Source: Gammaproteobacteria bacterium
GTDB taxonomy: Bacteria > Pseudomonadota > Gammaproteobacteria > GRL18
NCBI GenBank assembly: GCA_026196615.1
Contig: JAPHSW010000033.1
Span: 1 to 59,986, forward strand
DNA: 59,986 nucleotides
Direction of reading: 5' to 3'
In this document: piece by piece, positions 1 through 59,986 of the stretch
Position numbering within the stretch: position 1 is the stretch's first letter
How the letters are laid out: each line of letters opens with the position of its first letter
The notes under the pieces: generated by a model
What the model was told of the DNA's origin: nothing
The model's input: the letters and a program-made list of their open reading frames with translations, nothing else
Database searches by the model: none
Program-made: the position numbers and the translations under genes

Positions 1-11
1 ATTTTAGTCAT
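1..11 (-). CDS. 5' end of a gene leaving the window (partial)
   Basis: On the minus strand an ATG (positions 11 to 9) is preceded at 8 nt by AAGGAG (complement of 20-25), a strong ribosome binding site. Only the first residues, M-T-K, are inside the window, so nothing can be said about the product. The start is credible because of the ribosome site alone. Confidence 0.5.
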
Positions 12-90
12 GATGGATGCTCCTTTTTACTTAATCGTTTCACTTTAAGTATGGCACATTGTGATGCCGATCCTGGGGTGTCCATCTCAT

Positions 91-134
91 CACCCATCTA
101 TTAGGGTAAGAGATGGCTATCTAATAGATGGGTG
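91..134. repeat. 14-bp perfect inverted repeat
   Basis: CACCCATCTATTAG (91-104) is repeated in inverted orientation as CTAATAGATGGGTG (121-134) around a 16-nt loop. A second, smaller pair (CCATCT at 82-87 and AGATGG at 111-116) could form an alternative fold. It lies just downstream of the CxxCxxCC gene, but there is no T-run on the minus strand, so it is not an ordinary intrinsic terminator. Confidence 0.7.
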
Positions 135-153
135 TGTGCAATCACTAAGATAA

Positions 154-642
154 TCAATCTTGGTGACTCTCCTTTGAATGCAATTTATGTTGTGCCTTTT
201 TTAATATCCATGAAAAGTTGTTTTCTTCGACAAAGGTATAGCTACATTCCTTGGGTAGAACGGCTCCAGTAAAGTACATTTCCGGTTCTGGAAACGAATG
301 ACATATGGGTAGTCGTTGTTCATGATCCTGACAGGAATGATCAGGCTTCAGCCACTGGCATCGGAAGCGTAAATTTCCCGAGTAGTCTCGGTCAATAATC
401 TGAAAACGTTCCAGTTCTGGGTATTCGTTACTCAATTGGAGAAATCTTTTTTTTGACGAAAAAGAACGGCCATAGGACTGAAGTTTAATCGAAGAGCAGC
501 AAGCGCCACACATTGAACAAGAGCCACCTATTTTCACATGTTTATGGGTTATTTTTAGGCGCAGGTAGCGGTACCAGCCTCGTAAATTATAGTTAAACAA
601 TCGATCAATTATTTCTGACATCATAGGAGCTAAGGGTAGCAT
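154..642 (-). CDS. YkgJ-like CxxCxxCC metal-binding protein
   Basis: A protein of 162 residues carrying the CSMCGACC cluster near residues 43-50, followed by further cysteines in the middle and C-terminal part (CQWLKPDHSC, ICHSFP, KECSYTF). This spacing is the signature of the YkgJ / zinc- or iron-chelating domain family (CxxCxxCC), small cytosolic proteins thought to bind Zn or an Fe-S centre; the function is unknown. The upstream codon at 648 is TTG; ATG at 642 is preferred, though neither has a clear ribosome site. The ATG sits inside a perfect hairpin (GTAGCATT 636-643, loop TTC, AATGCTAC 647-654), which could limit translation. Monocistronic, flanked by two palindromes. Confidence 0.75.
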   Translation of the reverse strand: MLPLAPMMSEIIDRLFNYNLRGWYRYLRLKITHKHVKIGGSCSMCGACCSSIKLQSYGRSFSSKKRFLQLSNEYPELERFQIIDRDYSGNLRFRCQWLKPDHSCQDHEQRLPICHSFPEPEMYFTGAVLPKECSYTFVEENNFSWILKKAQHKLHSKESHQD

Positions 643-692
643 TTTCAATGCTACTTTTCAAAGATAAAGCAGGGATTAAGGGTAGTAGAGGA

Positions 693-712
693 CACCCTAA
701 TGCATTAGGGTG
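693..712. repeat. 20-bp perfect palindrome
   Basis: CACCCTAATGCATTAGGGTG reads identically on both strands. It lies between the divergent YkgJ-like gene and the AraC-type remnant, where an operator for a dimeric regulator would be expected. It shares the CACCC...GGGTG ends with the inverted repeat at 91-134 on the other side of the YkgJ-like gene. Confidence 0.7.
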
Positions 713-741
713 ATAATCTAAAAACATATTTTGAAAGTGAG

Positions 742-963
742 GTGGATCGTTTATATGATGAGGAGTTATTTCGGCCTGAACTTTATGTCCAAGTAAAACA
801 ATCAAAAGCTTTCATGAAGAAATACCATACTGAAAAAATAGAGCTAAATGATTTGGTTGTGGCTGCATTTATGTCTCGATTTCATTATGTCAGAATGTTT
901 CAAAGGATGTATGGTTTAACGCCAAGTAAGTTCCAGAAAATTCATAAAAGCAATCTAGAATAA
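742..963 (+). pseudogene. truncated AraC-type transcriptional regulator
   Basis: The 73 codons match the start of small stand-alone AraC-type regulators: a lead helix (LYVQVKQSKAFMKKYH) followed by the first helix-turn-helix (LNDLVVAAFMSRFHYVRMFQRMYGLTPSKF). Family members of this kind continue for about 30 more residues with a second helix-turn-helix (the ...FESLGSFS... part); here the frame ends after QKIHKSNLE and I found no continuation in another frame before the next gene. It starts at GTG with no good ribosome site. Such regulators commonly sit next to a VOC-family gene, as here. Probably a broken regulator, possibly a single-HTH DNA-binding remnant. Confidence 0.55.
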
Positions 964-1024
964 GTATTTTGCCACGCTCTAGTTATCATTGGCTTTTTCT
1001 TAAGAGATAAGGAGCGTATAAAAA

Positions 1025-1414
1025 ATGATCAAAATATACGTAACAAGTGTCCCAGTTGAAGATCAAGAAAAGGCATTGGATTTTTACACACGTGTTTTAG
1101 GTTTTATCAAGAAAAAAGATATTCCTTTAGGAGAACACAAGTGGCTAACCGTTGTATCCTCAGAAGAGCTATCTGGAATTGAGCTTTTGCTAGAACCTAT
1201 GGGATTTGAACCGGCAAAATTATACCAACAGTCGCTGAAAGAGGCTGGTATCCCGCGGACATCCTTCGCTGTTGACGACATAGACAAAGAATATGAGAGG
1301 CTCTCCGAGCAAGGGGTGGAATTTTCAATATCCCCTAGGGAGGCTGGAACCGTCAAGATTGCAGTGCTTGATGATACATGTGGAAATTATATCCAACTGA
1401 TGCAAGAGTTATAG
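1025..1414 (+). CDS. VOC-family (glyoxalase/bleomycin-resistance fold) protein
   Basis: A protein of 129 residues made of two beta-alpha-beta-beta-beta modules: the first from IYVTSVPVEDQEKALDFYTRVLGF to ELLLEP, the second from SFAVDDIDKEYERLSEQGVEF to DTCGNYIQLMQEL. This is the vicinal-oxygen-chelate fold of glyoxalase I, dioxygenase and resistance proteins; the substrate cannot be read from the sequence. The first-module metal position is occupied by a valine/threonine-type residue (IYVTSV) rather than His, while the closing Gln/Glu strand (YIQLMQEL) is kept. A good AAGGAG site precedes the ATG. It follows the AraC-type remnant by 61 bp and is likely its former partner. Confidence 0.85.
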   Translation: MIKIYVTSVPVEDQEKALDFYTRVLGFIKKKDIPLGEHKWLTVVSSEELSGIELLLEPMGFEPAKLYQQSLKEAGIPRTSFAVDDIDKEYERLSEQGVEFSISPREAGTVKIAVLDDTCGNYIQLMQEL

Positions 1415-1459
1415 AGGCAATCAGTTTGATGGAGTAGGCTCAATAAGTATCAAGGCCAG

Positions 1460-1497
1460 CCAGAGGGATCAAAAACCGCCGCTTCGCTCTGGTTTTT
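1460..1497 (+). terminator. probable intrinsic terminator of the VOC gene
   Basis: CCAGAG (1460-1465) pairs with CTCTGG (1487-1492), directly followed by TTTTT. An alternative stem AAAAACC/GGTTTTT (1471-1477/1491-1497) overlaps it. The hairpin is 45 bp after the VOC stop codon. Confidence 0.5.
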
Positions 1498-1515
1498 CGT
1501 CGCCTGCTGACGGCG

Positions 1516-1833
1516 TTAGATACTAGTCATAAGGAAGTCAATTGCGCCAAGTATTTCGTACCTCAGACTTTCAAGAGAAGTAACCTTTTTTTTAAGCATC
1601 GTTTTGGGCATTGATGTCATTTGGTGAGTAAGTAACACATACTGTTCATCATCAACTGTTATTATTGGGCAGAGTTTTTTTGCATTTGTTTGCTTTAGAA
1701 TGTTGTGTGGTGACAAAGGAATTACAATTCTAGAATTAAGCTCATCAAAAAAATCATTTTGTACATCAACAAGGTAAGGGTATGTTTTTTTTGAATTTTT
1801 GTTTTCATTTTTATAAAGTGTAAATTGACTCAT
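1516..1833 (-). CDS. ccdB: CcdB-family toxin
   Basis: A protein of 105 residues with the CcdB layout: N-terminal QFTLYKN, then YPYLVDVQNDFFDELNSRIVIPL, the conserved LCPIITVDDEQYVLLTHQM segment and a C-terminal helix ending in DFLMTSI. CcdB toxins trap DNA gyrase with cleaved DNA; the C-terminal Trp-Gly-Ile of the F-plasmid toxin, needed for gyrase poisoning, is not present here (the end is MTSI), so gyrase poisoning is not assured. Its ATG overlaps the stop codon of the antitoxin gene by 1 nt (TAATG), so translation is coupled. It is chromosomal by context; no plasmid genes are nearby. Confidence 0.85.
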   Translation of the reverse strand: MSQFTLYKNENKNSKKTYPYLVDVQNDFFDELNSRIVIPLSPHNILKQTNAKKLCPIITVDDEQYVLLTHQMTSMPKTMLKKKVTSLESLRYEILGAIDFLMTSI

Positions 1834-2078
1834 TAAAAATCCCTGTAAGAATCAGAAAAGAGCCCATTGTTTTCTGCTAATTCGTTTAACGCATTGATGG
1901 CTTCTTTATTTTCTATTTGCCATTTTTTACGTTCAGCTTTTCTAACATCAGAAACTAGGGCATGTTCTAATGTTGCCGATAAATTGATTTTTAAATTACG
2001 AGCCTTTATAAGTAAGTCACTGTTTATAGATAGATTTGTTGCTTTTTTAGGTGCATTTTCATCATAGACTTGCTGCAT
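1833..2078 (-). CDS. ccdA: CcdA-family antitoxin
   Basis: A protein of 81 residues: an N-terminal ribbon-helix-helix type DNA-binding part (KATNLSINSDLLIKARNLKINLSATLE) and a charged C-terminal toxin-binding tail (AERKKWQIENKEAINALNELAENNGLFSDSYRDF), the expected arrangement for CcdA. The start at 2078 is chosen over the upstream ATG at 2135 because GGAG lies 7 nt before it and because the conserved region begins shortly after. CcdA neutralises CcdB and represses the operon with it. Two direct repeats around the -10 element upstream are candidate operators. Confidence 0.85.
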   Translation of the reverse strand: MQQVYDENAPKKATNLSINSDLLIKARNLKINLSATLEHALVSDVRKAERKKWQIENKEAINALNELAENNGLFSDSYRDF

Positions 2079-2099
2079 TAGGATAACTCCATTGTTTAA

Positions 2100-2120
2100 A
2101 TGCGTATTATATATGCGTAT
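2100..2120 (-). promoter_or_regulatory. ccdAB promoter -10 and candidate operator repeats
   Basis: On the minus strand TATAAT (complement of 2106-2111) makes a good -10 element about 30 bp before the ccdA start. It sits between two identical direct repeats, ATGCGTAT at 2100-2107 and 2113-2120 (13-bp period). Ribbon-helix-helix repressors such as CcdA typically bind short repeats over the promoter, so these are likely operator units. The link is inferred. Confidence 0.5.
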
Positions 2121-2135
2121 AATTAATGCTATCAC

Positions 2136-2484
2136 ATGAATTATGATCTAACAAGGTCATGCTCAGGAAATTCTGGTCTTAGCGATTATTGAAAACTGAA
2201 TTTTTGTTTAAATTTTATTCAATAAATACAGTCTTTTGGAAAGCATACAAAAGTGTATATTCATTTTCAGTCAAAGCTTTCATAGTTTCTTTTTTCGAGG
2301 TTTTTTACTGATTCTACTTGCTGTTTGGTATTTTTGGTACAGACTAAACTGTCCAATAGCAAGATTTCTAAAGGCCGTAAGCCCTAACCAGGTCACTCAC
2401 GTGGAAAATCTGGTTGTTGCTTGAACTCAAAATTCTGAGCTTTGAGTGAACAAAACGTGTCCACTATTTGTGGGTAACTACATT
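2136..2484. other. intergenic stretch with no convincing gene
   Basis: About 350 bp between the ccdAB promoter and the terminator of the importer operon. A 62-codon open frame (2236-2424, plus) has no ribosome site, no family resemblance and a skewed composition, and is not called. An isolated ATCTAAC at 2151-2157 resembles the outer end of an integron attC site but has no partner nearby. Confidence 0.6.
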
Positions 2485-2527
2485 AAATGAAAATGGGCAT
2501 AGCTGTGTTTGACAATGCTATACCCAT
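2485..2527 (-). terminator. intrinsic terminator of the liv-type operon
   Basis: ATGGGCATAGC (2493-2503) and GCTATACCCAT (2517-2527) form an 11-bp stem with one G-U pair and a 13-nt loop. Read on the minus strand the stem is followed by TTTCATTT. It is placed 27 bp after the livF stop codon. Confidence 0.7.
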
Positions 2528-2553
2528 ATTATGAATTGCTCTGGTGTTGCAGA

Positions 2554-3315
2554 TTAAATCGCCAGATACTGCTGTCTAAGTTCTTCGTCATCCAGAACTT
2601 CTTGTGCAAGACCATCAAAGACAATTTGTCCCATATCAACAATAATTGCTCGGTCAGCAAGTCGTAATGCTGCAATGGCATTTTGCTCAACAATAATTGT
2701 TGTAATACCGAGCTTCTTAATACTATCCAGAATGCTTTCGATTTCGTGAACAATGACGGGAGCCAGACCTTCATAAGGTTCATCTAGAAGGAGCAATTTA
2801 ATGTCTCTTGCCAATGCACGTGCAATAGCCAGCATTTGTTGCTCACCACCAGATAATGTTATACCACTTTGATCTTTACGTTCACCCAGTCGTGGAAAAT
2901 GTTCGTAGATTCGTTCAATCGTCCAGCCAATAGGTTCTGCGATTTGAGCGAGTTTAAGATTTTCTTCAACTGTCAGTCCACCAATGATGCATCGGTCTTC
3001 CTGTACTAAGGAAATACCATGTTGAGCAGCCTGAAAAGATTTCATGCTGTGTACAGGCTGATGGTCAAGCCAGACTTCACCATGTTTTAGTTGTGGTTCT
3101 GATGCACGGGCAATTGAACGCAATATTGATGTCTTACCTGCTCCGTTACGACCAAGCAGGGCAATAATTTCACCTTCACGAACATCAAAACTGACGCCTT
3201 GAACAATATAACTTTCTCCATAGTAAGAGTGGAGATCCCAGCAGGAGAAAAAAGCCGGGGAATTACCAGTATTTGAAATAATAGGTGCGACTGGGGCGTG
3301 TTTAGTCTTACTCAT
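2554..3315 (-). CDS. livF: branched-chain amino acid-type ABC transporter, ATPase LivF
   Basis: A protein of 253 residues with all ABC ATPase motifs: Walker A GRNGAGKT (55-62), signature LSGGEQQ (154-160), Walker B LLLLDEP (174-180) and the H-loop position filled by Gln (VEQN, about 210), which is usual for LivF. It couples ATP hydrolysis to uptake by LivH and LivM in the inner membrane. An N-terminal extension of about 25 residues precedes the usual start of the family. The start overlaps the LivG stop by 4 nt; it is the last gene of a five-gene operon ended by the terminator at 2485-2527. Confidence 0.93.
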   Translation of the reverse strand: MSKTKHAPVAPIISNTGNSPAFFSCWDLHSYYGESYIVQGVSFDVREGEIIALLGRNGAGKTSILRSIARASEPQLKHGEVWLDHQPVHSMKSFQAAQHGISLVQEDRCIIGGLTVEENLKLAQIAEPIGWTIERIYEHFPRLGERKDQSGITLSGGEQQMLAIARALARDIKLLLLDEPYEGLAPVIVHEIESILDSIKKLGITTIIVEQNAIAALRLADRAIIVDMGQIVFDGLAQEVLDDEELRQQYLAI

Positions 3316-4073
3316 AAATGTGCTCCACCTAAATAGGCTTCTTGTACTTTTGGGCTGCCTTTAATTTCATCAGGTGTTCCTGAAGCAATAATGGTTCCCT
3401 GTGCCAAAACTGAAATATGATCTGCAACACTAAAGACAACATGCATATCATGTTCAATAATGATTTTGGTCATACCACCTTCTTTAATCTTCATTAATAG
3501 ATCAATGGTTTTATTGGTATCATGACGTGCCATACCTGCGGTGGGTTCATCCAATAGTAATAATTTAGGATGTTGTACCAGACACATCGCTAATTCAAGG
3601 CGCCTTTTATCACCACGAGATAAACTACCTGCATGTGAGTGCTGTTTTCCCATGAGGCCAATTTCAGTTAGGATTTGGCAAGCTTCATCCTCAATTTCTG
3701 TTTCATTGGACAGACTGCGGAAGAGATTCATTTTAAATGCCCCTTCACGTGTGGCAAAAGCGGTAATCATGACATTTTGCAATAAACTTAAGTCAGGAAA
3801 AATCTCTGGCGTTTGAAATACCCGTGAAATACCAGCCTGGTTAATTTCATGAGGGGCTTTACCAATCATGTTTTCACCATTAAAGGTGACAGTGCCACTG
3901 TCTGGAGCCAGTTGACCAATACAAACGTTCAACATTGTGGATTTGCCTGCACCGTTAGGACCAATGATTGCGTGTACTTTGCCTTCTTCGATTTTTAGGT
4001 TGAGATCATGCAATGCTTTAAGGCCACCAAAGGATTTTTGTACGTTATCAATTTCTAAAATTGTATTATTCAT
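3312..4073 (-). CDS. livG: branched-chain amino acid-type ABC transporter, ATPase LivG
   Basis: A protein of 253 residues with Walker A GPNGAGKS (38-45), a variant signature LSRGDKR (151-157) instead of LSGGQ, Walker B LLLLDEP (171-177) and the H-loop histidine in IIEHDMHVV. The variant signature followed by RRLELA is typical of LivG-type rather than LivF-type subunits. It forms the nucleotide-binding heterodimer with LivF. It follows LivM after a 34-bp gap and overlaps LivF by 4 nt. Confidence 0.93.
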   Translation of the reverse strand: MNNTILEIDNVQKSFGGLKALHDLNLKIEEGKVHAIIGPNGAGKSTMLNVCIGQLAPDSGTVTFNGENMIGKAPHEINQAGISRVFQTPEIFPDLSLLQNVMITAFATREGAFKMNLFRSLSNETEIEDEACQILTEIGLMGKQHSHAGSLSRGDKRRLELAMCLVQHPKLLLLDEPTAGMARHDTNKTIDLLMKIKEGGMTKIIIEHDMHVVFSVADHISVLAQGTIIASGTPDEIKGSPKVQEAYLGGAHL

Positions 4074-4107
4074 AATTTACTCTTTTTAACAAAAGTTATC
4101 CTTTTTC

Positions 4108-5250
4108 TTACTGACCAGTCTCTGTTGCTTTTTCTGTGGGAGAGGGCTCAGCTTCTTTTTTGGAAAAGCGTTTTTTTATCAGATTCATGCCTTCCATAAT
4201 GCCACCCGGTAAGAAAATAACAATTAAGACAAATAGTGCACCTAATGTCAGGTGCCAGCCTTCACCAACAAAGGGAGAGGTCAGGGTAACCATAACAGTG
4301 GCTAACCAGTCCGGCATAAATGCATAAGCTTGATGCAGTGCTTGCTCATTTAGTGCTGAGAAAATATTCTCAAAATATTTAATGATACCAACGCCGAGCA
4401 TTGGACCAATTAAAGTGCCTACACCGCCTAATATTGTCATAAGAACCACTTCACCAGAAGCCGTCCACTGCATACGTTCTGCACCTGCCAGAGGATCGGT
4501 TGCGGCCATTAGACCACCAGCTAAACCTGCATACATACCTGAAATAACAAAAGCGGTCAAAAGGTAAGGCTTGGTGTTGTATCCGGTATATTTCATGCGA
4601 GTTTGATTTGATTTTATGGCTCTGAGTTTAGTTCCAAAAGGCGAATGGAAAATTCTCTGAGAGATAAAAAAGGCAATAATCAATAATACGGCACAAATAT
4701 AAAAACCTGAATAACCACTCATTGAGAAACCAAAAAAGTCAGTGGATGGTAAACCTTCGCCTGCTTCAGAAAATAGACGGTCAAGGATTCTGGCATCATC
4801 TCTGGCAAGTTGCAGACCTGTTTCACCATTGGTGATAGGGGTCAGTACAGAGTAAGCCAGGTTATAAGACATCTGTGCAAATGCGAGCGTGAGAATTGAG
4901 AAATAAATACCTGAACGACGCAGGGTAATAAAGCCAATTAATAGTGCAAATAAGCCCGAGAGCAAAACACTGAAGACAAGCGCTGGCAAAATATTCATGG
5001 TGAGCAGTTTAAATGACCAGACCGCAGTATATGAACCGATACCCAAAAATGCAGCATGTCCAAATGAGAGATAGCCGGTTAAACCAAAGAGAATATTGTA
5101 ACCCACTGCAAAGATGCCAAAGATAGCAAATTTTTGCAGTAGATCAGGGTAGCTTGCACCCAGTGGTTCTAACCACACAGGCATTGTTAGTATGACAGCT
5201 GAGAAAATCAGCATGACAACCATATCTTGTTTTATTGTAGGTGTTTTCAT
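4108..5250 (-). CDS. livM: branched-chain amino acid-type ABC transporter permease LivM
   Basis: A protein of 380 residues with about ten hydrophobic segments; the conserved [22 protein letters not shown] block near residues 60-80 and the EAA-like loop ([20 protein letters not shown], about 275-295) identify the LivM family. It forms the translocation channel with LivH. The C-terminal tail is charged and Glu/Pro-rich ([17 protein letters not shown]), longer than in most members. It starts 2 bp after the LivH stop. Confidence 0.92.
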
Positions 5251-5252
5251 AA

Positions 5253-6269
5253 TTAGTCCTCCATTACCCCTTTGCGTCCTAATAAGCCACGCGGCCTTAC
5301 TAATAAGATAACAACTGCAACGAGATAAATAATAACTTGGTCAATACCAGGGATAATTGATTTAACTTCATTCATTGAGGCAAATGATTGTAATATACCC
5401 AGTAAGAATCCGGCGGCAACTGCACCGCCCAGAGAACCCATACCACCAACAACAACGACGACAAATGATAATACTAGAAAATCCATACCCATGTGATAAT
5501 CAGGGGGTAAAATAGGTGCATACATAACACCTGCCAGTCCGGTAACAACCGCAGCCAGCCCGAAGACCACTGTAAATCGTCGTTCAACATCAATACCTAG
5601 TAGGCCAACGGTTTCACGATCCATCATACCAGCCCGAACTACCATACCGTATGTTGTCATGTTCAAGAATGCAAACACACCGGCGATGACTATTCCAGAA
5701 AAGAGCAGATAAATAAGACGCCACCAGGGGTAAACAACCGATTCTCCCATGCCAAATAAAACACCAATGGGTGCACTGCCAGAGACAATTTCTGGAGCAG
5801 GCATTGGAATCGGGTTAGCTCCAAACATTGATTTAATCACTTCCTGAAGGACGATAGCCAATCCAAACGTCACTAGAATTTGTTCTGCATGGCTACGCTT
5901 GTAGAAGTGTCGAATTAAGCCTCGCTCCATAATCAAACCAATAAGAAGCATGACAGGAATGGCAAACAGGATGGAAAGCGGTACTGCTAAATCAATAATC
6001 GTTGTACCATAATCACCAAACCAGATTTCCAGATAAGGTTGTTCTTTAAAAGCATCAAAGAAAGTAATGCTTTCATCTTTTACCTGTTTTGACAGAGTTA
6101 ATAATTTGTAAAAACTGACAGAACAAAAAGCACCAAGCATAAATAAAGCGCCATGTGCAAAGTTAACGACCCCGAGTGTACCAAATACAAGGGTCAGGCC
6201 GAGAGCAATGAGTGCGTAAGCACCCCCTTTATCGAGCCCGTTGAGTATCTGGAGAAAGATTGCATCCAT
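5253..6269 (-). CDS. livH: branched-chain amino acid-type ABC transporter permease LivH
   Basis: A protein of 338 residues with eight to nine membrane segments. [30 protein letters not shown] at the N-terminus and the [17 protein letters not shown] loop near the C-terminus are LivH family hallmarks. A hydrophilic insert (residues about 58-80, with [28 protein letters not shown]) is longer than in the Escherichia protein and probably faces the periplasm. It is separated from the binding-protein gene by 180 bp that hold a terminator and a nested stem-loop, so it is probably transcribed by read-through at a lower level. Confidence 0.92.
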
Positions 6270-6317
6270 AGTTTACTACTTCTGTTAATGTTTAAAGATA
6301 AGAAAATTAAAAAATAC

Positions 6318-6377
6318 TTGTCCATAAAGATTTTTTTAAGCACTCTTACAAGAGTGATTAAAAACATTTATGGACAA
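6318..6377. repeat. nested stem-loops between binding-protein and permease genes
   Basis: TTGTCCATAAA (6318-6328) pairs with TTTATGGACAA (6367-6377), a perfect 11-bp outer stem, and encloses a second hairpin CACTCTT/AAGAGTG (6341-6347/6350-6356). In the minus-strand transcript it lies after the terminator and before livH. It may protect the ends of processed transcripts or set read-through. Confidence 0.55.
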
Positions 6378-6395
6378 ATACTGGAAATTCTCGGT

Positions 6396-6430
6396 AAAAA
6401 AAAAGCAGTACAAAATAGAATTTGTACTGC
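6396..6430 (-). terminator. intrinsic terminator or attenuator after the binding-protein gene
   Basis: GCAGTACAAA (6405-6414) and TTTGTACTGC (6421-6430) make a perfect 10-bp stem with a 6-nt loop; on the minus strand it is followed by nine T residues (complement of 6396-6404). It lies 19 bp after the binding-protein stop codon, inside the operon, which would give more binding protein than permease. Confidence 0.8.
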
Positions 6431-6448
6431 TTTATTATCAGAGGTTGA

Positions 6449-7801
6449 TTAGACTTTATAAGGGCCTAATTCACCACCAAAGATCTTGGCATCATATTCA
6501 ACCTGTGCGCGAGGCACTTCTTGAACGATTTCAAGTAAGTCAAACTGACTGGTTGGGTTTTCATTACCACGAACCACCAATACATCTTTGAAACACTGGT
6601 GATCTTCTGCACGGTATTCAGTTGCTCCGTTACCCATGCCATCAAATTTGAAGCCTTCTAATTGCTTAATGACTTCAGGTGGGTAGAAAGTACCAGCCAT
6701 TTCACAGGCATTGGCATAAAGTAATGTTTGTACGTAACAAGTATGAGCTGCCTGTGATGGTGGGAATCCGTATTCACTACCAAAAGACTTAACAAAGGCT
6801 TGTGAACCTTTATCTTTTAATGCCCAGTTCCAGTTAGTTGTACCTAAAATACCTTTTAGGTTTTTACCAGCACCCTGTGCCATTAGACGTGAGTATAAAG
6901 GAACGATAATTTCAAATGTCTTACCATTAACTTGCTTATCTCTTAAACCGAATTGAACTGCTTGAGTTAGAGAGTTAATCATATCCTTACCATAGTGGTT
7001 AAGGATTAATGTATCTGCGCCAGAGTTTAAAATAGGAGTGATATACTGTGAGAAGTCACCTGCGCCAACTGGAGTCTTAACGGTTTTAACTGTTTTCCAG
7101 CCTAGTCCTTCTGTAGTTTCTTTAATGGATTCTTCTTGTGTCCAACCCCATGTATAGTCAGCAGTCAAATGGTATGCTGAACGGTCTGTACCCATTTCTT
7201 TTTTCAGTACAGGGCCGAGAGCTGAACCAGACATTTTGGCATTGAAGAAATGGCGGAAGCCATAACGACGCTTGTCTTTACCCGTTGTGTCGTTTGAGTG
7301 AGTTAGGCCAGCCATGAAGACAACGCCCATTTCTTGCGCCAAAGATTGTACAGCAATTGCAACACCAGAAGATGAACCACCAGAGAACATGATCACACCG
7401 TCTTTTTCAATCATACGCTTTGCAGAAGCACGAGCGGCATCAGACTTAGTTTGAGTATCACCAGTTACGTACTCTACTTTCTTTCCTAGAACACCATTAC
7501 CTTTAAGGCTCAATGGCTTCATTGTATTCATTAAACCGCCATCACCTTCACCATTGAGATGTTTAACAGCCAGTTTGAATGCACGCAATTCATCAGCGCC
7601 TTCATCTGCGTATGCACCAGTTTGTGGTACGTTAAAACCTAATTTAATAGAGGCAGCTTTTCCTGGGTTATTTCTAAAGTTGTTTTCCGCCCAAGCCCCT
7701 CGGCTGAAAAACATTGGCATTGCACCGGCTGCTGAAAATGCACCAGCAGCTTTCATTATGTCACGACGTGACCAGCCTGCAGAATTCTTCTTTTCACTCA
7801 T
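6449..7801 (-). CDS. Tat-exported substrate-binding protein of the liv-type importer
   Basis: A protein of 450 residues of the periplasmic-binding-protein type I family used by Leu/Ile/Val and amide importers. The N-terminus carries a twin-arginine motif, SRRDIMK (11-17), a hydrophobic Ala-rich stretch and a likely cleavage after AWA (36-38), so the folded protein is exported by Tat. The mature part begins KLGFNVPQTGAYADEGADE and contains the two-lobe pattern including MFSGGSSSGVAIAVQ. The ligand is not readable: amino acids, amides or aromatic acids are all known in the family. First gene of the operon; AAGGAAAG precedes the ATG. A sigma-54 promoter and a TGTTAC palindrome lie upstream. The leader just before the ribosome site contains AAAAACAA (complement of 7813-7820), a possible Hfq/Crc-type CA motif. 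Confidence 0.9.
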   Translation of the reverse strand: MSEKKNSAGWSRRDIMKAAGAFSAAGAMPMFFSRGAWAENNFRNNPGKAASIKLGFNVPQTGAYADEGADELRAFKLAVKHLNGEGDGGLMNTMKPLSLKGNGVLGKKVEYVTGDTQTKSDAARASAKRMIEKDGVIMFSGGSSSGVAIAVQSLAQEMGVVFMAGLTHSNDTTGKDKRRYGFRHFFNAKMSGSALGPVLKKEMGTDRSAYHLTADYTWGWTQEESIKETTEGLGWKTVKTVKTPVGAGDFSQYITPILNSGADTLILNHYGKDMINSLTQAVQFGLRDKQVNGKTFEIIVPLYSRLMAQGAGKNLKGILGTTNWNWALKDKGSQAFVKSFGSEYGFPPSQAAHTCYVQTLLYANACEMAGTFYPPEVIKQLEGFKFDGMGNGATEYRAEDHQCFKDVLVVRGNENPTSQFDLLEIVQEVPRAQVEYDAKIFGGELGPYKV

Positions 7802-7933
7802 TAGTCTTTCCTTTGTTTTTGTATTTTCGGATTATTACTTATCCGATGATTTGGTGTAACTATATAAATCTGTATGTACTCGAAGAGTACAGTGAATTAC
7901 TCTGTATTGCCTTGTACTTAATCTAAAAGTAAA

Positions 7934-7949
7934 AGCGATATTTGTGCCA
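7934..7949 (-). promoter_or_regulatory. sigma-54 promoter of the liv-type operon
   Basis: On the minus strand TGGCAC-AAATA-TCGCT matches the -24/-12 consensus TGGCACG-N4-TTGCW with GG (7948-7947) and GC (7936-7935) exactly ten bases apart. Transcription would start near 7923, giving a leader of about 120 nt that contains the hairpin TGTACTC/GAGTACA (7875-7881/7885-7891). An upstream TGTTAC palindrome fits an enhancer site. Confidence 0.75.
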
Positions 7950-8004
7950 CATTGTATTTATCTTTAAAAACAGTTGCTTAGGCTATTGTTTTTGTGATGT
8001 ATTA

Positions 8005-8055
8005 TTAATGTGTTACTTTGAGTAACAGCTAATGTGTAAAAAGGTAACACATTAA
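8005..8055. repeat. 12-bp inverted repeat carrying extra GTAACA half-site
   Basis: TTAATGTGTTAC (8005-8016) is inverted as GTAACACATTAA (8044-8055). The left arm contains the TGTTAC of the CbrB-like site and the right arm a third half-site, GTAACA (8044-8049). The right arm overlaps the last codons of the SUMF1-domain gene. There is no T-run, so I favour a protein-binding array over a terminator. Confidence 0.55.
8011..8027 (-). promoter_or_regulatory. CbrB-like enhancer site, TGTTAC-N5-GTAACA
   Basis: TGTTAC (8011-8016) and GTAACA (8022-8027) around TTTGA; with the flanking bases the arms extend to TGTTACT/AGTAACA. It lies 62 bp upstream of the -24 element of the importer promoter, a normal distance for a sigma-54 activator. 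Pseudomonas CbrB uses the same half-sites at a wider spacing. Binding here is inferred. Confidence 0.6.
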
Positions 8056-8831
8056 TCTTCTATTCGTATTAAGCGAAAGCCCCAGTTATCATTGCTGAAA
8101 TTGGGGTATGAAATGTTTCTTGCGGTACAGGTTAACCAATTGGCTTTGTTGTACCAGCTGCCACCGCAGAGAATGTATTCATCACCTTTATTTGAGCAGG
8201 TCCACTCCCAGACATTACCATGCATATCGTAGAGTTCCCATGCGTTGGCTAAGCGAGGACCTGGCGTAGGCATGGTTTTACCTGTACCCATGACCATCAT
8301 TCTGGGATCAGGTACATCGCCATACCAGTAATCTGTGATACTGCCTGCGCGACAGGCGTATTCCCACTGATCTTCCGTCGGTAATTGACATTTCCATCCG
8401 GTTTTTTCTGAGAGCCAGCGAGCATAGGTAATGGCATCCTGATAATTCACATTGACCACAGGGCGGTTGTCTCGACCCCAGCCATTATCTCCGGGCGGTT
8501 GTTGCCCTGTTTCAGCACAGTAACGATCAAACATTTCAAAAGTGACTGGTGTATTTAGCATTTTAAATGCAGGAAATGTTTTACTTTCAGGAATTACAGA
8601 CCAGTTGGCCTCACATAACTTGCAAATACTGAAGAGCTTATTTTGCTGTTGATGTTCCTCTTCAATGAGTGCTTGTTGTTCTGCTGTATTAACCGCTTCC
8701 TCAGACGAAGGTTTAAGTGTTTGTTTAAGACAGTCATCTAATTTTTGTTGTGTCTGACTCAGCCTCAGTTCTAACTCTGAAATTTTTGTGTGGAGCTGAA
8801 CAATTTCATCATTAGAGTTTTGCTGATTCAT
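8052..8831 (-). CDS. SUMF1/formylglycine-generating-enzyme-fold protein with N-terminal coiled coil
   Basis: A protein of 259 residues. Residues 8-65 form a Gln/Glu/Leu-rich coiled coil (IVQLHTKISELELRL...), and residues 75-259 are a SUMF1 domain: PVVNVNYQDAITYARWLS (124-141), LPTEDQWEYACR (150-161), GNVWEW (205-210), GGSW (223-226) and GFRL (251-254). In true formylglycine-generating enzymes two cysteines a few residues apart after GGS bind copper; here the first position is Asn (228) and only Cys 235 remains, so sulfatase maturation is unlikely and a binding or structural role, or another oxidation, is more likely. Its start overlaps the stop of the cyclic-nucleotide-domain gene by 4 nt, so the two are made together. 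Confidence 0.85.
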   Translation of the reverse strand: MNQQNSNDEIVQLHTKISELELRLSQTQQKLDDCLKQTLKPSSEEAVNTAEQQALIEEEHQQQNKLFSICKLCEANWSVIPESKTFPAFKMLNTPVTFEMFDRYCAETGQQPPGDNGWGRDNRPVVNVNYQDAITYARWLSEKTGWKCQLPTEDQWEYACRAGSITDYWYGDVPDPRMMVMGTGKTMPTPGPRLANAWELYDMHGNVWEWTCSNKGDEYILCGGSWYNKANWLTCTARNISYPNFSNDNWGFRLIRIED

Positions 8832-9244
8832 AATTGATTATTCTGAGTCTGTTGTTTTATGACAAAGTCATGAAAAATAACACTTTGTTGCATCAAATAT
8901 TCAAAATGGGAATGGGTAAGTCGATAACAAATGGTGCTTTTATCTGCCCGATGAAGATAATTAACAGCTCGATTATTGGTGATTGCTTTTATCGGAAAAC
9001 ATTGGCCAACTTCCACTATTTTAATCTTATTATCAATGTTAGCGCTGACACGGCCATTTTTTACAATATAAAGACTTTCAGCCACACCATCCTGTGGTAA
9101 CACAATTTCATCATGTTCAGAATAAAAGACCTGCTCAAGATGCATTGCTAAATATTCCTGATGGGCAGGTAGCATCTGTTTAAAGGGAACATATTGTTGT
9201 AAAAATGTTAAAGTTGGCTTCAATGCCTTAGAAGTGTCAGTCAT
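8828..9244 (-). CDS. stand-alone cyclic-nucleotide-binding-domain protein
   Basis: A protein of 138 residues consisting only of a Crp-type beta-roll: FKQMLPAHQEYLAMHLEQVFYSEHDEIVLPQDGVAESLYIVKNGRVSANI, then the phosphate-binding-cassette region, here GQCFPIKAITNNRAVNYLHRADKSTICYRL. The cassette lacks the usual GE...R-A signature of cAMP binders, so the ligand is uncertain. There is no DNA-binding domain or enzyme domain, so it should act by binding a partner, plausibly the overlapping SUMF1-domain protein. A sigma-54 promoter and a TGTTAC palindrome lie upstream. Confidence 0.8.
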   Translation of the reverse strand: MTDTSKALKPTLTFLQQYVPFKQMLPAHQEYLAMHLEQVFYSEHDEIVLPQDGVAESLYIVKNGRVSANIDNKIKIVEVGQCFPIKAITNNRAVNYLHRADKSTICYRLTHSHFEYLMQQSVIFHDFVIKQQTQNNQL

Positions 9245-9307
9245 TGCATCTTATTTTTTGTGAATTAACAGTTTTGTGATATTGCTTTAAATAATTTTAG
9301 AGAATAG

Positions 9308-9323
9308 AGCAATTTCAAGACCA
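9308..9323 (-). promoter_or_regulatory. sigma-54 promoter of the cyclic-nucleotide/SUMF1 operon
   Basis: On the minus strand TGG-TCTTGAAA-TTGCT: GG (9322-9321) and GC (9310-9309) are exactly ten bases apart and the -12 box TTGCT matches consensus. The start would be near 9297, about 50 nt before the ATG at 9244. Confidence 0.75.
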
Positions 9324-9400
9324 CTTAATATAAAATTCTTGTAAAACATATAGATAGGAATTATAGCTTCAAGGCATGAATTATTATTTTGAGATCACAT

Positions 9401-9416
9401 TGTTACTTTAAGTAAC
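9401..9416 (-). promoter_or_regulatory. CbrB-like enhancer site, TGTTAC-N5-GTAAC
   Basis: GTTACTT-T-AAGTAAC (9402-9416) is a perfect 7-bp-arm palindrome containing TGTTAC and GTAAC with a 5-bp spacer. It is 78 bp upstream of the -24 element at 9323, nearly the same geometry as at the importer promoter. Confidence 0.6.
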
Positions 9417-9530
9417 GCTTTTATCACATCTCGCACACATTTTAATTTGATTAAGGAAGAACTTAGCGAGAACATTTTTTAAGAGCTTAGTCATAAAAAC
9501 AGAAGTTTTTGATAGGAATGTTACATAATT

Positions 9531-10430
9531 TTATAATGAATGTTTTTTATATCGTTCACATTCACTCAAATAAATTTCAGTACTTTTTGGCATGGGAGTA
9601 CGTGCCCGGGTGATAAAGGCGATTAACCTGACTCCTTCTTTTAATATGTGTTTGACGACTATGCCATCCAGCAGTGAAACATTGTCAAGAGTTGTATCAT
9701 GGTCAGGTATATAACTTGTTATCTCTTCGCCAGCCACTACAAAATCTGTCCATACATCAAAGATATCATTATCGGTTCTTAATATTTCGCACTTACGATG
9801 AGCTGTACTAGCATATTCCATGATTAATGTATGAAGCCCGAGGAAGCGTGGATCATCTTTAATACAATTAATCATAAAGTCTGATACTTGTTCAATGTTT
9901 TTCATTGTCATGGCAATCTTGATATATCGACTTTCATAGAAGTCATCTATTGACATGATAAAGGCTTTAAAAGGTTCACCCCATAATTCATCAATACCTT
10001 CATCACCATTACGATGTTTAACAAGCTTTCCAAATTCCAGTGCCTCACGAAGACATAGACCACAAGTATGCATCAGGTCATTATCAGGTAGTATTTCAAC
10101 ACCACATGCTTCTAAGTCAACAAGATGTGTAAATATATCTGCTGCACGATTGAATAGTGCACCGGCGAGCATAGCACCTTTGACTCGTTTTTTTTGCGGA
10201 TCTTGTTCGGCTTTATAAGCATCTCGAACGTCATCAAGTAACTTTCCTGGTATATTAATACCATGTTCCATATGATTGAATAAACGACGAGTCAATGATT
10301 GAATTAAGCTTTTTTTAGCTGATAGGTTATCTAAGGGAGGCTCATAACACTTTATCCAGTAACCATCATAATAGACTTTTGTTTCGCCATTGATCTCTTT
10401 GCGAAAGCCATTTTCAATAGCTGAGTTCAT
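9531..10430 (-). CDS. conserved-looking cytosolic protein of unknown function
   Basis: A protein of 299 residues, predicted largely alpha-helical and acidic, without signal peptide or membrane segments. I do not recognise the family. Visible marks are an N-terminal YYDGYWIKCYEPP strand-like part, a helical core (LLDDVRDAYKAEQDPQKKRVKGAMLAGALFNRAADIF in the first third), a CGLC pair (HTCGLCLREALEFG, about 122-135) and Asp/Glu-rich surface stretches. It is transcribed divergently from the sulfur-globule-like protein with a 251-bp shared region, so the two could be co-regulated. A short AT-rich hairpin (AAAAAC/GTTTTT, 9495-9510) follows its stop. Confidence 0.6.
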   Translation of the reverse strand: MNSAIENGFRKEINGETKVYYDGYWIKCYEPPLDNLSAKKSLIQSLTRRLFNHMEHGINIPGKLLDDVRDAYKAEQDPQKKRVKGAMLAGALFNRAADIFTHLVDLEACGVEILPDNDLMHTCGLCLREALEFGKLVKHRNGDEGIDELWGEPFKAFIMSIDDFYESRYIKIAMTMKNIEQVSDFMINCIKDDPRFLGLHTLIMEYASTAHRKCEILRTDNDIFDVWTDFVVAGEEITSYIPDHDTTLDNVSLLDGIVVKHILKEGVRLIAFITRARTPMPKSTEIYLSECERYKKHSL

Positions 10431-10597
10431 ATTATGTTGATACCTATGTTTTTTTGTATTCTTATAATTAATAATAACTGAGAATATTGAGATTACCAGA
10501 TCTGATTTAGCCTTTTATGTTTATAAGGTGTATTCCAGGCTAGTTCTTCACTTGAATATATTTTCTATTGTAAAAAATAATTCGCCAGAAAAGATGA

Positions 10598-10626
10598 TTG
10601 GCATAATATAAGAAAAGAACTAAAAT
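10598..10626 (+). promoter_or_regulatory. sigma-70-type promoter of the sulfur-globule-like gene
   Basis: TTGGCA (10598-10603), a 17-bp spacer and TAAAAT (10621-10626) match -35/-10 elements. A start near 10633 leaves a leader of about 50 nt ending in an AGGAG ribosome site before the ATG at 10682. Confidence 0.5.
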
Positions 10627-10681
10627 TTATAACTATTAATAGTTTTGTTTCTGTAATTAATAGTTTCGGCAGGAGTTTTCT

Positions 10682-11257
10682 ATGAAAAAAACAACCCAGC
10701 TTATTTTTGGTCTGTTCTTATTAATTGTTTCAACATCTGCAATTTCATTCAGTTTTAAAAGTAGTGATTTTAGTACCGGTGGCGATAGCTATGATCGAGA
10801 AGATTGTGATACTGATGCCTGGAGCAGTAATGAGTGTAGTAATGATCCAAAAAGCAATAAGAGTCCCATGAGATGGAGTAGTGGTGACTGGAAAACGGGT
10901 CGTTGGGGCGGAGGTCCCTTTAGTACGGATAGCAGAAGCTGGGGTAGAGCTCCATGGAATTGGGGAGGGAGAAATAACCCTTGGAGTAGTTCTCCCTCGA
11001 ACTGGAATAACAGGCAGTGGGGAGGTAATGGGAGATCATGGAATAGAGGTAATTATGGTAGCCCATACTATGGTAATCAATTCTATGGTAATCCATACTA
11101 TCATGGTCCTTACGGTGGTTATGGCCAATATTATCGCTATGGCCCTTATGGTAATCCTTATAATATGGGATCAGCTCCAACGCCTAAGATGCCTGATCTG
11201 AACCAAATACCTCCAACACCGAGTGAAGATGCTGACGAAACAAAACTGAAAGAATAA
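10682..11257 (+). CDS. secreted Gly/Tyr/Trp/Asn-rich protein, candidate sulfur globule protein
   Basis: A protein of 191 residues. Residues 1-22 are a Sec signal peptide (KK, then LIFGLFLLIVSTSAIS). The mature part has an acidic Ser/Asp/Cys segment with two or three cysteines (about 33-52), a Trp/Gly/Ser/Asn-rich part (63-122, with RWGGGPF, SWGRAPWNWGG, NNPWSSSPSNWNNRQWGG) and a Tyr/Gly/Pro/Asn repeat part (123-165, GSPYYGNQFYGNPYYHGPYGG), ending in a Pro/Asp/Glu tail. This composition, size and export signal resemble the structural envelope proteins of periplasmic sulfur globules in Chromatiaceae and related sulfur oxidisers. Such low-complexity proteins can also be matrix, adhesin or surface proteins. 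The role is inferred from composition and the sulfur-related neighbours, not from a catalytic motif. Confidence 0.55.
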   Translation: MKKTTQLIFGLFLLIVSTSAISFSFKSSDFSTGGDSYDREDCDTDAWSSNECSNDPKSNKSPMRWSSGDWKTGRWGGGPFSTDSRSWGRAPWNWGGRNNPWSSSPSNWNNRQWGGNGRSWNRGNYGSPYYGNQFYGNPYYHGPYGGYGQYYRYGPYGNPYNMGSAPTPKMPDLNQIPPTPSEDADETKLKE

Positions 11258-11552
11258 AGAGTTATGATTAGTTAACATTGATGTGATGACTAAGAATTTC
11301 ATTGATTCAACCATCATAGATAAATTGTCCACTCTAGTTTCAATTGGTTTATTATTTTTTTTGATGTCAAAACCTGATACTAAAATAAAATTGATTAATC
11401 ATGTTTTGACTGTTTATTAAACAATAGACTATCTCCCTCCAGATTTATTCAATTAAGTATTTTGAGCATGTCTGTTTGTAATGTGCTACTATTTGATGAA
11501 ATAAATTATTTCATCAAGCTTCTATATATTACAAATAAATAAGGACTCAATT

Positions 11553-11948
11553 ATGCTAAATAAAAAAATAATAATTTTAATAGTACTTTCATTATTTTTG
11601 ATTGGTTGTCGTACAGCACCTATTCAGGATATCACTGATGCACCGATTAATACGGCTTCAGGAGAAGTGCCATCTCTTTCTTTAATCGCTCGTGAAATTG
11701 TAGAAGCAGGCTCGCAATTAGGCTGGCAGATGAAAAAAATGAAGCCTGGTCATATCATAGGAACTTTATATTTAAGAACACATATGGTTAAAGTTGATAT
11801 TGCTTATACTCAGACGAACTATTCTATTACTTATAATGACAGCAGTAAGATGAATTATGATGGGGAAAACATCCATAGTAACTATAATAGTTGGTTGCAG
11901 AATTTAAGTAATATGATCAATTCTCAAGTTTTTAACGCGACAAATTAA
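11553..11948 (+). CDS. small conserved lipoprotein
   Basis: A protein of 131 residues with a lipoprotein signal peptide and lipobox LIGC (Cys 19). The mature part contains GWQMKKMKPGHIIGTLYLRTHMVKVDIAYTQTNYSI and SKMNYDGENIHSNYNSWLQNL, a pattern I recognise from a family of small uncharacterised gammaproteobacterial lipoproteins. The residue after the lipid-bearing Cys is Arg, so there is no Asp+2 retention signal and outer-membrane sorting is expected. AAGGAC precedes the ATG. It converges on the lipid operon, whose last gene ends 9 bp away. Confidence 0.7.
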   Translation: MLNKKIIILIVLSLFLIGCRTAPIQDITDAPINTASGEVPSLSLIAREIVEAGSQLGWQMKKMKPGHIIGTLYLRTHMVKVDIAYTQTNYSITYNDSSKMNYDGENIHSNYNSWLQNLSNMINSQVFNATN

Positions 11949-11952
11949 AACG

Positions 11953-11984
11953 CAGACCTATTTTTTCTGTGGTGGTCTGTTTGT
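11953..11984. terminator. weak hairpin between converging genes
   Basis: CAGACC (11953-11958) and GGTCTG (11974-11979) form a 6-bp stem, followed on the plus strand by TTTGTT. It overlaps the last codons of the glycosyltransferase. It could terminate the lipoprotein transcript, but the U-tract is poor. Confidence 0.3.
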
Positions 11985-12767
11985 TATTGCAGCAAATAGA
12001 TCTCTAAGATTAAAGTGAGTAGTTACTAGCCTTCGAGCGACCATTTTGGTAATTTTTTTGATATCTTGCAAGGGTTGGAAATGACTCTCTCGTCTATTTT
12101 TATGATAAATGGTTGGGATATTCACGGTACTGGTATAATGTCCCTGCCAGGCTGCTTCAATAATGACTTCACTTTCAAAAACGAATCCTTCACTTTTTTT
12201 CAGGTTACTGATCTTTTTTAACAGTGTGAGTGGATAAAGACGAAAACCAGATTGGCTGTCAATGACACCATAACCTGCCGCCCAGGAGATCCAAAAATTA
12301 GCAAAACGATTGGCCAAAAAACGACCTAAAGGTTGAGTTTTTAAGTTTCGTTCTCTTGCTCCAATTATTAAGTGTTCAGGGTGTTTTAGATGAGCCTTTA
12401 ATAAAGTGGGAATATCTTCTGCACGGTGTTGACCATCACCATCCATAGTAATGACCACATCAATATTTTGCTGAATGGCTTGATCAAAAGCACGCCACAA
12501 ACTGCCAGCTTTTCCTAAGTTTTGAGAATTATGAAAAATTTGTATTGGTTGAAGAGCTTCTGTTTGTTGAAGGCTTTTTACTGGCCGATGGCTCATAATT
12601 GAATCTAAAATAGAGGCTGTTTTATCGCTGGAGGCGTCATTGATGATTAATAGTTGATCAGGCTTTTGTTCTAAAACATTTTCAACCAATGCCTTGATTG
12701 TAGCTTCTTCATTGTAGGCTGGGATAACAACCATATAGTTGAGTTCACTGCTTACAGCAGAACTCAT
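11958..12767 (-). CDS. family 2 glycosyltransferase of the aryl-polyene-type operon
   Basis: A protein of 269 residues with the GT-A fold start VVIPAYNEEATIKALVENVL, NDASSDKT and the metal-binding DxD-type motif MDGDGQH (about 103-109), then ADIPTLL and a Gly/Ser-rich SQSGFRLYPL acceptor part. It resembles dolichyl-phosphate-sugar synthase-like GT2 enzymes. In aryl-polyene clusters a GT2 is found alone or fused to an LpxL-type acyltransferase; here they are two genes. It probably modifies the lipid carrier of the polyene. No C-terminal membrane anchor is seen. Last gene of the operon; its start overlaps the ketoreductase stop by 4 nt. Confidence 0.85.
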   Translation of the reverse strand: MSSAVSSELNYMVVIPAYNEEATIKALVENVLEQKPDQLLIINDASSDKTASILDSIMSHRPVKSLQQTEALQPIQIFHNSQNLGKAGSLWRAFDQAIQQNIDVVITMDGDGQHRAEDIPTLLKAHLKHPEHLIIGARERNLKTQPLGRFLANRFANFWISWAAGYGVIDSQSGFRLYPLTLLKKISNLKKSEGFVFESEVIIEAAWQGHYTSTVNIPTIYHKNRRESHFQPLQDIKKITKMVARRLVTTHFNLRDLFAAITNRPPQKK

Positions 12768-13483
12768 ACCATGCCACCATTAATTGAAATAACTTGACCA
12801 GAAATATAAGCGGCTTCATCAGAGGCAAGAAAGCTCACCAGAGAAGCGACCTCACTGGCTTTGCCTGCACGTTGCATAGGCACTATCTGTCGAATCTTTT
12901 CAGGAGGAAAACTATCTTCACTCATGGTTGTTTTGATAATTCCAGGTGCAACCACATTTGCTGTGATACCTCTTGATGACAGTTCAATTGATAATGATTT
13001 ACAAGCACCACTTAAGCCTGCTTTTGCTGCAGCATAATTTGCTTGACCACGATTGCCTGTGATGCCTGCAATAGAACTAATAGCTATGACCCTTCCCCAA
13101 CGAGTTTTCATCATGGGTAACATGACGGGTTGAGTAATATTAAAAAAACCATGAAGGGAAACATCAATGACATTATCCCATTGTGCTTTGTTCATGCCAG
13201 CAAGTGGTGCATCTAGATGAATTCCAGCATTATGAATCAAAATCTGTATGGGATGTGTTTGCATCAGTTCTGTTAGTTTATTGGTGGTTTGTTCAAAATC
13301 AGTGATATCAAATTGAATGGCTTGAGCAGAGCCACCACTCTTAATAATTGAATTAACCAAAGTTTGAGCTTTTGCCAAATTTTGATTGGCATGGACGATA
13401 ACATGGTGTCCATCAGTTGCCAGACGTTGGCAAATCGCTTGACCAATCTCACCGCTACCACCTGTTACAAGAGCATGCTTCAT
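12764..13483 (-). CDS. 3-oxoacyl-ACP reductase (FabG-like, ApeQ-type)
   Basis: A short-chain dehydrogenase of 239 residues: cofactor loop TGGSGEIG (7-14), NAG (85-87), and the catalytic Ser 137, Tyr 150 and Lys 154 (SSIAG..., YAAAK). It ends in SGQVISINGGMV, the usual FabG C-terminus. It reduces the beta-keto group with NADPH in each elongation round of the polyene chain. Located between the dehydratase (40-bp gap) and the glycosyltransferase (4-nt overlap). Confidence 0.9.
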   Translation of the reverse strand: MKHALVTGGSGEIGQAICQRLATDGHHVIVHANQNLAKAQTLVNSIIKSGGSAQAIQFDITDFEQTTNKLTELMQTHPIQILIHNAGIHLDAPLAGMNKAQWDNVIDVSLHGFFNITQPVMLPMMKTRWGRVIAISSIAGITGNRGQANYAAAKAGLSGACKSLSIELSSRGITANVVAPGIIKTTMSEDSFPPEKIRQIVPMQRAGKASEVASLVSFLASDEAAYISGQVISINGGMV

Positions 13484-13523
13484 ATGTCGATTTTTGTGTC
13501 TAAAAGATTATAAAGAGTTTCAG

Positions 13524-13973
13524 TTACCGAGTTTGACTTAAAAAAACAGTTATTTTACCTGAAATGAAAGACTCTTGCTCACAACTTATGTCAAATTGGT
13601 AGGTAAAGCCATTCTCGTTGCTCATGAGTTGCTTGACATAGATGAGCAGTGGTTCTTGCTTTTCAATTGATTTTATATCTGGAAGAAAAGGTTTTTTTAT
13701 TTCAATATTGCGGACGCTGACTATATAACCTGCTTGTGAAATGTCAGATAACAAAGAGCCGTGTATTGCCATTGCTTGAGCTGCATATTCAATACCATTA
13801 ATTGTGCTGATGGTGCCATTGAGGCGCAGAGGATTATCTGCATTCAAATGGCTATTGGCAAGTGCAGTCAATGAAATATTGTCAGATTGGATTACCTTAT
13901 CTAATAAGCTCATCTTTCCAGAGTGAGGTAGTCGTTCTTCAATGTTAATGTGATCGAGTATTATTTTAGTCAT
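13524..13973 (-). CDS. hotdog-fold 3-hydroxyacyl-ACP dehydratase (ApeP-like)
   Basis: A protein of 149 residues with the LPHSGKMSLLDKVI start that corresponds to the LPHR/G-x-M-xLLD signature of FabA/FabZ-like dehydratases of aryl-polyene clusters, followed by GIEYAAQAMAIHGSL, the central hot-dog helix, and a beta-strand-rich C-terminal half. It would remove water after ketoreduction, leaving the conjugated double bonds of the polyene. The start overlaps the chain-length-factor stop by 8 nt. Confidence 0.75.
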   Translation of the reverse strand: MTKIILDHINIEERLPHSGKMSLLDKVIQSDNISLTALANSHLNADNPLRLNGTISTINGIEYAAQAMAIHGSLLSDISQAGYIVSVRNIEIKKPFLPDIKSIEKQEPLLIYVKQLMSNENGFTYQFDISCEQESFISGKITVFLSQTR

Positions 13974-14790
13974 GCTTCAGAGGTCTTATTATAATGTTCA
14001 TCCCCTGTTCAAAATAAGGCAGGGTAATGGTCTCTGAATAGAGATTTGTTTTATCCTCTGAATTTGCGATCACATTCAGCACAGGCAATATTATTGCTTG
14101 TGGGTTGGATAAACGCAATTGTTCTAAAATATCTGATGATAAAGTGCTTAATGCTTTACTACCATCTCCCACCGATATTTCCAGTTTGGCCAGTGCATTG
14201 TTTGAATTTTGGCTCAATGTCAGTGCACAAGCGAATTCCTCTGTGGCATTGAATTGAGAATCAAAGGCTTGTGGAGGGACTTCGTCATAACAAACCAGAA
14301 GGCAATCTCTATGTTGTTTGTTGTCACTGGCATTTAATTGCACGATTGCTTCAAGCAAACTTGCAGTAAGACTGTCTGTATATGCGGTAATACTGGTACT
14401 GGCTGTCTGTGATTGAGTGGCAATAGACCAATAGCCGGAGGGTGCATTATGAACTGAGTTATGAAATCGTGTGGGTGACACTGGACGCCCATCCATGGCG
14501 AGCGCTAGACTAATCTGATTAAATGTCGTTAAGTCACCATTACAGCTGGAAAAAATTTGCAGGCATTGATTGAGTTCTTCCTGAGTCCCTGTTTGTTGTG
14601 CCGCAGATAAGGCTAATTGTGTGACTCGGGTCGCTCGTCGATGTTCATTAGCGGGTAAGAGTGTTTCAAGTTTTTTGTCGACAGGGCTTAGAATGTATTG
14701 GTCGGGGCATTGAAGTGCTGTTCGGGCTTCAGACCAACTTTTAATTCCTGGTGCTGTAATGCCAACCGATTTTAAATAGGCAGTTAGCAT
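13966..14790 (-). CDS. ketosynthase-like chain length factor (ApeC-like)
   Basis: A protein of 274 residues, shorter than a full ketosynthase (about 400). The sequence YLKSVGITAPGIKSWSEART, then HRRATRVTQLALSAAQQ, FSSCNGDLTTFNQI and SPTRFHNSVHNAPSGYWSIA is the pattern of beta-ketoacyl synthase chain-length-factor proteins. It lacks the TACSSS active-site motif and the second half of the fold, so it is not a condensing enzyme itself. It should pair with the adjacent ketosynthase and set chain length. Overlaps that gene by 7 nt. Confidence 0.8.
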   Translation of the reverse strand: MLTAYLKSVGITAPGIKSWSEARTALQCPDQYILSPVDKKLETLLPANEHRRATRVTQLALSAAQQTGTQEELNQCLQIFSSCNGDLTTFNQISLALAMDGRPVSPTRFHNSVHNAPSGYWSIATQSQTASTSITAYTDSLTASLLEAIVQLNASDNKQHRDCLLVCYDEVPPQAFDSQFNATEEFACALTLSQNSNNALAKLEISVGDGSKALSTLSSDILEQLRLSNPQAIILPVLNVIANSEDKTNLYSETITLPYFEQGMNIIIRPLKHD

Positions 14791-15998
14791 ATGTTATCAC
14801 CTAAAATTAGACAACAATTATTGCCGCCAAATCCAAAAGAGTTACTGGCAACAGTATGTACGGATGATGAGAGTGTTTTTTCTAAAATTGGTTGGGTAAA
14901 TGTTGGATCAGGCGTTAAAGTATTTAGACTCTGAGGCATAAAATTGTGTTGAATGCATAGTGTACTGTATATGGCTTCGACACCACCAGCAGCCCCTAAA
15001 GTATGTCCAGTCCAACCTTTTGTTGAACTGCATGCGACTGGAAGGGAGAAAACTTGCGCGAGAGCTTTGTCTTCCATTTGATCATTCACTGGTGTTGCAG
15101 TACCGTGTAAATTAACATAATCAATGTCACTTGAATTGATTTCTGAGCGCTCTATTGCCTGCTGCATAGCCTGAAATGCGCCTCGGCCTTCTGGGTGAGG
15201 TGAGGACATATGATAGGCATCGGAACTTTCCCCATAACCTCTTAGGTAAACAGGTGACTGTTGATCGGGTTGTCTCTCTGCTTTTTCTAACAAAATAAAG
15301 GCAGCTCCTTCACCAATGGAGAGGCCATTGCGATTTTTATCAGCGGGTCGACATATATCCGGAGCAACTAATTCCAGAGAATTAAAACCGTAAAGTGTGG
15401 TTAAACAGAGACTATCAACACCACCAACAATAGCTGCATCACATAGGCCAAGCTCAATATAGCGTGCAGCACTGGCAAAGACTTTTGCACTGGAAGAGCA
15501 TGCTGTTGAAACAACTTGTGCAGGGCCTTTTAATTGATATAGATTGCGTACAAATTCAGCCACTGAGAAACTATTATGTTGCTCCCTGAAGTGTGAGGAG
15601 CCAGGTAATATACCTGTGGATTGAAATAATTCTGTTTGATAAATCAGTTCTGTACTGAGAATACCTGAGGTTGAAGTACCTAAAAAAATGCCCACACGAT
15701 GGGCTCCATAATTTTGTTTGGCGTTATTGATTGCAAGGCTGAAATCATCTTGTTGTAATGCGAGATAAGCCAGTTGATTATTACGGCATTGATAGTTTGT
15801 TAAGTCATTTGGTAAATTTTGCTCTTCTATACCCTCAACACGGCCTATCCAGGTGTCTAATTCAGCATCAAGAAAATTATTCTTTCTTAATCCGGTGGAA
15901 CCATTTTTTAGTGCGTCAAGATTTTCTTGATTGCCGCAACCTGCAGCAGTCGTAACAGTAAAATGGGATAAAATTAATGGTGAAGAAGAAATGGTCAT
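14784..15998 (-). CDS. beta-ketoacyl-ACP synthase of the aryl-polyene operon (ApeO/ApeR-type)
   Basis: A protein of 404 residues with an intact KAS II-type active site: Cys 167 in VVSTACSSS, His 298 in NLHGTATPVND, Lys 327 and His 332 in KGWTGHTLGAAGG, and the closing SNSFGFGGNNCCLILG. It performs the decarboxylating condensation that elongates the chain on ACP. Canonical aryl-polyene clusters carry two such ketosynthases plus the chain-length factor; only one is present here. It starts directly after the exporter stop codon. Confidence 0.9.
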   Translation of the reverse strand: MTISSSPLILSHFTVTTAAGCGNQENLDALKNGSTGLRKNNFLDAELDTWIGRVEGIEEQNLPNDLTNYQCRNNQLAYLALQQDDFSLAINNAKQNYGAHRVGIFLGTSTSGILSTELIYQTELFQSTGILPGSSHFREQHNSFSVAEFVRNLYQLKGPAQVVSTACSSSAKVFASAARYIELGLCDAAIVGGVDSLCLTTLYGFNSLELVAPDICRPADKNRNGLSIGEGAAFILLEKAERQPDQQSPVYLRGYGESSDAYHMSSPHPEGRGAFQAMQQAIERSEINSSDIDYVNLHGTATPVNDQMEDKALAQVFSLPVACSSTKGWTGHTLGAAGGVEAIYSTLCIQHNFMPQSLNTLTPDPTFTQPILEKTLSSSVHTVASNSFGFGGNNCCLILGDNIC

Positions 15999-18500
15999 CT
16001 ATCCTGTCGTTTTAGTAACAAATGCACGGGCTAATAAATAAGAATACAGTGCGCCTAAAGAAGCTGTTAAACCAATGGCTTTAAGTACAGGTAAATCAGA
16101 CAGGCTCAGTGCTCCAAACATAATCAAAGTTGATATCAGGCAAATTATAACAGAAACTTGTGAGATTTCAGTGGATTGTGTGATTTCATTTGAACTCTGA
16201 GAAGGGAGTATCATAAAAATACTATAATCAATTCCTAGACCAATCACTAATAATAATGTCACCAGATGAAAAATGGACAGGCTATAACCCAGAAGAAGTA
16301 AACTGGCAATAGTTAAGATAATCGCACCTGTAAAAGGCCAGGCTATGATGAACAGTTTAGATAGCTTTTTGTTATGAAAGAAGAGTACTGATAAAATCAG
16401 AAGTGAGCCCAGGAGAAACCATAGAAATGCATCATTTCGATAATTACTTAGCATGGTCTCTGTTTGAGTTTTTAAATCTAATAGCTGAACAGAAAAATTA
16501 ACGGATTGGTTTAAGTTTGCAATTGGAATCTCTTGCTGTACACCTTGTAGAAGAATAAGAGCCGTCCAGTTTTCTTTATCCAAAGACACTTTTACTGACT
16601 TATCAGATTCCTGATTTTGCTTATTTAAGAAAAGCAAAGTTTTTATTTTATCGGTTATGAAATCATTTTTTTGTTTAACTTGAACATCATTTGATAAAAA
16701 TTGATAGGTAAGTGGTGGCATATTCTGACTTTGTTTAATTGATGCGATGAAGGGTAAAAATGCATCAATAGAAAGTTGATTTGTACTCAGTGCTTTTTCT
16801 AAACGCTGATAGAGTTCATTTATAGCAGGTAATTTTTTCTGTTGTTCTAGCTGAAATTGTTTACTCGGTAAATAATTGTTTGCCATATCATAATTAGCAA
16901 TAATGGTTTGTTGTTTTAATTGTTCTAATAGTGGCTTTAGTAATTCAGATTGTTGTAAAACATCTTCAATAGAACTTGCTTGTAGTATCAATGCATAGCG
17001 TAATTCAGGTAATCCCATCGCATTACGTAATTCAAAATCTTGCTGTTTCTGTTTTTGTGGAATTGGACTCATAGCGGAAAGATTATTTTGCCACAAGCTG
17101 GATTGGTGAAAACCGATATAAAATAGAGCAATAACAGGAAGAATAATTGAGACTAAATAGGTTATTTTAGGTATTGGAAAGCGGACTAAAAAAAGCAATG
17201 TTTTTAATGATGATAAATGATTATTATTTTCTTTGTACACAGAAATTTGAGGAAGTAAGAAACGAGTCACTGTAGTAGCTGCAAGTAAACCGCTGATGGC
17301 AAATAAGCCTAGCTGACGTAAACCGGAAAAATCTGATAAAGTAATCGCTGAAAAACCGATGAGTGTGGTTATTAATCCTAAACGAAGTAGGGGCCAGATA
17401 GATTGCATAACCAAGACTGATGACATCTTGTTTTCAGTGGTTGATATATGTTGAGCTGAATCTTTTTTTGAAAATAAGAGGTGGCTATAAAAATGTACTG
17501 GATAATCAACTGCAATACCAATAATTGTAATACCAAAAGCGATGGTGATGCCATGAATAAAACCATCCATGATAATCACAGTGGTCATGCCTGTTAGAAC
17601 TGCAAAACCTAAAGGTAAACCAGTAAGTATCAATATTTTAATAGAACGAAAAAGCCAGAAAAGAAAAAACATTAAGGTGAAAGACGCTATCATTGAAATG
17701 GTCTTTATTTGCGATCGGATGGATTTTTTAGATTCTATAGCAAACACGGGTGCGCCCGTTAAATGATAGTTAAAGTTAGAGTCGATTTGCATTATCTTAT
17801 TCATAATTGATGAGATTGACTCAATGTTTCTTGTCTGCTGTTTGAGATCATATGCATTTGCACGAGTTTTGACAAATAGTAGGCTTTGTTGGTTTTGCTG
17901 ATCAAACCAAACACCATGGTGTATTTTTAACTTTTCTGCTTGCCATTGCTTGAGCAAATTGAGCCAGATCATTTGAGGATCTTCAGAAAACAATTTCTGT
18001 TCCATTGGATTGGGCATAAATTGTAGTTTTTGTAATAAATGATTGAAGCTTTTACTCAAGCCTGCAATTGAAAAATCAGCTTCTGTATGGGAATGTAATA
18101 AATAACGGTATTGGTAATAAGGCTCAATTAATAGTTCAGAAAGTGATAAATGACCATTTTGTACAGAGAGAAATTCATTATTTTTTCTTAATTCCAGTGC
18201 TATTTTTTTATTAACATCAGCCAGGTGCTTTAATGAAAGAGGATTAGCAGGAGGAGTTGAAAGTGGTGTTTTTTCAGAGATGGCAATAACTATGATTTTA
18301 CCTGCCTCACCCTGTGTGAGCTGGTGTTTCATGACGTTATCAAGAGTATTTTTCTTTTCTGAATTATTGTTTTCAGAAAGAAAATAACTAATATCAGAAC
18401 GAACGCTAAATGAGTTGAATAAAAACAAGCTCAGGCTTAGAGTAAAAATGAACCATATTAATAATATTAGTTTAGAATGATGATCAAATTTTAAGTTCAT
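15999..18500 (-). CDS. MMPL/RND-type lipid exporter (ApeM-like)
   Basis: A protein of 833 residues with two repeats, each an N-terminal membrane helix, a large periplasmic domain and five helices, as in MMPL and SSD-type transporters. The membrane blocks contain GIAVDYPVHFYSHLLF (about 325-340) and GLGIDYSIFMIL (about 755-766), whose Asp in the fourth helix of each half is the proton-relay position of this family. In aryl-polyene clusters this protein moves the finished lipid across the inner membrane, with the LolA-like protein picking it up. It begins 3 bp after that gene. Confidence 0.87.
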   Translation of the reverse strand: MNLKFDHHSKLILLIWFIFTLSLSLFLFNSFSVRSDISYFLSENNNSEKKNTLDNVMKHQLTQGEAGKIIVIAISEKTPLSTPPANPLSLKHLADVNKKIALELRKNNEFLSVQNGHLSLSELLIEPYYQYRYLLHSHTEADFSIAGLSKSFNHLLQKLQFMPNPMEQKLFSEDPQMIWLNLLKQWQAEKLKIHHGVWFDQQNQQSLLFVKTRANAYDLKQQTRNIESISSIMNKIMQIDSNFNYHLTGAPVFAIESKKSIRSQIKTISMIASFTLMFFLFWLFRSIKILILTGLPLGFAVLTGMTTVIIMDGFIHGITIAFGITIIGIAVDYPVHFYSHLLFSKKDSAQHISTTENKMSSVLVMQSIWPLLRLGLITTLIGFSAITLSDFSGLRQLGLFAISGLLAATTVTRFLLPQISVYKENNNHLSSLKTLLFLVRFPIPKITYLVSIILPVIALFYIGFHQSSLWQNNLSAMSPIPQKQKQQDFELRNAMGLPELRYALILQASSIEDVLQQSELLKPLLEQLKQQTIIANYDMANNYLPSKQFQLEQQKKLPAINELYQRLEKALSTNQLSIDAFLPFIASIKQSQNMPPLTYQFLSNDVQVKQKNDFITDKIKTLLFLNKQNQESDKSVKVSLDKENWTALILLQGVQQEIPIANLNQSVNFSVQLLDLKTQTETMLSNYRNDAFLWFLLGSLLILSVLFFHNKKLSKLFIIAWPFTGAIILTIASLLLLGYSLSIFHLVTLLLVIGLGIDYSIFMILPSQSSNEITQSTEISQVSVIICLISTLIMFGALSLSDLPVLKAIGLTASLGALYSYLLARAFVTKTTG

Positions 18501-18503
18501 TGT

Positions 18504-19154
18504 TTACTCTTTGATAAGGATTTTACTAAAAAGTAATTCTGAACGTTCGCCGCCCAAACCAGCCATATTTATTTTAATTATTTTTTTGTTATCAATGATA
18601 ATATCAAATTTTTGATTTGTATGACTTTTTTCCTGGTCATCTTGTATAAAAGGATCTTTCACAAGTGATTCTAGTCTCAGGTGAGTTTGTCCATCTGTAA
18701 TGGGTGTTATTTTAAATTGATAATACTTTATCAACTCTGTTGCTGTGCCTTTAAATAATCCAGAAAAAAGTGCTTTAAGTTGTTTAAACTGAGGGTAAGC
18801 ATCTAAAGATACTTGTTTTTTTATGGGGGGTTCTAATGAAGATTTTGAATCATAAGCATAAAAAGTTAATTGATCCTGAATGATGACTACTTTATTTTTT
18901 TCTGGGCTGTCGACTTGTTTAATAAAAGTATCTGGACTGATGTATTCAATATAGCCATGATATTGTTGAGGTTCTTTAAAAAAAGCTGAAAAGCGTTTTT
19001 CTTCATAAGATAGCTTGATATGCTTTGTCTCTGAAAAAGGTGAGAGCAACTGTTGTAGCTCTGTAATCTCTTGTGCAGATATTATATTTGAAAAAAATAA
19101 TAACAATGATAGAAAAGTCATGCTTCTTAAGCTGGATATCGTTACTTTATGCAT
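18504..19154 (-). CDS. LolA-like periplasmic lipid carrier (ApeL-like)
   Basis: A protein of about 216 residues with a Sec signal peptide (LRSMTFLSLLLFFSNIISAQE) and a LolA-type half-barrel: IKLSYEEKRFSAFFKEPQQYHGYIEYISPDTFIKQ, then LFSGLFKGTATEL and the closing GGERSELLFSKI. It should carry the polyene lipid from the exporter to the outer membrane. The start at 19154 is chosen since ATG there overlaps the acyltransferase stop by 8 nt and leaves a normal signal peptide; the longer frame to 19223 would lie fully inside the upstream gene. Confidence 0.8.
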   Translation of the reverse strand: MHKVTISSLRSMTFLSLLLFFSNIISAQEITELQQLLSPFSETKHIKLSYEEKRFSAFFKEPQQYHGYIEYISPDTFIKQVDSPEKNKVVIIQDQLTFYAYDSKSSLEPPIKKQVSLDAYPQFKQLKALFSGLFKGTATELIKYYQFKITPITDGQTHLRLESLVKDPFIQDDQEKSHTNQKFDIIIDNKKIIKINMAGLGGERSELLFSKILIKE

Positions 19155-20088
19155 TCTTATATTCACTATTGTCTTGCCAGAAATCATAAAAATTATACCA
19201 ATTGTAAGGAGCTTTGATGGCATGTTGTTCTAAAATATCAGTGTATTCCTGCATAAGCTCTTGCAGTTTTAAATCTCGACTATCACGGGGTAAGTCAATT
19301 TTATCTCGTAATTTATGAAAATAGACATCATATTGATTGCCCCCCTGATGAAGAGCAAAACATAAAATAACTGGTGCTTTTAGTAAATAGGAAACAATTA
19401 ACGGTCCAGTTGGAAAACTCACCTCTTTACCTAAGAAATGACAGCTTGTTGTGCGGTTATCTTGTTCAACTCTATCGGCTAACATACCAATAATGTAACC
19501 GTTTTCAATATCTTCCTGAACTTGTATCATGGCATCAGGAGTGCCAATGTGAATGACATCATGTTTTAGTTGAGGATTTAATTTCTCAAAGGCTTTATTA
19601 ATATTTTGTTGATCATTATTGTACATTAATGCACGAATTTTGATGTTATGGGCTTTATTGGCAAGCGCTCTTAAAGCATCAAAATTCCCTAAGTGGGAAC
19701 CTAATAATACAGCTCCTTTCCCCTGATTTACTAAGTCAGTGATTAGATGCTCATTATGTAGTTTGATATCAAATTTTTTAGTGTTTCCGGTGAGAAAAAA
19801 CACACGATCTAATAGCATATTGGCAAAGCTGTAATAATGTTTATAGATCGCTATAATTCCGGGTGTTTTTTTATTGGCTGTTTGGAAGTTTCTTTTCAGA
19901 TAGCGTTTGGAATATTTTAGTGTTGAAGAGGTAAGCATAAAATAAAGGACAATGGGAAACAAAAAAAGGCGACCAATAGTACGACCTAGATTTAAAATAA
20001 TCCAGATAATTAAATCAATTAGCCAAGGACTACCGCGATCCTGAGTTTTTTTCCAACTTTCTTTTTTGTCTGAAATAATGTCACTCAT
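19147..20088 (-). CDS. LpxL/HtrB-type lipid acyltransferase (ApeJ/ApeK-like)
   Basis: A protein of 313 residues with an N-terminal membrane anchor (LIIWIILNLGRTIGRLFLFPIVLYFML) and the HX4D catalytic motif of late lipid-A acyltransferases, His 132-LGNF-Asp 137, followed by LADRVEQ and FPTGPLIVSYLLKAPVILCF. In aryl-polyene clusters this enzyme transfers the polyene or a fatty acid onto the lipid anchor. Overlaps the thioesterase-like gene by 8 nt upstream and the LolA-like gene by 8 nt downstream. Confidence 0.87.
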   Translation of the reverse strand: MSDIISDKKESWKKTQDRGSPWLIDLIIWIILNLGRTIGRLFLFPIVLYFMLTSSTLKYSKRYLKRNFQTANKKTPGIIAIYKHYYSFANMLLDRVFFLTGNTKKFDIKLHNEHLITDLVNQGKGAVLLGSHLGNFDALRALANKAHNIKIRALMYNNDQQNINKAFEKLNPQLKHDVIHIGTPDAMIQVQEDIENGYIIGMLADRVEQDNRTTSCHFLGKEVSFPTGPLIVSYLLKAPVILCFALHQGGNQYDVYFHKLRDKIDLPRDSRDLKLQELMQEYTDILEQHAIKAPYNWYNFYDFWQDNSEYKNA

Positions 20089-20392
20089 AAGAGAAAGAAC
20101 CTTTGGCTATCACTGTTTGTGCATTATCAACAATTTGAAAATTTATTGTTTTGTCATTTATTGCTTTATTATAAAAAATAGTGCACTGAATATCTGCTCG
20201 TAATAATTGAATAAACTTTGTATTGCTTATGTGCTTAATGGAGCGCCTGGTTTTTTCCTGCCATTTGCGTATAACCTGATCTAAAATAACGACACCTGGT
20301 ACGATGGGATTATTTGGAAAATGCCCAGTAAGTGATGGATGTTCATGGCTAATAAACATTTGCTTCTCAAAAGAAATAATAGAATGGCTCAT
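20081..20392 (-). CDS. hotdog-fold dehydratase/thioesterase (ApeI-like)
   Basis: A protein of 103 residues with GHFPNNPIVPGVVILD (23-38), the FabZ/ApeI-type active-site segment with His 24 and a glycine-rich turn, followed by short strands ending in ITKGSFSY-like VIAKGSFSYE. In aryl-polyene systems ApeI works with ApeP as the dehydratase pair. The start at 20392 lies one base after the AMP-ligase stop codon; the longer open frame to 20482 would run inside that gene and adds no family sequence. Confidence 0.8.
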   Translation of the reverse strand: MSHSIISFEKQMFISHEHPSLTGHFPNNPIVPGVVILDQVIRKWQEKTRRSIKHISNTKFIQLLRADIQCTIFYNKAINDKTINFQIVDNAQTVIAKGSFSYE

Positions 20393-20393
20393 T

Positions 20394-21860
20394 TTATTCT
20401 TTGTCCTGTTGTCGCAATAGTTTTTTGAGTTCAGATTGAGGTAATTTCCCTGTTGCATTTCGTGGTAGAGATTCAACAACAAATATTTTTTTTGGAAGGA
20501 AAATACTTTCTATGCTGTGTTGTAAGTGAGTTCGTATTTTTTTGTTTATTTGTTGCTTATTAAATTTATTTGTTTGCTTTAAAACCACAAAGGCGATTAA
20601 ACGATTCTCTGATAAATCATTGGTTTTATTTTCAATTTGAGAGTCTTCAAAATAACTATTTTGATAAAAGCAGGCATCACTCAATGCTTCATAAGATTGT
20701 AAGTGATGATTCAAATAAGCCAAAGATGTTCGCTTACCTGCTATATTGATCATATCTTCTTTACGGCCCTTAAGAATAAAATGTCGGTCATCTATGAGTT
20801 CAATAATATCATTAAAAAGAAATTTTTTGATTGAACGAAGGGTATTAATTTGAACGTCATTTTGATTGAGTACTTCCAGAGAAATATCATTCAGTACAGT
20901 CCATTGATTATTGGCTATTGTTCTTCTTGTTGCAATTGAGCCTACTTCAGTGCAACCAAAGATTTCCATAACATGGGCAGAGTACTGTTGTTCACATCGT
21001 TGTGCCAATTCTTCTTGTAATGGTGCCGTTGCTGAAATAAATTGTTCAACGTTAGGTAGTGAAACTTCAGTATTTATACATGCTTTTAAATGTAAGGGTG
21101 TGGTTATCACAGCAGTGGCAAGTAACTGCTGATTTTTTTCAGCAAAAAGTGACATTTCTTCTAGACACTGAGTGATATCTTGTGGAAAAAAAGGCTTGTT
21201 GGAATGAATGAGAAAACCATTTTGTAAAGCAACCATTATACTGGCTTCTAAACCATACATATGTTGAGCTGGTACAGTGGCTAATAACATATGTAAAGTT
21301 TTATTATTATTAGAATGATGAATAAAATCAGTAAAGAGAGTGTCCGTTAAATGTCTGCTGGAGATAATCAGATCATTCCACTGTTTAACATAGGGCTTTG
21401 GCTGTCCTGTACTTCCAGAGGTAAAAATAGTGACAACATGCTGATTGAGTTCAATTTCTGGAAGAATTGACAATAATGCTTTGTCAGATACTTGATTCTT
21501 TGAGGAGAAATAATAGTCACTTAATTGTTTTTTTAAATCAAATATCTGGAAATCGTTAAGAGCTTGTTCTGGATCGGATAAGACTAGAAGTGCTTTGTAT
21601 TTATCCTTCAACTGCTCTAGAACGTGTGAAGTGATAGTGGATGGAAACAGACTGATAGTCTTCTTTTTTAGACCCAATAAAAAACCAATTAAAAAATAAT
21701 AGCGCTCATCATATAAATTGAGAATATATTGGTGATCAGGTACTTTCTTAGAGAGATAATCAACAGTTATTAATAACTCTTTAAGAGTTATCCATCGGCC
21801 TTTAAAGAAAACAACGGGGGAATCTAATGACTTGTATTTAAATACTGGATGAGCTGACAT
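20394..21860 (-). CDS. AMP-dependent acyl/aryl-acid ligase (ApeH-like)
   Basis: A protein of 488 residues of the adenylate-forming family: nucleotide loop TIFTSGSTGQPK (144-155), the aromatic-adenine region SATAPL...EIFGCTEVGSIATRR (about 295-322), the hinge DRHFILKGRKEDMINIAGKR and the C-terminal catalytic Lys in PRNATGKLP (about 471-479). It should activate a starter acid, an aromatic acid in known aryl polyenes, and load it onto the ACP. No carrier or condensation domain is fused. Start and stop are tightly joined to its neighbours (1-nt overlap with the membrane protein gene). Confidence 0.87.
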   Translation of the reverse strand: MSAHPVFKYKSLDSPVVFFKGRWITLKELLITVDYLSKKVPDHQYILNLYDERYYFLIGFLLGLKKKTISLFPSTITSHVLEQLKDKYKALLVLSDPEQALNDFQIFDLKKQLSDYYFSSKNQVSDKALLSILPEIELNQHVVTIFTSGSTGQPKPYVKQWNDLIISSRHLTDTLFTDFIHHSNNNKTLHMLLATVPAQHMYGLEASIMVALQNGFLIHSNKPFFPQDITQCLEEMSLFAEKNQQLLATAVITTPLHLKACINTEVSLPNVEQFISATAPLQEELAQRCEQQYSAHVMEIFGCTEVGSIATRRTIANNQWTVLNDISLEVLNQNDVQINTLRSIKKFLFNDIIELIDDRHFILKGRKEDMINIAGKRTSLAYLNHHLQSYEALSDACFYQNSYFEDSQIENKTNDLSENRLIAFVVLKQTNKFNKQQINKKIRTHLQHSIESIFLPKKIFVVESLPRNATGKLPQSELKKLLRQQDKE

Positions 21861-22516
21861 TAACGTAGTAGCTCACGTTGATCAATGGTCATCAATTGTT
21901 GAATAAAACGAACCGGAGAGACCCATTGCTTAAACCAGAACATGCGAAATAGCCACTCTGCAATAAATAATATCAGCATTAATATGTAATTGATAAAATT
22001 GGTAAATAGAGACCAAATTTCCAATGAGGAAAAAAAAGTTAACACCAGTGTGTTGAATAGGATCAGTACAATCAATATAACCCAAACCCATGTCACTTTT
22101 TCTGTATAGTACATTACCTGAGGATCATCTTCTTTTTCTGTTAATTGGTAGAAACGACTAATCAGTGGTGTGTGACCAGGCAGCACTGAGCGTAGAAATG
22201 GGTACAAAATAAGTGAAATAATTATAAGCGGAGGTAAATAGATAACAGAATGATCAATCAAATAATATGAAAATAGGGCTATAAAACATAAGAGAAAAAA
22301 AATACCTGATTTAATGTTGAGCAATTTTTTTAATGTATTTTTACTGGATACATCTCTGCTTAAGCCAGAAGCAGAATAATTTGAAAAGGGTTGGGCAACG
22401 ATTAAATAAAATATTGGCAATAAACAGGCACTGATATAAGGTACCTCATAGATAACACTGAGGTGTACGATCAGAGGGTAGAAAAAAAATTGAAATCGAG
22501 CAAGGGTGTCCAACAT
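21860..22516 (-). CDS. polytopic membrane protein of the aryl-polyene operon (COG4648-like)
   Basis: A protein of 218 residues with about six hydrophobic segments, LARFQFFFYPLIVHLSVIYEV at the N-terminus, a middle loop with RSVLPGHTPLISRFYQL and WVWVILIVLILFN after it. Aryl-polyene clusters contain an integral membrane protein of this size between the ACP and the AMP-ligase, so position and topology support the assignment. The activity is unknown; it may anchor the carrier or ligase. It begins 22 bp after the ACP stop. Confidence 0.7.
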   Translation of the reverse strand: MLDTLARFQFFFYPLIVHLSVIYEVPYISACLLPIFYLIVAQPFSNYSASGLSRDVSSKNTLKKLLNIKSGIFFLLCFIALFSYYLIDHSVIYLPPLIIISLILYPFLRSVLPGHTPLISRFYQLTEKEDDPQVMYYTEKVTWVWVILIVLILFNTLVLTFFSSLEIWSLFTNFINYILMLILFIAEWLFRMFWFKQWVSPVRFIQQLMTIDQRELLR

Positions 22517-22538
22517 ATCAATACTCGTTTTTTATTTT

Positions 22539-22826
22539 CTAGATGGTTTTATTATTGGCAATATGTTGAGCCAGAGTTCTTAAAGAGCGAAAAATTTCTC
22601 TATTTTTACTATCGTCTGAGCGTAATTGAAAACCGAATGTCTGAGTAATGGCCATTGCCAATTCTAATGCATCAATTGAATCTAGAGACAATCCTTCGCC
22701 AAAAAGATAATCTTCAGGATCAATATCTATGATTTCCAGCTCCAGATTTAAGGTATCAATGATGAGTTGTGCGGTTTGATTTTCCAGTTCTGTATCTTGT
22801 GCTAATTGGGTATTGCTTTGGTTCAT
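22539..22826 (-). CDS. acyl carrier protein of the aryl-polyene operon
   Basis: A protein of 95 residues with the phosphopantetheine site GLSLDSIDALEL; Ser 50 of DSID is the attachment residue. It has an N-terminal extension of about 18 residues compared with AcpP. It carries the growing chain for the ketosynthase, reductase and dehydratases encoded downstream. Known clusters of this type usually have two ACPs in tandem; only one is present here. It is the first gene of the 12-gene operon. Confidence 0.9.
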   Translation of the reverse strand: MNQSNTQLAQDTELENQTAQLIIDTLNLELEIIDIDPEDYLFGEGLSLDSIDALELAMAITQTFGFQLRSDDSKNREIFRSLRTLAQHIANNKTI

Positions 22827-23259
22827 ATTACGCTAACTTTATAATTTTTGAATAACCCTGCTATTATACCATTTATTTTTTCAAGCCTGAAATCAGAATA
22901 ATAGAAACTTAGGATTGAATTGTTTATGGCTGACTTGTTTATGCTATTACTGAAATGTTATTAAGAATATACTGCTTTTTATGAACAAAATTTAGCACAT
23001 TTAAAGCAATTAGAGTCAAAATAACTATTTATCCATTGAAATTCATGTCTGGATAGTATTGATGGACAGCAATGTTAACTTTGGATTGCTCATGGGTATT
23101 GATAGCAAGGGCGTAATAAGTTGGACATTGTGATTGAGCTGTGGCTTAATTTTTATATCCGTTAAAAGAGGCATTAAAAAATGCCTTAACTCAGATCATG
23201 GTGAAATTATAATCAATATGATAGATTAGCGTACTTATTAGTTAAACGGAGTAAAATAG
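22827..23259. other. intergenic region upstream of the polyene operon
   Basis: About 430 bp without a credible gene. It holds the divergent control regions of the ACP operon and the small membrane protein. A hairpin AGGCATT-AAAA-AATGCCT (23169-23186) inside a GTTAA...TTAAC frame is present. I could not find a confident sigma-54 or FNR element. Confidence 0.5.
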
Positions 23260-23511
23260 ATGGATAACGAGATTAAAAAAAGAAAGCGTGGAAAGGGTCA
23301 AAAAATTTCATTATTTTTTTCTATTTTTTCTTATGTTCTGGCTGTAGTTTCTGCTGTTTTTGCTATTTATTGGAAAATGAATAATGGTACTCAATCACCG
23401 ATTTTTGCCAGTGCACTTGCTAGCATTTTCTTTTGTGCCAGTTGCGGTTTTGTTCTTCAATTTATTGCAAATGCAAATTTGCCTGATTTTAACTTATCAG
23501 AAAAAAACTGA
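23260..23511 (+). CDS. small two-helix membrane protein, unknown function
   Basis: A protein of 83 residues: a very basic N-terminus (KKRKRGKGQK), two hydrophobic helices (ISLFFSIFSYVLAVVSAVFAIYW and PIFASALASIFFCASCGFVLQFIA) and a short polar tail. GGAG lies 10 nt before the ATG, which supports expression. The positive N-terminus suggests a cytosolic N-terminus with both ends inside. I do not recognise it. It converges on the CbrB-like gene. Confidence 0.55.
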   Translation: MDNEIKKRKRGKGQKISLFFSIFSYVLAVVSAVFAIYWKMNNGTQSPIFASALASIFFCASCGFVLQFIANANLPDFNLSEKN

Positions 23512-23554
23512 ACTCATTTTTAGAAGCAAGTTAGGCCTATAAATTAAACTTAGT

Positions 23555-24919
23555 CTATTTTGCTTTTTTAGGAATATTTAGTCGATGTCGTTTTTCCCAT
23601 AATGTCTTTCGACTGATCCCCAATTGTTTTGCTAGTTCTGTCTCTGTTTGGTGCTTGTTTTCTTTAAGAAAATGCACCAGATATTCATCCAAAGATAGTG
23701 TGTTGAGATCCTGAGATATCTCAGGATCTAACGAACCACATCCCCCGTCTTTTGAAGTAAGCGTTATTTCTTTAAATAAGGTAATGTGCTCAGGACAAAT
23801 TTCATCTGTATCAGTGAGAATTAAAGCTCTCTCAATAATATTTTGCATTTCTCGAATATTCCCAGGCCAGTGGTATTCCTTAAATTTTTCTAACACTATA
23901 GGGGAAAATTTGACGGGGGCATGGGCCATTTTTTTACCCATATCTATGAGAAAATAATTGGCCAATTTAGTAATATCATCACCTCGTTCTTTTAATGGTG
24001 GTAAGGTGATATCAAAGACGTTCAAACGAAAATATAGATCGCTGCGAAAAAGATTGTCATCAACCATTTTCTGTAGATTTTTATGGGTGGCGGCAATTAA
24101 TCGGATATCTATCTGTCGTGTTTGTGTGGAGCCAACACGTCTGACTTCATTTTCTTGTAGAACTCGAAGTAAGCGAGCCTGGACTTCAAGAGAAAGCTCT
24201 CCTATTTCATCAAGAAAAAGTGTTCCACCATTTGCTGCTTCTATTAAGCCGGGGTGATCATGATCCGCACCAGTAAAAGCACCTTTGTCATATCCAAATA
24301 GTTCTGATTCAATAAGGTTTTCTGCGATGGCAGCACAATTAATACTAATGAGTGTAGAGTTGTGGCGATCACTGAATTCATGAATGGCTCTAGCGACTAG
24401 TTCTTTTCCTGTTCCTGTTTCACCCAAAATTAAAACCGATGTATCCATTGGGGCTACTTTATGAATGATGCTGTTTATATCTAACATCGCAGGACAATCA
24501 CCAATCATCCCAGAAATAGTATAGTCCTTGGCAATTTCTTTTTTCAGTGCAGAATTTTCCAGAGCCATTTGTCGCTCTTTCATTACTCTCTGGATCATTA
24601 AAATTAATTCTGCATGATCAAAAGGTTTTGAAATATAATCAATAGCACCTAATTTCATGGCATCAACGGCAGAGCTGACACTTGCATAACTGGTCATAAT
24701 GATAATGGGAATATCAGAAAATTGTTCAATGAGAGAAGTACCTGGAGCGCCGGGTAATCTCAAGTCGCTGAGAATCAGATCAAAAGCTTGATCGTGGATC
24801 AGTTTCGTGGCTTCTTCAACGGTTTCAGCGATGCTGACCTGATAATTGTTTTTTTCCAATAATCTTTTTAAAGAGTCTCGAATGAGTTTCTCATCATCGA
24901 TGACTAAAATTGTGTTCAT
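23555..24919 (-). CDS. sigma-54-dependent response regulator, CbrB-like
   Basis: A protein of 454 residues of the NtrC class: receiver domain with Asp 52 (LSDLRLPG) and Lys in SKPFD (about 98), AAA+ domain with Walker A GETGTGKE (166-173), the sigma-54-contacting GAFTGA loop within ELFGYDKGAFTGA (206-218) and Walker B GTLFLDEIGE, and a C-terminal Fis-type helix-turn-helix (TETELAKQLGISRKTLWEKR, about 423-442). It follows the transporter-kinase gene by 27 bp and should be its partner. Being adjacent to an SLC5-type kinase makes it a CbrB counterpart. The TGTTAC palindromes near two sigma-54 promoters in this window are its likely targets. Confidence 0.9.
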   Translation of the reverse strand: MNTILVIDDEKLIRDSLKRLLEKNNYQVSIAETVEEATKLIHDQAFDLILSDLRLPGAPGTSLIEQFSDIPIIIMTSYASVSSAVDAMKLGAIDYISKPFDHAELILMIQRVMKERQMALENSALKKEIAKDYTISGMIGDCPAMLDINSIIHKVAPMDTSVLILGETGTGKELVARAIHEFSDRHNSTLISINCAAIAENLIESELFGYDKGAFTGADHDHPGLIEAANGGTLFLDEIGELSLEVQARLLRVLQENEVRRVGSTQTRQIDIRLIAATHKNLQKMVDDNLFRSDLYFRLNVFDITLPPLKERGDDITKLANYFLIDMGKKMAHAPVKFSPIVLEKFKEYHWPGNIREMQNIIERALILTDTDEICPEHITLFKEITLTSKDGGCGSLDPEISQDLNTLSLDEYLVHFLKENKHQTETELAKQLGISRKTLWEKRHRLNIPKKAK

Positions 24920-24946
24920 GTCATGTCTCGTTGTAACTAATTGGAG

Positions 24947-27900
24947 TTATTTTTTGTTGCTCTTAATACATTTGGGTAAGGTAATTAAAAAGACACTGCC
25001 TTTTTTCCTTCCTTCCTTAATGTGGTCTAATACCTTAATATCACCACTGTGATCTCGTATGATGTTATAAACAATTGAAAGTCCTAATCCCATGCCATCA
25101 CCAGCATCTTTGGTAGTAAAAAAAGGCTCAAACAAGCGTTTTTTATTTTTTTCTGAGACCCCTTTACCGGAGTCAATGACTTTTATAGTGATCATGTTTT
25201 CAGCATCAATGGTATTATCATGAGATCGGATGTAAATGGTTTGGTTATTTTCAGAAGCATCACAGGCATTATTGAGAAGGTTAACAAAAACCTGAACCAA
25301 TTGTTGGTAATCTCCACTGACTGTATTTTGTTCATCACATTCGTTGGCAAATGCCTGATGCTTAGCCCTGTGACTAAGGGTGACCAGATGAATGGCTTCA
25401 TCAATGCATTGTTTGACTGGCACTGGTTTTTTGGGTGGCGCTAAATAATTACCGCTTCGAGAAAAACTGGAAAGTGACTGGATGATAGTGGTAATTCGGC
25501 GAGTTTGATTGAGAATATCTTCCAGATGTTGTGGTAAATGTTCTTGCAAATAGCTTGCATCGTCTTCGGCCATTAAATTTTGTGTGACTGATGCAATACC
25601 AGTAACTGGATTACCAATTTCATGAGCAACTCCTGCCGCCAGGCGACCAATTGAGGCTAGTCGCTCACTATGAGCCAGACGATTTTCAAGTGCCTGTAAA
25701 TCGCTTAAATCTTCAACTAGTAAAACGACACCATTTGAATCTGAATATTGATGGCTTTTATCATGCTTCAAGTGCAGTGAACGTGCAGATGTACTGATTA
25801 ATGACGACTTGTGTAAATTAAAAATACGCTTTTGATCATCAAGTTTGATTTGTATTTTTCGAAGCTGCTGTTCTTCACCCTGAATAAAACTATAAAATAA
25901 TTCACCCAGGGGAGAAGGAAGGGATTGTATTTTATCACCTAATATTTGATCGGCAGGGATTCCTGATAATACTTCAATGGCTTTATTCCAATTAAGCACT
26001 TCACCATTAAGACCAATGGAGCAAACACCGAGAGGTAGATCTTGTAGTACTTGACGATGATAACGACGCATGTCATCAAGTTCACCTGCAACGCCTTCAA
26101 GTCGTGTTTTAGAGTCTTCTAGTTTGTTTTCCATAAAACGAAAGCTTTTGGCAAAAATATCTCGGGTATTATGATCAAGCGCTAACTGTTCATTAATAAC
26201 CACTTTTGCTAAGAGTGGGCCAATTAGACCTGAAAGGTTTCGTTCAATACGTTCTCTCAACTCTCTTAAACGAACAGGATTTGTATCTTCCTTATTCATT
26301 TTTAAATCATTTAATGCCCGTTCTACTTCATGGGATGACATTTCATCACCAATCATTGCTGCTAACTGCTCATTAATTTGTTTAACAGAGCGTAATAACA
26401 TCATGCCTTTAGGTGGAGTGAGAGACTTTGAACAGCAGTTCATTGCGTTCTCTGTTTCAGCACGGCTGGCTTTTGAAAGTAAGGAAACAACAACAAATAA
26501 AACAAAATTGGCAGAGAGTGACCAGAAAGTGACTGAACCCCATTTATCATTGTTATCAATAAAATTAGAGAAAGGAGGAATCGTATTATAAATCGCTTGT
26601 TCTATAAATCCCGAGTTGACCAGTAACGGTAGAATGAGTGCATAAGCCCAGATGGTAGAACCTGCCAATAAGCCCATTAATAAACCTTTTCGATTGGCAC
26701 CATCCCAAAAAAGCAGGCCAATTGTACCTGGCAAAAATTGTGCAACAGCAACAAATGAAATGAGGCCAAGTTGAGCTAATCCCTGATGGTGAGATAAGAG
26801 TAAATCAAAGGCAAAGCCAGCCATAATAATGACAGCAATAAGTACACGTCTCCCCAGTAAGAGGCGTTTGTAAATACTGACTTCATTAGAAATGGTATGA
26901 GGAAAAGTGAGGGGTAGGACAAAATGGTTCATGACCATGGCGGCCAGTGCTAATGTTGTGACAATCATCATGGCACTGGCAGCAGATAGTCCACCAATAA
27001 AAGTGATTAATGGTAATAAGCTGTGTTCACTGTGCAAGGTGATACCAAGAACATAAAAATCAGCCGTGGTGTTTGTTTGCATATATTGCCCAGCCCAAAG
27101 AATGACTGGAATGGGCAAGTTCAACAACAAGAGCATTAGAGGAAATGCCCAACTGGCGGTTTGAATAGACTTGCCATTAAAGTTTTCTGTGATACCCATA
27201 TGGAACTGGCGAGGTAAAAAAAGAGCAGCAGTAAATGATAAAAAAATCAGACTATTCCAGGAACCCTCTAAAATCGGTTCCATTAATTCTTGTTGTTTTT
27301 GTGGGTTTTCAATTAACCATTGTTGCAAGCCAGAAAAACCATCAAAAATACCAAATAAAGCAAAGAGCCCGACACTTAACAGGGCAAATAATTTTACCAG
27401 TGACTCAAAGGCAATTGCGGCCACAAGGCCTTCATGTTTTTCTCGGGCAGAACTGTGTCTTGCGCCAAATAGAATGGCAAAGATGATTAATGTGATGCAA
27501 AAGCCAAGAGAGATCATAATGGGGGTGGCTTCGTGGGTTAATACCTGCATTGACTGTGTCACAGCATGAATTTGTAATGCAATATAAGGTAAGGTGCCCA
27601 TTAGCATAAAGAGAGTGACGACAATACCCACCAATTGACTCTGATAGCGAAATGCAAAAAGATCAGCGAGAGAACTGAGTTGATGCTCTTTGGATAGTTT
27701 TAAAATGGGTGAAAATAAGATAGGAGAAAGCAAATAAGCGAGAGTGACCCCAAGATAAATGGTTAAAAAGCTATAGCCTTGTCGTTCAGCAAAACCCACA
27801 CTTCCATAGAAGCTCCATGAGGTGGCATAAACACCTAATGAAAGTGAATAGGTGATCGGATTATGAGCCAGACTTCGATACCAGGGCTTATTGTCAACAA

Positions 27901-27973
27901 CCCAGGCAATGACAAATAACAGTCCCAGATAGCCAACACCCACGACAAAGAGTTGCCATAGTTCAAAATTCAT
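24947..27973 (-). CDS. CbrA-like sodium/solute-symporter histidine kinase
   Basis: A protein of 1008 residues. Residues 1-500 form about 13 helices of an SLC5/PutP-type transporter (YATSWSFYGSVGFAERQGYSF..., GARHSSAREKHEGLVAAIAFESLVKLFAL, FLPRQFHM...). A linker of about 110 residues with coiled-coil character is followed by a PAS domain (LGVCSIGLNGEVLNWNKAIEVL), a HisKA domain with the phosphorylated His near residue 780 (GVAHEIGNPVTGI) and a HATPase with NLLNNACDAS, DSGKGV and GDGMGLGLSI. This is the CbrA architecture, sensing carbon/nitrogen balance or a transported solute. ATG at 27973 is preferred over an in-frame TTG two codons earlier. Confidence 0.92.
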   Translation of the reverse strand: MNFELWQLFVVGVGYLGLLFVIAWVVDNKPWYRSLAHNPITYSLSLGVYATSWSFYGSVGFAERQGYSFLTIYLGVTLAYLLSPILFSPILKLSKEHQLSSLADLFAFRYQSQLVGIVVTLFMLMGTLPYIALQIHAVTQSMQVLTHEATPIMISLGFCITLIIFAILFGARHSSAREKHEGLVAAIAFESLVKLFALLSVGLFALFGIFDGFSGLQQWLIENPQKQQELMEPILEGSWNSLIFLSFTAALFLPRQFHMGITENFNGKSIQTASWAFPLMLLLLNLPIPVILWAGQYMQTNTTADFYVLGITLHSEHSLLPLITFIGGLSAASAMMIVTTLALAAMVMNHFVLPLTFPHTISNEVSIYKRLLLGRRVLIAVIIMAGFAFDLLLSHHQGLAQLGLISFVAVAQFLPGTIGLLFWDGANRKGLLMGLLAGSTIWAYALILPLLVNSGFIEQAIYNTIPPFSNFIDNNDKWGSVTFWSLSANFVLFVVVSLLSKASRAETENAMNCCSKSLTPPKGMMLLRSVKQINEQLAAMIGDEMSSHEVERALNDLKMNKEDTNPVRLRELRERIERNLSGLIGPLLAKVVINEQLALDHNTRDIFAKSFRFMENKLEDSKTRLEGVAGELDDMRRYHRQVLQDLPLGVCSIGLNGEVLNWNKAIEVLSGIPADQILGDKIQSLPSPLGELFYSFIQGEEQQLRKIQIKLDDQKRIFNLHKSSLISTSARSLHLKHDKSHQYSDSNGVVLLVEDLSDLQALENRLAHSERLASIGRLAAGVAHEIGNPVTGIASVTQNLMAEDDASYLQEHLPQHLEDILNQTRRITTIIQSLSSFSRSGNYLAPPKKPVPVKQCIDEAIHLVTLSHRAKHQAFANECDEQNTVSGDYQQLVQVFVNLLNNACDASENNQTIYIRSHDNTIDAENMITIKVIDSGKGVSEKNKKRLFEPFFTTKDAGDGMGLGLSIVYNIIRDHSGDIKVLDHIKEGRKKGSVFLITLPKCIKSNKK

Positions 27974-27989
27974 TGGCAATACTCATCGT

Positions 27990-28187
27990 TTAGGACTCAT
28001 TACGGCGCAGCCATCGGTATAAATACCAGGTGAGAAAGATTAATAATGACCAGACAATGTACGGAGTAAACCAGGGAAGCTGAGGCGATGCCCAGAAAAT
28101 GCGTGAAGGAGAACACAAAAGAAAGAGGCCTGCTATAAATAGCAAAATGACTCGATCTCGAAATATTTTATGAATGGGTTGTTTCAT
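27990..28187 (-). CDS. small membrane protein upstream of the CbrA-like kinase (CbrX-like)
   Basis: A protein of 65 residues with two hydrophobic helices (VILLFIAGLFLLCSP and PYIVWSLLIFLTWYLYRWL) and a basic C-terminus. It ends 16 bp before the kinase gene. Pseudomonas has a small open frame, cbrX, in the same position that is coupled to cbrA; I assign by position and size, not by sequence identity. The start at 28187 is preferred to the ATG at 28277, since the latter has no ribosome site and would place the TGTTAC palindrome and the repeat inside the gene; the former site is also weak. Confidence 0.6.
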   Translation of the reverse strand: MKQPIHKIFRDRVILLFIAGLFLLCSPSRIFWASPQLPWFTPYIVWSLLIFLTWYLYRWLRRNES

Positions 28188-28225
28188 GAGCTTCAGTATA
28201 GCAAATATGTTACGAAATGTAACAT
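28171..28225. repeat. 55-bp direct repeat, left copy (flanks the restriction island)
   Basis: It aligns without gaps to 32515-32569 with 46 of 55 identical positions. Most differences are a block of five bases in the middle (AGCTT here, TAGAG there). The copy spans the first codons of the CbrX-like gene and the TGTTAC palindrome. The two copies enclose 4.3 kb that contains only the restriction-modification genes. Confidence 0.8.
28208..28224 (-). promoter_or_regulatory. CbrB-like site TGTTAC-N5-GTAACA upstream of the CbrXAB-like operon
   Basis: TGTTAC (28208-28213), GAAAT, GTAACA (28219-28224), extended to 7-bp arms by A and T. It is about 20 bp before the CbrX-like start, closer than an enhancer normally is, so autorepression is more likely than activation if the regulator binds. 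No GG-N10-GC element was found between here and 28300. Confidence 0.55.
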
Positions 28226-28659
28226 TGAAATTCTTTCGGCTATTTACATTATAAATAATTTGGACTGCCACTTTCATTTTATTTTTAATGATATCAGTTG
28301 TTTACCATGATGATGCTTTCAACACATTCTCGGCCATTGTAGACTCCTCAGTTTATGAGGGAGGGACAACTATAAAACTATTATAAGGTAGTAGCTTAAT
28401 TTGATAGGAGGAAGTGTTTTCTTTAAGAATATTACTGATAGTATAAAAAAATTATATTTATAAATTTCATATCTACGAAAATAAAATATCTGGATTTGAC
28501 CTATTCCTGATATCACATCATGGCATCAGCATAAAAGTGTTTTCCCGATAGCTGAAAATTTAAATTACCATCATTACTTAAAAAAGTATCAAAATTTCGA
28601 AAAGTGTCTTAAAACTATATTAATGATAATATTATTACTTATGAGGTGTGGTTTCGTCC

Positions 28660-28678
28660 GATAATTATTATCATTAAA
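28660..28678. promoter_or_regulatory. Fur-box-like sequence
   Basis: GATAATTATTATCATTAAA matches 15 of 19 positions of the classical Fur consensus GATAATGATAATCATTATC. A second GATAAT/ATTATT-rich stretch lies at 28620-28637. The region is so AT-rich that a chance match is possible. Confidence 0.35.
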
Positions 28679-28692
28679 CAATTTGTCATATA

Positions 28693-28764
28693 TTTGAATT
28701 TAGTATAATAAACAGCTTGGAATAATAATTTGAATTAAGTACAATAAACAACTTGAAATAATAT
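28693..28764 (+). repeat. tandem 36-bp repeat, two copies, upstream of the methyltransferase
   Basis: Copy 1 (28693-28728) and copy 2 (28729-28764) are adjacent and differ at a few positions; both contain TTTGAATT...AAGTA(C/T)AATAAACA. A third copy begins with TTTGA and decays. The first copy carries TATAAT. They end about 75 bp before the first methyltransferase codon, a good place for an autoregulatory binding array. Confidence 0.65.
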
Positions 28765-28838
28765 TTTGACTAAACTATCTTCTTTATTGTTGTGTGTTAC
28801 AAATCTTCTTTTTTTAAGAAAAATTCGTGTAAAAAGGT

Positions 28839-29912
28839 GTGAATATTATAAATAAAATTAATCCTAATAATAGAATGACAGTCATTGATCTTTTTTCTGG
28901 TTGTGGCGGTTTATCTCAAGGCTTTTTAGATGCTGGGTTTAACGTGATTTTAGGAATAGATCACTGGAAAGATGCTATTCAAACATATAATCATAACCAT
29001 GGTGAATCTAGTGGATTAGTTGCTGACTTACATAATGAAACACCTACTAGTATTTATAAAAAAACTGGAATAAAAAGTGCTGATATCGTAATTGGAGGAC
29101 CACCATGTCAAGGATTTTCTATTGCTGGTAAAAGAATTATTGAAGACGAAAGGAATGATTTATATAAGTCGTTTGTAAAATTTGTAAAATTTTACAAACC
29201 TCAGGCTTTTCTTATGGAAAATGTTCCAAATATTCTTTCAATGGGAAAAGGGATTATTAAAGAAAAAATTATTAATGATTTTAAAAAAATTGGGTATTCA
29301 GTTACCACTGAGACATTAATGGCATCTAAATTTGGTGTTCCACAGAATAGAAGGCGTGCATTCTTTATTGGATTCAGAAGTGGCCATTTATTTGGTTTTC
29401 CTGAACCGGATACAGAAGTTCTGTTAACTTCAAAAGATGCTATTTCTGATCTAATAAATAATAGCATTGAAGACGGTACACCTTATTCAAGAAAACCCAA
29501 AACAGAATATCAAAAGTTGATGAGAAATGGCTCAAAAAAAGTGTTTAATCATGAAATTACAAACCATTCAGAAAAAACTGTAGAAATAATATCTATGGTT
29601 CCAGATGGAGGTAACTATAAGGATTTACCTGAAGAGCTTAGAAATACTAGAAAAGTTAATATTGCGTGGACAAGATTAAATAGTAATAAACCAAGTTTTA
29701 CAATCGATACTGGTCACAGACATCACTTCCACTATAAATTTAATAGAGTTCCAACAGTAAGAGAAAGTGCAAGAATACAATCATTTAGTGATAATTTTAT
29801 ATTTCTTGGTAGTAAAACTAGTCAATACAAACAGGTTGGAAATGCTGTTCCCCCGATATTATCAAAAAAGTTGGCAATAGCTATCTATAATCAGTTAAAA
29901 AATAATGTATAA
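28839..29912 (+). CDS. DNA (cytosine-5-)-methyltransferase 1 of the restriction system
   Basis: A protein of 357 residues with the ordered m5C motifs: DLFSGCGGLSQGF (motif I, about 18-30), GGPPCQGFS (motif IV, catalytic Cys 90), ENVPN (VI), QNRRRAFFIGF (VIII), a target-recognition region about 190-290 and KQVGNAVPP (X). It transfers a methyl group to C5 of cytosine. The start is uncertain: the GTG at 28839 has AAGG only 1 nt away, and ATG at 28875 has no ribosome site but still precedes motif I. Base composition is markedly more AT-rich than neighbouring core genes. First of three overlapping genes. Confidence 0.9.
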   Translation: MNIINKINPNNRMTVIDLFSGCGGLSQGFLDAGFNVILGIDHWKDAIQTYNHNHGESSGLVADLHNETPTSIYKKTGIKSADIVIGGPPCQGFSIAGKRIIEDERNDLYKSFVKFVKFYKPQAFLMENVPNILSMGKGIIKEKIINDFKKIGYSVTTETLMASKFGVPQNRRRAFFIGFRSGHLFGFPEPDTEVLLTSKDAISDLINNSIEDGTPYSRKPKTEYQKLMRNGSKKVFNHEITNHSEKTVEIISMVPDGGNYKDLPEELRNTRKVNIAWTRLNSNKPSFTIDTGHRHHFHYKFNRVPTVRESARIQSFSDNFIFLGSKTSQYKQVGNAVPPILSKKLAIAIYNQLKNNV

Positions 29913-31326
29913 GATACCAGACAAATATTTTTTTAGGCTGCATCATATTAGGCCAAGATTTAAAAATGACGTAGAAGAGGTTCTGCTATATGTTGCAACA
30001 TCAATTTCTGAAATGGATTCTCTTCCAAAAAAAGAATTTAAAGAAAATTTAAATAAAGTATTATTTAAGTTTAAAAAAAATTTAACATCTAAAAAAAAGA
30101 CAATTGATAATTGGAGAACCGAAATATCAGCTTTGTTTGGATTTATTCAAGAAACAAAGAATGAATCTAAACCTGGAACAATGGCTATTAGATTGGCTGA
30201 AAATCAATATTTGGATGAATTTTTTAATTATTTCTTATATTCCTTTCAATATCCTGGAGGGCATATAAAATCTAGTAATATTATAAAACAAATTGAATCT
30301 GGAATAAAATTTAAGCCTTGTCCTTTTATTTTACAGTTATTAAAAGAAGGTCAAAAACTTACTGGAAAGGCTTTTAGTATTACTGCTGATGAGTTAACTC
30401 AATGTGCATTTTATGATTTAAGAGTTACGCGAGATGGTAGAAAAGCCTCTGATGTTGCGCAAATGATTTTACAGCATAGAAAAAATAAAATTGAATATGA
30501 TTATAAATATGATCAGTTAAAAACCACTTCTGGTACCTTTCCATCAAAAGGTGATATATGTCGATATGCTGGAGACATTCTGGATTACATGGTTTTAGCA
30601 AATCTACTTCAGCATAAAGGTACTGGGTATTATTACTATCTTAATTCTGAATCTTCAGATGCTATTGACTGTCATTTAAAAAATTCAAATTGGTTTTCAG
30701 ATTATGATAAGTTTTATCTAAAACATGATATACAGCCATCAACCATATCAAAATATGAAGATAATTGGTTTAATTATGTTAATAGTTTTTCTGGTCTTGA
30801 GGAATTCTCTCCAAAACTTGACACTAAAGAAGCTGAAGGTATTACGCAATTAATACAAGAGTACTATAAACGTCTTAAAGGTGGTATGAAGGTACCGACA
30901 AAAATAATAGGTGATTATGGTGAAAGCTTGATTCTTGCCCATGAGTACCTTAGAACTCAAGATAAATCAAAGAGACAACATTTAATAAATAAAATACCAA
31001 CACCTTTAGGTGTTGGTTATGATATTCAAAGTATTGAAGTTGAAAGTAAAAAAAGGTATATCGAAGTAAAAACTACTAAATCAAGAAAAGCAATTATGAA
31101 TAATAAATTTAAACTTACACCAAATGAATGGGATACAGCAGAAACAATTGGTAAAAATTATTTCATATATTATTTAGTTGTAAATAAAAGTAAAAAAATG
31201 ATATTCATAATTAATGATCCAGTTAGTCAATATAATAAAGGTAATATAAAAATTGATAAGAATCTGGTTGTTGAATTTACAAAAGAAGCAGGTCAATGGC
31301 AAAAGTTAATAGAAATAAAACATTAA
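29905..31326 (+). CDS. restriction endonuclease candidate with C-terminal DUF3883-type nuclease domain
   Basis: A protein of 473 residues lying between two cytosine methyltransferases. The C-terminal part has GDYGESLILAHEYLR (about 338) followed by GYDIQSIEVESKKRYIEVKTT, giving Asp 373, Glu 387 and Lys 389, the D...ExK core of PD-(D/E)xK nucleases, in the DUF3883 arrangement. The N-terminal 330 residues are Lys/Asn-rich and unrecognised, with ADELTQCAFYDLRVTRDGRK as a possible DNA-contacting part. It overlaps the first methyltransferase by 8 nt and the second by 31 nt. The sequence specificity cannot be read. Confidence 0.75.
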   Translation: MYKIPDKYFFRLHHIRPRFKNDVEEVLLYVATSISEMDSLPKKEFKENLNKVLFKFKKNLTSKKKTIDNWRTEISALFGFIQETKNESKPGTMAIRLAENQYLDEFFNYFLYSFQYPGGHIKSSNIIKQIESGIKFKPCPFILQLLKEGQKLTGKAFSITADELTQCAFYDLRVTRDGRKASDVAQMILQHRKNKIEYDYKYDQLKTTSGTFPSKGDICRYAGDILDYMVLANLLQHKGTGYYYYLNSESSDAIDCHLKNSNWFSDYDKFYLKHDIQPSTISKYEDNWFNYVNSFSGLEEFSPKLDTKEAEGITQLIQEYYKRLKGGMKVPTKIIGDYGESLILAHEYLRTQDKSKRQHLINKIPTPLGVGYDIQSIEVESKKRYIEVKTTKSRKAIMNNKFKLTPNEWDTAETIGKNYFIYYLVVNKSKKMIFIINDPVSQYNKGNIKIDKNLVVEFTKEAGQWQKLIEIKH

Positions 31327-32387
31327 AAGTAGCTTCATTTTTCTGTGGTTGTGGAGGAATGGATTTAGGCATCCAGGGTGGATTTAAATTTCTAGAAAAG
31401 AAATATAATGATTTACCTTATGAAATAGTCTATGCAATTGATAATGATCCTTATGCTACAGCTATATACAATTCAAATTTTAAGCATTCGTGTAAAACAG
31501 AAGATGTTCGAGACATTAATATAAAAAACATTCCAAAGCATGATGTTTTACTTGGAGGCTTCCCCTGTCAATCATTTTCGATAAGTGCTCAAAATCCACC
31601 AAGGTTAGGCTACAAAGATGAGAAAGGTAAATTATTTTTTGAAATGGTTAATGCGTTAAAAGAGCATAAGCCACGTTTTTTTATTGCTGAAAATGTAAAA
31701 GGATTGCTTTCTGCTAATAAAGGTAAAGCTTTCCCTATGATAGTTGATGAATTTGAAAAGTCTGGTTATTATATTAAATATAAGCTTTTTGATGCATCTG
31801 AATATGGAGTTCCTCAAAAAAGGCAAAGAGTTTTTATTATTGGTTTTAAAAGATATGAAGATTACATGACATTTGAATTTCCAAAACCAACTACTTTAAA
31901 AGATTCAAAAATTAACCTTAATTCGGTACTTGATCATTCTGCAAATAAAAATGAAAAATGGTTTTTTAGTCAAAAAGCTGTTGATGGTATGCTTAGAGTA
32001 AAAGAGAAAATGAATAAGGGACGTGTCCAAGACTTAAATCAGCCCTGTAACACTATTAGCTCTCATTTGTCCAAAGTAAGTTTAAATAGCACAGATCCTG
32101 TTCTACAAGTTAACGGGAAATATCGAAGATTTACACCTAGAGAAGCAGCTTGCATACAATCATTTCCAAAAAATTATAAATTAGATTCAGTTTCAGAGAA
32201 TAGACAATATAGAGCAATTGGTAATGCTGTTCCACCAGTTATGATGTGGTATATTGCACATTCACTAAAAGATTTAGTAAATTTAGAGCTTGATATTACA
32301 AAAGTAAAAGTCGCTCTTAAAAATATTAATTATCAATCTAAGGCAACAGAATATTACAAAAAGAATAAACAGCTAGAAATTGCTTAA
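31296..32387 (+). CDS. DNA (cytosine-5-)-methyltransferase 2 of the restriction system
   Basis: A protein of 363 residues with motifs SFFCGCGGMDLGIQGGF (I), GGFPCQSFS (IV, catalytic Cys 91), ENVKGL (VI), QKRQRVFIIGF (VIII) and AIGNAVPPVM (X). It is clearly different from the first methyltransferase, also in the target-recognition region (about 215-285), so it is not a recent duplicate. It starts 31 nt inside the nuclease gene, which implies translational coupling. Two m5C enzymes around one nuclease suggest that the two strands of an asymmetric site are modified separately. Confidence 0.9.
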   Translation: MAKVNRNKTLKVASFFCGCGGMDLGIQGGFKFLEKKYNDLPYEIVYAIDNDPYATAIYNSNFKHSCKTEDVRDINIKNIPKHDVLLGGFPCQSFSISAQNPPRLGYKDEKGKLFFEMVNALKEHKPRFFIAENVKGLLSANKGKAFPMIVDEFEKSGYYIKYKLFDASEYGVPQKRQRVFIIGFKRYEDYMTFEFPKPTTLKDSKINLNSVLDHSANKNEKWFFSQKAVDGMLRVKEKMNKGRVQDLNQPCNTISSHLSKVSLNSTDPVLQVNGKYRRFTPREAACIQSFPKNYKLDSVSENRQYRAIGNAVPPVMMWYIAHSLKDLVNLELDITKVKVALKNINYQSKATEYYKKNKQLEIA

Positions 32388-32514
32388 CTATTATAATTCT
32401 TTCACTCATGATAATTTAATACTTACGTTTATAATGAAAATTTTCAAAAATAGATTATTTAATGAAATAGTAGGAAGAGTTTTAAGTGTATATTTCATAA
32501 AGGAAAATGTTGTA

Positions 32515-32569
32515 TAAATGGATTGTTTCATGTAGAGCAGTATAGCAAGTATGTTACGAAATATAACAT
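32515..32569. repeat. 55-bp direct repeat, right copy
   Basis: Partner of 28171-28225 (46 of 55 positions identical). It keeps the start-codon context of the CbrX-like gene: on the minus strand it reads M-K-Q-S-I where the left copy reads M-K-Q-P-I. The coding frame is lost after that, so the copy is a fragment of the 5' end of that gene. Confidence 0.8.
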
Positions 32570-32583
32570 ACTTGCTCTACTGC
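32537..32583. repeat. 20-bp-arm inverted repeat over the right direct repeat
   Basis: GCAGTATAGCAAGTATGTTA (32537-32556) and TAACATACTTGCTCTACTGC (32564-32583) pair with a single mismatch around a 7-nt loop. The left arm lies within the direct repeat and the right arm runs beyond it. The left copy at 28171-28225 has only 7-bp arms, so the long palindrome is specific to this side. No T-run follows. Confidence 0.7.
32552..32568. promoter_or_regulatory. decayed CbrB-like site TGTTAC-N5-ATAACA
   Basis: TGTTAC (32552-32557), GAAAT, ATAACA (32563-32568): the right-copy version of the palindrome at 28208-28224 with one changed base. Probably the remnant of the same regulatory site after the duplication. 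Confidence 0.4.
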
Positions 32584-32648
32584 GCTTCAAGTATCCCAGT
32601 AGAGGATTGCTGGAATGTATAAACGACCTTTCTTGAAGAGCTAAAGAC

Positions 32649-34691
32649 TTAGAATCTAAAGGCAGCGTTTAGATAATAATAACGACCTGGCTCGTTCATC
32701 ATCATGACATCACCGGAAGCATCACCTAATAAAATTAAGTCTTTATAAGTATTATTGATTGCATAAGTTTTATCAAATACGTTATCAACACCAACAGTGA
32801 CTTCAAAATTCTTAGTTAAATTATGACGTGCTTTTAAATTCATAATGGCATAGCTGTCAATTTTTTGTTCGCCATTATCTTCATCATAATTATCCCAGGT
32901 ATCTGCCGCAATCACTTCTACTTTTGCAGTACCATTCGCCATGTAATCGTAGTTAAGACCCAGATTAAGTTTTGCAGGGGTAATATTGGCCAGGTCTTTA
33001 TCTGTTTGACCTGTTAATGCTTTATCTTTTTTACCACGTTGATAAGCAACTCCAAAATCAAGATAAATTTCATCTGTAAATGAATACATACCGCTTACAT
33101 CAAAGCCATAAATTTTAGCATCAACATTTTCCTGTCTATTCATTGTTTTACTGTCATTGTAATGAATATAATCTTTCAGCCAACTATGGAAAAACTTAGT
33201 TTTAATGGTTAGATTTTCAAAGTTATTTTCTATTCCAAAATCAATCTCATAGTTATCCGTTTTATCTAAATCAGGAGTACCAACCTCCATGCCGCTACTC
33301 ATTTTCCAATAAAGCTCTCTGGCATCAGGGACACGTGATGATTTACCAAGGCCGCCAAAAAGACTGGTTGTATTATTAACTGTATAAGTACCATTGATAA
33401 AACCACTGAAATAATCGTAGTCATTATCTTGTTGTGTGCCATCAGGATTGATTGATACATCATCATACCGAGCACCGACTTTTACAGTAAAATTAGAATA
33501 ACGTTTTTCCAATTCTGCAAAAATTGCAGTATTATCTGTATCAACATCATCGATACTTTTTCTATCAGTAATACCTGATTTCATACCATAACCGATATAC
33601 TTACCATCCCAGTTACGTTTACTATAATCCAGGCCAATACTACCTTCAAAAGTGCTGTCAATATCAAAAGCATTTTTTACTTTAAAGCCATCCATATCAG
33701 TAGTGAGTTTACTAACGACTTCATTATTTGAGTTTGTTGTTGATGACGTTTGTGGTGCAGATGAAGCGATTCTATATTTTGTTGACATAGGATGTGTGAC
33801 ATCTGAGTGATAGTATTGAAAATCCAGTTTTTTGGAGAGTTCACCGAGATTGGTAATTGAATAATCCAAATTTAAAATATTGGAATCATCATATAAAGCA
33901 TCCATTTTACTGGAAGGATAAAGCACATCATCACTTCGATTTGCAGTATAGCTTACTGCCATTTCATGATTATCAATTAAATTGAAATAAAACTTACTCA
34001 TAAATGTTTTTTTATCATAGGCATCCATACCTCTATAGATATCTTTATAGTGCGGATCACCTGCCATTGGAGTAAATGAAGGATTCAACTCATCAATTTG
34101 TTCAGCAAAATCATTGCCATCACCATCTTCATACTGCTCACTGCTTTCTTTAGATACACTGACCAAACCACGAACTTTTTCATTACCGCCTGTTAGAGTC
34201 ATTGCCTGTTTTTGATAGTTCCAACTACCAAAATTAACACTGATTTCACCATGTAAATCTTCTTCAGGTTTTTTGGTTTTAACTTTAACCACACCACTTA
34301 AGGTGCCAAAATTTTCAACATCATAAGGACCTTCAATAATTTCAATGCTTTCAATATTATTAGTTAAAACATGTGAGGTTGGTGGGTCCATCCGGTTAGG
34401 ACAAGCACCATAAACTTTGGCATTATCAATTAAAATATTAATATTGTCTTTATTTTGACCTCTGAGAATAATGTCATTGGCAATACCACTACGTCGAATC
34501 AAAGAAATGTTCGGGACATTTCTAGTGAGTGCATCAGCTAAATCCGCAGATTTAATTTGTTCACCACTGACATCACTAAGCTCAGTGGCTTGGACAGAGA
34601 TGGATGGAATATCAGACTCAGCAAGTGCCTGAAACGAATACATAGAAGCTATAACAGCAATTGATAGCTTTGATAGATGAGATAATTTCAT
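32649..34691 (-). CDS. TonB-dependent receptor, OprC/NosA-like copper receptor
   Basis: A protein of 680 residues with a signal peptide (KLSHLSKLSIAVIASMYSFQALAE), a plug domain (RRSGIANDIILRGQNKDNINILIDNAKVYG, IESIEIIEGPYDVENFGTLSGVV) and a 22-strand barrel ending in YYLNAAFRF, the terminal aromatic that guides outer-membrane assembly. The plug contains CPNRMDPPTS; Cys 97 and Met 101 form CxxxM, and NHEM (His 242, Met 244) forms HxM. This CxxxM/HxM pair is the copper ligand set described for OprC, so copper is the likely substrate. ATG at 34691 is chosen over 34766 because only it gives a normal signal peptide. Confidence 0.8.
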   Translation of the reverse strand: MKLSHLSKLSIAVIASMYSFQALAESDIPSISVQATELSDVSGEQIKSADLADALTRNVPNISLIRRSGIANDIILRGQNKDNINILIDNAKVYGACPNRMDPPTSHVLTNNIESIEIIEGPYDVENFGTLSGVVKVKTKKPEEDLHGEISVNFGSWNYQKQAMTLTGGNEKVRGLVSVSKESSEQYEDGDGNDFAEQIDELNPSFTPMAGDPHYKDIYRGMDAYDKKTFMSKFYFNLIDNHEMAVSYTANRSDDVLYPSSKMDALYDDSNILNLDYSITNLGELSKKLDFQYYHSDVTHPMSTKYRIASSAPQTSSTTNSNNEVVSKLTTDMDGFKVKNAFDIDSTFEGSIGLDYSKRNWDGKYIGYGMKSGITDRKSIDDVDTDNTAIFAELEKRYSNFTVKVGARYDDVSINPDGTQQDNDYDYFSGFINGTYTVNNTTSLFGGLGKSSRVPDARELYWKMSSGMEVGTPDLDKTDNYEIDFGIENNFENLTIKTKFFHSWLKDYIHYNDSKTMNRQENVDAKIYGFDVSGMYSFTDEIYLDFGVAYQRGKKDKALTGQTDKDLANITPAKLNLGLNYDYMANGTAKVEVIAADTWDNYDEDNGEQKIDSYAIMNLKARHNLTKNFEVTVGVDNVFDKTYAINNTYKDLILLGDASGDVMMMNEPGRYYYLNAAFRF

Positions 34692-34919
34692 TACATATAA
34701 CCAGAATATTAAAAAAGAATAATACAGCAATATACGTACCAGATTAGTGATATTACTCGTAAACATAGGGTTATCATAAGACAGTAAACTGACATAATTT
34801 ACTATTGTGTGTGATATGCCTCAAGTGTTGTGTTATATGGCTCATAAGCTGATTTTCTAAGTTAATTTATTTCTACAAATAATGGGGTTTGCAGTGTTAT
34901 TTAATAAAGAAAGTGACTA

Positions 34920-34933
34920 TTGATATCGATCAA
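34920..34933. promoter_or_regulatory. perfect FNR/Anr-type box
   Basis: TTGAT-ATCG-ATCAA matches the FNR consensus TTGAT-N4-ATCAA at every defined position. Its centre lies about 60-70 bp upstream of the likely start of the hydrogenase operon, a class I activation distance, and it could also repress or activate the divergent receptor gene. Confidence 0.75.
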
Positions 34934-34960
34934 TTAATATTGTCAAAAAAAGCTTGAATT

Positions 34961-34990
34961 GTTGACATAATGAGCTATTTTAAATATAGG
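34961..34990 (+). promoter_or_regulatory. sigma-70-type promoter of the group-3 hydrogenase operon
   Basis: TTGACA (34962-34967), 17 bp and TATAGG (34985-34990). An alternative pair is TTGAAT (34954-34959) with TATTTT (34976-34981), which would put the FNR box at about -61.5. The two cannot be separated by eye. Confidence 0.5.
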
Positions 34991-35009
34991 ATCACACGGA
35001 GCTGTGAAA

Positions 35010-36110
35010 ATGAATGCTTATATTACCGACCTTAATCAAATCGAATCCTGGTTTTTCAAACTTGCTGAAAAACAACCGTTTTTTTTGCCAATAAAAACGG
35101 AGGGAATTAATTATCGTTTTGAAAAATTAAATGATGTTCGAGAAAATAATGAGCAGTCTTTTCCTGAGCTACTTTCTTATAAACCTACCTTATTACCCCC
35201 AGGAAAAAATATATTTCCTGATGGAGAAATACTCTTTAGCTATTACAAAGATGAGCAGGGACATTATCAGTTTACTCAAGGTTCAAATATTGAATCTCAG
35301 ATCATTTCAGGTATTAGAGCTTGTGACTTAAAAGGTATTCATTTAATGGATGCTGTATTTTCTGATGGCATAAAAGACATTCATTATTTACAACGTCGAG
35401 AAAAAACTCACATTATTGCTTTTAACTGTATGACGCCCTGTGATGAGCATTGTTTTTGTGAGGCAGCAGGTTCTCTGGATTTTCAAACTGGCGCAGATAT
35501 TTTCATTACTCCTCTTGTTGAGGAAAATAAATTTTTACTTGAGGCACAAAGCTCAATAGGTATAGAACTGATAAAAACTTTGACTGCCAGTGAATGTTTA
35601 AATCCTGTTGAATTAAAAGAACAGGCTTTGTCTAGTCGACCTGCGCCCTTTGGTCGTCAGTTTGTAGAGCCTATTGAGCAAGTCTCAAAAATAATTCATC
35701 AATACGATGCAGATAAAGTTTATCAACAATATGCTGAACGTTGTTTTTCATGTGGGACCTGTAATTTAGTGTGTCCAACTTGTTATTGTTTTGAAACAAA
35801 AGATGAGTTTGAACTGGGGAATGATTTAAGTCAGGGGAGAGGAACCAAGAGTCGTCATTGGGATGCTTGTCTTAATCCTGGTTTTGCTGAAGTAGCTGGA
35901 GGGCATAATTTCAGAGCAGATCCTGCTGCTCGTCAACGTCATCGTGTCAGAAGAAAATTTGATTATTTGCCACAACGGTTTGAACAGACGTTTTGTACTG
36001 GCTGTGGTCGATGTGGACGTCAATGTACAACAGATATTGATATTTTTGATATTGTTAATGATGTGTGCAGTTCTGTCTCAGAAACAGTTGCTCAGGAGTT
36101 GGATAAATGA
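35010..36110 (+). CDS. hydB: group-3b-type [NiFe] hydrogenase beta (Fe-S) subunit
   Basis: A protein of 366 residues similar to the beta subunit of cytoplasmic sulfhydrogenase-type enzymes. The N-terminal part has GIRACDLKGIHLMD and FNCMTPCDEHCFCE (the latter a Cys cluster near 140), and the C-terminal part two [4Fe-4S] motifs, CFSCGTCNLVCPTCYC (about 245-260) and CTGCGRCGRQC (about 330-340). It passes electrons between the small subunit and the flavin subunit. ATG at 35010 is chosen over an in-frame GTG at 35004 because GGAG lies 8 nt before it. First gene of the operon; its stop overlaps the next start (ATGA). Confidence 0.85.
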   Translation: MNAYITDLNQIESWFFKLAEKQPFFLPIKTEGINYRFEKLNDVRENNEQSFPELLSYKPTLLPPGKNIFPDGEILFSYYKDEQGHYQFTQGSNIESQIISGIRACDLKGIHLMDAVFSDGIKDIHYLQRREKTHIIAFNCMTPCDEHCFCEAAGSLDFQTGADIFITPLVEENKFLLEAQSSIGIELIKTLTASECLNPVELKEQALSSRPAPFGRQFVEPIEQVSKIIHQYDADKVYQQYAERCFSCGTCNLVCPTCYCFETKDEFELGNDLSQGRGTKSRHWDACLNPGFAEVAGGHNFRADPAARQRHRVRRKFDYLPQRFEQTFCTGCGRCGRQCTTDIDIFDIVNDVCSSVSETVAQELDK

Positions 36111-36967
36111 ATGCCCCCATGAATCAATCTGTGGGTAACAATCCTTATATCCCCATGATGGCAGAAATACAATGTGTTGAGCCTCTGACTGAACGTGAAA
36201 CATTATTTCGAGTTCTATTACCAGAACCACTGAATCATCGGCCTGGACAATTTGTTATGGTGGGGTTACCAGGTATTGGTGAGTGTGCGATATCCATCAG
36301 CAGTGGGCCTGATAGTGGACGAACATTGGAGATGGTGATCCGTAAGGCTGGGAATGTGACAGGGGTTTTACATCAGTTAAAAAAAAGGGACTTCATGGGG
36401 ATCAGAGGGCCTTTTGGTTCAGGGTTTGATTTAAATGATTTCCGGTTAGATAAAGGAAATAAGGACATTGTTATCATTGCTGGTGGTTTAGGTCTAGTAC
36501 CTCTTCGTTCTCTTATTATTCCTATTATGGATAATAAGTCAGATTATGGTCGAGTACATCTGATTATTGGTTCAAGGACACCCAAAGAAGCGCTATTCAG
36601 ACAACAAATCCAACAATGGAAACAGTTACCTGACTGTCGAATTACAGAATTAGTGGATGATGTGGATTTTCAAGATTGGGATGGTGAGGTCGGTTTAGTG
36701 ACTGAGCCTATTCATAAATTACAACTGGATGAAAAAAATACCCAATTAGTTTTATGTGGTCCTCCTGTTATGTATAAATTTGTTCTTATGGAAATAAAAA
36801 TGAATTTCAATATTCCAGATGAAAAGATTTTTGTTGATTTGGAGCGTCGAATGCGCTGCGGTTTGGGTAAGTGTGGGCATTGCCAAATCAATCATGTGTA
36901 TTGCTGTAAAGATGGTCCTGTTTTTCGTTATTCGCGGTTAAACGATCTTCCTGAAGCGCTGGGGTAA
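36107..36967 (+). CDS. hydG: group-3b-type [NiFe] hydrogenase gamma (FAD/NAD(P)H) subunit
   Basis: A protein of 286 residues of the ferredoxin-reductase/dihydroorotate-dehydrogenase electron-transfer family: RPGQFVMVGLPGIGECAISIS (FAD), IIAGGLGLVPLRSLI and LIIGSRTPKEALF (nucleotide binding), LCGPPVMYKFVLMEI, and a terminal [2Fe-2S] site MRCGLGKCGHCQINHVYCCKDGP. It lets the enzyme exchange electrons with NAD(P). Overlaps the beta gene by 4 nt. Confidence 0.88.
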   Translation: MNAPMNQSVGNNPYIPMMAEIQCVEPLTERETLFRVLLPEPLNHRPGQFVMVGLPGIGECAISISSGPDSGRTLEMVIRKAGNVTGVLHQLKKRDFMGIRGPFGSGFDLNDFRLDKGNKDIVIIAGGLGLVPLRSLIIPIMDNKSDYGRVHLIIGSRTPKEALFRQQIQQWKQLPDCRITELVDDVDFQDWDGEVGLVTEPIHKLQLDEKNTQLVLCGPPVMYKFVLMEIKMNFNIPDEKIFVDLERRMRCGLGKCGHCQINHVYCCKDGPVFRYSRLNDLPEALG

Positions 36968-36972
36968 AGTTG

Positions 36973-37746
36973 ATGAAACCAAAAATTGCCTTTTTTGATT
37001 TTGCCAGTTGTGAGGGATGTCAGCTTGCCTTACTAAACTGTGAAGATATTTTACTTGAGTTATTGGAACTGGTTGATTTGGTTGAATTCAGAGAAGCTAT
37101 TTCAGAAAAGAGTGCACGTTATGATATTGCTTTTATTGAAGGCAGTATTCACAGAGAAGAAGACAGTAAACGTTTGCTTGATATCCGTTCCCGTAGTCAG
37201 TTTTTAGTTGCTCTGGGAGCATGTGCCTGTAATGGCAATGTTCAGGCTCGATCAAATTTTATTGCCCCTGCTGAAAATTATAAACTGGTTTATGGAGAAG
37301 AAGCACGTAACCGTGTTCAGATAGATAAAAACTATTGGCCATTATGGGCACATACTCGTGTTCGTTCAGTTGAAGAGATTGTTAAAGTGGATTATCAATT
37401 ACGTGGTTGTCCTATGTCAGCAAATGAATTTTTACACTTAGTTAAAGCGCTGCTCAGTGGTCAAATACCTCATTTTCCTGAAAATGCAGTTTGTGTGGAA
37501 TGTAAACGTCATGGAAATGAATGTGTATTTGATAAAGGGTTGAGTTGTTTGGGGCCCATTGCTTATGGTGGTTGTGATGCGATTTGTGTGAATAACGGTC
37601 ATGTGTGTGATGCGTGTCGTGGCTTACTCCCTTATGCCAATGTAGAAGCACATAATAACTTAATGCTAAGTAAAGGTATTTCTAAAGAAGCCATTAAGAG
37701 CCGCTATCGAATGTTTTGCAGTGCAGAAAAAATGAGTCAAACTTGA
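36973..37746 (+). CDS. hydD: group-3b-type [NiFe] hydrogenase small (delta) subunit
   Basis: A protein of 257 residues without export signal. CEGC (Cys 13 and Cys 16) at the N-terminus is the proximal cluster motif (CxxC), followed by ALGACACNGNVQ and LRGCPMSANEFL, and three further Cys groups (CVECKRHGNECVF, CLGPIAYGGCDAIC, CDACRG) for distal clusters. ATG at 36973 is preferred to an in-frame TTG one codon upstream. It lies 5 bp after the flavin subunit. Confidence 0.87.
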   Translation: MKPKIAFFDFASCEGCQLALLNCEDILLELLELVDLVEFREAISEKSARYDIAFIEGSIHREEDSKRLLDIRSRSQFLVALGACACNGNVQARSNFIAPAENYKLVYGEEARNRVQIDKNYWPLWAHTRVRSVEEIVKVDYQLRGCPMSANEFLHLVKALLSGQIPHFPENAVCVECKRHGNECVFDKGLSCLGPIAYGGCDAICVNNGHVCDACRGLLPYANVEAHNNLMLSKGISKEAIKSRYRMFCSAEKMSQT

Positions 37747-37761
37747 TTGTGAGCATGAATA

Positions 37762-39075
37762 ATGACAATGAATACTAATTTAAATAAGACAATGCACATC
37801 AAAATTGACCATGTAACTCGACTGGAAGGGCATGGCAGTATTCTTATTGATGTTGAAAAAGGCAGAGTTGAAAATCTAAAATTAGAAATTGTTGAAGCCA
37901 ATCGTTTTTTTGAAAATTTGGTTAAAGGTGTGCCTCCTCATGATGTGCCACAAGTGGTGAGTCGTATTTGTGGTATTTGTTGTGTCGGGCATCAATTGGC
38001 GGCGATTAAAGCGGTTGAAAATGCTCTTAATTTATCTACCAGTCCTCAAACGCGATTATTGAGAGTGTTATTAAATGAATCTCAGTTTCTTCAAAGTCAT
38101 GCATTACATCTTTATTTTTTGGCGATCCCTGATTATGTTGGTGTAAAAAGTATTTTACCTCTGGCTGGTTCTCATCCTGAACTGATAAAAAAAGCACTGA
38201 AACTCAAAAAATTAGCGAATGATTTTACGACTATTCTAGGTGGCAGGGCATTACACCCAGTGATGCCAACCTTAATTGGCTGGAGAAAATTACCCGATAA
38301 AAACAAATTGGAATTGTTACTAGAACGCTTGCATGAGTCAGTGAAAGATATAGAAGAAATGGTGGATTTTATTAGTCAATTAAAATTACCTGATTATGAG
38401 CGAGAAACAGAATATGTCAGTTTAAAGCATCCGGATGAATATGCTTTATATGAAGGTGAAATATACAGTTCAGATACAAAAAAATCAGTGCCAGAATCAG
38501 ATTATCGTCAGGTAACCAATGAATTTACTGTCGCTCATTCAACATCAAAATGGTCTCGTTGGAATCGAGAGTCTTATATGGTGGGTGCGCTTGCAAGAGT
38601 AAATAATAATTTTTCACAATTACATCCAAAAGCTAAAGAGGTTGCTAATGAGTTGGATATAAAAATTCCCTGTTACAACCCTTATAAAAATAACCTGGCG
38701 CAAATGATTGAGATTGTACATTGTACTCATCACTGTATAGAAATTTTAGAAGAATTACTGTCTCAGGATTTACATATGGAAGATCTCACTTACCAATCAG
38801 CCGAAGGTATTGGGTGCAGTGCTATTGAAGTACCAAGGGGTATTTTATTTCATGAATATGGTTTTGATAATAATGGCGTTTGTAACCATGCGGATGCTGT
38901 GATACCAACCAGTCAGAATATCAACAATATTGAACGAGATATGCAGAAATTTGTACCGCAAATGTTGCCTGATATGGAGAAAGAGGCCTTAGCATCTCAT
39001 ATGGAAATGCTATTGCGAGCCTATGATCCCTGTATTTCCTGCTCAGTTCATATGCTGGATGTTCAGTTTGTATAA
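37762..39075 (+). CDS. hydA: group-3b-type [NiFe] hydrogenase large (alpha) subunit
   Basis: A protein of 437 residues with both nickel-ligand motifs: RICGICCVGH (68-77; Cys 70, Cys 73) and DPCISCSVH (422-430; Cys 424, Cys 427). The maturation protease would cut after His 430 and remove MLDVQFV. The size and the hydB-G-D-A gene order match cytoplasmic bidirectional group 3b enzymes, sometimes called sulfhydrogenases. A second ATG lies 3 codons in. The protease gene overlaps its 3' end. Confidence 0.92.
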   Translation: MTMNTNLNKTMHIKIDHVTRLEGHGSILIDVEKGRVENLKLEIVEANRFFENLVKGVPPHDVPQVVSRICGICCVGHQLAAIKAVENALNLSTSPQTRLLRVLLNESQFLQSHALHLYFLAIPDYVGVKSILPLAGSHPELIKKALKLKKLANDFTTILGGRALHPVMPTLIGWRKLPDKNKLELLLERLHESVKDIEEMVDFISQLKLPDYERETEYVSLKHPDEYALYEGEIYSSDTKKSVPESDYRQVTNEFTVAHSTSKWSRWNRESYMVGALARVNNNFSQLHPKAKEVANELDIKIPCYNPYKNNLAQMIEIVHCTHHCIEILEELLSQDLHMEDLTYQSAEGIGCSAIEVPRGILFHEYGFDNNGVCNHADAVIPTSQNINNIERDMQKFVPQMLPDMEKEALASHMEMLLRAYDPCISCSVHMLDVQFV

Positions 39076-39556
39076 AGGCTTGACTAAGCCTTTGATAACA
39101 CTAGTTGCCATTGGTAATCGTTATATGGGTGATGATGGTATTGGCATTGCTATTCTTGATGATATTAAGGAGCGACTTTCTGAGGATATAGCTGTTCTTG
39201 CCTGGGAAAGTAAAGATGCATTATCCGTTGCTTCAGAATTATTAGAAATTCAGACACCTATTGTCATTGTTGATTGTGCTGATATGGGAATCAATGCAGG
39301 TGATTTTAAATGGTTCAAACAATCTGAATGTTCACTGGAACAACACCATAATGTAATATCAACTCATGGGTTTGGTTTTTCCGATGCTTTGGTTCTGGCA
39401 GAAACTCTGGGCTTTAAACAGGAACTCTATTTCTTTGCAATACAACCAGAACAAATTGATTTTAAACAGGGACTGAGTAAGCTTTTAAAAAAAAATATTG
39501 ATGTAATGACGCAGTCATTACTGGAGCACTTAGATAAATTAAAGACACGGCTTTGA
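39059..39556 (+). CDS. [NiFe] hydrogenase maturation protease (group-3 partner)
   Basis: A protein of about 165 residues of the HyaD/HycI family: ITLVAIGNRYMGDDGIGIAILDDI (N-terminal Gly-Asn and the Asp/Glu nickel-sensing position), IVIVDCADMGINAGDFKW (second metal Asp) and STHGFGFSDALVLAE (metal His). It removes the C-terminal peptide of the adjacent large subunit. The start is ambiguous; ATG at 39059, inside the end of hydA, leaves a family-like N-terminus, whereas the frame extends to 39023. No good ribosome site is visible for either. Confidence 0.8.
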   Translation: MFSLYKGLTKPLITLVAIGNRYMGDDGIGIAILDDIKERLSEDIAVLAWESKDALSVASELLEIQTPIVIVDCADMGINAGDFKWFKQSECSLEQHHNVISTHGFGFSDALVLAETLGFKQELYFFAIQPEQIDFKQGLSKLLKKNIDVMTQSLLEHLDKLKTRL

Positions 39557-39609
39557 CCTGCTCTTTTGAACTATATTTTAATCTTTTACTTAACCCGACA
39601 TAAAGAGCG

Positions 39610-41109
39610 ATGATTGTGTTATCAAATAGATTAATAAAAAATTTTTCAGAAAGGCTATCAAAAAAGTCATCTGATAATATTATCTACTGTATTCAGGATG
39701 TACATGTCAAAGAGTTAGTCAAACGATTAAATTGGTCTGTAAAAATTCGTTGGTACTATATTGCTATTAGTACATTTTTAATTGCATTATCATATCTTAT
39801 TATTGATCAAGAAATCGAAAAACAAACGATTAATTTAAATTTTCAGTATTTATTAATTGCTAATGTTTTTCTATTTTGCTGCAATTTAATTTATCAATAC
39901 CAACTGCGTGATAGTTCTGAGCAATGCCTTGGTACTTTTGATTTACGCTACTATCTCCTTTGGCAGATTGTTGCAGATTATTTAGCTTTGACATTAGTTA
40001 TTTATGCTCTTGGCAGTATTGAGACGCCCATTATTCTTATGATCATTCCAAATACAATTCTAGCCACATTATTTTTTATGCCCAGGCAAAGTTTATTGAT
40101 TGCATTGTCTGGTTTGGTCGTAGTGATTAGTCCTCTTGTTTTGGAATATTTTCAGTTAATTCCAATGATCTCAATTTTTAATAATACATTTAAAACGCTT
40201 ATTTTTTCTAACCCTTATATTTTATTTGGCTATGTTTTTATATTATTTTCCTGTGTTATTTTCTGTTGGTATCTATTGTGTAGTATTACATCAAGGCTCA
40301 TAAAAAATGAACTGGAATTAGAGCGTAGTTATCAGGATATGATTAAGCTGGATGAGGAAAAATCACATGCAACTCTTCGCAGTACTCATGAGTTGAAGGC
40401 ACCATTAGCAGCGATTAAAAATTATGTTTATACCATGAATGAAGGTTATGCTGGAGAAATAAATGATAATGTTCTAAAAATAATTAATAGAATTGGAAAG
40501 CGTTGTGATTACTTGCTAAATAATGTTACAGATATTATTAAACTAGGCAATCTGAAATCTTATGTGGTATTAGATGTTCGATCAGATAAAGACAATGCAA
40601 ACCAGGAACATGCACAATTTTATCCTATCAATATTGAAGACTATATCAATGATTTTATTATTAAAAATAAGAATTTAACTTATGAAAAAAATATTACAGT
40701 AACGATAAAGAATGAAGTGTCCAATGAGTGTACAGATAGTGATAAATTTATAATGGCAAATGATGAGAATCTACAACTCATTTTTAATAACTTATTCAGT
40801 AATGCTATTAATTATTCTCATGCGAATGGCATCATTGATATTATTTTAAAAGACTATGAAAATATTTTCTGTGTCAGTATTGTCGATCAAGGGATAGGTA
40901 TTGAAGAAACACAGCTTAATAAAGTGTTTGAAGAGCATTATCGAACAAATAATGCCGCTCAATTTTATGAAGGTGGGACAGGTTTAGGTTTATCTATTGT
41001 CAAAATTTGCAGCCAAATACTCGGTGCAAATATTAATATCAAAAGTGTTTTTAATGAAGGAACCAGCGTGACTATTTGCTTCAAGGCAGGAGAAAATTCT
41101 TATGAGTAA
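39610..41109 (+). CDS. membrane sensor histidine kinase
   Basis: A protein of 499 residues: a cytosolic start, six hydrophobic helices between about 45 and 230 (YYIAISTFLIALSYLII, LLIANVFLFCCNLIY, VADYLALTLVIYALG, IILMIIPNTILATLFF, LIALSGLVVVISPLV, ILFGYVFILFSCVIFCW), then HisKA with STHELKAPLAAI (His about 260) and a HATPase with NLFSNAINYS, DQGIGI and GGTGLGLSIV. No periplasmic sensor domain, so it may sense through its membrane part. It follows the hydrogenase protease by 53 bp and is coupled by 8 nt to a single receiver; the signal may be H2 or redox, but this is only inferred from position. Confidence 0.87.
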   Translation: MIVLSNRLIKNFSERLSKKSSDNIIYCIQDVHVKELVKRLNWSVKIRWYYIAISTFLIALSYLIIDQEIEKQTINLNFQYLLIANVFLFCCNLIYQYQLRDSSEQCLGTFDLRYYLLWQIVADYLALTLVIYALGSIETPIILMIIPNTILATLFFMPRQSLLIALSGLVVVISPLVLEYFQLIPMISIFNNTFKTLIFSNPYILFGYVFILFSCVIFCWYLLCSITSRLIKNELELERSYQDMIKLDEEKSHATLRSTHELKAPLAAIKNYVYTMNEGYAGEINDNVLKIINRIGKRCDYLLNNVTDIIKLGNLKSYVVLDVRSDKDNANQEHAQFYPINIEDYINDFIIKNKNLTYEKNITVTIKNEVSNECTDSDKFIMANDENLQLIFNNLFSNAINYSHANGIIDIILKDYENIFCVSIVDQGIGIEETQLNKVFEEHYRTNNAAQFYEGGTGLGLSIVKICSQILGANINIKSVFNEGTSVTICFKAGENSYE

Positions 41110-41497
41110 GATAATGATAATTGATGATGATCGGGATATTATTGATAGTATTAGTATGATACTGGAAGCAAACGATTTTACTGTTGTTTCGAAAATGGAT
41201 ACCAATAATCTTATTACTGAGATTGAGTCCGAAAATCCAGATCTTATTTTATTGGATATTGTGTTTCCAGAAGATGCACAGGCAGGTTTTAAAGCGGCTA
41301 GAAAAATTGCTTCAGAAGAGACAATAAAAAAAATCCCCATTTTGGTTTTAAGTGCTGTTAATCAATTAAATAATTTAGGTTTTAGCTTTACAGAAAATGA
41401 TATCAGTAATGATTTCATGCCAGTTAATGGATTTATTGAAAAGCCAGTAAAACCAGATGTACTACTTGAAAAGATTAAATCTTTGGGTATTTCCTGA
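41102..41497 (+). CDS. single-domain response regulator
   Basis: A protein of 131 residues consisting only of a receiver: IDDDRDIID at the acidic pocket, phosphorylatable Asp in LILLDIVFPED (about residue 56), LVLSAV and Lys in IEKPVKPD. The loop after the Asp is longer than usual (VFPEDAQAGFKAARKIASEE). With no output domain it must act by protein contact or feed a phosphorelay. It overlaps the kinase gene by 8 nt. Confidence 0.9.
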   Translation: MSKIMIIDDDRDIIDSISMILEANDFTVVSKMDTNNLITEIESENPDLILLDIVFPEDAQAGFKAARKIASEETIKKIPILVLSAVNQLNNLGFSFTENDISNDFMPVNGFIEKPVKPDVLLEKIKSLGIS

Positions 41498-41527
41498 ATA
41501 TTTATATAAAGGATTTAAATCTATTTA

Positions 41528-41968
41528 TTAGGGAAGCCGAGCTAATAAAAGAGTATCACTTTTATTCTGAGTTTGTAGTGCAATTAAATCATAAGAAAGC
41601 TCATTAATTTCAGCGTCAACTGCCAGAAGTTTTTCTTTATCTTGTTCAAGTTCATTCTTTTTAAAGGCTGCGTAGAGTAATCCTCCTGGGATGATAATGG
41701 TAATCAATGCATCTCCAATATTTAACGCTTTTTCAGTGACTTGTTTTAAAAGTTTATTCTGATACTGTATGTAATTATCTCTTAAATTTTCTACCTTCTC
41801 TGCAAGTAAAATTGTATCAATTTTTGGAAGATCAAATACTAACTCACTCTCATTTATTATTCTTGTATGAATAATTGTTTCATCAGCATTGCAATACGAT
41901 GTGACAAATAAATTGAATATGAGAATGTAAAATAAAAATAGCTTAGAATTCCTTGTGAAAAAACTCAT
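41528..41968 (-). CDS. exported protein of unknown function behind a c-di-GMP riboswitch
   Basis: A protein of 146 residues with a signal peptide or anchor (LFLFYILIFNLFVTSYCNAD), an extracytoplasmic part with a coiled-coil-like stretch (VENLRDNYIQYQNKLLKQVTEKA), a second hydrophobic segment (DALITIIIPGGLLYAAF) and a second helical stretch (ELEQDKEKLLAVDAEINELSYDLIALQTQ). I do not recognise the family; the layout suggests a membrane-associated helical protein. AAGGAG lies 5 nt before the ATG. The GEMM-type riboswitch about 130 nt upstream suggests a role in attachment, matrix or motility. Confidence 0.7.
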   Translation of the reverse strand: MSFFTRNSKLFLFYILIFNLFVTSYCNADETIIHTRIINESELVFDLPKIDTILLAEKVENLRDNYIQYQNKLLKQVTEKALNIGDALITIIIPGGLLYAAFKKNELEQDKEKLLAVDAEINELSYDLIALQTQNKSDTLLLARLP

Positions 41969-42344
41969 TTAAATCTCCTTGAACTCAGATAGTAAAACTT
42001 ATTAATGAGTTTTACTTAAATGCTACATACAAGTATTTATGAAATGATTAAGGATAAACTAGAAGGGGTACAGGAAATTAGCAGTGTATGACTGATTGTT
42101 TTCTGGTAACTCCGCTATCATAGGTTATCCCTTAGATCGGTGGCTTTGCGTAGCGGCCCTTTCGGAACCGATTGCCTTTTTTTAGTACTTAATATGGAGT
42201 GTATGGAATAAATTTAAAATTAACAAGATGCAATGCTCTATACTGTGATCTCTTTATCACTTTTATTTTACGTTAGGTTTCTATTAATACATACTATAGT
42301 TTCTATTGTTCTAGAGATGTTGGAAACTTATACATTGAATGTCG
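41969..42344. other. riboswitch leader and promoter region
   Basis: This 376-bp gap holds the riboswitch and its leader. Upstream of it, GTGATCTCTTTATCAC (42245-42260) is a 5-bp-arm palindrome and could be a regulator site. No other gene is visible. Confidence 0.55.
42100..42183 (-). ncRNA. cyclic-di-GMP-I (GEMM) riboswitch
   Basis: On the minus strand the elements appear in the expected order: GGCAA (complement of 42172-42176), a hairpin capped by GAAA (CCGAAAGG, complement of 42158-42165), the highly conserved ACGCAAAGCC (complement of 42142-42151), CTAAG as tetraloop-receptor side, and TAGCGGAGTTACC (complement of 42105-42117). ACGCAAAGCC and the closing GGxGTTACC are the hallmarks of GEMM-I aptamers. 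It lies in the leader of the exported-protein gene at 41528-41968. A hairpin GTAAAACT/AGTTTTAC just before that gene may be the switching part. A cGAMP-specific variant cannot be excluded. Confidence 0.85.
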
Positions 42345-43256
42345 TCAAAGTATTTTTGCTGAAAAAGTATTGCATGCACTTAATGAGCCTTTTTCCAAAC
42401 CGACATTAAACCACTTAACACGCTGCTTAGAAGTACCATGGGTAAAAGAGTCAGGATTAACATGACCTTGAGATTGTTTCTGCAATCGATCATCTCCAAT
42501 TGCACTGGCGGCTTTAAGGCCTTCTTCAATATCTCCTGACTCTAGTATTTGGCGAGAACGATTGGCATGATTTGCCCAAATGCCCGCATAACAATCAGCC
42601 TGTAGTTCTAACTTCACTGAAAGTTGATTTGCTTTGACTGTACTGAGCTTTTGTTTTGCTTTATGAACTTTTCCTGATGTGCCAAATAAGTTTTGTACAT
42701 GATGTCCAATTTCGTGAGCAATCACATAAGCCTGTGCAAAATCTCCAGGTGCTTTATAGCGATTTTTTAAGTCATCATAGAAGCTGAGATCAATATACAC
42801 TTTTTTATCAGTAGGGCAGTAAAATGGCCCCATTTGTGCTGAACCATAACCACAGCTGGATTTTACTTTGTCTCGAAATAAAACCAGTCTGGGTTCCTGA
42901 TATTGTTTTCCTGTTTCCTTAAACAGTACTTTCCATGTATCTTCTGTATCTGCTAGAACAACGGAGATGAACTCAACTGTTTCTTTTTCTTCTGTACTTT
43001 GTTTAATAGGCTGGTTAATTGTTTTTGTTGAATTACCTTGTACGGAACCAGCTCCAAGAATTTGACTGAGGTTGCCTGTATATAAACCATATGCGGCAAT
43101 ACCAACGACTGCAATTGCGGTACCTTTGAAACCTAACAATCGATAAATAGCGGGAAGAAAGCGAAGTAGACCGCCGCCGCTGCCACCTCCTCCAGAAATT
43201 CTACTTCCTCGACGATCTTCTACATTTTGACTTTGTCGGTTTCCACGCCAGCGCAT
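42345..43256 (-). CDS. ypfJ: YpfJ-like neutral zinc metallopeptidase
   Basis: A protein of 303 residues: a polar Arg/Gly start (MRWRGNRQSQNVEDRRGSRISGGGGSGG), one membrane helix (GTAIAVVGIAAYGLYTG), and a periplasmic metallopeptidase domain with HEIGHH (about 182-187, the HExxH zinc motif) followed by LELQADCYAGIWAN supplying the third ligand Glu. CGYGSAQMGPFYCP and FTHGTSKQRVKWFNVGLEKG are family blocks. The substrate is unknown. Confidence 0.92.
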   Translation of the reverse strand: MRWRGNRQSQNVEDRRGSRISGGGGSGGGLLRFLPAIYRLLGFKGTAIAVVGIAAYGLYTGNLSQILGAGSVQGNSTKTINQPIKQSTEEKETVEFISVVLADTEDTWKVLFKETGKQYQEPRLVLFRDKVKSSCGYGSAQMGPFYCPTDKKVYIDLSFYDDLKNRYKAPGDFAQAYVIAHEIGHHVQNLFGTSGKVHKAKQKLSTVKANQLSVKLELQADCYAGIWANHANRSRQILESGDIEEGLKAASAIGDDRLQKQSQGHVNPDSFTHGTSKQRVKWFNVGLEKGSLSACNTFSAKIL

Positions 43257-43367
43257 TTATTTTAACCTTATCTTGATTTATGAGTATTGATTTATGGATA
43301 TTGATAAATGAAGTGTATTATAAGACGATCTCATAATTAACATAATCTTCCCTTAGGAGTCAAATTT

Positions 43368-43556
43368 ATGCAAACGAATGGTATTATAGGTTTAATCATA
43401 TTATTAGCTGATATTTTTGCTATCATAAAAATTGCAAAAAGTTCTGAATCAACTCTCATGAAAGTCCTATGGATAGCTGTTGTCCTCGTGCTTCCCATTA
43501 TAGGCTTAATTGCATGGTTTCTTGCTGGACCTGGTGATAAGTCACTTAAAATCTAG
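43368..43556 (+). CDS. small membrane protein with PLDc_N-type domain
   Basis: A protein of 62 residues with two helices (IIGLIILLADIFAIIKI and VLWIAVVLVLPIIGLIAWFLAGPG). LWIAVVLVLPIIGLIAWFLAGPG is the phospholipase-D nuclease N-terminal (PLDc_N) pattern found in many small bacterial membrane proteins. Function unknown. TAGGAG lies before the ATG. Confidence 0.8.
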   Translation: MQTNGIIGLIILLADIFAIIKIAKSSESTLMKVLWIAVVLVLPIIGLIAWFLAGPGDKSLKI

Positions 43557-43626
43557 AGATAATATAAATTATTGTTAACTAGATGTCTTCATCATAGTAT
43601 TTTACAACGAGTGAACGACCTTTTCG

Positions 43627-43974
43627 ATGCTGCGTAATACATTTATTGCTTTTATTTGCGGGTGGGTTGTCTGGTTCTTGATTGAAAAGCCAAGTACGGG
43701 ACTTGAACGGTTTTTACAAACAGGTGATGGTTTTTTAGTCAATTTCCAACATGCTTTTGATCTGCTGAAATCAGGTTATTTTGTTCAGTCTTATGTTTTT
43801 ATATGGAATGCTCATTATATTATTTTATCAATAATATTTGGAATGCTAATGAGCATTATATATGGTGTGCTTTCAAATTATCTGGCACGTAGGCGAAGAA
43901 GAGAACAGATAGTAAAATCTTCCTTAAAAAAAGAAATCTGTGATTCAATTGACGAATCAGAGAATGAAAAATAA
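43627..43974 (+). CDS. small membrane protein, unknown
   Basis: A protein of 115 residues with an N-terminal helix (TFIAFICGWVVWFLIEK), a hydrophilic part (GLERFLQTGDGFLVNFQHAFDLLKSG), a second helix or hairpin (FIWNAHYIILSIIFGMLMSIIYGVLSNYL), an Arg-rich RRRRRE stretch and an acidic C-terminus. I do not recognise it. It stands between the PLDc_N-type gene and hypC, which it faces. Confidence 0.6.
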   Translation: MLRNTFIAFICGWVVWFLIEKPSTGLERFLQTGDGFLVNFQHAFDLLKSGYFVQSYVFIWNAHYIILSIIFGMLMSIIYGVLSNYLARRRRREQIVKSSLKKEICDSIDESENEK

Positions 43975-44024
43975 TCGCATAGAACTGTTTACACTGATTA
44001 ACAACGCTTTAACATATGTTGGAT

Positions 44025-44294
44025 TTATGAACTGCCTGATTTAGGGGGCATTCTAGTCTCGTGCTCATGACTTTCAAGAGCAAGCATTTCATCATAAATC
44101 TGCCAGGCTGTTGCAGCTTCAGTTTCAGAGACTGTTTGAATAGCATAACCAGAATTAACAACAACATAATCACCTACGGCTGTTTGTTCATCCTGTAGCA
44201 TGAATAAGCTCACGTCGCGTTCCACTCCCTTAGCCTCACAGCGAGCCATAAATTGATTGATTTCCAGTATTTTCATTGGAATGCCAAGACACAT
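44025..44294 (-). CDS. hypC: hydrogenase assembly chaperone HypC/HupF
   Basis: A protein of 89 residues starting MCLGIPMKI; Cys 2 is the residue that binds the Fe(CN)2CO precursor during active-site assembly, so ATG at 44294 is the start rather than the upstream in-frame ATG. The rest (ARCEAKGVERDVSLFML, VGDYVVVNSGYAIQTVSETEA) is the standard HypC beta-barrel. It is transcribed divergently from the Isp-type hydrogenase operon; no other hyp genes are in the window. Confidence 0.92.
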   Translation of the reverse strand: MCLGIPMKILEINQFMARCEAKGVERDVSLFMLQDEQTAVGDYVVVNSGYAIQTVSETEAATAWQIYDEMLALESHEHETRMPPKSGSS

Positions 44295-44365
44295 GCTCTT
44301 TCCTTTCATTCATTTTCATTATTCCTGTAGTTATAAGTATATGCCAAAATCAGGTCTTAAAAGTA

Positions 44366-44388
44366 CTCAATTTTGATTAAAAATTGAG
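44366..44388. repeat. 9-bp inverted repeat between hypC and the hydrogenase operon
   Basis: CTCAATTTT (44366-44374), GATTA, AAAATTGAG (44380-44388): a perfect palindrome with a 5-bp centre in the divergent region. It could be an operator for both genes. Confidence 0.5.
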
Positions 44389-44548
44389 CTAGATCATTAG
44401 ATTCTCCGATAGCTTTAAAAGACACTTGTAAATTTTATTAAATTCACTATTGTTATACTTAAAAGGTGGCTTTTCATAAGCCGAATTAGAAGGGTTTACA
44501 AATAATTTACGAACATAGAGTTTACTGATCGTAAAAGGTGAGGCTTCT

Positions 44549-45046
44549 GTGACAATGATTCTTGGAGTTGGTAATACTTTACTGAAGGATGAAGGTATTG
44601 GTATTCATCTGCTTGAATACATCCAGGCTCATAATCCCCAATGGTCATCCGCTGACCAAATAGAAATGATTGATGGTGGTACACTGAGTTTTGATTTGCT
44701 CAGTAGTATACGCGCTGATCAAAATTTACTCATACTGGATGCAGTACACCTAAAACAAGCACCTGGAACAGTCTATTGTTTTCAAGACCAGGAAGTTGAT
44801 ACATTTCTCTCTCAACCTGGTAAAAGTGTCCATGAAGTTTCTCTGATGGATCTGTTTGATATGAGTCGATTGGTTGAAGAACTCCCCCAAAAACGAGCCC
44901 TGATTGGAATTCAGCCTGAAGTAATTGATTGGGGACATGAGCTCACCCCCCTGGTTCACAAAGCATTACCTGAAGCTGAAATTAAAATAAAACAAATTTT
45001 GCAAGAGTGGGGTGCTATCCGTGAGCAAGAAGAGAGCCTGTCATGA
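44549..45046 (+). CDS. [NiFe] hydrogenase maturation protease (Isp-type operon)
   Basis: A protein of 165 residues of the HyaD/HupD family: ILGVGNTLLKDEGIGIHLLEY (metal Glu), MIDGGTLSFDLLSS, ILDAVHLKQAPGT (metal Asp) and SVHEVSLMDLFD (metal His). Its target is likely the large subunit HynL in the same operon. GTG at 44549 has GAGG 5 nt upstream and is kept; ATG two codons later is also possible. It is distinct from the protease of the group-3 operon, in line with one protease per large subunit. First gene of the operon. Confidence 0.9.
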   Translation: MTMILGVGNTLLKDEGIGIHLLEYIQAHNPQWSSADQIEMIDGGTLSFDLLSSIRADQNLLILDAVHLKQAPGTVYCFQDQEVDTFLSQPGKSVHEVSLMDLFDMSRLVEELPQKRALIGIQPEVIDWGHELTPLVHKALPEAEIKIKQILQEWGAIREQEESLS

Positions 45047-45450
45047 TTTCTGATTCTCTGGCCGATATAAATGTTCACGTAGAAAATCTTCATCACGATT
45101 TTGAAACCGGGAATTTGCACAGCATTTTAAGCGAAATTAAGTTTGCACTTGAGCAGCTTCTTCAACATAAGAAAACACACAGCATTGATTTACGAGCAAT
45201 GCCATGGTCACCTGGAGAAGAAAAGAAATTAGAACAATATCTGGGTAAGGGTGAAATTCAAATTGAGATGGATGCCCTTGGAAAAAGTCATTTTTATGAA
45301 AGTAAGTATAGTGGCATTTGGATTGTCACTCACTATAATCCTGAAGGAGAAGTGATTGGTAAATTAATTGAAATATCCTATATGCCAGATATGATTTTTA
45401 CCCGAGAAGAGGATGTAAAAGACAGTCTTGAACGTTTACAGCAACTTTGA
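45043..45450 (+). CDS. HupH/HyaF-like hydrogenase expression protein
   Basis: A protein of 135 residues matching the C-terminal domain of HupH/HyaF proteins: DLRAMPWSPGEEKKLEQYLGKGEIQIEMDALGKSHFYESKYSGIWIVTHYN, then LIEISYMPDMIFTREEDVKDSLERLQQL. The full-length N-terminal domain of HyaF is missing, so it is a short form. Such proteins help mature the small subunit, probably at its clusters. It overlaps the protease gene by 4 nt and lies before the small subunit gene. Confidence 0.8.
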   Translation: MISDSLADINVHVENLHHDFETGNLHSILSEIKFALEQLLQHKKTHSIDLRAMPWSPGEEKKLEQYLGKGEIQIEMDALGKSHFYESKYSGIWIVTHYNPEGEVIGKLIEISYMPDMIFTREEDVKDSLERLQQL

Positions 45451-45493
45451 AAACAGGCTTTTGGTCTAGAAAAGAAGATCAAGGATCAGAATA

Positions 45494-46588
45494 ATGAATA
45501 AAAAAACACTTTTTGAATCACTGCAACAACAAGGAATCACACGACGTGGTTTTATGAAATACTGTACGGCCTTAACGTCACTGATGGCATTACCGCCATC
45601 TATGATTCCAATGGTTGCTAATGCATTGGAAACCGCTAAGCGACCTTCAGTGATTTGGTTATCCTTTCAAGAATGCACAGGGTGTGCTGAATCCCTGCTT
45701 CGTTCGCATAGCCCTACAGTAGAAGGACTGATCTTTGATCATATTTCCTTAGACTATCAACATACATTGCAAGTGGCAGCAGGTGATGCAGCTGAACATG
45801 CAAGAGAGCAAGCCATGAAAGAACATCATGGCAAATATCTGGTGGTAGTTGATGGCTCAATACCTTTAGCTGATCCAGGTTATTCAACTATTGCTGGTAT
45901 CAGTAATCTTGATATGCTAAATGAGACGATTGAGGGTGCTGCAGCGGTCGTTGCTGTAGGTACTTGTTCTGCTTTCGGTGGTTTGCCACAAGCTGCACCT
46001 AATCCAACTGGGGCAGTTTCTGTGAGTTCTTTAGTGAAAGATAAACCTGTCATTAATGTTCCTGGATGTCCTCCAATTCCAACCGTGATTACCGGTGTTT
46101 TGGCACATTATTTAACCTTTGGAAGTATTCCTGAATTAGATAATCTGGGCCGCCCAAAAGTATTTTATGGCCAAAGTATTCATGATCGCTGCTATCGTCG
46201 TCCTTTTTATGACAAAGGTTTGTTTGCTGAAACCTTTGATGATGAAGGGGCTAAAAAAGGTTGGTGTCTCTATCGCTTGGGATGCAAAGGCCCTATGACG
46301 TACAACGCTTGTGCAACATTAAAATGGAATCAACAAACCAGTTGGCCAGTAGAATCAGGCCATGGTTGTTTGGGTTGTTCAGAACCAAATTTTTGGGATG
46401 CAGGTAGTTTTTATAAAGCTCTTTCAATTCCTGATGGTGATTATGCAAAAGCGGCAGGTTATGCTGTTGCTGCGGGTGTTGCCGTCGGTGCTGCTGCTGG
46501 TTTTGCTAATCAAAAGAATAAAGCTAATGCGGTTTCACAACACACTAAGGTCACTGTAGATGACTTTGGCGAAAACAAAGATAAATAA
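45494..46588 (+). CDS. hynS: Isp-type [NiFe] hydrogenase small subunit
   Basis: A protein of 364 residues with a Tat signal TRRGFMK (16-22). The mature part has CTGCAESLLRSH (Cys 61 and Cys 64 of the proximal cluster), GTCSAFGGLPQA, PGCPP, the distal cluster (HDRCYRRPFYDKG), and CRLGCKGP-like YRLGCKGPMTYNAC and HGCLGCSEPNFWD for the medial cluster. The C-terminus has a hydrophobic Ala/Gly helix (AAGYAVAAGVAVGAAAGFA) and a short charged tail, as in membrane-bound group 1 enzymes. Together with isp1, isp2 and the large subunit it gives the Thiocapsa/Allochromatium-type hyn order. Confidence 0.93.
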   Translation: MNKKTLFESLQQQGITRRGFMKYCTALTSLMALPPSMIPMVANALETAKRPSVIWLSFQECTGCAESLLRSHSPTVEGLIFDHISLDYQHTLQVAAGDAAEHAREQAMKEHHGKYLVVVDGSIPLADPGYSTIAGISNLDMLNETIEGAAAVVAVGTCSAFGGLPQAAPNPTGAVSVSSLVKDKPVINVPGCPPIPTVITGVLAHYLTFGSIPELDNLGRPKVFYGQSIHDRCYRRPFYDKGLFAETFDDEGAKKGWCLYRLGCKGPMTYNACATLKWNQQTSWPVESGHGCLGCSEPNFWDAGSFYKALSIPDGDYAKAAGYAVAAGVAVGAAAGFANQKNKANAVSQHTKVTVDDFGENKDK

Positions 46589-46600
46589 AGGAGGTGATTC

Positions 46601-47272
46601 ATGGAACTGTTTAGTAATGCTAATGACTTCCTTTTATGGGTTAGGGGGGATGCGTTTAATATTGCCCTTGGCCTATTTATTATAGGTGTCTTGGTTCGAA
46701 TTTTAGAGATTTTTTTACTGGGTCGAAAAAAGGATTTTTCAGAAGCAAGAGGCACGCAATGGGGGCCCGGATTAAGAAATATTGTTTCTCGTTCAGTGGT
46801 TGATAATGGTACATTTAAACGAGCTCCTTTTGTCGTTGTGGTTGGTTATATCTGGCATATTTGTTTTTTTATTGTACTCTTCTTGTTTATCCCGCACATT
46901 GAATTAATAAATGCTCTGCTGGGTATACAATGGCCAGGACTTGCTAGTCAATTGGTTGATGCTGCAACGGTTGTTGCGATGGTTTCACTGGTGGCAATGC
47001 TTTGGCATCGTTTAACTCACCCTGTGTTGAAGTTTCTAAGCACTTATGAAGATTATGTGGTCTGGTTTGTTACCTTCTTGCCTTTGCTAACGGGTTATAT
47101 GGCATTTCATAGAATGATCGATCCTTATCCTCTGGCTTTGGGTCTACATATTCTGAGTGTTGAATTATTAATGGTTATTTTTCCATTTACTAAATTAATG
47201 CATGCTTTCACATTATTTATTGCACGTTGGTATACTGGTGCAATGATGGGACGTAAGGGGATAGTGTCATGA
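46601..47272 (+). CDS. isp1: Isp1, NarI-like b-type cytochrome partner of the hydrogenase
   Basis: A protein of 223 residues with five hydrophobic helices (FNIALGLFIIGVLVRILEIFL, FVVVVGYIWHICFFIVLFLFIPH, LVDAATVVAMVSLVAMLWHRL, DYVVWFVTFLPLLTGYMAFH, LALGLHILSVELLMVIFPF). Histidines in YIWHI, LWHRL, AFHRM and LGLHI are in positions to bind heme b. It should accept electrons from the small subunit and link the enzyme to the membrane. A strong AAAGGAGG site lies before the ATG. It overlaps isp2 by 4 nt. Confidence 0.9.
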   Translation: MELFSNANDFLLWVRGDAFNIALGLFIIGVLVRILEIFLLGRKKDFSEARGTQWGPGLRNIVSRSVVDNGTFKRAPFVVVVGYIWHICFFIVLFLFIPHIELINALLGIQWPGLASQLVDAATVVAMVSLVAMLWHRLTHPVLKFLSTYEDYVVWFVTFLPLLTGYMAFHRMIDPYPLALGLHILSVELLMVIFPFTKLMHAFTLFIARWYTGAMMGRKGIVS

Positions 47273-48561
47273 ATGATACCCTAAACATTACAAAAGGTAT
47301 TAATGCCCTAAAAGAACAAATTGATGCACCGACAGCAGCATTTTTCAGTAGTTGTGTCCACTGTGGCTTATGTGCAGAAGCTTGTTTATTTTATACAGAA
47401 ACCAATGATCCCAAATACACACCAATTAATAAGGTTGAGCCTTTAAAACGAGTTTGGGAAAGTGAGTACACACTATTTGGTAGATTAAAAAAAGCTCTGG
47501 GTTTAGCTAAACCTGTAACGGATGAATTACTTGCTGAGTGGGAGCCATTGATTTATGACGGCTGTACTCTTTGTGGTCGATGCTCAATGGTCTGTCCTGT
47601 GGGTAATGATATTTCCACAATGATCCGTAAAGTGCGTGAAGGTATGGTAGCTTCAGATCATGTGCCAGAAGGTTTGGTTGGAGCCAGTACTCGTGCTGTT
47701 AAAATCGGTAGCCCTATGGGGATTCGGTTAAAAGCACTGCAAGCACAAATTAAACATATTGAAAGAGATACAGGCTTAAAAATTCCTATTGATGTAGAAG
47801 GTGCTGACTATATGGCACTATTATCATCAATGGAAATTATAAACTTTCCAGAGTACATTGAGTCACTGGCAAAAATATTTAAGCAGGCCAATGTCAGCTG
47901 GACACTCTCATCAGAAGCTTTTGAAGCCACCAATTCAGGTATTCAGATAGGTAGCAGTGACATTGCTCGTGAATTAGTGCAGCGTATAGTAGATGGTGCC
48001 GAAAAACTAAAAGTTAAATATGTAATCAGTCCTGAGTGTGGTCACGCTTTCACTGCAATACGCTGGGATGGCCCTAATCTTATTGGAAAATCATACTCTT
48101 TCAAAGTTGTTCATATTCTGGAACTATTAGATGAATTACAGCAAAGTGGTCGTTTAAAAACACAAGGCATGGAGGATAAAAAGCTGACCTTTCATGATCC
48201 CTGTCAGATTGTGAGAAAAGGCGGAGTGGAAGCTCAACCTAGACGTTTGTTGAGTCAGGTTGCATCTCAGTTTGTTGAAATGAGTGATCCTGGAAAAATG
48301 AATTGGTGTTGTGGCGGTGGTGGTGGTGTCAGTGCCAATGAACGTGCTGATGACGTGCGCCTCAAAGCGTTTAATCGTAAGAAATCTCAACTGGAAGAAA
48401 TTAATGTTGAAGTATTGGTGACCGCCTGCGCTAACTGTCGTCTGATACTTGAAGAAGGATTGGAAGAAAATAATATGGATATGCCAGTTGTTGGACTGAG
48501 TGAATTAATTTCAGAGCATTTATTAGAAGAAAATGCTGTAGAAGGAGAAAGAGATGAGTGA
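47269..48561 (+). CDS. isp2: Isp2, HdrD-like iron-sulfur protein of the hydrogenase
   Basis: A protein of 430 residues with two [4Fe-4S] motifs, CVHCGLCAEACLF (about 27-39) and CTLCGRCSMVCPV (about 103-115), then two CCG-type regions; the C-terminal one is intact (MNWCCGGGGGV and VTACANCRLILEEGL), the first has PECGHAF. This matches heterodisulfide-reductase subunit D and is the cytosolic partner of Isp1. It suggests electron exchange with a cytosolic thiol/disulfide-type acceptor, as proposed for sulfur-linked hydrogenases. It overlaps hynL by 8 nt. Confidence 0.9.
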   Translation: MNDTLNITKGINALKEQIDAPTAAFFSSCVHCGLCAEACLFYTETNDPKYTPINKVEPLKRVWESEYTLFGRLKKALGLAKPVTDELLAEWEPLIYDGCTLCGRCSMVCPVGNDISTMIRKVREGMVASDHVPEGLVGASTRAVKIGSPMGIRLKALQAQIKHIERDTGLKIPIDVEGADYMALLSSMEIINFPEYIESLAKIFKQANVSWTLSSEAFEATNSGIQIGSSDIARELVQRIVDGAEKLKVKYVISPECGHAFTAIRWDGPNLIGKSYSFKVVHILELLDELQQSGRLKTQGMEDKKLTFHDPCQIVRKGGVEAQPRRLLSQVASQFVEMSDPGKMNWCCGGGGGVSANERADDVRLKAFNRKKSQLEEINVEVLVTACANCRLILEEGLEENNMDMPVVGLSELISEHLLEENAVEGERDE

Positions 48562-50275
48562 ACGCATTGTTGTTGATCCTATCACAAGAATCGAGGGTCA
48601 CCTGCGCATTGAAGCTCAAATGGATGGAGACAAAATTGCACAGGCTTATTCAGCGGGCACAATGGTCCGGGGTATTGAACTAATTTTAAAGGGTCGCGAT
48701 CCAAGAGATGCCTGGGCATTTACTCAAAGAATTTGTGGTGTCTGTACTCTGGTTCATGGAATTGCGGCAGTGAGATCGGTCGAAAGTGCATTGAATTATC
48801 CGATTCCTCATAATGCTCAATTGATTCGAAACTTGATGATCATGGCTCAATATGTCCATGACCATGTAATGCATTTTTATCATCTGCATGCATTGGATTG
48901 GGTTGATGTCGTATCAGCACTCAGTGCTGATCCAAAAGCAACTTCAGTCCTGGCACAAAGTATCAGTAAGTGGCCTAAATCATCACCAGGCTATTTTGCC
49001 GATATGAAGAAAAAATTAAAAACCTTCGTTGACGGTGGTCAGTTGGGTATTTTTTCTAATGCATACTGGGGGCATCCTGCTTATAAGTTACCACCTGAAG
49101 CAAACCTCATGGCGGTATCACACTATCTGGAAGCGCTGACATGGCAACGAGATGTGGCAAAATTACACACGATTTTTGGTGGTAAAAATCCTCACCCTAA
49201 CTTCCTTGTGGGTGGTGTTGCATCACCTATTGATCTCAATTCAGATTCTGCGATTAATATTAAGAAGCTTTCTCAAGTCCAGGATGTTATTAATCAAATG
49301 CAGACCTTTGTGGATCAGGTTTATGTACCAGATACTTTGGCTATAGCATCATTTTATAAGGACTGGTTTAAACGAGGAGAAGGTCTGGGTAACTTTATGT
49401 GTTTTGGTGATTTACCTTCAACATCAATGGATGATCCCAGTAGTTTCTTTTTACCTTCAGGTATTATTCTTAACCGTGATTTATCTACTGTACACCCTCT
49501 GGATTTAAATAATAGTGAAGAAATTCAGGAATATGTTAGTCACTCATGGTATGACTATAGTGGTGGCAAAGACAGTGGTTTGCATCCTTATGATGGTGAA
49601 ACGGATTTAAATTATAGCGGCCCTAAACCACCTTATAAATATCTGGATGTGGATCAGTCTTATTCATGGCTTAAGTCTCCAAGATGGAAAGGTCAGGCAA
49701 TGGAAGTGGGACCTCTTGCAAGAGTTTTAACTTTATATGCGAAGGGACATGAGCAAACAAAAGATCTGGTTGGTATGGCTCTGAAACAATTAGATGTACC
49801 TGTTGATGCATTGTATTCCACTCTAGGAAGAACTGCTGCAAGAACTTTGGAAACAAAGATTATTGTTGATGGTATGCAGGACATGTTTAATCAATTAATG
49901 ACGAATATTAAAGCGGGTGATACAAAGACCTTTAATGAAAAGCTTTGGGAACCTTCTACATGGCCTAAAAAGGCACAAGGTGTTGGTTTTATGGAAGCTC
50001 CTCGAGGTGCATTAGGACACTGGATTGTAATTGAGAATCAAAAAATTGCTAACTATCAGGCCGTTGTTCCTAGTACATGGAATGCAGGACCACGTGATTC
50101 AAATGGTCAGGCGGGTGCGTATGAAGCAGCATTACAGGATAATCATCAATTACATGATGCCAAACAACCAATAGAAATTTTACGTACCGTTCATAGTTTT
50201 GATCCCTGTATTGCATGTGCTGTACATGTAACTGATCCAGATGGTGAAGAACTGGTAAAAGTTAAAGTGACTTAA
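48554..50275 (+). CDS. hynL: Isp-type [NiFe] hydrogenase large subunit
   Basis: A protein of 573 residues with RVICGV-type L1, here RICGVCTLVH (59-68; Cys 61, Cys 64), and L2 DPCIACAVH (550-558; Cys 552, Cys 555). The maturation protease would cut after His 558 and remove 15 residues. ITRIEGHLRIE at the N-terminus, VGPLARVL and GFMEAPRGALGHW are family blocks of group 1 enzymes. It lacks a signal peptide and is co-exported with HynS by Tat. Last hydrogenase structural gene of the operon. Confidence 0.95.
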   Translation: MSERIVVDPITRIEGHLRIEAQMDGDKIAQAYSAGTMVRGIELILKGRDPRDAWAFTQRICGVCTLVHGIAAVRSVESALNYPIPHNAQLIRNLMIMAQYVHDHVMHFYHLHALDWVDVVSALSADPKATSVLAQSISKWPKSSPGYFADMKKKLKTFVDGGQLGIFSNAYWGHPAYKLPPEANLMAVSHYLEALTWQRDVAKLHTIFGGKNPHPNFLVGGVASPIDLNSDSAINIKKLSQVQDVINQMQTFVDQVYVPDTLAIASFYKDWFKRGEGLGNFMCFGDLPSTSMDDPSSFFLPSGIILNRDLSTVHPLDLNNSEEIQEYVSHSWYDYSGGKDSGLHPYDGETDLNYSGPKPPYKYLDVDQSYSWLKSPRWKGQAMEVGPLARVLTLYAKGHEQTKDLVGMALKQLDVPVDALYSTLGRTAARTLETKIIVDGMQDMFNQLMTNIKAGDTKTFNEKLWEPSTWPKKAQGVGFMEAPRGALGHWIVIENQKIANYQAVVPSTWNAGPRDSNGQAGAYEAALQDNHQLHDAKQPIEILRTVHSFDPCIACAVHVTDPDGEELVKVKVT

Positions 50276-50316
50276 GTTTAAAGTGACATAAGCCTCGTGA
50301 AAAGTGAGATATTGTT

Positions 50317-50784
50317 ATGACAATTAAAAATGATCAGGATTTTAAACAGGCATTATCAGGGCTTTCAATTGTTGAGCAAAGAAAATTGGCTGCTCAATTT
50401 ATTGAGAGCGTTGAGAAACTGAATGATGATCCCCTCATTGAAAGGGCACTCAAAACAGCAAAAGTTGAGTCCAGTGACAATGAAATTGAAGATGTTTATC
50501 GGCAGGTTAAATCATTGGCCGTCAAAACTTACACGTCTTGTGGTGATGAGACTGATTGGTCATCACAGGCTGCCCATTTTGTGGTGACAGCGACAAAAGC
50601 CTGCCTGACACCTTTGCCACATTTGGGTAATAAAAATAATCTGGCATGGAAATGTGCAATGCAAACGCGAATGGCACGTAATTGTGAAATGATTGAAGCA
50701 GATAGTGATGTTGTTGACAATGAGGCACAAAAACAATACCTCATTGCCAATGATTTTCTCGCTACTTCAGCAGAAACGAAATAG
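50317..50784 (+). CDS. hydrogenase-operon-linked protein, unknown
   Basis: A protein of 155 residues, soluble and mostly helical: FKQALSGLSIVEQRKLAAQFIESVEKLN, then VYRQVKSLAVKTYTSCGDETDWSSQAAHFVVTATKACLTPLP, WKCAMQTRMARNCEMIEAD. The three cysteine spots (TSCG, KACL, WKCAM/RNCEM) are not in a known cluster motif. It begins 41 bp after hynL with no terminator between, so it is probably co-transcribed. I do not recognise the family. Confidence 0.6.
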   Translation: MTIKNDQDFKQALSGLSIVEQRKLAAQFIESVEKLNDDPLIERALKTAKVESSDNEIEDVYRQVKSLAVKTYTSCGDETDWSSQAAHFVVTATKACLTPLPHLGNKNNLAWKCAMQTRMARNCEMIEADSDVVDNEAQKQYLIANDFLATSAETK

Positions 50785-50816
50785 GAAAAAAGAGATGTGA
50801 ATTTATTAACGATTGC

Positions 50817-51278
50817 TTAATGACAACGATTTGAGTCTTTAAGCAAATCTTGCTTTAAATAGTACTTGTGAGCTGCCAATAGGTTCACAACTTCCTCTCT
50901 TTTTTCATTGGGGATTTTGACATGAATATGAGGTTTTCCTGCACCTCCTGACATGCAAACTCCTTTGTCGAATAAATGCTTAAGTGCATTTGCCTCAGTC
51001 ACTTCAATGATTGGAATGCGCTTTTCAAATATTTCATAGTCATCACGGATTCCGATTGAACAAACAGGAGGATGGGTATCAGTTAAGGTAAAACCTTCTT
51101 TTTGAAAAGCTTCATCTGCATGAGGATAAACGTCTTCTGGGATAAAAAAGTGGGCATGGATAAATGTCTCGCCATGAAGTACATCGACACCTATTGCTGT
51201 GAGTTCTTTTTCAAGTTGTTCTGATAATGCGACGACTTTTTTTGTTGCTATAAACCAATTTTGATGGGGTTCGATCAT
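50817..51278 (-). CDS. soluble protein of unknown function, His-containing
   Basis: A protein of 153 residues without signal peptide, with alternating strands and helices: WFIATKKVVALSEQLEKELTAIGVDVLHGETFIHAHFFIPEDVYPHADEAF, then YEIFEKRIPIIEVTEANALKHLFDKGVCMSGGAGKPHIHVKIPNEKREEVVNLLA. HAHFF and PHIHVKI are possible metal-binding histidines. It may be a ferredoxin-like (ACT-type) fold, but I do not recognise it. It faces the end of the hydrogenase operon. Confidence 0.55.
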   Translation of the reverse strand: MIEPHQNWFIATKKVVALSEQLEKELTAIGVDVLHGETFIHAHFFIPEDVYPHADEAFQKEGFTLTDTHPPVCSIGIRDDYEIFEKRIPIIEVTEANALKHLFDKGVCMSGGAGKPHIHVKIPNEKREEVVNLLAAHKYYLKQDLLKDSNRCH

Positions 51279-51517
51279 GATATACCTCCCCTGATAAAAA
51301 CTACAAAAAATATATTAACGCTATACTATAAGTATAAGGAGCAATGGAATAATTACAAGAGACTAATATTGAGTTAACCGGATCTATATCAATAAAATGA
51401 TGAGATGTTTAATTTGATGAGTGTAAAGAATAATTAATTGATTTAATTATAAAGGTGGTAATGATAAATAAAGAGTAACTATTTGAATTAATAATACTGA
51501 AAGTTAGGGGGTGGGTT

Positions 51518-51850
51518 ATGTTAAACCAAAATAATGACTTAGGGCTTAACAGTAAAGGTTATTTAATCAATTTTGATGCATGGAATAAGGATTTTGCATT
51601 AGATATAGCAAAAGAAAATAATCTGGAATTGACAGAATGTCATTGGCATATTATCAATTTTTTACGTGATTATTATTTAGAATATGGTGTATCACCAGAT
51701 CCTAGAGAAATTATTAAAAAATTGGGTAAGGAAATTGATCATGATCTTCCATGCAGTAGAAAGCGATTAGAAGGCTTGTTTTCTGGAGGTGGTTGTGAGC
51801 TGGCATGCAAGATTGCCGGTTTACCAGACTGTCATTGCAGGGGATTATAA
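51518..51850 (+). CDS. DsrC/TusE-family sulfur carrier paralogue
   Basis: A protein of 110 residues of the DsrC/TusE fold: LNSKGYLINFDAWNKDFALDIAKENNLELTECHWHIINFLRDYYLEYGVSP, PREIIKKLG and the C-terminal arm LFSGGGCELACKIAGLPDCHCRGL. True DsrC has two arm cysteines 11 residues apart with the last one next to the C-terminus (CKIAGLPxxxxC); here Cys 97 precedes KIAGLP, but the following cysteines are 8 and 10 residues on (Cys 105, Cys 107), a fourth is at Cys 93, and three residues follow. It is thus a variant that may carry a different disulfide or trisulfide. A GGGGG-type ribosome site precedes the ATG. It leads a two-gene operon. Confidence 0.85.
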   Translation: MLNQNNDLGLNSKGYLINFDAWNKDFALDIAKENNLELTECHWHIINFLRDYYLEYGVSPDPREIIKKLGKEIDHDLPCSRKRLEGLFSGGGCELACKIAGLPDCHCRGL

Positions 51851-51854
51851 TATC

Positions 51855-52709
51855 ATGATTGAAATAAAAAAAATTGGCTCAGATGAAGTCTTAGCTGAGA
51901 TTGATGCTGAGACTTTGTCTGGAGCAGATCTGAGTGAGATGAGACTCGAAGAGGCTGATTTAGAAAATGCCGATTTGAGTCATGCCAGGCTGGATTTTGC
52001 TGACTTGAATCGTGCTAATCTAAAAGGAGCAAATTTACAGCATACATCACTTGTCGGTGCGCATTTGAATGATGCCGATTTGAGTGATGCAAATTTATCT
52101 TATGCAGAAATGGGGAGTGATGTTCAGCATCATGCTGCAATGTTACTTAATAGTAGGCTTATTAATACGAATTTAGCCCATGCTTATCTTCATTGGGTGG
52201 ACTTTCGTGAAGCAGATTTGAGCCATGCTCATTTGAATAGAGCTGATGTACGTCATGCCATTTTTTATCGAGCGAATCTGACCAAAGTGATTGCAAATGA
52301 TTGTTTATTTATTCGTGCCAATCTTCGAGAAGCTGATCTTAACCATGCAGATTTGAGAGATAGTCATTTTAATGATGCGAATATGATTAAAGTGAACCTT
52401 AGTTTTGCAAATATGGGAAGTAAGCATGACAATGGATTTTCGGTCATAAACAAGGCCAATATGGAGCGTGCTAATCTCAGCCATGCGCACTTGGAAAATA
52501 TTTTTGCCAGATCGGTGAATCTTCATCAGGCAGATTTAAGCCATGCTAATTTAGAAGAAGCGGTTATGACTGGAAGTATTATTTCACATGCAAATGTCAG
52601 TGAAGCTGAGTTTCAAGGTGTTGAATTGGATACCGTGACTATGGCCTATTCAAATTTTTCTAAGGCACTGAATGCAGATATTCCAACATACAAAAAAAAT
52701 GTTCATTAA
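51855..52709 (+). CDS. pentapeptide-repeat protein
   Basis: A protein of 284 residues. After a short start (MIEIKKIGSDEVLAEIDAE) the sequence consists of pentapeptide repeats of the A(D/N)LxxA type from about residue 25 to 270 (LSGADLSEMRLEEADLENADL, ADLSHAHLNRADVRHA). It should fold into a right-handed quadrilateral beta-helix. Many repeats carry His in the exposed position (LSHA, LNHA, VRHA). Some members inhibit gyrase by DNA mimicry, but most have unknown roles; this one is not markedly acidic on its face. ATG at 51855, 4 bp after the DsrC-like stop, is chosen over the frame start at 51789. Confidence 0.85.
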   Translation: MIEIKKIGSDEVLAEIDAETLSGADLSEMRLEEADLENADLSHARLDFADLNRANLKGANLQHTSLVGAHLNDADLSDANLSYAEMGSDVQHHAAMLLNSRLINTNLAHAYLHWVDFREADLSHAHLNRADVRHAIFYRANLTKVIANDCLFIRANLREADLNHADLRDSHFNDANMIKVNLSFANMGSKHDNGFSVINKANMERANLSHAHLENIFARSVNLHQADLSHANLEEAVMTGSIISHANVSEAEFQGVELDTVTMAYSNFSKALNADIPTYKKNVH

Positions 52710-52833
52710 ATATTGATCAAGCTCATTCATTAAATAGTACTAATATGTTTATAATTAGGTAGTTAATGACAGAGCTTGATTTATATTTCTTAATGTCAAG
52801 ATTCTTGTCCGACAAATGGGTGAGTGAAATAAA

Positions 52834-53997
52834 ATGAAATTTTATGACTTAGAATCCATTCTTATCACAATGCTTTTTATAGTATTGCTACCATGTACGG
52901 CTTCATCTCAAGAACTTGAAGCACCTCATTCCTTGTCTGTTGTTCCAGTAAAATCATATTCTATTCCAGCGAATCGACTGTTTATTGGTGGTACCGTTGC
53001 TGCACATAAATCGGTTGTATTAACTGCTCAGATGCCAGGACGTATTATCAGTATTTCTGGTGAAGAAGGCGATCGTTTTAAGCAGGGAGATTTGTTAGCC
53101 AGAATAAATGATGATGAATTGCGAGCAAAAAGGCAAACTGCATTGGCACAGTATAATAATGCTACCATTGCAATTAATAATGCGGGAGTGCAATACCATA
53201 GACAAATTGTATCGCCATCAACATCAAATCGTGCACCAGGAGGAATGGGACTACCAGGAATGTTTGATCAATTGGTGACAAATCCTATGTCGAATATTAT
53301 AGGGACTAGAGATTATGATGTAGAAAGAGGAGCTGATATTGTTGCTGCTCGTTCACAACTTGAGCAGGCACATCAAGGACTTGAACAGGCACGCTCTCAA
53401 ATTCAGCAAATTGATACAAAATTACGGGATACATTAAGTATTGCCCCTTTTGATGGTGTGATTGTCAGTAAAAATATTGAAATTGGTGATACGGTTCAAC
53501 CAGGACAAAGTTTACTAGTATATGAAGATCTGGATGTTTTACAAATAGTCATTGATGTTCCTGGAAGCCTTATTCATAATTTAAAAGAAGGGCAAACTGT
53601 TGAGGCGAAAATTGATGCTCTACAGAGTCAAATACCAGTTAAAGTCAGTAAGATCTTCCCAACTTCCGATCCAGTACGACATACAACACGAGTTAAATTA
53701 ACCTTACCTAAAAGCAGTCAGGCTTCTCCTGGAAATTATGCTGAAGTTTGGATTCCAGGGGCTAATAATTCTTTACAGAAGCGTCTATTAGTGCCCTCAT
53801 CTTCAGTGATTGAAAGAGGAGGCATCCCTTCAATCTTTGTTGTAAATGAACAGAATAAAGCTGAACTTCGTTTAGTTCGAGTGGGTGATGTTCTGGTTTC
53901 TGGAGATGTTGTTATTTTATATGGGGTAAAAGAAAACGAAAGAGTATTAGATAAGCCTCCAGCATTTATTACTTCAGGATATGATGTAAAAAAATAA
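52834..53997 (+). CDS. RND efflux periplasmic adaptor (membrane fusion protein)
   Basis: A protein of 387 residues with an N-terminal anchor or signal peptide (ITMLFIVLLPCTASS), a lipoyl-type domain (LTAQMPGRIISISGEEGDRFKQGDLLARI), a coiled-coil hairpin (about 95-190, ARSQLEQAHQGLEQARSQIQQID), a second lipoyl half (IAPFDGVIVSKNIEIGDTVQPGQSLL) and a beta-barrel. It bridges the inner-membrane pump with an outer-membrane channel. It is followed 39 bp later by the pump gene; no TolC-like gene lies in the window. The coiled-coil region has a Met/Gly/Pro-rich loop (RAPGGMGLPGMFDQLV). Confidence 0.87.
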   Translation: MKFYDLESILITMLFIVLLPCTASSQELEAPHSLSVVPVKSYSIPANRLFIGGTVAAHKSVVLTAQMPGRIISISGEEGDRFKQGDLLARINDDELRAKRQTALAQYNNATIAINNAGVQYHRQIVSPSTSNRAPGGMGLPGMFDQLVTNPMSNIIGTRDYDVERGADIVAARSQLEQAHQGLEQARSQIQQIDTKLRDTLSIAPFDGVIVSKNIEIGDTVQPGQSLLVYEDLDVLQIVIDVPGSLIHNLKEGQTVEAKIDALQSQIPVKVSKIFPTSDPVRHTTRVKLTLPKSSQASPGNYAEVWIPGANNSLQKRLLVPSSSVIERGGIPSIFVVNEQNKAELRLVRVGDVLVSGDVVILYGVKENERVLDKPPAFITSGYDVKK

Positions 53998-54036
53998 TTT
54001 ATTTGTAAACACTATTAAATTGCTCAGGGTAAAATA

Positions 54037-57000
54037 ATGACTGAGAAAAAATCTGAAAAAAACTTAACAGACAGAAGAAATAAGAATTCTGACAGAAGAA
54101 TTAAGCATTTTTCCAGAAGACCAGCTCTCACTCATCCACATCATGAACCTGTAGAAGGGCCAAGACTTGGTTTGGCCGGAAATATTGCCAATTTTTTTAT
54201 TGATTCCCCTCTCACCCCATTGCTTTTTTTTGCTGTACTTTTTATTGGACTTTTGGGATTGATTTACACCCCTCGTCAAGAAGACCCTCAAATCTCAGTA
54301 CCCATGATTGATATTTTTGTTCAATACTCAGGTGCTTCAGCTGATGATGTTGCTAATATTGCTATTGCACCTCTTGAAAGTATGATGAAGGAAATTCCAG
54401 GTGTAAAACATATCTATTCAGCTTCTCAGCATGATCAGGGAATTGTGACCGTTCGGTTTAAAGTGAATGAAGAAATGGGTCCATCAATTGTAAAAGTTCA
54501 TGACAAACTTCAATCCAATATGGATAAAATACCACCGGGTGTTTCCATGCCGCTTGTTAAACCTAAGGGAATTGATGATGTTCCTGTTGTCACGGTGACA
54601 CTCTGGGCTGATGATATTTATGATTCAGAGTTAAGAGTTTTGTCTCATAAAGTCTTACAGCGTTTAAAGGAAGTCAAAAATACAGGGCAAGGTTTTGTTG
54701 TTGGAGGACGAAAACAACAAATACGAATTGAAGTCTTACCAGAGCGTTTGATTGGTTTTGGAATCAGTCTGGATCAAGTGGCTAATGCCATTAGGAGTGC
54801 CAATGCTGAACATCCTGCAGGATATCTTGAACAGGGTGATGCATCATTTAAAGTATTTACAGGCTCTTATTTTAAAAATGTGAACGATATACGAAAACTG
54901 GTGATTGGCGTGAATCAGGGCAAACCTGTTTATTTACGTGATATTGCAGAAATTGTCGATGGACCATCAGAAAGTAGTGAAATTGTTTCATATTATAGTG
55001 GAATGGCAAAACCTGATGATGAAAAAATGGCAAATGATGTTCCTTCGGTTACGATTGCACTGGCTAAAAAAGAAGGTTCGAATGGAGTGACAGTTGCAGA
55101 GGAGGTCATTGCTAAATTGGAAACTCTTAAAGGTCGATTAATTCCTGATAATATTCATACGACAATTACTCGTGACTATGGTAAAACAGCCAATGATAAA
55201 GTGAATGAACTCTTAAAGGCATTAGTTTATGCAGCTGTTGCAGTAAGTTTTCTATGTTGGATAACTATTGGTGCTCGACCAGCAATTGTCGTAATTACAG
55301 TAATACCTGTGGTGATTTTAATAACAATTTGGTCAAGTTGGGCTCTGGGTAATACCATTAACCGAGTTAGTATGTTTGCTTTGATTTTTTCAATTGGTAT
55401 TTTAGTTGATGATGCCACCGTGGTTGTGGAAAATATTTTCAGGCGTTGGTTAAGAAATGGTGAGACCAGTATAGCTACTGCTGTAGATGCTGTTCGTGAG
55501 GTTGGTAATCCAACTATTATTGCGACCTTCACTATCTTAGCAGCCTTATTACCTATGGGCTTTGTCAGTGGTATGATGGGGCCTTATATGCAACCTATAC
55601 CTGCATTGGGTTCAGTTGCGATGTTATTTTCTCTTCTTGCTGCTTTTGTTTTTACTCCCTGGTTTTCTTTGCGTTTGAAGCCAAAAATGGCAACTTTAAA
55701 AAAAGCTGAAGATCATGAAAAAAACATTCAAGATAAAATTGGTGGCTTTTATCGTCCATTATTACTCCCATTGATCAAAAATCGTTTTTTAGGTTGGCTC
55801 TTTTTGATTATTATTGTCATTCTTTTTTTTCTTGCTTGTTCGATGTTTTACACTAAAGCCGTGACAGTAAAAATGTTGCCCTTTGATAATAAACCAGAAT
55901 TTAATGTCTTAATCAATATGCCAGAAGGTACAGCTATTCTTGAAACTGCTAACGTTGCTAGAAGGTTGGCTGAAACGATTCAAAAAAATGTTCCAGAAGT
56001 AACCGCTTTACAAACCTATGCAGGAACGGCCTCACCCTTTAATTTCAACGGTATGGTCAGACACTATTACCTACGCCAGGAACCCTGGCATGCTGATATT
56101 CAGGTTATGCTTGTGGATAAAGAACATCGTGATCGAAGTAGTCATCAATTGGCGGAATCGACTCGTAAATTACTCACAGAACAGGCACATGCTCTTGGGG
56201 CAAAAATTGCAGTGATTGAAATGCCTCCAGGACCTCCAGTATTGCAAACAATGGTCGCAGAAATCTATGGACCAGATGCTAAAACACGTCGTGAAGTTGC
56301 AACTGATATGACTCGTATTTTTTCAGAAACCCCCAATCTGGTTGATGCTGATAATTATATGATTATGCCTTATGAGCGTTGGCATTTTAACGTAGATACA
56401 GAGAAAGCAATGCGTCAGGGTGTTTCTATTGAAACCATCAATCGTAATATTCAAATGGCAATGGGAGGTTATAAGCTGGGTGATATCAAAGGGCATAATT
56501 CACTTGAACCTAAGTTTATCGTCGTGCAATTACCTCTGGAAAAGAGGGGAGAAATTGGACGCTTGTCAAATCTTCCCATCGCTTCATCTAATGGGCACAT
56601 GGTTCCTCTGGCAGAGCTAGGAAATTTTGTTAAAGTTGAAGAACAAAATATTATCTATCGTAAAGATTTGCGACCTATGGAATATGTTGTGGGTGAAATG
56701 GAAGGACGTTTGGGCGCACCCATTTATGGCATTTTATCTATTGAAGACACATTGAAAAATTACACAACACCTGACGGTATACAAATGACAGGAACAATGA
56801 CTGCAGCTCCTGAAGATGATCTTCATTCTGGTTTTGAATGGAGTGGTGAATGGGTCGTAACCTATGAAACTTTTCGAGATATGGGACTGGCGTTTGCTGC
56901 TGCATTGGTTCTTATTTATGGTCTATTGGTTTTGGAGTTCAGAAACTTTATTCTACCTTCAATTATTATGGCACCCATTCCACTGACCTTGATCGGTATC

Positions 57001-57399
57001 ATACCAGGACACTGGATTATGAGTGCTGAATTTACGGCCACTTCTATGATTGGCTTTATTGCTTTAGCTGGTATAGAAGTAAGAAGCTCAATATTATTAG
57101 TTGATTTTGTTAAGAATGAAATACATCTTGGACAAGACCCCATGCATGCAGTTGCAACTGCCGGGCAAATTAGAATGCGGCCTATATGGGTGACTAATTT
57201 AACTATGATGGCAGGTTCGGCAACCATATTATTTGATCCAATTTTTCAGGGTATGGCCATTTCATTATTATTCGGTCCGATTGTTGCTACAAGCTTAACT
57301 CTATTTGTTATTCCTCTTGGTTGTACATCAGTGCATAAAACACTTTGTCCTGAGGGTGATAGTAGCAATAGTGATGATTCTTGTGTCACTGCGGATTAG
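54037..57399 (+). CDS. RND-family efflux pump (HAE-type)
   Basis: A protein of 1120 residues with a hydrophilic basic start of about 45 residues (DRRNKNSDRRIKHFSRRP) longer than in AcrB, then the twelve-helix RND architecture: TM1 FFAVLFIGLLGLIYTPRQEDP, two large periplasmic loops, and in TM4 the proton-relay pair in FSIGILVDDATVVVENIFR. GLVVD-type conserved GIPGHWIM and MRPIWVTNLTMMAGSATILF lie in the C-terminal part. The N-terminal RQEDPQISVP and SGASADDVANI motif resemble pumps with hydrophobic-drug or solvent substrates; the substrate is not readable. It ends 5 bp before the antiporter start. Confidence 0.87.
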   Translation: MTEKKSEKNLTDRRNKNSDRRIKHFSRRPALTHPHHEPVEGPRLGLAGNIANFFIDSPLTPLLFFAVLFIGLLGLIYTPRQEDPQISVPMIDIFVQYSGASADDVANIAIAPLESMMKEIPGVKHIYSASQHDQGIVTVRFKVNEEMGPSIVKVHDKLQSNMDKIPPGVSMPLVKPKGIDDVPVVTVTLWADDIYDSELRVLSHKVLQRLKEVKNTGQGFVVGGRKQQIRIEVLPERLIGFGISLDQVANAIRSANAEHPAGYLEQGDASFKVFTGSYFKNVNDIRKLVIGVNQGKPVYLRDIAEIVDGPSESSEIVSYYSGMAKPDDEKMANDVPSVTIALAKKEGSNGVTVAEEVIAKLETLKGRLIPDNIHTTITRDYGKTANDKVNELLKALVYAAVAVSFLCWITIGARPAIVVITVIPVVILITIWSSWALGNTINRVSMFALIFSIGILVDDATVVVENIFRRWLRNGETSIATAVDAVREVGNPTIIATFTILAALLPMGFVSGMMGPYMQPIPALGSVAMLFSLLAAFVFTPWFSLRLKPKMATLKKAEDHEKNIQDKIGGFYRPLLLPLIKNRFLGWLFLIIIVILFFLACSMFYTKAVTVKMLPFDNKPEFNVLINMPEGTAILETANVARRLAETIQKNVPEVTALQTYAGTASPFNFNGMVRHYYLRQEPWHADIQVMLVDKEHRDRSSHQLAESTRKLLTEQAHALGAKIAVIEMPPGPPVLQTMVAEIYGPDAKTRREVATDMTRIFSETPNLVDADNYMIMPYERWHFNVDTEKAMRQGVSIETINRNIQMAMGGYKLGDIKGHNSLEPKFIVVQLPLEKRGEIGRLSNLPIASSNGHMVPLAELGNFVKVEEQNIIYRKDLRPMEYVVGEMEGRLGAPIYGILSIEDTLKNYTTPDGIQMTGTMTAAPEDDLHSGFEWSGEWVVTYETFRDMGLAFAAALVLIYGLLVLEFRNFILPSIIMAPIPLTLIGIIPGHWIMSAEFTATSMIGFIALAGIEVRSSILLVDFVKNEIHLGQDPMHAVATAGQIRMRPIWVTNLTMMAGSATILFDPIFQGMAISLLFGPIVATSLTLFVIPLGCTSVHKTLCPEGDSSNSDDSCVTAD

Positions 57400-57404
57400 A
57401 TGAA

Positions 57405-58616
57405 ATGGAAGCACATGTTTTCTTTTTATATCTATTAACCATTCTCTTAGCCGCGAGAGTTTTTGCAGAAATTTCTTCTCATCTTGGAGCTCCATCCGTT
57501 ATAGGCGAGCTTATTGCCGGTATTGTTATTGGTCCAAGTTTATTAGGCTGGATTGAACCAGGTGAAATTCTGAAGCTGCTGGCTGAAATTGGCATTATTC
57601 TATTACTTTTCGAAGTAGGACTTAAAACTGATGGTAAACGTCTGTTACATTCTGGTTTTCAGTCTGCTGTTGTTGCTTTAACTGGTTTTATATTTCCTTT
57701 GATCTTTGGATTTGCTATCAGTTATTGGTTTTTTGGACTTTCCACTCTTGTTTCTTTATTTATTGGAGGCACAATTACAGCCACCAGTATTGGTATTACT
57801 GTCAGAGTATTACGTGATATTAAATGCCAGCAAGCTCATGAGGGACAGGTTGTTCTTGGTGCAGCCGTTTTGGATGATGTGTTTGGTGTTGTACTCTTGG
57901 CTATACTTTATGAATTTTCTATTCATGGAGGTATTAGTTTTTTTAATGTCAGTAAGGTGTTGTTATTTATAGGGACTTTTTTTGCTATAGCACCTATTGC
58001 CGCAAAACTGATGTCTGTCTATATAAAACGTCTTGATGAAATCAGTGAAATACCTGGTTTGATTCCAACAACGATTGTTTCTATGGTACTGTTTTTTTCA
58101 TGGGTTTCTCACTCATTAGGTGCACCTGAGTTGTTAGGTGGATTTGCTGCGGGACTGGCACTGTCAAGACGTTTTTTTATACCCTTTGGCTTAACTATTA
58201 GCACAGATAAAAAGTTTGCTCGAAGTATCGAAGTTCAGATGAAGCCAATAATCCAGTTGTTTACACCCATATTTTTTGTTTATATAGGCTTGTCACTTAA
58301 TCTGAGAGAAATTGACTGGAATTCGCCGTTTATCTGGAGCTTTTCATTGATAGTTTTTGTTCTTGCTGTAATGACAAAAATGATTGGTCCATTTTTTTTA
58401 AAGGAATCATTACATTCAAAATTAGCAATTGGTATGGCTATGGTTCCTCGTGGTGAAATTGGTTTAATCTTTGCTGAATTAGGGCGCTTAAGTGGTATTT
58501 TTAATAATGAGATACACGCTGGAATGGTGATCGTTATTGCATTAACCACCTTGTTATCACCCTTTGTTATGAAGTGGTATCATGATAAATATGCTTCTCA
58601 TTTATGTGATGAATAA
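57405..58616 (+). CDS. CPA2-family cation/proton antiporter (Kef/NapA-type)
   Basis: A protein of 403 residues with 12-13 helices: FFLYLLTILLAARVFAEISSHLGAPSVIGELIAGIVIGPSLL, the LLLFEVGLKTD start of the second helix pair, and the central VLGAAVLDDVFGVVLLAILY, whose Asp-Asp pair is the ion-binding site of electrogenic NapA/NhaA-like carriers. LPRGEIGLIF-like MVPRGEIGLIFAELG is another family block. There is no RCK/TrkA-N domain, so it is not a full KefB/C. ATG at 57405 lies after the pump stop; the in-frame TTG at 57381 would overlap the pump gene. Confidence 0.88.
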   Translation: MEAHVFFLYLLTILLAARVFAEISSHLGAPSVIGELIAGIVIGPSLLGWIEPGEILKLLAEIGIILLLFEVGLKTDGKRLLHSGFQSAVVALTGFIFPLIFGFAISYWFFGLSTLVSLFIGGTITATSIGITVRVLRDIKCQQAHEGQVVLGAAVLDDVFGVVLLAILYEFSIHGGISFFNVSKVLLFIGTFFAIAPIAAKLMSVYIKRLDEISEIPGLIPTTIVSMVLFFSWVSHSLGAPELLGGFAAGLALSRRFFIPFGLTISTDKKFARSIEVQMKPIIQLFTPIFFVYIGLSLNLREIDWNSPFIWSFSLIVFVLAVMTKMIGPFFLKESLHSKLAIGMAMVPRGEIGLIFAELGRLSGIFNNEIHAGMVIVIALTTLLSPFVMKWYHDKYASHLCDE

Positions 58617-58757
58617 TGATTATTATCACTGAATAAAATCAGTTTTCATCAGATGATTTGAGTATATGTTTTGTCAACCTGATAAAGGTTTGAACTAGTG
58701 TGAATTAAATGGATGGCAGGCAGCAGATACATTATTGAATTTATCACTTGGTACCTG

Positions 58758-58788
58758 CTGTTTTTACAAAAACAGTTTATTTTTTTTC
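58758..58788 (+). terminator. probable intrinsic terminator of the RND-antiporter operon
   Basis: CTGTTTTT (58758-58765), AC, AAAAACAG (58768-58775) form a perfect 8-bp stem followed on the plus strand by TTTATTTTTTTT. It lies between the antiporter stop and the end of the converging lipoprotein gene and overlaps the latter's stop. Confidence 0.55.
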
Positions 58789-59061
58789 GTTATGGCTGTT
58801 AACAATAGCAGTACACATTGCACCATCAGGATCATTTTCACAGGTGCTTTTGATCATTTCGCATGCTGTCATTCCCATTGTTTTCATCATATCGTTCATG
58901 GCTTGAGGGGTATCTTTAGATTGCTTCATTTCAGCCATGCCCTCATTCATTTTCTCTTTGCATTCCTCGTAGATACTGACCCATTCTGGTTCACTACCAC
59001 AGCCAGAAAGAGCAATAACAGCTCCCATAGTTAATACTTTAACCCATTTTGAATGTTTCAT
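58777..59061 (-). CDS. small Cys/Met-rich lipoprotein
   Basis: A protein of 94 residues with a lipoprotein signal peptide and lipobox LSGC (Cys 21). The mature part is rich in Met, Lys, Glu and has four further cysteines (EECKEK, ACEMIKSTCENDPDGAMC) with repeated M-x2-M-like spacing (MNEGMAEMKQ, MNDMMKTMGM). The composition resembles small metal-handling or stress lipoproteins, but I know no exact family. The residue after Cys is Gly, so outer-membrane sorting is expected. Its promoter lies between it and the small secreted protein gene upstream. Confidence 0.65.
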   Translation of the reverse strand: MKHSKWVKVLTMGAVIALSGCGSEPEWVSIYEECKEKMNEGMAEMKQSKDTPQAMNDMMKTMGMTACEMIKSTCENDPDGAMCTAIVNSHNEKK

Positions 59062-59110
59062 TGATTGATCCCTTTTTGAATTTAAAAACTGTGCTCTTAA
59101 AATTTACAGC

Positions 59111-59341
59111 TTATTTCTTTTTACAAGGTAAAGATTTATGTTGCTGTTCTTCTACACATGGTACCGTATCACTATGATGATGTTCTTCTATCAAAGTTTG
59201 ATTTAATTTATCTTGACTAGTGATGGTGCTCTTAATTTGCACTGTATTATGCTGAATATTTTCAAAAGACATATGGTTTGGATGGGCATAAGCTAATGAT
59301 ATAGAGAATAAAGAAAAGAGTATTACTAACTGAATTTTCAT
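59111..59341 (-). CDS. small secreted His/Cys-containing peptide
   Basis: A protein of 76 residues with a signal peptide ending at AYA (18-20). The mature 56 residues contain HPNHM, a central helical part and a C-terminal EEHHHSDTVPCVEEQQHKSLPCKKK with a His triplet and two cysteines. These suggest metal binding in the periplasm; the role is unknown. A 49-bp gap separates it from the lipoprotein gene downstream, and both are on the minus strand, so they may form an operon. Confidence 0.55.
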   Translation of the reverse strand: MKIQLVILFSLFSISLAYAHPNHMSFENIQHNTVQIKSTITSQDKLNQTLIEEHHHSDTVPCVEEQQHKSLPCKKK

Positions 59342-59986
59342 TATTAATTCCTCATTTGGAGATAAGGCTTTGTATGTTTTAAGTATAAAACAAATGGATT
59401 TTTATTTCATTGAAATATAACTGAATACCTCTCATTCTTGTGAACTATTTTGGAGAAATTAATAATCTAAACTTGACTCCAAAGTGTTTTCTGGTTGCTG
59501 GAGAGAGATTGAAAAAGATTTGGACTTTAAGAGAAAGTGTTTACATCTGTTACCAGTGAAATAAAAGATACTCGAACTCCTGGAGATCGAACAAGTTTTT
59601 ATTGGTTTGTTTATTGGTTGGTGTTCTATATTGAGAAAGACATAATAATAATAGTTTACATAGGTGCATCATATACCCACCAACTCTTCTGATTTCCAAA
59701 GGTTGTATTAGGCTAGAACTAGCCTGTTATTTTATCAATAAACGTCCAAACTATGTTCGTATGACTATCATGCCCTTGTGGCTTCTTCATGTTTATGACT
59801 ATTTCTCAATTGGAATAGCCTTTCAATTAAATTAAAAGTATCTCGTAAATAAATATATTGCTATATAATGTATTAATTATATAATAAGTATTCATAGGTA
59901 TGATCTTTAGGAATTGAAATGAAGCCCCATAGATGATCAAATAGTTGTTGTTCAGGCAATTATTCTTCATCCAAAGGCTTCAAATG
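59342..59986. other. right-end region without a credible gene
   Basis: About 645 bp with no frame I can support. It contains the palindrome AGGCTAG-AA-CTAGCCT (59710-59725) and many A/T runs. The last 27 bases on the minus strand read as an open stretch ending in a TAA at about 59960, which could be the C-terminus of a gene beyond the window, but this is too short to call. Confidence 0.5.

Follow-up and report, generated by a model that had tools for sequence, protein, structure and literature searches.

The closest described systems to the locus considered here belong to the GEMM-I, or c-di-GMP-I, class of riboswitches and to its relatives. The GEMM-I domain Vc1 of Vibrio cholerae augments the expression of gbpA (PMC4744006). 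In the V. cholerae aptamer Vc2, the position of G20 is described as a factor in the discrimination between cyclic dinucleotides and not as a hard filter (PMC9262584). The Geobacter pilM-type riboswitch has the same fold and responds to cGAMP (PMC9262584).

The window, that is, the whole 59,986-nucleotide stretch of gammaproteobacterial DNA that was analysed, contains an element that compares with each of these systems. With Vc2 and the Rfam family RF01051 it shares a full-length aptamer, a GAAA-capped hairpin, the CUAAG and terminal GUUACC sequences, a G at the selectivity position and the placement in a leader; it differs in that the second hairpin is shortened, with four model positions deleted around the AUAA loop, and in that the target of the switch is an unnamed protein family. 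As in the Vc1-gbpA system, in which the effect of Vc1 was demonstrated with a translational fusion, the GEMM-I domain lies in a long leader; however, Vc1 augments a chitin-binding colonisation factor (PMC4744006), whereas the target in the window is a small membrane-type protein for which an OFF switch is favoured. From the pilM-type riboswitch (PMC9262584), despite the common fold, the window aptamer is distinguished by G instead of A at the selectivity position and by the lack of a terminator platform.

Results

The sole Rfam match obtained by cmscan in the whole window is RF01051 (c-di-GMP-I), which covers the full model (positions 1-87) on the minus strand at 42102..42186 with 57.6 bits and an E-value of 1.1e-8, above the gathering score of 35 that served as the cut-off for an aptamer call. 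The initial annotation had placed a GEMM-I aptamer at 42100-42183 and named a search with the Rfam cyclic-di-GMP-I model as its check; the covariance match (42186-42102) clears that bar and ends within three bases on either side, and the elements that had been picked out by eye, GGCAA, a GAAA-capped hairpin, ACGCAAAGCC, CTAAG and AGCGGAGTTACC, are all present in this order. The same model matches four times in the window's own genome and not at all in 14 control genomes. Judging from these features, the minus-strand element is almost certainly a genuine c-di-GMP-I aptamer. It sits in the 5' leader of a gene on the same strand, behind promoter-like hexamers and 133 bases before the predicted ATG start codon.

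The leader, promoter and Shine-Dalgarno sequence align across five species. The putative sigma70-type promoter (42198..42226, minus strand) consists of a -35 element TTGTTA (42226-42221), a 17-nt spacer and a -10 element TACACT (42203-42198); it is too weak for a single-sequence scan, and the call rests on cross-species comparison, CTTG... and TACACT-like hexamers being found in the same place in the leaders of all five species. The predicted transcription start, at about 42191, falls just ahead of the aptamer. About 60 bases before this start lies a CRP-like candidate element, TGATA-N6-TCACA (42244..42259, minus strand), and a GATAA-N5-TCACA-like sequence is conserved in five of the five leaders. 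Perfect TGTGA-N6-TCACA sequences also occur upstream of GEMM-I promoters at two other loci (L017 and L020). Such CRP-like sites ahead of GEMM-I promoters suggest a shared second input. At the other end of the leader, the Shine-Dalgarno sequence AAGGAG (41975..41980, minus strand) is conserved in the relatives. It is preceded by a hairpin, AGTAAAACT-CATTAATA-AGTTTTACT (41991..42016, minus strand), which is specific to the window and whose role is putative. As a possible alternative, its AAAACTCATT strand (42013-42004) finds a partner in AATGAGTTTT (41969-41960) at the start codon; this duplex, also specific to the window, has an energy of -12.5 and p 0.08 against shuffles.

The gene behind the aptamer (41528..41968, minus strand) encodes a 146-aa protein, predicted to be exported and probably membrane-anchored, that belongs to an unnamed family with a conserved PGG(L/F)xYA motif and has homologues in the relatives. 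Both of the hydrophobic segments that the initial annotation attributed to it are present, at about residues 7-26 and 81-103, and the N-terminus resembles a signal peptide. When 11 homologues are compared, the columns without any variation cluster around PGGxxYA, inside the second hydrophobic segment. Neither the protein nor its homologues could be assigned to a family in Pfam or NCBIfam; the Pfam ETRAMP hit (E 0.19) is noise. The PDB contains nothing detectable by sequence (best E 0.57), and the AlphaFold model (mean pLDDT 74, pTM 0.49) retrieves by fold nothing more specific than generic coiled coils, without any match at an E-value under 0.001. This model features a long helical hairpin around the PGG segment, and the protein is best interpreted as small and exported, with helical arms and a kinked PGG segment that would hold it in the inner membrane. 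The suggestion of a surface or attachment factor did not find support: neither the protein nor its homologues match a known adhesin or attachment family in Pfam, NCBIfam or the PDB (by sequence or fold), and no adhesin, pilin or sorting feature is recognisable in the 146-aa protein. Because nothing in it resembles an adhesin, the label remains a guess. Of the papers listed by literature searches on c-di-GMP riboswitches with hypothetical proteins, rhodanese or sulfur-oxidising symbionts, none evidently concerned this target.

Homologues of the 146-aa protein were detected in seven of 57 nearby genomes, its own included, the weakest (G022, E 0.009) being marginal, with a much longer frame, and absent from a later profile search. 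The placement of the aptamer in the leader of this uncharacterised exported protein recurs in three more species of the genus, with aptamer scores of 57.3 bits in G011 (L007/L040), 53.9 bits in G008 (L008/L033) and 48.2 bits in G003 (L013/L037). In G003 either a frameshift or an assembly error divides the reading frame into two parts of 118 and 56 aa; the two intact aptamer-linked homologues share 51% and 45% identity with the window protein. In a fifth species, G014 (L036), the promoter, aptamer, linker and Shine-Dalgarno sequence are kept, and the frame ends after about ten codons and gives way to unrelated DNA; this locus constitutes an orphan riboswitch. The genes that flank the aptamer-target pairs are unrelated and different each time: a zinc metallopeptidase (Pfam) in the window and, judged by eye, ABC-transporter-, LpxK-, efflux- and ClpA-like genes at the loci of the relatives. 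This variation precludes guilt by association for the function of the 146-aa protein, and by the same token it marks the aptamer and the gene as a conserved unit. These comparisons establish the riboswitch and its gene as a real and conserved unit, and it is highly probable that the aptamer controls the 146-aa gene.

The protein family is sparse, with members in 11 of the 369 gammaproteobacterial genomes that were sampled, and its coupling to GEMM-I is seen only in the genus of the window. No aptamer was found in the upstream DNA examined of the family members from a sister genus (L009 and L010) and other Gammaproteobacteria, nor in that of the paralogues from G003 (L006) and G011 (L012). These two paralogues share 81% identity. 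They follow a different long leader, which is itself strongly conserved, and their start codon is apparently TTG; weak Rfam matches to TwoAYGGAY near them lie below the cut-off. A protein tree of the 11 members leaves the branching order within the genus unsettled, so the copies that carry an aptamer are only putative orthologues.

The linker between the aptamer and the start codon offers a partner for refolding. In the minimum-energy fold of the window leader, the aptamer strand AGGGATAA (42125..42132, minus strand) pairs with the downstream segment TTATCCTT (42050..42057, minus strand), forming a predicted anti-aptamer hairpin (42050..42132, minus strand; z -2.27, with 3 of 200 shuffles as good) that would be mutually exclusive with the folded aptamer. 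Each of the five leaders allows such pairing between the strand that follows CUA(A) and a linker segment, and it encloses a second pairing, between the last strand of the aptamer and the stretch directly after it; in G011 this arrangement is seen in the centroid and not in the minimum-energy fold. When the region from the 3' half of the aptamer to the linker is folded alone and compared with dinucleotide shuffles, the z-scores of the five leaders are -2.27 (window), -0.97, -4.69, -3.02 and -1.44; the fold of the whole leader is no more stable than that of shuffles (z -0.47). The switching pair reads AGGGAUAA/UUAUCCUU in the window and GGGGAUUA/UAAUCUCC in L033, and one of its base pairs is exchanged from A-U to U-A between the window and the L033 and L037 leaders; covariation has little power here because there are only five leaders, four of them close. 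Cross-species comparison thus lends support to both the promoter and the anti-aptamer hairpin.

The released linker segment could in turn reach the ribosome-binding site. In the four relatives the equivalent of TTATCCTT, TAATCTCC, is complementary to the Shine-Dalgarno region, the linker segment UUUAAUCUCCU or a similar one matching AAGGAGAAUUAAAU around the Shine-Dalgarno sequence; the corresponding match in the window is only five bases long. When the aptamer is forced to fold, the helix between linker and Shine-Dalgarno sequence appears in the minimum-energy structures of the four relatives, and predictions in which the aptamer is not folded often contain it as well. Forcing the aptamer lowers the modelled accessibility of the Shine-Dalgarno sequence from 0.42 to 0.34 in the window, with shifts of 0 to 0.10 in the relatives, a change that has no clear advantage over shuffled linkers, and single duplexes between linker and ribosome-binding site are not significant (p 0.06-0.23).

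Discussion

We consider that the best explanation of the locus, at somewhat better than an even chance, is a c-di-GMP switch that acts on translation and turns the gene OFF. This is the likeliest scheme because there is no intrinsic terminator and because the 3' half of the aptamer has a potential partner, in all five leaders, in a linker segment that in the four relatives is complementary to the ribosome-binding site. The transcript would begin a few bases ahead of the aptamer. At low c-di-GMP, the aptamer's 3' half, which starts with CUAAGGGAUAA, would fold back over its whole length on the linker into one long imperfect hairpin that hides the pyrimidine-rich segment of the linker, leaving the ribosome-binding site free and the gene ON. 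At high c-di-GMP, the aptamer would fold and release the pyrimidine-rich segment, which would then pair with the Shine-Dalgarno sequence, such that translation drops and the gene is OFF. In the window, the hairpin adjacent to the start codon would probably help in the latter state, this hairpin and the ten-base complement of the start-codon region being a possible substitute for the short match to the Shine-Dalgarno sequence. We infer the ligand, the translational level of control and the OFF polarity, and the polarity is weakest for the window itself. More tentatively, and with somewhat less than even confidence, we suggest that the CUAAGGGGAUUA strand of the aptamer mimics the Shine-Dalgarno sequence and captures the anti-Shine-Dalgarno segment, which would place a gene of the PGG family under a compact translational OFF switch confined to one genus.

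The same riboswitch might instead turn the gene ON, if the folded aptamer broke an inhibitory structure and exposed the ribosome-binding site. We regard this as unlikely, yet it stays a real rival because same-fold switches of both polarities are known: Cd1 is an OFF switch, the related pilM cGAMP switch is an ON switch (PMC9262584), and Vc1 augments the production of GbpA (PMC4744006). The energy model, moreover, separates the two polarities poorly for the window. The argument for OFF comes from the four relatives, where one and the same segment competes with the aptamer and is complementary to the Shine-Dalgarno sequence. Control at the level of transcription, by premature termination in the linker of about 130 bases, either Rho-dependent or at a weak unconventional terminator, appears quite improbable. 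In its length and its richness in pyrimidines the linker resembles some Rho sites, and the same-fold switches Cd1 and pilM employ terminators (PMC9262584); however, a search of 41400-42500 for an intrinsic terminator (a GC-rich hairpin with a T-run) found none, and in none of the five leaders does a T-run directly follow the anti-aptamer hairpin.

With respect to the ligand of the translational OFF switch that we favour, the window has G at the column equivalent to Vc2 G20, as do the four related leaders, so that the A typical of cGAMP-binding (GEMM-Ib) aptamers occurs in none of the five. The pocket appears intact, with G, A and C at the column of G20 and at those that we take to be equivalent to Vc2 A47 and C92. 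Given the G at the selectivity position, these pocket bases and the about 100 GGDEF domains encoded in the window's genome, c-di-GMP is the expected ligand, in agreement with the initial annotation of a c-di-GMP riboswitch. Sensing of cGAMP instead seems very unlikely: the RF01051-type family includes cGAMP sensors, and two loci of a sister genus (L019 and L021) have A at the selectivity position, against which the G of the window and the four related leaders is suggestive only, because this position is a selectivity factor and not a hard filter. It is scarcely credible that the aptamer match arose by chance or marks a decayed relic without effect on the 146-aa gene. Relics can occur, as the G014 leader that persists before a broken gene illustrates, but the match is full-length with its consensus positions intact, and the linkage, promoter and Shine-Dalgarno sequence are kept in four species although the proteins are only 45-61% identical.

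Several observations, most of them made by eye, concern the wider surroundings. The other three GEMM-I aptamers of the window's genome stand before a GGDEF-type gene and two rhodanese-like genes. Across the genus, the commonest GEMM-I target is a rhodanese-like, mostly exported protein (eight loci), an unexpected c-di-GMP link to a sulfur-transfer-type fold. At L019 and L021 the aptamers with the cGAMP-type A precede genes for proteins resembling phosphonate-type substrate-binding proteins. In the window, the region seems to lie between two [NiFe]-hydrogenase-type gene clusters (36970-39556 and 44025-47272) that include maturation proteins.

As a switch, the element belongs to a well-known class; what is new is the target protein family, which is a credible target since related uncultured marine bacteria keep the same combination of aptamer and gene. 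The five comparable leaders provide material for testing translational control by GEMM-I in the absence of a terminator. An unnamed protein family thereby gains its first functional handle in the form of c-di-GMP regulation, and this regulation makes likely a link of the family to the change between motile, sessile and host-associated life in a genus that includes a clam-symbiont genome.
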